A stretch of 32,646 nt of DNA from Ferrovaceae bacterium (lineage in GTDB: Bacteria; Pseudomonadota; Gammaproteobacteria; Burkholderiales; Ferrovaceae). Both the position numbers and the translations under genes were made by a program. Where the stretch lies: positions 1 to 32,646 of the forward strand of contig DAICZS010000019.1 of NCBI GenBank assembly GCA_027311025.1. Reading direction: 5' to 3'. Positions 1 through 32,646 of the stretch are shown here, in pieces. Every line of letters begins with the position of its first letter. Positions within the stretch are counted from its first letter, which is position 1. A model generated the notes under the pieces. The model saw only the letters and a list, made by a program, of their open reading frames with translations, ran no database searches and had not been told where the DNA came from.

Positions 1-1008
1 CAGCACCCCCATGTAGATCACCGCCATGCGGATGATGACCTGGGCGCAGCGCATGGCCCAGGCCTTGTCCCCCGCGCCGATGGATTGTCCCACGAGCGTG
101 GTCCCGGCAAGGGCGATGCCGATGGCCGGCAGGTAGGACACCGAGGTCAACATCATGACGATCTGCGTGGCCGCACCGTCCACGGGGCTCAAGCGCACCT
201 GCATCAACTGGAACAGCGCCAGCCCGATGACGTCCATGGCGGGAAAGAGGCCCGTGGGCACGCCCAGTGCCACCACCCTGCGTACCCCAGGCCAATCGGG
301 CCTCCAGGTGTGACGGGTATCAAACTCGGACTGGAAGCGGCGATCCAGAAACACCATCAGGGCCAGCAACGCACCCACGCCCAGCGCCACGCTACTGGCG
401 ATGGCTGCACCGGCAATGCCATACCCCAGCTTGAACATGAACACTTCGTTGAGCACGGCATTGGTGAGCGCCACCACCACCATGTTCCAGAAGGTGTAGC
501 GCGGACGTCCGATGCCGTTGAAAAAGGAATTGAGGGAATACAGGATGGCCGACACCGAACCACCCAGCATGCGCGGCACCCAGAAATCCCCCGCGAGGCT
601 CAGCACCTCGGGTTTCAGTCCAAACCAGGACAAAAGTGCCGGACCCTGCCAGGCCGCGAGCATGAACAGCGGCGTGGTCATCAATCCTCCCCACACGCCG
701 CACCAGGCCGCATGGGCAGCATCGCTGCGGCGTCCGGCACCAAAGGCCTGGGCCACGAGGGTCTGCACCCCCATGCCGACGCCCCCCAGCACCAGAAAAA
801 ACACGAAGATCAGGAAATAGCAGGCCCCCACCGCTGCAAGGGCGTCGGTGGAGAGGCGTCCCACAAACCAGGTATCGGTGAGATTGAGCACCACCTGCAG
901 GCTGCTGTTGAGGAACAGGGGCAGGGCGAGTGCCGTCACGGCCTTCAAATCCACATGGCGGCGGCCCTGGGCATCCAGACGCACGGCTGGCAGCTGCACC
1001 TCACCCAT
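1..1008 (-). CDS. MATE family efflux transporter (3' part cut by window edge)
   Basis: The product resembles MATE (multidrug and toxic compound extrusion) inner-membrane antiporters, which export cationic or organic compounds using a Na+ or H+ gradient. The 336 visible codons read through hydrophobic helices from about residue 22. They include an early LTDTWFVGRL segment and a later GTTLVGQSIGAG segment, both typical of MatE repeats. Family members are about 450 residues, so roughly the last quarter lies beyond the left edge. The ATG at 1008 is chosen because it overlaps the stop of the upstream transporter gene by 8 bases, which suggests translational coupling. Substrate cannot be predicted. 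The family call is firm. Confidence 0.9.
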   Translation of the reverse strand, partial: MGEVQLPAVRLDAQGRRHVDLKAVTALALPLFLNSSLQVVLNLTDTWFVGRLSTDALAAVGACYFLIFVFFLVLGGVGMGVQTLVAQAFGAGRRSDAAHAAWCGVWGGLMTTPLFMLAAWQGPALLSWFGLKPEVLSLAGDFWVPRMLGGSVSAILYSLNSFFNGIGRPRYTFWNMVVVALTNAVLNEVFMFKLGYGIAGAAIASSVALGVGALLALMVFLDRRFQSEFDTRHTWRPDWPGVRRVVALGVPTGLFPAMDVIGLALFQLMQVRLSPVDGAATQIVMMLTSVSYLPAIGIALAGTTLVGQSIGAGDKAWAMRCAQVIIRMAVIYMGVL

Positions 1009-2275
1009 GGTGCAGCAGCTTCGGGCTTTGCAACAGCATGCCCCCCAGCACCCCGGCATTGAGCACCCCGGTCCACAGAAACAGTTGGGGGATGGTCAGG
1101 CCGCGTGCCAGCAGCAGCATGGCCAGCAGGGAAGCCATCACCATGAACAGGGCGTTGAGCATGTTGGTGGTGCCCATCATGCGGGCGCGTTGCGCTTCCC
1201 GGGAGCGGGTTTGTATCAGCACATACAGCGGCACGATGTAGGCCCCGGCACATAGTCCCATCAGGGCGGTGTCGGCCATCACGTGCAGCCCGCGAAAGCT
1301 GGCCGTGAAGGCCTGCACGTCGTAGGTGCCGGGACCGGCGACGGCCCCGTGGGCCGTGGCCAGATCCATGGCAAAGAGCGTCATGCCCGCCCCGCCCAGC
1401 GGAATCAGGCCAAGCCCCAGCCGTCCGCGGGCCAGCCCGCCCAGCAAGGAGCCGGCTCCCACGGCGAGCGTCAATACGGTCCACAGCAGGTTCACCACCG
1501 CTTCGGTACCACCCAGGGTGTCGCGGGTGTAGGCAGGAAACTGGGTCAGGAAGGTGGCGCCGTAAAACCAGAACCAGGAATTTCCCAGCATGGCCACCAG
1601 CACCACGCTGTCCCGAGCCGCCTCACCCAGATGGCGCCAGGCTTCGCGCAACGGGTTGAAACTCAGGCGCAGTTGGGGCATCAGCGAGGGGGCCGGGGGA
1701 ATCAACCGGCTGAGGCCATAGCCTGCCAGCGCCACCCCAACCACCAGTCCCGCCACCCACCAGCGCCCGGCATCGCCCTGGGCCATCAACAGCCCACCCA
1801 GATTGGTGCCCAGCAGGATGGCGGCAAAAGTGCCCATCTCGATCCAGCCATTGGCCGGCATCAAGGCCTCGCCGGGCAAGTGCTGTGGCAACAGGGCAAA
1901 TTTGAGCGGCCCGAAAAAAGTGGAATGGCAGCCCAGGAGAAAGATCACCAGCAGGATCCAGCCCACCTGGTGCGTCAGCAGGGCAAGCGCCCCCACGCCC
2001 ATCAACCCGATCTCGAGTGCCTTGATGAGGCGAATGAGGCGCGCCTTGTCCCACTTGTCGGCACATTCTCCCGCCGTCACGGAAAACAGCAGGAAGGGCA
2101 GGATGAACAGGGCCGCGATGGCATTGACCAGCAGTTCGGGGGCGACGCCTGCAAAGGACCGGCCCTCGAAGGCCACCATCAGGATGAAGGCGTTCTTGTA
2201 GAGGTTATCGTTGAAGGCACCGCAAAACTGCGTGGCAAACAATGGCCCAAAGCGACGCTGCCACAACAGGCTCAA
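1001..2275 (-). CDS. lplT: LplT/YgeD-like MFS transporter (possible lysophospholipid flippase)
   Basis: A 424-residue major facilitator superfamily protein with about 11-12 hydrophobic segments. The N-terminus ([17 protein letters not shown], residues 13-29) matches the LplT/YgeD group. E. coli LplT moves lysophospholipids inward for re-acylation by Aas. The start is read as TTG at 2275, overlapping the tyrS stop (TTGA); the next in-frame Met is residue 33 and would remove the conserved first helix. No strong ribosome-binding site is seen, so translation is probably coupled to tyrS. An acyltransferase partner is not adjacent; a MATE gene follows instead. The subfamily is likely but substrate is inferred. 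Confidence 0.8.
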
Positions 2276-3468
2276 CGACAGACCACTCGTGCAAATTTGC
2301 GTTTGCCCACCTGCAACACGCCGCTCATGCCGGCCTTCAGACAGAGCGCCTTGTCCGAGACGCGTTCCCCGTCAAGTTTCACGCCGCCCGCCTCGATCAT
2401 GCGCAGGGCTTCGGAGGTGCTGGCCGTCAACCCCGACTGCTTCAACACCTGGGCGATGGGCAGCCCCGCCGCACCCACGGCGAGGTCGATTTCAGGAACG
2501 TCGTCGGGAATTGCGTTGCCGCGAAAGCGTGCTTCAAAATCGGTGAGCGCCTGCTGCGCGGCTGGCGCACCATGAAAGCGCGTGACGATTTCCTGGGCCA
2601 GCAGCACCTTGATGTCGCGCGGGTTGCGTCCCCCGCCCACCTCCCGCTTCCAGCGCGCCAGGGTTTCCAGCGATTCGAAGGACAGCAGTTCCAGATAACG
2701 CCACATGAGCGAGTCCGAGATGGACATGAGCTTGCCAAACTGGTCTTTGGCAGGCTCGTTGATGCCAATGAAGTTGTTCATGGACTTGGACATCTTGTTG
2801 ATGCCGTCGGTCCCCTCCAGCAGCGGCATGGTCAGGATGCATTGCGGCGTCTGCCCGTAATGCTTCTGCAGCTCGCGCCCCATCAGCAGGTTGAACTTCT
2901 GGTCGGTACCCCCCAGTTCGAGGTCGGCCTTGAGCGCCACCGAGTCGTAGCCCTGCACCAGCGGATAGAGAAATTCGTGCAGGGCGATGGGCTGCAGCGC
3001 CTTGTAGCGCTTGGAGAAATCGTCCCGCTCCAGCATGCGGGCCACGGTGTGGGTGGCCGCCAGCCTGATCATGCCCGCCGCCCCCAAAGGGTGCATCCAG
3101 GTGGAATTAAAGGCAATCGTGGTGCGCGCCGGGTCGAGAATCTTGAACACCTGCTCTTGATAGGTGGTCGCATTGGCCGCAACCTGCTCGGGGGTGAGCG
3201 GCGGGCGCGTGGCATTGCGCCCCGTGGGGTCGCCGATCAGGCCCGTGAAGTCACCGATCAGAAAAGTGACGTCATGGCCCAGATCTTGCAGTGTCTTGAG
3301 CTTGTTGATGAGCACGGTGTGCCCCAGGTGCAAGTCGGGCGCGGTGGGGTCAAACCCCGCCTTGACCCGCAGGGGTTGCCCCTTTTGCAGGCGTTCCACC
3401 AGTTCGGCTTCGGGCAGGATTTCATCGGCGCCGCGTTTGATTTCGTTGAAGGCCTTATCGAAACTCAT
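2272..3468 (-). CDS. tyrS: Tyrosyl-tRNA synthetase
   Basis: Cytoplasmic class I aminoacyl-tRNA synthetase that attaches tyrosine to tRNA-Tyr. The 398-residue protein has the HIGH-type signature HLGH at residues 47-50 and KMSKS at 225-229. A C-terminal S4-like RNA-binding segment follows at roughly 335-398, ending [13 protein letters not shown]. The length fits the bacterial TyrS form of about 400 residues. The ATG at 3468 is preceded by AAGGA at 8 bases. It is the first gene of a minus-strand run with lplT and a MATE gene, and is divergent from the M23 peptidase across 98 bases. Confidence 0.97.
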
Positions 3469-3530
3469 CGCACCGATCCTTGATGAAAAAAGCGGTAAAT
3501 TTTTCTTACACCTTGATATTGCATGGGAAT

Positions 3531-3559
3531 TTGTGATGAACCCTGGTTTCTGATAGACT
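3531..3559 (+). promoter_or_regulatory. Candidate sigma-70 promoter for the M23 peptidase/anmK pair
   Basis: TTGTGA at 3531-3536 and TAGACT at 3554-3559 are separated by 17 bases. The -10 box ends only 7 bases before the ATG at 3567, so a transcript from here would be nearly leaderless. No Shine-Dalgarno-like run precedes that ATG. The match is moderate and was found by eye. Confidence 0.4.
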
Positions 3560-3566
3560 CAACGCG

Positions 3567-4910
3567 ATGAAATACATCAAAATTTGCGCCCAAGCGCTTA
3601 ATCGTTGGATTTTAACGCAAAAATCGACCGTTAAGGCTTCTGATTCCCGCCTCAGCGGGATGGTGGCCACCGTGTTGATGATGGTGTTTGGCGTTGCCAC
3701 GGCCTTTGGCATCACCCCGGGCACCACAACCCGGATGGTGCCCATCAGCCCCGTCATCGAGGACATCACCCAGGCCAACCTCACGCCGGTGGCCACCCCG
3801 GGCATCTATACCCAGCAGGAACAAATCCGTAGCGGTGACACCCTGGCTGCCCTGCTGTTCCGCATGGGCGTGGACGATCAGGGTGCCCTCGAATTCATCC
3901 GCACAAACCCCGTGGCGCGCAGCATCTACCAGCAAATGTCGCCGGGCAAGCCCATCCGGGTTCAACGGCGCGCCAACGGCGATCTCGTCACCCTGCGCTT
4001 TCCCCGCTCTGAAAACAAAACCCTGGTCATCGAACGCGTGGGTGAACAGTTTCAGGCCTCTGAAGTGCCCGTGGGCAGCCTGCACCGGGTGGTCCAGGCT
4101 TCCGCCACCATCCAGAGCTCCCTCTTCGCTGCGGCAGACAGTGCAGGCATACCCGACAGCGTGACCCACCAGCTGAGTCGCCTGTTTTCCACGGACGTCG
4201 ATTTCCGTAATGACCTGCGCACCGGCGACACCTTCTCGGTGATTTATGAAGCGTCCCAGGATGACTTTGACCAGGTCAAGGCCGGTCGCATCCTCGCCGC
4301 AGAATTCGTCAACAAGGGTGTGGTCACGCGTCGCGTGTTCTTTGACGGCGCCAATGGCGGCGACTACTACACGCCTGATGGCAAGGGTGTCCGCGCTTCT
4401 TTCCTGCGTTCGCCCATCGAGTTTTCACGGGTCACCTCGGGCTTCAAGGCCGAGCGCTTTCACCCCATCCTCAAAACCTGGCGCGCCCATCAGGGCATCG
4501 ATCTTGGCGCCCCCACGGGAACACCGGTGGTTTCCGTGGCCGACGCCACCGTAGCCTTTGCCGGATGGCGCAATGGTTACGGCAACATCATCGAACTGCG
4601 CCACGCCAACAACATCAACACGGTCTATGGCCACCTCTCGGCATTCGCCAACGGATTGCGCACAGGCGCACGCATCCGCCAGGGCGAAGTGATTGGCTAT
4701 GTGGGCATGACGGGGCTGGCCACCGGCCCGCACCTGCATTACGAATTCAAGATTGGCGGCATCCAGCATGACCCGCAGGGGCCCGATGTGCCGCGTTACG
4801 CCAGCGCCAGCCTGACGGGACGCACCAAATCCCAGTTCCTGGCCGCCACAGCCCCCATGATTACGGAACTCGACGCCATTCGGGGCACCCCGCTCGCCAA
4901 GTTTGAATAA
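3567..4910 (+). CDS. M23 family murein endopeptidase, MepM-like, membrane-anchored
   Basis: Predicted LytM-type zinc peptidase that cuts peptidoglycan cross-links in the periplasm. The 447-residue protein has a short basic N-terminus and one hydrophobic helix at about residues 30-50. An OapA/LysM-like region follows at about 85-150 (SGDTLAALLFRMG). The C-terminal peptidase domain spans about 290-410. Zinc-site residues are visible: H308 and D312 in HQGID, and H389 and H391 in HLHYEF, so the enzyme should be active. anmK starts 3 bases after the stop, making a cell-wall degradation and recycling pair. No ribosome-binding site is seen before the ATG. An alternative start at Met32 (3660) would remove part of the anchor and is less likely. 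Confidence 0.92.
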   Translation: MKYIKICAQALNRWILTQKSTVKASDSRLSGMVATVLMMVFGVATAFGITPGTTTRMVPISPVIEDITQANLTPVATPGIYTQQEQIRSGDTLAALLFRMGVDDQGALEFIRTNPVARSIYQQMSPGKPIRVQRRANGDLVTLRFPRSENKTLVIERVGEQFQASEVPVGSLHRVVQASATIQSSLFAAADSAGIPDSVTHQLSRLFSTDVDFRNDLRTGDTFSVIYEASQDDFDQVKAGRILAAEFVNKGVVTRRVFFDGANGGDYYTPDGKGVRASFLRSPIEFSRVTSGFKAERFHPILKTWRAHQGIDLGAPTGTPVVSVADATVAFAGWRNGYGNIIELRHANNINTVYGHLSAFANGLRTGARIRQGEVIGYVGMTGLATGPHLHYEFKIGGIQHDPQGPDVPRYASASLTGRTKSQFLAATAPMITELDAIRGTPLAKFE

Positions 4911-4913
4911 CGC

Positions 4914-6952
<2,039 letters not shown>

Positions 6953-6969
6953 TTAAGCGAAAACCGCAT

Positions 6970-7596
6970 TCAAACCCAGTACACCGTGCGGGTCATGACT
7001 TTGGAGGACAACGCCATGGCCCATTTGATGGGCTGCGGAAACTCCGCGGCCCCCAGGGACTGGGCGAGATCGGCGTGTCCCGCTTCATCCGTTTTCATCT
7101 GCGCGAGCACCGCACGGGTACGCGCATCGGTGGCCGGAATCCGGTCCAGATGATGCGCAAGGTGGCCTTCCACCTGACGCTCGGTTTCCTTGAGGAAGGC
7201 GAGGTTCCAGCGGTCACCCGCCACCCCGGCCAGCACACCCAGCGCAAGGGAGCCCGCATACCAGAACGGATTGAGATAACTCACGCGTCCGCCCAACTCC
7301 TTGATGCGCGCTTCGCACCAGGCAAGGTGGTCTTCCTCTTCCCGGGCCGCGCCCTGCAAGGCTTCACGGTTGGCGGATACGCGCGCAGTCAGGGCTTGCC
7401 CCTGGTAGAGGGCCTGGGCGCAGACTTCACCCGTATGGTTGATGCGCATCAGTCGCGCCACATGGTCTTTTTCGGCAGGCGACATTGCCGTATCCGGTAC
7501 GGTGCGGGCCGGTGAGGGGCGGCATTCGCGCGCCGGTGCCGCAAGGGTGCGCAAGGCGCGATCAAATCCGATGATGAGTTCGTCGAGTGTGGGCAT
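6970..7596 (-). CDS. coq7: Coq7-type demethoxyubiquinone hydroxylase
   Basis: Di-iron monooxygenase that adds the hydroxyl group to the demethoxyubiquinol precursor, late in ubiquinone synthesis at the inner membrane. The 208-residue protein shows the full set of expected ligands: E57 in NHTGEV, E87 and H90 in EEEDH, E143 in VEGHLAHH, and E171 and H174 in DEAGH. Betaproteobacteria commonly use this Coq7 form rather than the flavin enzyme UbiF. A hydrophobic hairpin near residues 110-128 probably contacts the membrane. The start at 7596 gives the normal family N-terminus; the upstream TAGG is a weak ribosome-binding site. argB follows after 44 bases. Confidence 0.96.
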   Translation of the reverse strand: MPTLDELIIGFDRALRTLAAPARECRPSPARTVPDTAMSPAEKDHVARLMRINHTGEVCAQALYQGQALTARVSANREALQGAAREEEDHLAWCEARIKELGGRVSYLNPFWYAGSLALGVLAGVAGDRWNLAFLKETERQVEGHLAHHLDRIPATDARTRAVLAQMKTDEAGHADLAQSLGAAEFPQPIKWAMALSSKVMTRTVYWV

Positions 7597-7611
7597 GAAA
7601 TGAGCCTACCA

Positions 7612-7640
7612 TAAAAAAACCGCCCCCGAAGGGGCGGTTT
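7612..7640 (-). terminator. Rho-independent terminator of porin gene 1
   Basis: Read on the minus strand, a perfect 10-bp stem (7617-7626 with 7631-7640) closes a TTCG loop and is followed by a T run (7619-7613). It lies 48 bases past the stop of porin 1 and just before coq7, so it separates the porin transcript from coq7-argB. Confidence 0.93.
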
Positions 7641-7687
7641 CAAGGTACTGCCAGTTTCAGGTCTGAATCCCGCAAGCGGGGTCAAGA

Positions 7688-9034
7688 TTAGAAACGATGA
7701 CGGATACCAAACATGGTGGTGGTGTTCTGGTCAGCTGAGGGATGGGTACCGTTCGCCCCGAGGTTGTAGAACCCAGTCACGCCACCCGTGGTGTTCTGGT
7801 CCGAAATACCGGCATACAGATCGGTGCGCTTGGACAGATGGTAATCCAGCACCAGACCGTAGGACTGGATGAAACCTGCACAACGGGTCTGGTTGCCGAC
7901 GCCACTGGCACACCCACTGACCGGGTTGGAGCCGGTGTAGTCGGAGTTGCGGGCATTATAAACTGCGCCGATCAGGTCCAGAGCGGGGGTGACTTCGTAT
8001 TTTCCACCAAAGAACAGCAGGTTGGTGACCTTGTTCTCTACATTATAGGCAGTGGTGTTGACCGCACCATACTGACCGATCTGATAAGCGCCAATGGGCA
8101 ATGCACCGGCCATCGCCAAGCCAGGATCGGACGGGGCATAGTACAGGATATGTTCCGCACCGCCCGAGATCGTGAGCTTGTTCATGGTGTATTTGGCATT
8201 AATACCAAACGCCTTGTTATCCGAAACGACCGCCAGCATGGAATTGGTGGCAGTAGGATTGGAAGTGTTGGGGTAGGTGCCCATGCCGTCGTTCTTGAAG
8301 CTGACGAAAGCATCCGTAGAGAAGTTGCCGATGTCGGTACCCAGGGCAAACTGGCCTGCGGAGTTAGCCGTGTTGCTGCCGGCTACGCCACCAAACTGGT
8401 ATATGGCGCCAACGCGTACGGGACCAAACTTGCCTTCGTACTTGATGGAGTTGTCCAGACGCGCATCTTCCGTCCAGCCGCCGCCGCCGTAGCTACCGTA
8501 GAACCCGACCAGCGAGAAGGCGTAGGAGCCGCCCATGGGATCGTACTTGATGATCTGGTCAAGGGAGGTGCTGTACTGACGACCAAAAGACACGGTGCCG
8601 TACTGTCGGGAGGACAGGTACACAATGCTGCGCTGGTTGAACAACTGGCCGGCACGGGAGCTGTCAGCTCCGGTGCTGGTCTTGAAATTGCCTTGAGTGA
8701 GGCCGCTGAGACCATCGGTAATCGTGCCCGAATTGGGATTGATACCGGCTTCCAGGATGAAGCCGGCCTTCAGGTCACCATTGATGTCTTCGCTGCCCTT
8801 AAACCCCAGCACGGACTGGCTCAAGCCGTTAGGCGCCAGCGTCGTCACCGATCGGCCACCACCGTTGGTCACGTAGATCTGGGTCGGGACACCCGCAGGC
8901 ATGGAGGGGTTGGCGGTTGCACCAGAGGTCAGGTGAGCCACACCCATATCAAGAAGGCCGTAAAGGGATACATCCGCCTGGGCTGCACCAGCCACTGCGC
9001 TAAGCGCCGCCGCCGCGAGTAACGATTTTTTCAT
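7688..9034 (-). CDS. Gram-negative general porin, Porin_4/OmpC-like (porin 1)
   Basis: Outer-membrane beta-barrel porin, probably a trimer allowing diffusion of small solutes. ATG 9034 gives a 448-residue precursor with signal peptide MKKSLLAAAALSAVAGAAQA and mature start DVSLYGLLDMG, the standard opening of neisserial and burkholderial porins. The protein ends GIRHRF with the terminal Phe used for barrel insertion by the BAM complex. GGAG lies 8 bases before ATG 9034; the open frame runs on to 9145 but that part looks like leader. An unusual feature is Cys375 and Cys385 in a likely surface loop. A paralogous porin gene lies directly upstream. Ion preference cannot be judged. Confidence 0.93.
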   Translation of the reverse strand: MKKSLLAAAALSAVAGAAQADVSLYGLLDMGVAHLTSGATANPSMPAGVPTQIYVTNGGGRSVTTLAPNGLSQSVLGFKGSEDINGDLKAGFILEAGINPNSGTITDGLSGLTQGNFKTSTGADSSRAGQLFNQRSIVYLSSRQYGTVSFGRQYSTSLDQIIKYDPMGGSYAFSLVGFYGSYGGGGWTEDARLDNSIKYEGKFGPVRVGAIYQFGGVAGSNTANSAGQFALGTDIGNFSTDAFVSFKNDGMGTYPNTSNPTATNSMLAVVSDNKAFGINAKYTMNKLTISGGAEHILYYAPSDPGLAMAGALPIGAYQIGQYGAVNTTAYNVENKVTNLLFFGGKYEVTPALDLIGAVYNARNSDYTGSNPVSGCASGVGNQTRCAGFIQSYGLVLDYHLSKRTDLYAGISDQNTTGGVTGFYNLGANGTHPSADQNTTTMFGIRHRF

Positions 9035-9251
9035 TGGGAACACTCCATGTGTTTGTTTGGTTTTTGTCTTTCCAGACATTTCCGCTGGAATTGCAGACAT
9101 CCAGAGAACCTCTTGTCGGGACTTCAGGTTAATGCAGCCTGTCAAAGCTCATCCACCTTGAGTTGGGGATATTACACATTTCTTACGCTATTCTTTCCAA
9201 ATCTTTGAATCACATGGGGGTTAATCTGCTTTTTTGTCGCATTTTTGCAAC
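9035..9251 (-). other. Leader region upstream of porin 1
   Basis: About 220 bases between the porin 2 terminator and the porin 1 start, with no gene. On the minus strand TAATAT (9174-9169) is a possible -10 box, but no good -35 stands 16-18 bases before it. Nearer the gene there is a small hairpin (TGTCT, 4-base loop, AGACA; 9065-9078). A long structured leader would fit a porin mRNA controlled after transcription, but that is inference. Confidence 0.35.
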
Positions 9252-9278
9252 AAAAAAAGCCACCCCGAAGGGTGGCTT
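9252..9278 (-). terminator. Rho-independent terminator of porin gene 2
   Basis: On the minus strand a perfect 9-bp stem (9257-9265 with 9270-9278) closes a TTCG loop and runs into TTTTTTT (9258-9252). It sits 44 bases after the porin 2 stop and has the same design as the terminator after porin 1. Confidence 0.92.
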
Positions 9279-9321
9279 GAAGTGGAGTGCTGCTGAAATG
9301 CCGACTGGCGCCGGATATCGC

Positions 9322-10641
9322 TTAGAACCGATGCACGATACCCACACCGTAGGTGTTGAAGTTGGTCGGGGTGGTCGCCAGGGGCCCGGGAATCTGACCG
9401 CCGGACTTCTTGTCGAACATCACGCCAGCATAAAAATTGGTGCGCTTGCTCAGGTCGTAATCTGCCAGAAGCGAGAGATACTGGTCTGAACCATCAGGAT
9501 GGGACGGGGTGGCGCCTGCGCCCGTGAAGCCGTTCACCGTATTGTAGTTGCCAGCCTGCAAGGCGGCATCATAGTAACCGGCAGAGAGACGGAACTCGTT
9601 CGTGACTTGCCATTTGCCACCGACCCAATAGATGTTGTAAGTCTTTTGTCCGAGGAATTCCCCGGTCGTGGCGTTGGTTGGGTTGATGGTGTAACCGTAA
9701 ATCTGGGTCAGGGTTGCATCCGCCCCGGGGTTGCTCGGCTTGTCCCACTCAATGCGTTGGTAGCCTGCGGTCAGTTTCACGGGATCCATCAACTGGTAGC
9801 GCAGCGCGGCCGTGAAGGACTTCAGGTTGAGGAAGCTGGCGCCAACGGTGTTGGCCGACGGATCAGAAAAAATATTGGTGCTGTCCTGGGCTTCCTGCGC
9901 AGCCAGTTCAAAACCAAAGCGCTTGCCTTCGTAACCGAAGCTGACTTCACCCGTGCTGCGGGCCGAGGTGTTTCCTGCCATGCCGCCAATACCGTAGAGC
10001 GCATTGAACACAAAGTCGTTAAAGGTCTTGGAATACTTCACGGAGTTGTCGACCCGTGCGCTATCCGTTGCGCCACCGCCACCATAGAAACCCGAAAAGT
10101 TGATGGGAGAGAACATCTGCGCATTGACAGGGTCATAACCGCCAGAAGTGGCTGTAATGATGTCCAGTTCCAGGCTGTTTTGACGACCCAAGGTGATCGT
10201 GCCCCAGTTGTTGTTGGACAGCCCGACCAGCGCGGCGCGGCCAAACAACTGCCCGTTCAGGCTCGTGTCCACCACCATGCTGGCAGACTTGTTGGGCAAC
10301 CCGGCACCGGCAAGGCCAGAAGACGAGATCATGCCGTTAGCCGCACTGATGGCCGATTCGAGACGGAAAAACGCCTGATTTCCATTACCCAGATCTTCCG
10401 TGCCTTTGATGCCCCAACGGGTTTGGTATTCGCCGCCGTTCATCATGCCGACGGTGGTACCCAGTTTCTGGTAAGAACCAGGACCCGTAGGACCAGCACC
10501 CGTCACGAAAGTAGAGCTGAAATTACCCGCGTGGGTCAACTCGGCCACACCCAGGTCCAGAATACCGTACAGCGTCACGTCAGCTTGTGCAGAACCAGCC
10601 ACTGCAGTCAGCGCAGCCAGTGCAAACAGGGATTTTTTCAT
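9322..10641 (-). CDS. Gram-negative general porin, Porin_4/OmpC-like (porin 2)
   Basis: Outer-membrane trimeric porin by family. ATG 10641 gives 439 residues with signal peptide MKKSLFALAALTAVAGSAQA and mature start DVTLYGILDLG. It ends GIVHRF with the terminal Phe of barrel proteins. GGAG lies 8 bases before this ATG; the open frame continues to 10695, but the extra 18 residues would put sequence in front of a classic signal peptide and are rejected. It is clearly a paralogue of porin 1, sharing signal, GGGWTEDAR/GGGATDSAR-like loop and barrel ends, but diverges in the loops. Both genes have their own terminator, so they are probably expressed separately. Confidence 0.93.
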   Translation of the reverse strand: MKKSLFALAALTAVAGSAQADVTLYGILDLGVAELTHAGNFSSTFVTGAGPTGPGSYQKLGTTVGMMNGGEYQTRWGIKGTEDLGNGNQAFFRLESAISAANGMISSSGLAGAGLPNKSASMVVDTSLNGQLFGRAALVGLSNNNWGTITLGRQNSLELDIITATSGGYDPVNAQMFSPINFSGFYGGGGATDSARVDNSVKYSKTFNDFVFNALYGIGGMAGNTSARSTGEVSFGYEGKRFGFELAAQEAQDSTNIFSDPSANTVGASFLNLKSFTAALRYQLMDPVKLTAGYQRIEWDKPSNPGADATLTQIYGYTINPTNATTGEFLGQKTYNIYWVGGKWQVTNEFRLSAGYYDAALQAGNYNTVNGFTGAGATPSHPDGSDQYLSLLADYDLSKRTNFYAGVMFDKKSGGQIPGPLATTPTNFNTYGVGIVHRF

Positions 10642-10797
10642 TCTAAATGCTCCAATAGTGTCGTTCGATGATGATCCTTCAACGAAACTCCGCACGGCGA
10701 AGCTTCGCGACTAACCGAAGGCGATACTAAGGAGTGAATGTGAAACTTTTGTTAAACCGACATGACGACAGGATTCCCTGCGCGGGTGTTGTTGTTT
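10642..10797 (-). other. Leader region upstream of porin 2
   Basis: The 156 bases between the end of the RND operon and porin 2 hold no gene. A perfect 12-base palindrome, GCGAAGCTTCGC, lies at 10697-10708, about 56 bases before the porin start. It could be an operator or a leader hairpin. TAGTAT on the minus strand just upstream could be a -10 box, without a convincing -35. No terminator for the RND operon is visible here. Confidence 0.3.
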
Positions 10798-13700
10798 TTA
10801 CAACAGCGCGTCCGAATCGAAGTCGTCATGCGCATGCACCAGGCTGAACACCACGGGCACGAAAATCAAGGTGGCCACGGTGGCCAGTAACAATCCGCCA
10901 ATGACCGCGCGCCCCAGGGGAGCATTCTGTTCGCCCCCCTCCCCCAGCCCCAGCGCCATGGGCGCCATGCCAATGATCATGGCCAGCGCCGTCATCAATA
11001 CCGGGCGAAAGCGCGAAAACCCAGCCTCCACTGCGGCTTGCACGGCATTGCGTGTTTCCGCCAGGCGCTCGCGGGCAAAGCTCACCACCAGGATGCTGTT
11101 GGCAGTGGCCACCCCCATGCACATGATGGCCCCGGTCAACGCAGGCACCGAGAGCGTGGTATGGGTGGAGAACAGCATCCAGACGATCCCTGCCAGGGCT
11201 GCCGGCAGGGCCGTGATGATCACGAAGGGGTCCAGCCAGGACTGGAAATTCACCACGATCAGGAGGTAGATCAGGACCACGGCAGCCAGGAGGCCGAACA
11301 GCAGCCCCGAAAAGGCATTGTCCATGAGCGTGGCCTGCCCCTCCAGGGTCACTGTCGCGGTATCAGGCAGGTCCTTGCTGCTGTCATCAATCACATCCTG
11401 CACGCGCGTGGCCACCCGGCCCAGGTCGCTGTCCTGGATGGCCGCATAGATATCAAAGGCAGGTTCAATGGCATAGTGGCTGACCACCGCGTTCCCAACG
11501 TCGCGACTGATGGTGGCCAACCCCCCCAGCAGTTGCATCGGTTGATCCTGCCCCGTGGTCACCGGGATGTTCTCCAGGGCGGACAGGCTGTCGACCAGAT
11601 ATTGCGGCGTTTGCACCACGATGGGATAGGACACGCCATTGCGCGGGTTGAGCCAGAACGTGGGCGCCACCTGGCCACTCCCGGAAAGCGTGGTCACGAG
11701 GCTGTTGGTGACGTCCCGCTCCGTCAATCCCAAGGTCTGCGCCAAGGGGCGGTTCACGTTCACGTCAAATTGCGGATAGCTGTCCGATTGCTGGATGCGC
11801 GCGTCGGCAATCCCGTCCACATGTCGCACCTTGCGCAACAGGTTCTGGATATAAATCAGATTGGCCACGCGGTCTGGACCCCTGACCTGGATGTCGATCG
11901 GTGCCGGGGCACCGAAGTTGAGAATCTGGCTGACGATGTCCGCCGGCAGGAAGGCAAAGGACACGCCCGGAAATTTTTCCGGCAAAACCGTCCTCAAGGT
12001 CCGGACGAAATCGTCCGTGGAAGCATGTCCTTCGTTGAGCGACACCAGGATATCGCCATCCTGTGGACCGATGGTCCCCGTGTTGTTATAGGACTGATTG
12101 ATGCCACTGACAGGCAACCCCATGTTGTCCACGATGCTGGACACCTGCTCCCTGGGGATTTGCGCCCGTATCTCCTGTTCGACATCATCGAAGAGGTGAG
12201 CGGTTTCCTCCACTCGCGTTCCCACCTGGGCGCGCACATGGATTTTGATCTGCCCTCCGTCCACCGAAGGAAAGAAATTGCGCCCCAAAAACGGCACCAG
12301 CAGAAACGACAGCAATACCGCGGTCATGAAGCCGGCAATGAACCGCTTTTGATGGCGCATCGCAAGGCCCAACAGTTCGCGATATTGATCCCTGAGCGCC
12401 ATGAACCTGCGGTCGAACCCCTTCTGGAAGCGCAGCAGCGGATGGGTAGGCTCGACCGGATGCGCTTCATGGGGTTTCAACAGAAAGTGGGCCACGGTCG
12501 GAACAAATGTTCGGGACAGCAGGAAGGACGCCACCAAGGCAAACACCACGGCCTCAGCCATAGGCACAAACAGGTAACGCGGCACTCCCGTCAGGAAAAA
12601 CATCGGAATGAACACGATGCATACGCACAGCAGCGACACGAATGCCGGAATGACGATCTGCCGGGCGCCGTCCAGGATGGCCGTCCGGACGTCCTTTCCC
12701 TGCTCCAGATGCCAGTTGATGTTTTCAATGGTCACTGTGGCGTCGTCCACCAGAATCCCCACGGCCAGGGCCAGGCCACCCAGCGTCATGACGTTCAGCG
12801 TTTCCCCGATGGCCGACAGCGCCACGATGGACGACAGTATGGCCAATGGAATGGACGCCGAAATGATCACGGTCGAGCGCCAGCTTCCCAGAAAGAGCAG
12901 GATCATCAGGCTGGTTAACGCCGCAGCAATCACGCCTTCCCTGATCACACTGGATACCGCTGCATGCACGAACAGGGACTGGTCTCCGACGATTTCCATC
13001 CTGAGCGATCTGGGCATTCCGGTTTTAAGGCGCACCACCAGTTTCTTGATCCCCGAGATGATGTCCAGGGTTGAATTCGAACCGTTCTTGAGCACGGTCA
13101 TCAACACCGAACGGGTACCATCCACCCTGACGATGTTGATTTGAGGCGGAAACCCGTCACGCACATGCGCCACGTCACGCATGAAAATGGTCGCGCCCTT
13201 CACCTGCTTGATGGGCAGCTCATTGAGCTTCTGGTATTCGTTTGGACTGTCATTCAACTTGATGTTGTATTCAAACTTGCCGATTTTTTCGGTTCCGGCA
13301 GGGATGATGAGGTTTTGCAACGCCAGTGCATTGCTGATCTCGCCAGCAGATACGCCCTTGGATTGCATGGCCAGCGGGTCGAGGTCCACCTGGATCTGGC
13401 GCACCTTTCCTCCGTATGGCGAAGGCACGGCACTTCCGGGAACGGTGGACAATCGGGGGCGGATGAAATTCTGTCCCAGGTCAAACAGCTTTTCTTCTGG
13501 AATGTCCTTGCTGGACAACGCCAGCTGGAGGATGGGGACGGTTGCTGCGTTGTAGTTGAGGATGAGCGGGGGCGTGATTCCGGGAGGCAACTGCTTTAAT
13601 ACCGTCTGGGAAATGGAGGCCACCTGGGCGGTCGCCGTGCGGATGTCCACGCCAGGTTGAAAGAAGATTTTGACGATGCCGTACGCGGGCAGGGATTGTG

Positions 13701-13950
13701 ACTCGATGTGCTCGATGTCATTGACGGTGGAACTGAGGGTGCGTTCATAGATGTAGACCACACGACCGGCCATGTCATCCGGCTGCATGCCCGTATAGGT
13801 CCAGACGACGCTGATGACGGGAATGCGGATATCCGGAAAAATGTCTGTGGGCGTGCGCAGCGCGGCGAGTGATCCGAAAATGAGGATCAATATGGCCAGG
13901 ACGGTGAAGGTGTACGGGCGCCGCAGCGCCAGCTTGACGAGCTCGTACAT
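10798..13950 (-). CDS. RND efflux pump, inner-membrane permease (second pump, RND-B)
   Basis: AcrB-like resistance-nodulation-division permease that should form the inner-membrane pump of a tripartite exporter. ATG 13950 gives 1050 residues, with AAGGG upstream; the frame extends to 14001 but the added residues are not conserved in the paralogue. Visible features are the first helix after RRPYTF, two large periplasmic segments and the TM4 acidic pair D402-D403 (GILVDDATV). In the TM10 motif (GVATANSILVVSF), Ala950 stands where AcrB has Lys940. It is the last gene of the operon, 73 bases after the channel gene, and strongly similar to the first pump gene. Substrate is unknown. Confidence 0.93.
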   Translation of the reverse strand: MYELVKLALRRPYTFTVLAILILIFGSLAALRTPTDIFPDIRIPVISVVWTYTGMQPDDMAGRVVYIYERTLSSTVNDIEHIESQSLPAYGIVKIFFQPGVDIRTATAQVASISQTVLKQLPPGITPPLILNYNAATVPILQLALSSKDIPEEKLFDLGQNFIRPRLSTVPGSAVPSPYGGKVRQIQVDLDPLAMQSKGVSAGEISNALALQNLIIPAGTEKIGKFEYNIKLNDSPNEYQKLNELPIKQVKGATIFMRDVAHVRDGFPPQINIVRVDGTRSVLMTVLKNGSNSTLDIISGIKKLVVRLKTGMPRSLRMEIVGDQSLFVHAAVSSVIREGVIAAALTSLMILLFLGSWRSTVIISASIPLAILSSIVALSAIGETLNVMTLGGLALAVGILVDDATVTIENINWHLEQGKDVRTAILDGARQIVIPAFVSLLCVCIVFIPMFFLTGVPRYLFVPMAEAVVFALVASFLLSRTFVPTVAHFLLKPHEAHPVEPTHPLLRFQKGFDRRFMALRDQYRELLGLAMRHQKRFIAGFMTAVLLSFLLVPFLGRNFFPSVDGGQIKIHVRAQVGTRVEETAHLFDDVEQEIRAQIPREQVSSIVDNMGLPVSGINQSYNNTGTIGPQDGDILVSLNEGHASTDDFVRTLRTVLPEKFPGVSFAFLPADIVSQILNFGAPAPIDIQVRGPDRVANLIYIQNLLRKVRHVDGIADARIQQSDSYPQFDVNVNRPLAQTLGLTERDVTNSLVTTLSGSGQVAPTFWLNPRNGVSYPIVVQTPQYLVDSLSALENIPVTTGQDQPMQLLGGLATISRDVGNAVVSHYAIEPAFDIYAAIQDSDLGRVATRVQDVIDDSSKDLPDTATVTLEGQATLMDNAFSGLLFGLLAAVVLIYLLIVVNFQSWLDPFVIITALPAALAGIVWMLFSTHTTLSVPALTGAIMCMGVATANSILVVSFARERLAETRNAVQAAVEAGFSRFRPVLMTALAMIIGMAPMALGLGEGGEQNAPLGRAVIGGLLLATVATLIFVPVVFSLVHAHDDFDSDALL

Positions 13951-13971
13951 GCGATTTGACCCTTGAATGAG

Positions 13972-13992
13972 CACCCCCCCGGCAAGGGGGTG
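13972..13992 (-). other. Stem-loop between channel gene and second pump gene
   Basis: CACCCCC at 13972-13978 pairs with GGGGGTG at 13986-13992 around a 7-base loop, inside the 73-base gap before RND-B. No T run follows, so it is not a normal terminator. It might protect or separate segments of the operon mRNA, or be chance in a C-rich stretch. Confidence 0.35.
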
Positions 13993-14023
13993 TTGCATCA
14001 CTGCATTACATGATCAGAACAAG

Positions 14024-15427
14024 CTACCAGGCCCCGCCAATGGCACGAATCAGTCCGACACTCGCCAGCATCCGGTCAATCTCAATGCTCAACTCCACTT
14101 GTTCCGTGCGCAGCTTGACGTTTTCGGCATCGATGACTTCAAGGTAGCTCACGGCCCCCTCGCGGTAACGATTCATTGCCAGATTGTAAGTGCGTTGCGC
14201 GGCATTCACGGCCAGCGTTTGATGTTGGTTTTCCTCTCCCAGATAGTGCAACAGGGCGAGGTTGTCTTCCACTTCACGGAATGCTTTCAGCACCGTGATC
14301 CGGTACAGCGCAGCAGATTCTGCGGTCTTGGCCGTTGCCCCCTGCACCAGGGCCTCACGCAATCCCGCATCAAATATGTTGAAGAACGCCAGGGGGCCCA
14401 ATGTCCAGAAGCTGTTGGGGGCCGTCATCAAGGCGCCCCCGCCGGAATTCTGAAACCCTCCCAGGGCGCCCAGTGAAATCGTCGGGAAAAATGCTGCACG
14501 GGCCACGCCAATCTCGGCGTTGGCCGCAGCTACCCTGCGCTCGGCCGCTGAAACGTCTGGGCGGCGTTCCACCACCTGGGAGGGCAGCGTGGCAGGAATA
14601 TTCGGGTACACGGCATTCAACTCTCCCGGCGGAATTGAAAAACTTGAGGCCGATTGTCCCAACAACGCCGCAATGGCGTGCTCAGACAATGCGCGGCTGG
14701 CCATGACGCTCATCTGCTGCGCCCGGGTTTGTTCCAGCAGCGTCAGTGAACGCGCCACATCCAGACCGGACACGATCCCCTCGTCATGTCGGTGCTGCAT
14801 CAACTCCAGCTCGCTCTGGTAGGCCTTGATGGAATCGGACAACAACTTGATCTCGGAATCGAAGCCCCGCAACTGAAAGTAAGTGGTGGCCAACTGCGCC
14901 TGAAGGCTCAGGCGCACCGATTCCACGTCGGCCTTGCTGGCTTCTGCCAGGGCGCTGGCTGAATTGATGGCACTGCGAATGTTGCCCCACAAGTCGATCT
15001 CGTAGTTGAACCCTGCTCCCAGCATTCTGTCGCCATAGACGTTGGGGAAATTGGGTCCTCTCAAAGGACGGTTGACGGATTGTCGATTGGTGCTCGATCC
15101 CCCAATGGCATTGATTTCCGGATACAGTCGCGAACTTTGTTCCGTGAGGTACGCATTGGCCGCATCATAACGGGCCAGCGCAGCGGCCAGCTCAAAGCTG
15201 TCTTTTTCCAGTTGCGTTTCCATCTGGTTGAGCAGGGGGTCCTGAAACACGGGCCACCACTCACCGCGACTGGACTGGTCTGCCGGTTTTGCCACGTGCC
15301 AGATGCCATCTTCCTTGAAACTGTCCGTGACAGGCATGTCCGGGCGCTGGTAGTCGGGCGCCAGCGAGCAGCCCGCCAGAAGCAGGGCCCCGGCCACCAG
15401 GAGCGTCAGTCCTGCCCTGATGTTCAT
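14024..15427 (-). CDS. Outer-membrane efflux channel lipoprotein, NodT/OprM family
   Basis: TolC-like outer-membrane factor that should form the exit duct of the RND exporter. The 467-residue protein has a lipoprotein signal with lipobox LAGC (Cys20), then SLAPDYQRP, the usual start of NodT-type factors. Two OEP repeats follow. Conserved features include YEIDLWGNIRSAI and ERRPDVSAAERRVAAANAEIGVARAAFFP. Its ATG overlaps the adaptor stop (ATGA), so the two are translationally coupled. The gene order pump-adaptor-channel-pump supports assembly of one complete exporter with a second pump. Confidence 0.94.
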   Translation of the reverse strand: MNIRAGLTLLVAGALLLAGCSLAPDYQRPDMPVTDSFKEDGIWHVAKPADQSSRGEWWPVFQDPLLNQMETQLEKDSFELAAALARYDAANAYLTEQSSRLYPEINAIGGSSTNRQSVNRPLRGPNFPNVYGDRMLGAGFNYEIDLWGNIRSAINSASALAEASKADVESVRLSLQAQLATTYFQLRGFDSEIKLLSDSIKAYQSELELMQHRHDEGIVSGLDVARSLTLLEQTRAQQMSVMASRALSEHAIAALLGQSASSFSIPPGELNAVYPNIPATLPSQVVERRPDVSAAERRVAAANAEIGVARAAFFPTISLGALGGFQNSGGGALMTAPNSFWTLGPLAFFNIFDAGLREALVQGATAKTAESAALYRITVLKAFREVEDNLALLHYLGEENQHQTLAVNAAQRTYNLAMNRYREGAVSYLEVIDAENVKLRTEQVELSIEIDRMLASVGLIRAIGGAW

Positions 15428-16650
15428 GGCTGCTTTCCGGCTTGCGCTGGGGGCGCTGCCGGCTTTTCGGCAGCGGCTTTTGGCGTACTGTTGCTGACCC
15501 TGACCAGGTCGCCATCTTCAAGCGAGTCCGGGGGGCTGTCCACAATGCGGTCATTGGGCTCGATCCCTGACAGAACCTCCACTTCCACGCCAAAATCCCG
15601 CCCCAATTCGACTTTCTTGAGCTTGACGTGATTATCGCTCTCCACGACGGCCAGTTGCACGCCAGCACTGCGCAGGATCAGCGCGCTTGCCGGTACGCGC
15701 TGGATTGACGTGTTTTCTGGCAGGTCAAACTTGACCTCAGCATAGCTTCCGGGGGTCAACAAACCGTCCTTGTTGTTGACCGACAACTCAACCAGCAGGG
15801 TACCCGAGCCGCTGCTGATTGAACCCGAGGTGCGCGTCAGCACCGCTGCAAACTGCCGGTCCGTGTATTCGGGCACCGTCAGCGTGGCCTTGACCCCCAC
15901 CTTGATCTGGTTGGAATAGCTTTGGGGAACGGGAACATACAGCCGCAGCGGATCGATGCTGGCCACGTTGAATAATTCGGTGCCTTTACCAGCGCTGATC
16001 AGGGCTCCGACGTCGGTCTTGCGGGCCGTGACGACGCCGTCAAAGGGCGCCACGACGCGCTTGAACTGTTCGAAAGCCTGAATGCGGCCCACGTTGGCCT
16101 TGGCGGCATCCACATCCGCCTTGCGTGCCTCGAGGTCTGCCGACTTCTCGTCCGAATCCTGTTGCGACACGGAATCCGTGGCCAGCAGGTTTTTCCAGCG
16201 TTTGGCCGTCACTTCGGCCAGGTTTTGCTTGGCCATGGCACTGACCAGGTCTGCCCGGGCCTGATCCAACTGGTGGTCCAGTTCAGGGGTATCGATGTCT
16301 GCCAGCAACTCGCCGGCTTTCACTTTCGCACCAATGTCGTGATACCAGCGCAGCAGGTAACCGTCCACCCGCGCAAGAATCGGCGCATCGATATAAGGCT
16401 GGAGATTTCCTGGCAATACCAGCGTGTGGGTGAGGCTACCCTGTTGGGAGGCAATGACCCTGACCACGGGAATGGCCTGCTCCTGTGTCCACTGGTTGAC
16501 CAGTTGAGATTGTCTGCTGCGCATGATCAATCCGGCAGCAACGACCAGTATCGCGACCACAAGCAAAATCAACCCCGCTCGTTTCAATCGGGACTGGGTC
16601 GCCTGATTCACTTCCAACAGCTTGTCGTCCTGATCCTGCTCATTCTGCAT
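15424..16650 (-). CDS. RND efflux periplasmic adaptor (membrane fusion protein)
   Basis: HlyD/AcrA-like periplasmic adaptor linking the pump to the outer-membrane channel. ATG 16650 gives 408 residues; AGGAG lies 6 bases upstream, so the longer frame to 16704 is not used. A cytoplasmic basic start is followed by one membrane helix at about residues 23-43 rather than a lipobox. Then come the lipoyl-like half motifs (ARVDGYLLRWYHDIGAKVKAG; VVAPFDGVVTARKTDVGAL), a helical hairpin of about 80 residues, and barrel domains. The Pro/Ala-rich tail is unordered. Its start overlaps the RND-A stop by 11 bases. Confidence 0.95.
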   Translation of the reverse strand: MQNEQDQDDKLLEVNQATQSRLKRAGLILLVVAILVVAAGLIMRSRQSQLVNQWTQEQAIPVVRVIASQQGSLTHTLVLPGNLQPYIDAPILARVDGYLLRWYHDIGAKVKAGELLADIDTPELDHQLDQARADLVSAMAKQNLAEVTAKRWKNLLATDSVSQQDSDEKSADLEARKADVDAAKANVGRIQAFEQFKRVVAPFDGVVTARKTDVGALISAGKGTELFNVASIDPLRLYVPVPQSYSNQIKVGVKATLTVPEYTDRQFAAVLTRTSGSISSGSGTLLVELSVNNKDGLLTPGSYAEVKFDLPENTSIQRVPASALILRSAGVQLAVVESDNHVKLKKVELGRDFGVEVEVLSGIEPNDRIVDSPPDSLEDGDLVRVSNSTPKAAAEKPAAPPAQAGKQP

Positions 16651-19600
16651 GTGAATCTCCTGACGCCTGTTCTGGGGCGTTTTCTTCGTTTTCAAACTTA
16701 TCACGAGCGTGCACCAAACTGAAAATCACCGGCACAAAGATCAACGTGGACAGGGTTGCCACCAGCAACCCGCCAATCACCGCCCGACCCAACGGCGCAT
16801 TTTGCTCGCCGCCCTCGCCCAGTCCCAGGGACATGGGCAACATGCCAATGATCATGGCCAGCGCCGTCATCAGCACCGGCCTGAATCGGGCAAAGCCCGC
16901 CTCAACCGCCGCCCGGGCCGCATCGCGGGTCTGCACCAGCCGTTCGCGGGCAAAACTGACCACCAGGATGCTGTTGGCCGTCCCCACGCCCATGCACATG
17001 ATGGCCCCTGTCAATGCCGGCACGGAAAGGGTGGTATGCGTGGCAAACAACATCCAGATGATCCCGGCCAGCGCTGAAGGCAAGGCCGTGATGATGACGA
17101 AGGGGTCCAGCCAGGACTGGAAATTCACCACGATCAGCAGGTAGATCAGCACGATGGAGCCGGCCAGACCAAACAGCAGCCCGGTAAAGGAGTTTTCCAT
17201 CAGGGGTACCTGACCCAGCACCTGCACCGTGGCTCCTTTCGGAATCTCCTTTTCCTGTCCCTTGATCAACGCGCGGACATCAGCGGCGACACTCCCCAGG
17301 TCCTTGTCCTGAATGGCGGCAAAAATGTCAAAGGCCGGCTGGATGGCGTAGTGGGTGACCACCGCATTGCCCTTGTCCCGACTGATGGTGGCCAGACCAC
17401 CCAGCACCTGCATCTGCTTGGCCGTCTCTGGCGTGATCGGCACGGAGGCCAACCCGCCATGAAGGGTTTGGGTTCTGGGATCATGGGCCGTGATGGGGAT
17501 GTTTTCCAGGTCGGACAGGGTGTAGGTACGGTATTGCGGCGTCTGCACCACGATGGGGTAGGACACGCCGTTGCGCGGATTGAGCCAGAACGTGGGCGCC
17601 ACCTGGCCGCTCCCTGAAAGGGTGGTCACGAGGCTGTTGGTGACGTCCCGCTCCGTCACACCCAGTGTCTGTGCCAGCGACCGGTCCACGTTCACATCAA
17701 ACTGCGGGTAGTTGGCCGATTGCTGGATGCGCGCATCGGCGATGCCGTCCACATGCTGCACCTTGCGCAGCAGATTCTGGACATATACCAAATTGGCATC
17801 CCGGTTGGGCCCCTTGATCTGGATGTCGATGGGTGCCGGCGAACCGAAGTTGAGGATCTGGCTCACAATGTCTGCCGGCAGGAAGGCAAAGGATACGCCG
17901 GGAAACTTTTCGGGCAGCTTCGTTCTGAAAACCCTGACGTAATCCTCAGTGGGGGAATGTTTTTCGTTCAGCGAAATCAGGATGTCGCCATCTTCCGGAC
18001 CCACCGTTCCGGTATTGCTATAGGCCGTGTTGATCCCGCTGACGGACAGGCCAATGTTGTCCATGATGGTTTCCATCTCTTCGGGCGGGATCTCCTTGCG
18101 AATTTCAGCCTCGATCCTGTCAAACAGGTTGGCCGTCTCTTCCACGCGCGTACCAACCTGGGCGCGCACGTGGATCTTGATCTGGCCACCATCCACGGAA
18201 GGGAAGAAGTTACGCCCCAAAAAAGGCAGCAGCAGGAAAGACAGCAACACCACGGTCATGTAACCCGGGATAAAGCGCTTGCGATTGTCCACCGCCATCT
18301 GCAACACGGAAACATATTGTTTGCGAAGCTTCGAGAATCGCTGCTCAAACCCGCGCTGAAACCGCATCAGGGCAAACTTGAGCTGATGGGGCAGTGCCCT
18401 GGCACGATGCGTGGGGTCCATCACCCACTGTTCGTGCAGGGAGGCATGTTCCATGTCCGCATGGGACTTGAGCAGGAAATTGGCAACGGTGGGGACGAAC
18501 GTCTGCGACAATACGAAAGAGGCGATCATGGCAAACACGACTGCTTCAGCCATGGGCACGAACAGGTAGCGTGGCACGCCCGTCAGGAAAAACATCGGGA
18601 TGAACACGATGCAGATGCTGAACGTGGACACAAAGGCCGGCTGCACGATCTGGCTTGCGCCATCGACGATGGCGCTGCGAACGTCCTTGCCCTCTTCCAG
18701 GTGATGGTTGATGTTTTCAATCATCACCGTGGCATCGTCCACCAGAATCCCCACCGCCAGGGCCAATCCCCCCAGGGTCATCACGTTCAGGGTTTCGCCC
18801 AGCGCGGAGAGGGTTGCAATGGAACAGAGAATAGCCAGGGGAATGGAGGCCGCGATGATCAGCGTGGAGCGCCAGCTTCCCAGAAACAGCAGAATCATCA
18901 GACTGGTGAGCGCGGCCGCAATCACCCCTTCCCTGATCACGCCATTGATGGAGGCCTTCACGAATATGGACTGGTCCGCCAGCGCCACCAGGTTCAAGCC
19001 GTCGGGAAGCGTTTCCTTGAGCTTGGGAATCATGTCGCGCACGCCCTGGATGATGTCCAGCGTGGAAGCCGCACCATTTTTGAGGATGGTCATCAGCACG
19101 GCCCGGCCCCCATCGACACGCACGATGTTGATCTGGGGGGGGTAGCCGTCGCGCACATGAGCCACGTCCCGCATGAAGATGGTCGTCCCGTTGGTCTGGG
19201 GAATCGGGGACTTGTCGTTGACCTGTTTGATGGGGATGTTGTTCAGAACATCAAACTCATCGGGACTGTCGTTGATTTTGATGTTGTACTCAAATAGGCC
19301 GATTTTCTGGGTGCCTGCAGGGATGATCTGATTCTGCGCAGCCAGGGCACGACTGACGTCATCGGGAGAAACGCCCTTGGACTGCATCGCCTTGGGATCA
19401 AGGTCGATCTGGATCTGCCGCACCTTGCCGCCATAGGGGGAAGGCAGCGCGCTTCCCGGAACCGTGGCCAATTGCGGGCGGATGAAGTTCTGCCCCAGAT
19501 CAAACAGGGTTTGTTCAGGAATTTTTCTGCTGGACAGGGCAAGCTGCAGGATCGGCACCGTTGCCGCGTTGTAATTCAGGATCAGGGGCGGCGTGATGCC

Positions 19601-19972
19601 AGGCGGCAGAAACTTCAACACCGTCTGGGAAATGGATGTGACCTGGGCCGTCGCCGTGCGGATGTCCACGGTGGGCTGAAAAAAGATCTTGACGATGCCG
19701 TAACCTGGCAACGATTGCGATTCAATGTGCTCGATGTCGTTGACCGTGGAGGTCAAGGCGCGTTCGTAGGCATAGACTACCCGACCCGACATGTCATCCG
19801 GCTGCATCCCGGTGTAGGTCCAGACGGCACTGATGACTGGAATGCGGATGTCCGGAAAAATGTCCGTGGGCGTGCGCAAAATGGCGAGCACGCCAAAAAT
19901 CAGGATCAGCAGTGCGAACACTATAAAGGTGTACGGTCGGCTCAAAGCCAGCCTGACGATCCCGGACATCAT
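16640..19972 (-). CDS. RND efflux pump, inner-membrane permease (first pump, RND-A)
   Basis: AcrB-like RND permease opening the four-gene efflux operon. The 1110-residue protein shares most of its sequence with RND-B but carries three extra stretches, near residues 252-261, 505-530 and 833-856. The TM4 acidic pair is D412-D413 (GILVDDATV). The TM10 motif reads GVGTANSILVVSF, with Ala999 where AcrB has the proton-relay Lys940. ATG 19972 follows AGGGG at 8 bases; a second ATG comes immediately after and could also serve. Upstream lies trpC on the same strand, 129 bases away, with TACAAT as a possible -10 box but no clear -35. No regulator gene is adjacent. Confidence 0.94.
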   Translation of the reverse strand: MMSGIVRLALSRPYTFIVFALLILIFGVLAILRTPTDIFPDIRIPVISAVWTYTGMQPDDMSGRVVYAYERALTSTVNDIEHIESQSLPGYGIVKIFFQPTVDIRTATAQVTSISQTVLKFLPPGITPPLILNYNAATVPILQLALSSRKIPEQTLFDLGQNFIRPQLATVPGSALPSPYGGKVRQIQIDLDPKAMQSKGVSPDDVSRALAAQNQIIPAGTQKIGLFEYNIKINDSPDEFDVLNNIPIKQVNDKSPIPQTNGTTIFMRDVAHVRDGYPPQINIVRVDGGRAVLMTILKNGAASTLDIIQGVRDMIPKLKETLPDGLNLVALADQSIFVKASINGVIREGVIAAALTSLMILLFLGSWRSTLIIAASIPLAILCSIATLSALGETLNVMTLGGLALAVGILVDDATVMIENINHHLEEGKDVRSAIVDGASQIVQPAFVSTFSICIVFIPMFFLTGVPRYLFVPMAEAVVFAMIASFVLSQTFVPTVANFLLKSHADMEHASLHEQWVMDPTHRARALPHQLKFALMRFQRGFEQRFSKLRKQYVSVLQMAVDNRKRFIPGYMTVVLLSFLLLPFLGRNFFPSVDGGQIKIHVRAQVGTRVEETANLFDRIEAEIRKEIPPEEMETIMDNIGLSVSGINTAYSNTGTVGPEDGDILISLNEKHSPTEDYVRVFRTKLPEKFPGVSFAFLPADIVSQILNFGSPAPIDIQIKGPNRDANLVYVQNLLRKVQHVDGIADARIQQSANYPQFDVNVDRSLAQTLGVTERDVTNSLVTTLSGSGQVAPTFWLNPRNGVSYPIVVQTPQYRTYTLSDLENIPITAHDPRTQTLHGGLASVPITPETAKQMQVLGGLATISRDKGNAVVTHYAIQPAFDIFAAIQDKDLGSVAADVRALIKGQEKEIPKGATVQVLGQVPLMENSFTGLLFGLAGSIVLIYLLIVVNFQSWLDPFVIITALPSALAGIIWMLFATHTTLSVPALTGAIMCMGVGTANSILVVSFARERLVQTRDAARAAVEAGFARFRPVLMTALAMIIGMLPMSLGLGEGGEQNAPLGRAVIGGLLVATLSTLIFVPVIFSLVHARDKFENEENAPEQASGDSHAE

Positions 19973-20101
19973 GAGAGATTCCCCTTGTTCAACATGTACC
20001 TGTACCGCTGTGTGGTCAAACTGCGAATTCTGCCACCCTTCCCCAGCGAGGTGTTGTAACCAATTGTAGTGCCGGGGAAAATTTCACGCGTACAGTAAAG
20101 C

Positions 20102-20893
20102 TCAACCCGCAAAGAGCCGCGCCAGAGCGGTCCCCGGATCAGGGGCGCGCATGAAGGCTTCGCCCACCAGAAAGCCATGCACGCCATGGCGGCGCATCTG
20201 CGCCACGTCATCCACCGAGGCAATGCCGCTTTCGGTAATCACCATGCGCCCGTCTGGCACCTGTTCGCGCAGCTGGAAGGTGGTTTCCAGGCGGGTTTCA
20301 AAAGTTTTGAGATTGCGGTTGTTGATGCCGATGAGCGGGGTGTCCAACGCCAGGGCCCGGGTCAGCTCGTCCTGGTCATGCACTTCCACCAGCACGGCCA
20401 ACCCCAGGGAGCGGGCCAGTCGGGCCAGCGCCTCCATCTCGGGCTGGGTGAGTGCCGCCACGATCAACAGCAGGGCATCGGCCCCCATGGCACGGGTTTC
20501 GAACACCTGGTAGGCATCCACGATGAAATCCTTGCGCAGTACCGGCAGTGCACAGGCCGCGCGGGCCGCCTGCAACGCTTCGACACTCCCCTGAAAATAA
20601 TCGCGGTCGGTGAGCACCGACAGGCAGGCAGCGCCATGGCGCTCGTAGCTGCGGGCAATCTCGGCAGGCCTGAAATCTTCCCGCAGCACTCCTTTGCTGG
20701 GGCTGGCTTTCTTGACCTCGGCAATGACCGCAGGCAATCCCTGGTCGAGACGGCGGCGCAGGGCCCCCACAAAATCCCTGGGCGGGACGGCGGCGCGCGC
20801 CGCCGTTTCCATGTCCTGCAGGGAAACCCGCGCCACGGCCGCAGCCACCTCGCGTCGCTTGGTGTCCACGATACGCTGCAGGATGTCGCTCAT
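20102..20893 (-). CDS. trpC: Indole-3-glycerol phosphate synthase
   Basis: Closes the indole ring from CdRP in tryptophan synthesis; a cytoplasmic (beta/alpha)8 barrel. The 263-residue protein has the catalytic segment [11 protein letters not shown], then [18 protein letters not shown] and VITESGI, all typical of TrpC. ATG 20893 overlaps the trpD stop (ATGA) and has GGAG 6 bases upstream; an in-frame ATG at 20905 is therefore rejected. It is the monofunctional form, not fused to TrpF. It is the last gene of the osmC-trpD-trpC run. Confidence 0.97.
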
Positions 20894-21909
20894 GGGCGGC
20901 TCCATGCAATCAGGGCGTCCAGGCGCTGGCGGGCATGCCCCGCAGCGATGACCGACCGGGCGATGTCGATGCCCTCCCCCAGGTGGCGCGCGAGGCCTGC
21001 CACATAGATGGCAGCGCCAGCGTTCAACACCACGATTTCAAGCGCCGGCCCCGGCCTGTTGTCCAGGACCATTTCCAGCAACTCACGGGATTCCTGCGCA
21101 TTCTTGACCAGAATGCTGTTGAGCGGCGCCGGGGTCAGCCCCAGCGCCTTGGGGTCCAGCAGGTACTCGCTGATTTTGCCGTCCTTGAGTTCGGCCACAT
21201 GGGTTGGCCCCGACAGGGTGATTTCATCCAGGCCATCACTGCCATGCACCACCAGGGCATGCCGGCTACCCAATGCGTGCAGGACCCCGGCCAGGGTTCC
21301 CGTCAGGTGCGGGCTGAAGACCCCCAGCAGCTGGTTGGGGGCACCCGCCGGATTGGTAAGCGGCCCCAGCAGGTTGAACAGGGTGCGCACGCCCAGTTCC
21401 TTGCGCACCGGTGCTGAGTGCCGCATGGCTGTGTGGTGGTTGGGGGCGAACATGAAGCCCAGGCCAAATTTTTTCAACGATTCCGCCACCTTTTCCGGGG
21501 TGATGTCGACGACCCTGATTCCCAGGGCCTCCAGCACGTCGGCGCTGCCCGTGGTGGAAGACACCGATCGCCCGCCATGCTTGGCCACATGGGCGCCGGC
21601 AGCAGCCGTCACGAAAGCGGCGGTGGTGGAGATATTGAAGGTGTGCATGCCGTCCCCGCCCGTGCCGCAGGTGTCCACCACATGGGCAAGACCCGTTGCA
21701 TCCACCCGGGCCGACAGGCCACGCATCACTTCGGCTGCTGCCGCAAGCTCCGTAATGGTTTCACCCTTCGCGCGCAGGGCCGTGATGATGCCCGCCGTCT
21801 GGATGGGCGTGGTCACGCCTGTCATGATGCCGGTCATGACCGCCAGCATCTGCTCACGCGAAAGGTCGTTGCGCGCCAGCAGGGCGTTCAGGGCGTCCTT
21901 GGGCGTCAC
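20890..21909 (-). CDS. trpD: Anthranilate phosphoribosyltransferase
   Basis: Transfers phosphoribose from PRPP to anthranilate in tryptophan synthesis. The 339-residue protein carries the PRPP-site motif [15 protein letters not shown] near residue 85, the [21 protein letters not shown] segment near 115 and the [10 protein letters not shown] segment near 220. Length is standard. Its ATG overlaps the osmC stop and its stop overlaps the trpC start, both as ATGA. The anthranilate synthase genes trpE/trpG often found before trpD are not here; osmC takes that place. Confidence 0.97.
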
Positions 21910-22328
21910 GCGGCCACTTCCCGGATTTCAAAATCGTGGGTCAATTCGGCCGTCTTGGCCAGCATGATGCTGGCCGAGCAATACTTGTCAGCCGACAGGT
22001 TGATGGCCCGACTGACCAGTTCCGGCTTGAGGTTGCGCCCCGTCACGATGAAGTGAAAATGGATTTTGGTGAACACCTTGGGGTCAGCGTCGGCCCGCTC
22101 GGAAGTCAGTTCCACCACGCAATCGGTCACGTCCGCCCGCGAACGCTTGAGAATCAGCACCACGTCAAAAGCGGTGCAGCCCCCCGCCCCGATCAGCATG
22201 GCTTCCATGGGGCGCACCCCGAGGTTGCGCCCGCCTGCCTCCGGCGCGCCATCCATCAGAAAGGTGTGCCCGCTGCCGCTCTCTCCCAGAAAACTCATCC
22301 CTTCCACCCACTTCACGCGCGCTTTCAT
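21906..22328 (-). CDS. OsmC/YhfA family protein (possible thiol peroxidase)
   Basis: A 140-residue OsmC-fold protein. Many members reduce organic hydroperoxides with a redox Cys pair. Both cysteines are present: C51 in [10 protein letters not shown] and C117 in [10 protein letters not shown]. The sequence is closest in style to the YhfA branch, whose role is less clear. A GGGGAA run precedes the ATG and a good sigma-70 promoter lies just upstream, so it is the promoter-proximal gene for trpD and trpC. It is divergent from rplM. Confidence 0.88.
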
Positions 22329-22355
22329 GCCCTTCCCCAGGATTCAGAATTGCCC

Positions 22356-22384
22356 ATTATAGCCAGCCCGGCCCTTGATTTGAA
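22356..22384 (-). promoter_or_regulatory. Sigma-70 promoter for osmC-trpD-trpC
   Basis: On the minus strand TTCAAA (22384-22379) and a consensus TATAAT (22361-22356) are 17 bases apart. Transcription would begin about 20 bases before the osmC ATG. Confidence 0.7.
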
Positions 22385-22391
22385 ATGCGGA

Positions 22392-22421
22392 TTGACAGGC
22401 TGGCCGGGGCAGCACTATAAT
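22392..22421 (+). promoter_or_regulatory. Consensus sigma-70 promoter for rplM-rpsI
   Basis: Perfect TTGACA (22392-22397) and perfect TATAAT (22416-22421) with an 18-base spacer. The start would be near 22428, leaving a leader of about 27 bases. Such strength fits ribosomal protein genes. Its -35 box lies 7 bases from the -35 box of the divergent osmC promoter. Confidence 0.9.
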
Positions 22422-22454
22422 CACCGGCTCATTTCACTAAAGACCATTGCTGTC

Positions 22455-22883
22455 ATGAAAACCTTTTCCGCCAAGGCGCACGAAGTTCAACGCGACTGGT
22501 TTGTGGTTGATGCCACGGACCGCGTGCTCGGTCGCCTCGCCAGCCAGATCGCGCTTCGCCTGCGTGGCAAGCACAAAGCCATTTACACCCCCCATGTGGA
22601 CACGGGTGACTTCATCGTCGTGGTCAACGCCAAGAAAATCCGCGTGACCGGCAACAAGGGCGAAGACAAGATGTACTACCGCCACTCCGGTTATCCCGGC
22701 GGTATCTACGAAACCAACTTCAACAAGCTGCGTGCCCGTCATCCCTCACGTGTGCTGGAAAAAGCGGTCAAAGGCATGCTGCCCAAGGGTCCCCTGGGCT
22801 ATGCCATGATCAAGAAAATGAAGGTGTACGCCGGTGCCGAGCACCCACACGCGGCGCAACAACCCAAGCCCCTGGAAATCTGA
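22455..22883 (+). CDS. rplM: 50S ribosomal protein L13
   Basis: Large-subunit ribosomal protein. ATG 22455 gives the standard 142 residues starting [15 protein letters not shown] and containing [19 protein letters not shown] and [18 protein letters not shown]. The open frame reaches back to 21936, but that extension is antisense to osmC and unlike L13. No strong Shine-Dalgarno is present, only a weak AAAGA. rpsI follows after 7 bases, the usual pairing. Confidence 0.98.
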
Positions 22884-22890
22884 GGTTCCC

Positions 22891-23283
22891 ATGATCGGTG
22901 ATTATTACTATGGTACGGGCCGACGCAAAAGCGCCACGGCACGCGTGTTTCTCAAGGTAGGCTCCGGCAAGTTCGAAGTCAACGGCAAGACGCTGGAGCA
23001 GTATTTCTCCCGCGAAACCGGCCGCATGGTGGTGCGCCAGCCCCTTGAGCTCACCAACAACCTCAACGGTTTTGACATCCGCATCAACGTCATCGGTGGC
23101 GGCGAATCAGGCCAGGCCGGTGCCGTGCGCCATGGCATCACCCGGGCCCTGATCGACTTCAACCCGGAACTCAAAACCACGTTGAAACAAGCCGGTCTCG
23201 TCACGCGCGATGCGCGCGAAGTGGAACGGAAGAAAGTCGGCCTGCATAAAGCCCGTCGCCGCAAGCAGTTCAGCAAACGCTAA
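22891..23283 (+). CDS. rpsI: 30S ribosomal protein S9
   Basis: Small-subunit ribosomal protein whose C-terminal tail reaches the P-site tRNA. ATG 22891, with GAGG 5 bases upstream, gives 130 residues: [17 protein letters not shown] at the start and the basic tail [11 protein letters not shown] at the end. The frame extends upstream to 22834 inside rplM, but only this start gives normal S9. A terminator follows the stop. Confidence 0.98.
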
Positions 23284-23302
23284 CCGCAGCAGCAACGACA
23301 TC

Positions 23303-23332
23303 AAAAGCCGGCTTTCATGCCGGCTTTTTTTT
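23303..23332 (+). terminator. Rho-independent terminator of rplM-rpsI
   Basis: AGCCGGC and GCCGGCT (23306-23312 with 23319-23325) pair around a 6-base loop, flanked by A bases upstream and eight T bases (23325-23332). It lies 20 bases after the rpsI stop. Confidence 0.93.
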
Positions 23333-23337
23333 ACCGT

Positions 23338-23343
23338 TATAAT
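23338..23343 (+). promoter_or_regulatory. Possible -10 box for argC
   Basis: A perfect TATAAT lies 29 bases before the argC ATG and directly behind the rpsI terminator. No good -35 stands 16-18 bases upstream, where the terminator hairpin sits; TTTCAT (23313-23318) would need a 19-base spacer. Confidence 0.4.
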
Positions 23344-23372
23344 GAATTTCAACACAGAGGCGGGAACAGATC

Positions 23373-24401
23373 ATGATCACGGCAGGCATTGTCGGTGGTA
23401 CGGGATATACGGGCGTAGAGCTGCTTCGTCTATTGGCGCAACACCCCGAGGTGCGCATCCAGGCCATTACTTCCCGCAAGGAAGCAGGGCAGCCCGTGGC
23501 CGAACTCTTCCCCAGCCTGCGCGGTCATGTTGACCTTGCCTTTTGCGACCCCGCCGAGGCCCACCTGGACCAGTGTGACCTGGTGTTCTTTGCCACCCCC
23601 AACGGCATCGCCATGCAGCAGGCACGCGAGCTGGTCAAGGCGGGGGTACGGGTCATCGACCTTGCCGCCGATTTTCGTATCAAGGACGTGGCCCTTTGGG
23701 AGCAATGGTATGGCATGAGCCACGCCTGCCCCGAACTGGTGGCGGAAGCAGTGTACGGCCTGCCAGAAATCAACCGCAGCGCCATTGCCAAAGCCCGCGT
23801 GGTGGCCAATCCGGGTTGTTATCCCACTGCCGTTCAACTGGGGTTTCTGCCCCTGGTGGAAGCCGGCGTGATCGATGTCGCCCATCTGATCGCAGACGCC
23901 AAATCGGGGGTCTCCGGGGCCGGGCGCAAGGCCGAAACCCACACCCTGTTTGCCGAAGCCAGCGACAATTTCAAGGCCTACGGTGTCGCCGGCCACCGGC
24001 ACTTGCCGGAAATCAGCCAGGGCCTGGGCCTCGCTGCGGGAAGCGCCGTGGGATTGACCTTCGTCCCGCACCTCACCCCCATGATTCGCGGCATCCACGC
24101 CACATTGTATGGACAGCTTCAGCGGAAAGTGGACCTGCAGGCGCTTTTTGAGGCCCGTTATGCCCATGAGCCTTTTGTCGACGTGCTGCCGCGCGGCAGC
24201 CATCCCGAAACGCGTTCCGTGCGCGCCTCCAATATGTGTCGCATTGCCGTGCACCAGCCCCAGGGGGGCAACACCGTGGTGGTGCTGTCCGCCATCGACA
24301 ACCTGGTCAAGGGGGCAGCCGGTCAGGCAGTACACAACATGAACCTGATGTTCGGGCTACCCGAAACCCTGGGGTTGACCCAGGTGCCCGTCATGCCCTG
24401 A
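23373..24401 (+). CDS. argC: N-acetyl-gamma-glutamyl-phosphate reductase
   Basis: NADPH-dependent reductase of arginine synthesis that acts directly after ArgB. The 342-residue protein begins with the nucleotide-binding [17 protein letters not shown] and has the catalytic cysteine C149 in NPGCYPTA. A substrate-site segment [10 protein letters not shown] and the motif [12 protein letters not shown] follow, typical of the class I (about 340-residue) form. GAGG lies 12 bases before the ATG. It is transcribed with erpA, which starts 45 bases downstream. Confidence 0.97.
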
Positions 24402-24446
24402 GGGGTGTAGAATGGGTCTTATTGCCCTGTGAATACGGAGTTACTC

Positions 24447-24800
24447 ATGAATGCACCTACCGAAATGATGCCCGCCCCGCTGGTTTTTACGGATAGCGCC
24501 GCGGACAAGGTCAAGCAGTTGATTGACGAGGAAGGCAATTCCGACCTCAAGCTGCGCGTGTTCGTCACGGGCGGCGGCTGTTCGGGGTTTCAGTACGGGT
24601 TTACCTTTGAAGAAGCCCGCAATGACGATGACACGGTCATGGAAAAGAATGGCGTGTTCCTGCTGATCGACCCCATGAGCTACCAGTATCTGGTGGGCGC
24701 CGAGATCGATTACAAGGAAGACCTGGAGGGCGCCCAGTTCGTCATCCGCAACACCAACGCCACTTCCACCTGCGGCTGCGGTTCGTCCTTTTCAGCCTGA
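24447..24800 (+). CDS. erpA: Iron-sulfur cluster insertion protein
   Basis: A-type carrier that delivers Fe-S clusters to target enzymes. ATG 24447 is preceded by GGAG at 6 bases and gives 117 residues; a GTG at 24429 in the same frame is rejected. The three cluster ligands are present: C45 in [10 protein letters not shown], and C109 and C111 in TCGCGSSF, with the family spacing. Its 3' end overlaps the convergent Nudix gene by 9 bases. Orthology to ErpA rather than IscA rests on sequence style and its place after argC. Confidence 0.94.
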
Positions 24801-25244
24801 CCCCCGACTTCTCCCCGGCAGTGAGGCAATGGCCTCACTGTTGGAGCGGGAAAAGCATTTTTGCGCTGCCTCCTGCCACGGTAACCACTGGTAACCCAGA
24901 TGCTCTCGCGGGGCCACCGTCACGGGTACCCGCTCAGGCACTTCAAGACCAAACACATGCTCGGTGTTGCGCGTCACGCCCGGTGCGTAACGATGGCGCC
25001 AGCGCAGATAGATGTCGTATTCGTTGGTCCAGTGCCAGTCCAACAGCAGATATTGCCGGGTATCGATGCCGGTTTCCTCACGGACTTCTCGCCGCGCCGT
25101 TTCTGCAAGCGGCTCGTCAGGGGCATCGCAGCTGCCGGTAACCGACTGCCAGAACCCCGGGGGCTCGGCCCGCTCCAGCAGCAACACGTCCAGCGCCGGC
25201 GTGTAGATCACCACCAGCACCGAGACGGGAATCTTGTAGGGCAT
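24792..25244 (-). CDS. nudB: Nudix hydrolase, dihydroneopterin triphosphate pyrophosphatase-like
   Basis: NudB removes pyrophosphate from dihydroneopterin triphosphate in folate synthesis. The 150-residue protein has the Nudix box REVREETGI at residues 52-60 with upstream Gly37 and Glu44. This is one residue longer between Gly and Glu than the textbook box, with VTGS before it as in NudB. The N-terminus [12 protein letters not shown] and the segment [11 protein letters not shown] also fit NudB. It starts 5 bases after the M16 protease stop, so the two are probably co-transcribed. NudB is likely; another Nudix specificity cannot be excluded. Confidence 0.88.
24819..24840. other. Perfect stem-loop in the erpA/nudB convergent junction
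   Basis: CAGTGAGGC (24819-24827) and GCCTCACTG (24832-24840) form a 9-bp stem with a 4-base loop, inside the last codons of nudB and 19 bases past the erpA stop. No T run follows on the plus strand, so it may only block exonucleases or slow polymerase. Confidence 0.5.
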
Positions 25245-25249
25245 GCCGT

Positions 25250-27982
25250 TCAGCGCTTTTTGGGGAAATCGCCTGCCACCACCTCCACGAAGTGTTCCGG
25301 ATCCACGTAACGCGGCACGGTCTGGTTGACGGTTGCGGCATCCAGCGCCATCAGACGGGCATCGAGGTCGGCCACGAAATCCATGTTGCGGTGGTCGAAC
25401 AACAGTTTCGCCAGCAACCCGGCCAAAGCACCGTCCTGGGCCCGGGCCAGTTGTCGCGACTGCATCAGGGCAGACTGTCCCGCTTTAATTTCTTCGGGCG
25501 TGAAGCCGGAGCGTATTGCCTGCGTCATGACTTCGGCAAAGGCCTTTTCCAGCTTTTCACGGTTTTGCGGCGCATAGATGGCATAAGCCCCGAGCGTACT
25601 GTTGCGAACCTTGTCATTGAGTCGCAGGTAGGAACCCACGCCGTAACTCAGGCCTTCCTGCTGGCGGATGCGCATGGCAAGGCGGGAATTGAGAAACCCC
25701 TCGCCCAGGATGTAATTGCCCAGGGTCAGCGCCGGTGCATCCGGATCGCTGTCCATCAAGGGGATGGGCTCGCGCATCACAAAGACCGCATTGGCCTTGT
25801 CTGGCGTATCGATCTCGATCCGGCTGCCGGGGAAGGCCTTGTACTCATCCAGGACGACGGCATAGGGCTGCGGGCTGTTCCACCCGTCCAGCCCGGTCTT
25901 CAGGGCTTCCGTGATCGCAGCCGTATCAAAATCCCCCACCACGGCCACCTCGGCATGATTGGTACCGTAGAAGGCCTTGTAGAACGACCGCACCTGTTCC
26001 AGCGTCACCGCGTTGATGTCCTCTGCTGATTCGTCAAAGGTCCCGACATAACGGATATCGCCACGGGGATGGCGGTTGAAATAGCGGCCCAGGGCATTGG
26101 TGGCCCGGGTTTGGGGATCGCTGCGCCCCTCTTCGATCTCGGCCAGCGCCGCTGCACGCACCTGCTTGAATTCGCCTTCGGGAAATTGCGGGTCCTTGAG
26201 GATTCTGGCCACCAGCGCCAGGGTGGCCGGCAGGTTTTCACGCACCGTCTGGATGGAGATGCTGGCTCCTGTGGCGCTGCCGCCAAAGGACACCTGGGCC
26301 TTCAGTGCAGTAAACCGGTCCTGAATGGCTTCGCGCGACAGTCCGGCTGCCCCCTTGTCCAGCAGGGCGCCCACGAACTCGCCGATGCGTCCCTTGCCGT
26401 TGAGCGCCTCGGCCGTGCCAAAGTGCAGGTTGATCTGGGCATGAACCGTGGCGCCGCGTGTCTTTTTGGGCAACAGCGCCAGCTGCGTGCCGCCGGGCAG
26501 GGCCGTCCACTGGGTGCGTTTTTGAATGTTGCCCGGGGAGACGTCGAAGGTTTCGCCTGCGGCGAAATCAGGATTGCCGTGATAGCCCTGCAACTGCGCT
26601 TCGGCATCCACCCGCACCGGCGCCGGTGCCCGTTGGGGCACTGCCGTGGGCACGAAAATGCCCAGCGTGCGGTTGCTGGGGATGAGATAAGCCTCGGCCA
26701 CCCGTTCCACGTCGGCAGCCTTGACCTTGGCGAGGCGATCCCGGGTGAGGAAGAACAGGCGCCAGTCGCCGTTGGCAATGGCCGTGGACAGGGAAATGCC
26801 AAACTTTTCAGGGTCGTTGAAGGTCAGCTCGATGCCGTTGAGCAGGTTGGCGCGGGCCCGATTCACCTCCTCCTCCGTGACCGGTCGGGACTTCAGGTCT
26901 TCGAGGGTCTTGAGAAAGGCCTCGCGCACAGGCTCCATGGACTGGTCACGGCGCACGTCAGCCTGGAAGAAAATGACCCCCGGCTCATCCAGGTTAAAGT
27001 ATTCCGCAGCCGTGGCGGTGGCCAGCCCCGTCTCCACCAGGGCCTTGTGCAACCGGCCTGCAGGCGTGTCTCCCAACACCTGGGCCAGCACCTCAAAGGC
27101 AGCACTGTCAGGGCTTGCTGCTGCCACCGCGTGGTAGGCAGCCTCGATGTACTGCACGTCGCCCACGCGCCGCAGGGTTACCAGCCGTTCGCCATCCTGT
27201 ACGGGATCCAGCGTATAGGTGGGCTCCAGCACCCGTTTGGGTTTGGGAATCTTTCCAAAGGTGTCGGCAATGCGTGCCAGGGTCTGGGAAGGATCAAAGC
27301 TGCCGGCCACCACGAGGGTGGCATTATCTGGCTGGTAATACTTGCGATAGAAAGCCTGCAGGTGGGGGATGCTGACATTTTCCACGTCACTGCGGGCACC
27401 GATGGTGGATTTGCCGTAGTTGTGCCACTGAAAAGCTGCGGCCATCACCTTGTCCATCAGCACTTCGCTGGGCTCGTTTTCCCCGCTTTCCATTTCGTTG
27501 CGCACCACCGTCATTTCGCTGTCCAGATCCTTGCGCGCAATGAACGAGTGGACCATGCGGTCGGCCTCCATGCGCAAGGCCCAGTCGAGGTTGGACTGCG
27601 AGGCCGCAAAGGATTCGAAGTAGTTGGTACGGTCAAACCAGGTGGTGCCGTTGGGCCGCATCCCGCGTCGCGTCAGCTCGGCCGTGATGTCCTTATGCTG
27701 CGGCGTGCCCTTGAACATGAGATGCTCCAGCAAATGGGCCATGCCGGTTTCACCATAGCTTTCCATGCGCGAGCCCACGCGATAGGTGACGTTGACCGTG
27801 GTGGTGGGCTTGCCGGGATCAGGGGCAAGCAGCACCTGCATGCCGTTGGCGAGGCGGTATTCGGTAACGCCTTCTACCTGGGTGACCTGCGTCACGCCCG
27901 CAGGCAATGGCATCTTGTTTCCGGCCAGGACCGTGCAGGATACGACCAACAACCCCAGGGTGACCCATCGTTTCAGCACCAT
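25250..27982 (-). CDS. M16 family zinc metalloprotease, two-domain, exported
   Basis: Pitrilysin-like peptidase predicted to degrade peptides in the periplasm. The 910-residue protein starts with an export signal (WVTLGLLVVSCTVLAG). VVSC at 13-16 could be a lipobox, otherwise cleavage after VLA is likely. The inverted zinc motif HLLEH is at residues 83-87, with the third ligand E163 in NEMESGENE, 76 residues on. A second, non-catalytic M16 half fills about residues 500-910. The ATG at 27982 has GAGGAG 6 bases upstream. It is divergent from fmdB and followed by nudB. Confidence 0.94.
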   Translation of the reverse strand: MVLKRWVTLGLLVVSCTVLAGNKMPLPAGVTQVTQVEGVTEYRLANGMQVLLAPDPGKPTTTVNVTYRVGSRMESYGETGMAHLLEHLMFKGTPQHKDITAELTRRGMRPNGTTWFDRTNYFESFAASQSNLDWALRMEADRMVHSFIARKDLDSEMTVVRNEMESGENEPSEVLMDKVMAAAFQWHNYGKSTIGARSDVENVSIPHLQAFYRKYYQPDNATLVVAGSFDPSQTLARIADTFGKIPKPKRVLEPTYTLDPVQDGERLVTLRRVGDVQYIEAAYHAVAAASPDSAAFEVLAQVLGDTPAGRLHKALVETGLATATAAEYFNLDEPGVIFFQADVRRDQSMEPVREAFLKTLEDLKSRPVTEEEVNRARANLLNGIELTFNDPEKFGISLSTAIANGDWRLFFLTRDRLAKVKAADVERVAEAYLIPSNRTLGIFVPTAVPQRAPAPVRVDAEAQLQGYHGNPDFAAGETFDVSPGNIQKRTQWTALPGGTQLALLPKKTRGATVHAQINLHFGTAEALNGKGRIGEFVGALLDKGAAGLSREAIQDRFTALKAQVSFGGSATGASISIQTVRENLPATLALVARILKDPQFPEGEFKQVRAAALAEIEEGRSDPQTRATNALGRYFNRHPRGDIRYVGTFDESAEDINAVTLEQVRSFYKAFYGTNHAEVAVVGDFDTAAITEALKTGLDGWNSPQPYAVVLDEYKAFPGSRIEIDTPDKANAVFVMREPIPLMDSDPDAPALTLGNYILGEGFLNSRLAMRIRQQEGLSYGVGSYLRLNDKVRNSTLGAYAIYAPQNREKLEKAFAEVMTQAIRSGFTPEEIKAGQSALMQSRQLARAQDGALAGLLAKLLFDHRNMDFVADLDARLMALDAATVNQTVPRYVDPEHFVEVVAGDFPKKR

Positions 27983-28089
27983 GTACTACTCCTCGAAATG
28001 AACGGCAGGAAGGTTAATAGAGACGTTTTGCGCGCGCAGGTTCCCCAACCGCGAAGCCCTGGCCACTGGCAACCTTCAACCTCTTGATT

Positions 28090-28104
28090 TAGCATAATAT
28101 GCTA
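28090..28104. promoter_or_regulatory. AT-rich palindrome between M16 protease and fmdB (possible operator)
   Basis: TAGCATA and TATGCTA flank a single A: a perfect 15-base dyad in the 148-base divergent gap, 26 bases before the fmdB start. It contains TAATAT and TATGCT, which could act as -10 boxes in either direction, so a protein bound here could affect both genes. Function is inferred from symmetry and position only. Confidence 0.4.
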
Positions 28105-28130
28105 TCATTTCAGGTCTATGGGAGGTTTCA

Positions 28131-28445
28131 ATGCCTTTGTATGAATACCGCTGTCAGGCTTGCGGTAAGGAAATCGAAGTCCTGCAAAAAATTTCTGATG
28201 CCCCCCGGACGGAATGCCCGTCCTGTGGTCAGTCTGCGCTCATCAAAAAGGTCACTGCAGCTGGTTTTCAGTTGAAGGGGACGGGGTGGTACGTCACTGA
28301 TTTCCGCGGAGGGTCCGGCACCAGCACGCCAGCCCCCAAGACGGAGCCCGCCAAAACCACTGAACCTGCAGCGGCAACCCCGACCGCATCCCAGCCTGCC
28401 GAGTCCAAACCAGCCGAGACGGCCCCCCCTTCGGTCGCTTCCTGA
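28131..28445 (+). CDS. FmdB-type zinc ribbon protein
   Basis: Small putative regulatory or zinc-ribbon protein; the family's cellular role is not well defined. The 104 residues begin MPLYEYRCQACG and carry two CxxC pairs (C8/C11 and C29/C32) likely to bind zinc. The second half, from about residue 62, is a low-complexity Pro/Ala/Thr/Glu tail that looks disordered. GGAGG lies 5 bases before the ATG. Its stop shares one base with the next start (TGATG), so it is coupled to the DUF502 gene and probably to aspS. Confidence 0.92.
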   Translation: MPLYEYRCQACGKEIEVLQKISDAPRTECPSCGQSALIKKVTAAGFQLKGTGWYVTDFRGGSGTSTPAPKTEPAKTTEPAAATPTASQPAESKPAETAPPSVAS

Positions 28446-29050
28446 TGAAGCGCTATTTTCTGACCGGGATCGTCGTACTGATCCCGCTCGTCATCACGGT
28501 CTGGGTGTTGCGCCTCATCGTGGAGACGCTCGACCAGACCCTGTTTTTGCTGCCCGCGTCGCTGCGCCCCGAGGCGCTGGTCGGCATGCACATCCCTGGA
28601 CTGGGCGTACTGGTTGCCCTCCTGATCGTCATGGCCACCGGCATCGTCGCCGCCAACCTGTTGGGGCGACGCCTGCTCAAACTGGGTGAGGATCTCGTTG
28701 GCCGCATTCCCATCGTCAACAGCATCTACACGGGTGTCAAGCAGGTGAGCGACACCCTGTTTTCCGGTTCGGGGCAGGCTTTTCGCAAGGTGCTGCTGAT
28801 CCGCTATCCCCACGGCAACAGTTGGGCCATGGCCTTCCAGACCGGAATGCCCTCGGGCGAAGTGGCCGACAAGCTGGGAGCACCGCACGTCAGCGTATAC
28901 ATCCCCACGACGCCCAACCCCACCTCGGGATTCTTTCTCATGGTGCCGCGCAGCGACGTCATTGAGCTGGACATTTCGGTGGAAGACGCCCTGAAACACA
29001 TCATTTCCATGGGCGTCGTGCCGACGTCCAGCGATAATCCCCCTTCTTGA
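28445..29050 (+). CDS. DUF502 family inner-membrane protein
   Basis: A 201-residue membrane protein of unknown function. It has two hydrophobic helices, at about residues 5-27 and 52-76, followed by a soluble domain with the DUF502 signatures IPIVNSIYTGVKQVSDT and VYIPTTPNPTSGFF. It starts within the fmdB stop and lies 27 bases before aspS, a conserved trio in betaproteobacteria as far as I recall. No catalytic motif is visible. Confidence 0.93.
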   Translation: MKRYFLTGIVVLIPLVITVWVLRLIVETLDQTLFLLPASLRPEALVGMHIPGLGVLVALLIVMATGIVAANLLGRRLLKLGEDLVGRIPIVNSIYTGVKQVSDTLFSGSGQAFRKVLLIRYPHGNSWAMAFQTGMPSGEVADKLGAPHVSVYIPTTPNPTSGFFLMVPRSDVIELDISVEDALKHIISMGVVPTSSDNPPS

Positions 29051-29077
29051 ATCGAACCTATCAGAGATTGCAGAACC

Positions 29078-30841
29078 ATGCGCACTGAATACTGCGGCCT
29101 TGTAGATCGCCGCTATCTGGACCAAACCGTAACCCTGATGGGCTGGGCCCATCGTCGACGCGACCATGGCGGCGTCATTTTCATCGACCTGCGCGACCGC
29201 GAGGGTCTCGTCCAGGTGGTGTCCGACCCCGACAACCAGGACACCTTCCGGATTGCAGAAGGGGTGCGCAGCGAATTTGTCCTCAAGGTGACCGGGCGCG
29301 TGCGCCCCCGCCCCGAAGGGACGATCAACCCCAACCTGCGCAGCGGTGAAATCGAGGTGCTGGCCGGGTCCATCGAAATCCTCAACCCGTCGCTGCCCCC
29401 GCCCTTCCAGCTGGACGACGACAACCTTTCAGAGCAGGTGCGCCTGGAACACCGCTACCTGGACTTGCGCCGCCCGGCCATGCAGAAAAACTTCATGCTG
29501 CGCTATCGGGCCACCATGTCCGTGCGTCAGCATCTGGACGCGTTGGGTTTCATCGACATCGAAACACCCATGCTGACAAAATCCACGCCCGAAGGCGCAC
29601 GCGATTACCTGGTCCCCAGCCGGGTGCACCACGGACAGTTTTTTGCGCTGCCCCAATCGCCGCAACTGTTCAAGCAGCTGTTGATGGTGTCAGGCTTCGA
29701 TCGCTATTACCAGATCACCAAATGTTTCCGCGACGAAGACCTGCGCGCAGACCGCCAGCCTGAATTCACCCAGATCGATATCGAAACCTCCTTCCTCACC
29801 GAACATGAAATCATGGACATGATGGAAGGCCTGGTCCGCGACCTGTTCAAGAAAACCATCGATGCAGATCTTGGCGCCGCCTTCCCACGCATGAGCTGGA
29901 CCGAGGCCATGATGCGTTATGGTTCGGACAAGCCGGACCTGCGCATTCCACTGGAATTCACCGAACTGACCGACCTCATGAAAACCGTGGACTTCAAGGT
30001 GTTCCGCGGTGCCGCCGACCTGGCGGACGGACGGGTGGCCGCGTTGCGCATTCCCGGAGGCGGATCGCTGTCACGCAAGGAAATCGACGACTACACCACC
30101 TTCGTGGCCATTTACGGTGCCCGCGGCCTGGCTTACATCAAGGTCAACGACAAGGCGCAGGCCAACGACCAGGGACTGCAGTCCCCCATCGTGAAGTTTC
30201 TGGGCGAGCCGGTACTGCGCGAAATCCTGGAGCGCACCGGCGCCGAAAACGGTGACCTCATTTTCTTCGGCGCCGATCGCGCCAAGGTGGTCAATGATGC
30301 CCTGGGAGCGTTGCGCGTCAAGCTGGGGCACGAGCGCGGGTTTTCCACCGGAGGCTGGAAGCCGCTGTGGGTGGTGGACTTTCCCATGTTTGAATACGAC
30401 GATGAAGACAAGCGCTGGGTGGCCCTGCACCACCCGTTCACTGCGCCCAAGGACGGCCATGAAGCCTTCCTCGAATCCGATCCCGCCAAGGCCTTTGCCA
30501 AGGCTTACGACGTGGTGTTGAACGGCTGGGAAATTGGCGGCGGTTCGGTGCGTATCCATCGAGAGGACGTGCAATCCAAAGTGTTTCGCGCCCTCAACAT
30601 CGGGCCCGATGAGGCCCGCGCCAAGTTTGGCTTCCTGCTCGACGCCCTGCAGTACGGCGCACCACCCCATGGCGGCATCGCCTTTGGCCTGGACCGCCTC
30701 ACCGCCATGATGACCGGGGCAGAACATATTCGCGACGTCATTGCCTTCCCCAAGACCCAGCGCGCCCAATGCCTGCTCACCCAGGCACCCAGCCCGGTGG
30801 ACGAGAAGCAGTTGCGGGAATTGCACATCAAGCTGCGCTGA
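29078..30841 (+). CDS. aspS: Aspartyl-tRNA synthetase, probably non-discriminating (AspRS)
   Basis: Class II synthetase charging tRNA-Asp. The 587-residue protein has the N-terminal OB-fold anticodon domain and class II motifs (motif 2 [20 protein letters not shown]; motif 3 GIAFGLDRL). The bacterial GAD insertion sits at about residues 280-420. In the anticodon domain, His30 and Gly81 stand at the positions where Pseudomonas-type non-discriminating enzymes have His and Gly and E. coli has Leu and Lys. That suggests the enzyme also charges tRNA-Asn, for later amidation by GatCAB. The upstream ribosome-binding site is weak. Confidence 0.96.
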
Positions 30842-30845
30842 TCCA

Positions 30846-32552
30846 TTGGACGCCACGCTGCTCAATCTTGCCGGGATTCGTGCGGCAGAACAGGGACAGA
30901 CGGCCGAGGCAGAACAGCTGTGGCGCCAGGCCATCGCCCTGGGGCCGCCCAACGCGTCCATCCATTTCAATCTGGGCGTCACCCTGGCAGCCTCGGGACG
31001 CACCCTCGAGGCGCTGGAACAGTACCAGCACGCTGCACGGCTGGATCCGGACAATGCGGCGGCCTTTGCCAATCTGGCCCTGCTGCAGGAAAAACTGGGT
31101 GACCCCGAGGCCGCTGGGCGCCACCACCGCAGGGCCGCGGCACTGGCTCCCGACAATGCCACGATTCGCTTCAACCTCGCCAACTGGCTTTACGCTTCTG
31201 GCCCACCCGAAGCACTGCAGGAAGCACAAGCCACCTACCTCGACCTGCTCAAGGCCGACCCCCGGCATCTGGGGGCCTGGAACAACCTGGGCACCCTGCT
31301 GTTCGAAACGGGGTATGTTTCGGCAGCCGAAACGGCTTTTACTGCCGCCACCACGTATCACCCCGACGACCTGGCCGCGCGCATCAATCTGGGTCAGGTC
31401 CTGCTCCACAAGAATGCCCTCGAGGCTGCCCGCCAGCAGTTCACGGAGGCCTTGCGCCTCCGGGCGGATCAGGCGGAAGCCCATCAGGGGCTGGCCTCCT
31501 GTTTCAGCCGCGAGGGCAACGAGATCAGCGCAGCCTGGCACCGCTCGCAGGGGTTTGGGCGACAGCCCGTCTCCATCCTGCCTTATCGGGGTCGGGGGCA
31601 ACCCACCCCCTTGCTGATCCTGGCTACGGCCCAGGAGGGCAACATTCCCTGGCGCTTTCTGGTGGATCGCAGCCGCTTTCACAGCACCATTCTGGCCATG
31701 GAATACGTGGACCCCGGGCTGCCACTGCCCCCCCATGCGCTGATTTTCAATGCCATCGGCGATGCGGACCGGTGCGCAGAAGGCTTGCGTCGCGCGCAAC
31801 AATTCATCGCGCGCAGCCACGCCCCGCTCATCAATCCACCGCAGCGCGTCTTGCACACCAGGCGCGAGGATCACGCCCGGTACCTGGCCCACATCCCGGG
31901 TCTTGTCATCCCGCGCATCATGAAGCTTGCTTCATCAGGGGCGACTGGGGTGGCCCATGAACTGCAACGTTCCGGCTTTCGTTTTCCCCTGCTGCTGAGG
32001 GCGTCAGGGTTTCATGGCGGGCATTTCTTCGTGCGCGTCGAGGCAGCAGCGTCACTGCAACAGGCCCTGGATGAATTGCCCGGCACCGCGGTGCTGGCCA
32101 TCGAATGGCTCGATGCCCGCGGACCGGACGGGTTGTATCGCAAGTTCCGCATGATGTGCATCGGCGGAGAGCTGTATCCCATCCATCTCGCGCTCTCTTC
32201 CCAGTGGAAGGTGCACTATTTCAGCTCGGACATGGCCGGGAATGCGGCCTATCGCGCAGAAGAAGCGGCCTTTCTCGATGACCCCGCCGGTTTTCTGGGA
32301 GCCGCCGCCATGGCCACCCTCACTGCCGTTGGGGAGACCATCGACCTGGATTATTTCGGCATGGACTGCTGCCTCACCGCAGACGGCAACATCCTGCTGT
32401 TTGAAGCCAATGCCACCATGGTGCTGCAGCCGCCCGCCAACGACGCGCTGTGGGACTACCGGCGCGCTGCGACGGAACGGGCCCTGCAGGCCATCCGGCG
32501 CCTGTTCATCGAGCGCTCTGGCTGCGGACGCGCCGCTTCAGAAATGGTTTGA
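30846..32552 (+). CDS. TPR-repeat protein with ATP-grasp-like C-terminal domain
   Basis: Not recognised as a named protein. From the TTG at 30846 it has 568 residues. Residues 3-238 form six to seven tetratricopeptide repeats (for example [22 protein letters not shown]), a protein-binding superhelix. Residues about 245-540 resemble an ATP-grasp fold: [11 protein letters not shown] (382-392) could be the glycine-rich loop, and DYFGMDCCL (502-510) plus FEANATM (519-525) look like the metal-binding end of RimK- or D-Ala-ligase-type enzymes. No signal peptide is seen. The start lies 4 bases after aspS; upstream in-frame ATG 30741 would lie within aspS. The 3' end overlaps uvrA by 47 bases. Confidence 0.75.
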
Positions 32553-32646
32553 GAAACGCCCCGGTAAAACTGTGCTTGTGGGCAGCCACCTGTTCCGGCG
32601 TGCCCTGGGCAATGATCTGCCCGCCACCACCCCCACCCTCCGGGCC
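32506..32646 (-). CDS. uvrA: UvrABC excinuclease subunit A (C-terminal end only)
   Basis: Damage-recognition ATPase of nucleotide excision repair. Only the last 46 codons are in the window, too short for most ORF listings. They read [20 protein letters not shown] and then a segment ending FLKPFLKRR, which match the UvrA C-terminus. The TGA is at 32506-32508. The gene continues past the right edge and converges on the TPR gene with a 47-base overlap. Confidence 0.93.

Follow-up and report, generated by a model that had tools for sequence, protein, structure and literature searches.

Downstream of aspS, a Ferrovaceae genome (2.2 Mb, 99.3% complete) carries an open reading frame (ORF) whose product joins TPR repeats to a predicted ligase domain, which raises the question of what such a protein would modify. 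The window, i.e., the whole stretch of DNA analysed, is one entire contig of 32,646 bp that ends 94 bp past the 3' end of this ORF, its last gene, so the absence of an adjacent substrate gene noted originally can apply to the upstream side only; in one sister genome (locus L059), the next gene is a convergent uvrA. As originally predicted, the ORF lies after aspS at 30846-32552 on the plus strand and encodes 568 amino acids; 4 bases separate its putative TTG start from the aspS stop. We refer to this gene and its closest relatives as type A. The features of the locus are the following:

29078..30841, plus strand: aspS, the upstream neighbour, outside the proposed function (aspartate--tRNA ligase, TIGR00459 5.5e-243)
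30846..32552, plus strand: type A gene, seven TPR pairs and a predicted ATP-grasp domain (ORF; full-length AlphaFold2 model, pLDDT 94.3, pTM 0.89)
30852..31553, plus strand: TPR solenoid, residues 3-236, 14 helices (7 pairs), proposed target-binding module (Pfam TPRs, DSSP of the model)
31563..32519, plus strand: predicted ATP-grasp domain with its N-terminal (pre-ATP-grasp) lobe, residues 240-558 (AlphaFold2, Foldseek and VIA-align: RimK, LysX/ArgX, Ddl)
31998..32030, plus strand: R385 to F395 of the glycine-rich loop, [14 protein letters not shown] (conservation)
32139..32150, plus strand: R432-K433-x-R435 motif (conservation, 75 sequences)
32205..32222, plus strand: W454-K455-V456-H457-Y458-F459, type A signature (conservation, 75 sequences)
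32364..32411, plus strand: D507 and E520-x-N522, predicted Mg-binding residues (conservation, 75 sequences; role by analogy)

The N-terminal half matched Pfam TPR_11 (7.8e-23) and many further TPR models, and the full-length AlphaFold2 model contained 14 helices in residues 3-236, i.e., seven helix pairs, with the ligase domain directly after. The TPR solenoid of the original prediction is thus confirmed. For the C-terminal half, no Pfam family was above cut-off: the sub-threshold matches were R2K_3 (E 0.011; 16.4 bits, cut-off 26.3) and ATPgrasp_ST (E 0.03; 14 bits vs cut-off 31.4), both of them ATP-grasp models. NCBIfam returned no family for this half among the best 25 of the 31 matches listed, and the profile of 75 C-terminal sequences had no convincing match among PDB sequences (one match, E 0.79). 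Of the two checks proposed for the fold, the profile search therefore gave sub-threshold ATP-grasp matches only, and it was the structure comparison with RimK and D-Ala-D-Ala ligase that supported it. Indeed, the AlphaFold2 model of residues 240-568, built on the 75-sequence alignment, had a pLDDT of 94.1 and a pTM of 0.91. The first rows of a Foldseek search of this model against the PDB were D-Ala-D-Ala ligases and RimK (E 3e-12 to 1.5e-11), and the first row of VIA-align was RimK (5zct, Z 20.2, rmsd 3.9, 264 residues), followed by Z in the order ArgX, LysX, and glutathione synthetase. The ATP-grasp fold, which had been assigned by eye, is strongly supported by these results.

The active-site residues agree with this assignment. 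The glycine-rich loop spans residues 382-392 ([11 protein letters not shown]) and a second conserved stretch residues 432-447 ([16 protein letters not shown]). R385, G388, and G392 were invariant in 60 full-length sequences, R385 and G392 also in the 75 C-terminal ones. In these 75 sequences, K433, R435, and all six residues of WKVHYF 454-459 were invariant, and R432 was present in at least 90%. Where an ATP-binding lysine is expected, the glycine loop holds the invariant R385, and the candidates are the invariant K433 and K455. The expected metal site, D ... E-x-N, corresponds to D507, E520, and N522, all invariant in the 75 sequences; these we take to bind Mg by analogy with ATP-grasp enzymes. 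The residue numbers first given for the loop and for the metal site (502-525, which contains D507 and E520-x-N522) were correct, and both the ATP-grasp core and the Mg-binding residues, whose absence would have spoken against the prediction, were found. By its predicted fold and these residues, type A is an ATP-grasp protein, and a putative ATP-dependent carboxylate-amine ligase. The weak R2K_3 match recalls the R2K clade of ATP-grasp proteins, proposed to be protein-modifying ligases in the accessible part of PMC4431377; R2K.3 is marked there by ExGD, and type A has instead the invariant E520-x-N522, so that, judged by this motif, type A is not R2K.3.

We then investigated how the gene is distributed. 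In a sample of 100 genomes of the order, 36 matched and three (G067, G070, and G095) were dropped, leaving 33 carriers. The methionine-synthase-like matches (residues 90-162) were taken as chance and left out of the counts; the chance matches of the three dropped genomes were long frames with E 3.8e-4 to 9.1e-4. Type A was found in 23 of the 33 carriers at E <1e-75, and each of the 23 had at least one further family match. Members of the second type, type B, are 26-36% identical to type A in the C-terminal domain, are mostly about 380-430 amino acids long, and have a short TPR-like start. Nine genomes of the order had type B only, and G027 had a divergent member of 611 amino acids. The window's genome carries one type A and one type B gene (34% identity), its third match being a methionine-synthase-like chance one.

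Scanning genome contigs with type A gave 99 relatives, 80 of which were kept (L059-L138). According to the record titles, many of them of metagenome bins, these belong to Ferrovum and relatives, Sulfuriferula, Acidiphilium, Acetobacteraceae, Xanthobacteraceae, Bradyrhizobium, Eremiobacterota, Acidobacteria, and Sulfobacillus. The rule that type A always occurs with another family member, true for 23/23 genomes in the order, failed in this wider set: a second member was absent in 18 of 48 type A genomes, all outside the window's family. Dependence on the type B operon (see below) is therefore not general. Two genomes titled Eremiobacterota, G517 and G506 (those of L115 and L101), had ten and nine family matches, some of which may be fragments.

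The closest solved folds (RimK, ArgX, and LysX, Z 19-20) point to one candidate function, that of a RimK-type glutamyl ligase tagging a ribosomal or translation protein. RimK and LysX/ArgX join amino acids to proteins, RimK on S6 and LysX/ArgX on LysW, and the RimK metal site has the same D...E-x-N pattern as type A. RimK is also the best fold match, the gene follows aspS in the window's family, and type B matches rimK_fam weakly, one Paraburkholderia type B record being named accordingly. Yet the type A sequence is only 10-15% identical to RimK and LysX/ArgX despite the Z of 19-20, and we know of no TPR in these enzymes. The RimK family (TIGR00768) was absent for type A from the best 25 of the 31 NCBIfam matches listed (last E 0.022), and on the type B paralogue rimK_fam scored 22.6 bits (E 5.7e-5) against a cut-off of 143.4. 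By the curated model, then, type A is not RimK. The linkage to aspS was found in 15 of 65 loci, with all 15 contigs from Ferrovaceae; the neighbour table covers 65 of the 80 type A loci, the gene caller having read the wrong strand over the target in the other 15. Being confined to the window's own family, this linkage was rejected as a functional clue. Furthermore, translation is universal, yet the gene is missing where flagella are missing, as described below. A role in tagging the translation machinery is thus very improbable. Since type A trails aspS in the window, no flagellar co-regulation is evident either.

The association with flagella emerged from marker genes. We searched for FlhA (TIGR01398) first, and then for rod genes (PF00460) in the FlhA-negative carriers. 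FlhA was present in 72 of the 100 genomes of the order: 31/33 carriers vs 41/67 others (Fisher p=3e-4). In the window's family, it was found in 19/21 carriers vs 4/11 others (p=0.0026), and among 398 genomes of the phylum in 31/32 carriers vs 290/366 others (p=0.007); these Fisher tests disregard relatedness, and the order, family, phylum, and type A sets overlap. The type A set, in which 42/48 genomes had FlhA, stands for 48 of the 80 loci; of the remaining 32, 18 are from the window's family, and three of the other 14 lie in genomes already covered by the order set. Among the FlhA-negative carriers, rod genes were found in G013, in G292, and in five of the six of the type A set, and not in G027 or G486. 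With rod genes counted, flagellar genes were present in 32/33 (order), 32/32 (phylum), and 47/48 (type A) carriers. Only the FlhA figures compare like with like, because rod genes were sought mainly in carriers; the non-carriers checked were G003, G007, G008, G014, G019, and G023 (none) and G010 (found). At the threshold used, E 1e-60, homologues from type III secretion systems can be picked up as FlhA as well; 302 of the 321 phylum matches were over the curated cut-off. In the genomes sampled, the family is thus almost confined to carriers of flagellar genes and probably acts on flagellar proteins.

The Ferrovaceae offer a closer view of this association. In the accessible part of PMC4886054, the group 2 Ferrovum strains are described as non-motile and as lacking the flagellar cluster present in F. 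myxofaciens. Neither FlhA nor rod genes were found in seven Ferrovaceae genomes. In six (G003, G007, G008, G014, G019, and G023), there was no family match either, and tblastn revealed no trace of type A at aspS, a place taken in the genus-4 genomes by several kb of other DNA. In G003, which belongs to the window's genus and is 88% complete, the 3' ends of aspS and uvrA overlap, both genes are 92% identical to a relative's, and no 14-base word is shared with type A. The seventh genome, G027, without flagellar markers, keeps the divergent TPR-ATP-grasp member, which adjoins a SerC-like gene. Conversely, FlhA is present and the family absent in the genus-7 genomes G010, G015, G020, and G024, and the flagellated G010, G015, and G020 likewise had no type A at aspS. 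In Ferrovaceae, type A lies outside the flagellar cluster, so its joint absence with distant flagellar genes is informative, although this may reflect either loss or original absence.

Does the gene also lie close to flagellar genes? The survey of neighbours suggested in the original prediction revealed no generally conserved type A neighbour beyond Ferrovaceae. Since the gene caller was wrong-stranded at 15/80 type A loci, flagellar genes were mapped by tblastn with a limited query set, mostly from the window's genome and its order, so the map can miss distant flagellar genes. A flagellar gene was found within 10 kb in 7 of the 80 type A loci, whose flanks are often short, and in 15 of 41 other chosen fetched loci (8/15 in Ferrovaceae), both as raw counts. 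Type A stands by flhB-flhA-motAB in L066, L067, and L071, by flgB-E in L092, and 5-6 kb from flgD in L135 and L136. In the seventh locus, L115, an Eremiobacterota flagellar cluster, it lies between flgD-flgE and motA-motB-fliM, adjoined by a TPR-sulfotransferase (PF13469, 2.6e-42). Outside Ferrovaceae, the type B operon adjoins fliD-fliS in L176 (FliS over cut-off; FliD 2.6e-39, below cut-offs) and lies between flagellin-flbT and flgL-/flgK-like genes in L180 (flagellin just under cut-off, flbT over it); L182 has the same arrangement by tblastn. In L175, flgK/flgL/flbT are nearby, and in L196, L197, and L191 the operon is separated by 4-6 kb from fliR, fliS, or fliD.

These counts bear on the view that the family's product is a small molecule, or that its targets are other polymers or proteins of the cell surface, the flagellar link being indirect, through lifestyle or genome size. 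No flagellar gene was detected nearby in 73/80 type A loci and 26/41 of the other set, the neighbours include metal-efflux RND genes, which recur at several type A loci, or sugar-nucleotide genes, and the spread across phyla is patchy, with up to 10 matches per genome. However, operons placed in che/flg, fliD-fliS, and flagellin-flbT clusters of several lineages are hard to explain from lifestyle alone, as is the absence of type A at aspS in six flagella-less relatives. An indirect link seems unlikely to us.

The type B operon suggests where the attached group might come from. In the window's genome, the gene order is cheB-like, PLP decarboxylase (PF00282, 4.1e-68), type B, and a gene named c68, followed by flgA on the opposite strand and then flgB onward. 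The cheB-like match is just below cut-off and covers the methylesterase part; flgB was checked, and flagellar names beyond the checked ones were assigned by eye, on the basis of gene order and sequence. The c68 protein had no Pfam, NCBIfam, or credible PDB match. In an alignment of 22 sequences, T243-G-S-K246-F, D219, and Q222 were invariant, and c68 looks like a PLP aminotransferase fold, with the candidate PLP lysine in TGSKF read by eye. Among the gene-called mapped loci, c68 occurs in 23 and the decarboxylase in 27, and a SerC-like class V aminotransferase was found in nine mapped loci. Fusions repeat these associations: decarboxylase and type B in L051; decarboxylase, TPR, and type A in L098 (1034 amino acids); TPR, type A, and class V aminotransferase in L111 (886 amino acids).

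Taken with the computed two-domain fold, the conserved active-site residues, and the flagellar co-occurrence, these operon and fusion links suggest that type A probably adds to flagellar proteins a small group that contains an amine. We propose that it works in the cytoplasm as a carboxylate-amine ligase of the ATP-grasp kind and that its substrates are flagellar proteins awaiting export, with flagellin or some other protein of the filament or axis as the likeliest; the chances of this reading we judge to be about even. The TPR solenoid would dock the flagellar client, for which FlmG (see below) is the precedent, and the ATP-grasp site would activate a carboxylate as acyl phosphate, to be joined to an amine or amino acid as an amide; the acceptor could be the polypeptide or its glycan. 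The type B operon, with its PLP decarboxylase, second ATP-grasp enzyme, and PLP-like c68, could be the source of this amine or amino acid, both in the window's genome and in the remaining type A genomes of the order sample. Less likely than this is the full picture, an undescribed and patchily distributed amide counterpart of FlmG glycosylation in which a TPR-guided ATP-grasp enzyme would link a flagellar protein, through an amide, to a decarboxylated amino acid made by the two-PLP-enzyme operon. The activity first suggested, that of a ligase for peptides or proteins with the TPRs as its target-binding part, gains support from the closest folds and from the flagellar association; the ligase role itself we infer.

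The known flagellin modifications are mostly O-glycans and lysine methylation, and two systems are comparable to type A, in both cases by description only. According to the accessible part of PMC7591256, FlmG of Caulobacter is close to type A in length (596 amino acids) and has, like it, an N-terminal TPR region and a C-terminal catalytic domain. It modifies flagellins in the cytoplasm, whereas modification of flagellar proteins is only proposed for type A, and its catalytic domain is a GT-B glycosyltransferase and not an ATP-grasp (PMC7591256). Two-hybrid assays showed interaction of three flagellins with the TPR region and none with the catalytic part on its own (PMC7591256). In Shewanella, SfmE (SO_3265) shares the ATP-grasp assignment with type A and is needed for full flagellin mass (PMC3765264); it is our precedent for the involvement of an ATP-grasp protein in modifying flagellin. 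In the available part of that paper, an ATP-grasp_4 domain is assigned and TPR goes unmentioned, and the SfmE partners are NeuB-, TPP-, and methyltransferase-like, whereas type A and type B are linked with PLP enzymes. A C. difficile ATP-grasp gene beside flagellin glycosyltransferase genes is a suggested participant as well, as far as the accessible part of PMC5207246 goes. In the open-access literature searched, we found no description of a TPR-ATP-grasp flagellar family.

The Shewanella system also bears on the main rival to the protein-directed reading, namely that the ligase acts on a sugar, loading a nonulosonic or uronic acid with an amino acid or amine before its transfer to flagellin by glycosyltransferases, with the TPRs docking a partner glycosyltransferase. 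In Shewanella, flagellin is modified with a nonulosonic acid that carries a substituent of 236 Da, and loss of SfmE shifts the flagellin mass slightly less than loss of other sfm genes; from these mass-shift data, SfmE may act in this way (PMC3765264, accessible part). Some neighbourhoods point in the same direction. Two genes for nonulosonic acid, NeuC (over its cut-off) and NeuB/PseI-like (below its cut-offs), occur at L048:8881-11044, about 5 kb away from type A, on the contig that also holds L083; L065 has genes from both of these clusters directly beside type A. In L138, TPR-GT41 proteins flank type A, one on each side, and upstream of it is a TPR protein that matches GT9 below threshold (0.0019); L131 has type A fused to a TPR protein whose GT9 match is likewise sub-threshold (3.7e-4). 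With L115, these contexts indicate that, in some genomes, type A accompanies other "TPR plus transferase" proteins. The weak Pfam match to ATPgrasp_ST, a sugar-transfer ATP-grasp, fits as well, but is far below its cut-off. Moreover, in the neighbour table of type A loci, no sugar gene is conserved beside the family across lineages, and the closest folds, RimK and LysX/ArgX, act on proteins. We therefore consider a sugar substrate rather unlikely.

If modification of the flagellar protein by type A is the true function, a TPR-guided, amide-forming system would add a chemistry to flagellar modification in at least Pseudomonadota, Eremiobacterota, Acidobacteria, and one Sulfobacillus (by record titles). 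It would also account for genes annotated in the records only as "TPR protein," "hypothetical," or "RimK family," and an orphan gene thereby becomes open to a direct test, on flagellin mass.

Some further observations concern single loci. In the window, two RND efflux permeases are encoded on the minus strand (10798-13998 and 16640-19972), with NCBIfam matches that are strong and below cut-offs. A Ser/Gly-rich family of 211-238 amino acids, c75, occurs 3' of flgL in the window's genome (L034:16675-17391; no Pfam match for this member) and just before type A in L067 (8468-9103), and is a candidate client protein. The type B gene of a Rhizobium tumorigenes plasmid (L056:11908-13620) has an extra C-terminal domain, unnamed by Pfam at E 0.1, that by eye resembles a C39/papain-type cysteine peptidase; between it and the PLP decarboxylase lies h514 (504-514 amino acids, without Pfam match), also found in L185. 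Finally, a plasmid of Cupriavidus sp. EM10 (L055, L057) carries two type B-like genes about 21 kb apart, one of them annotated as two ORFs, which flank a nickel/cobalt/cadmium resistance region.
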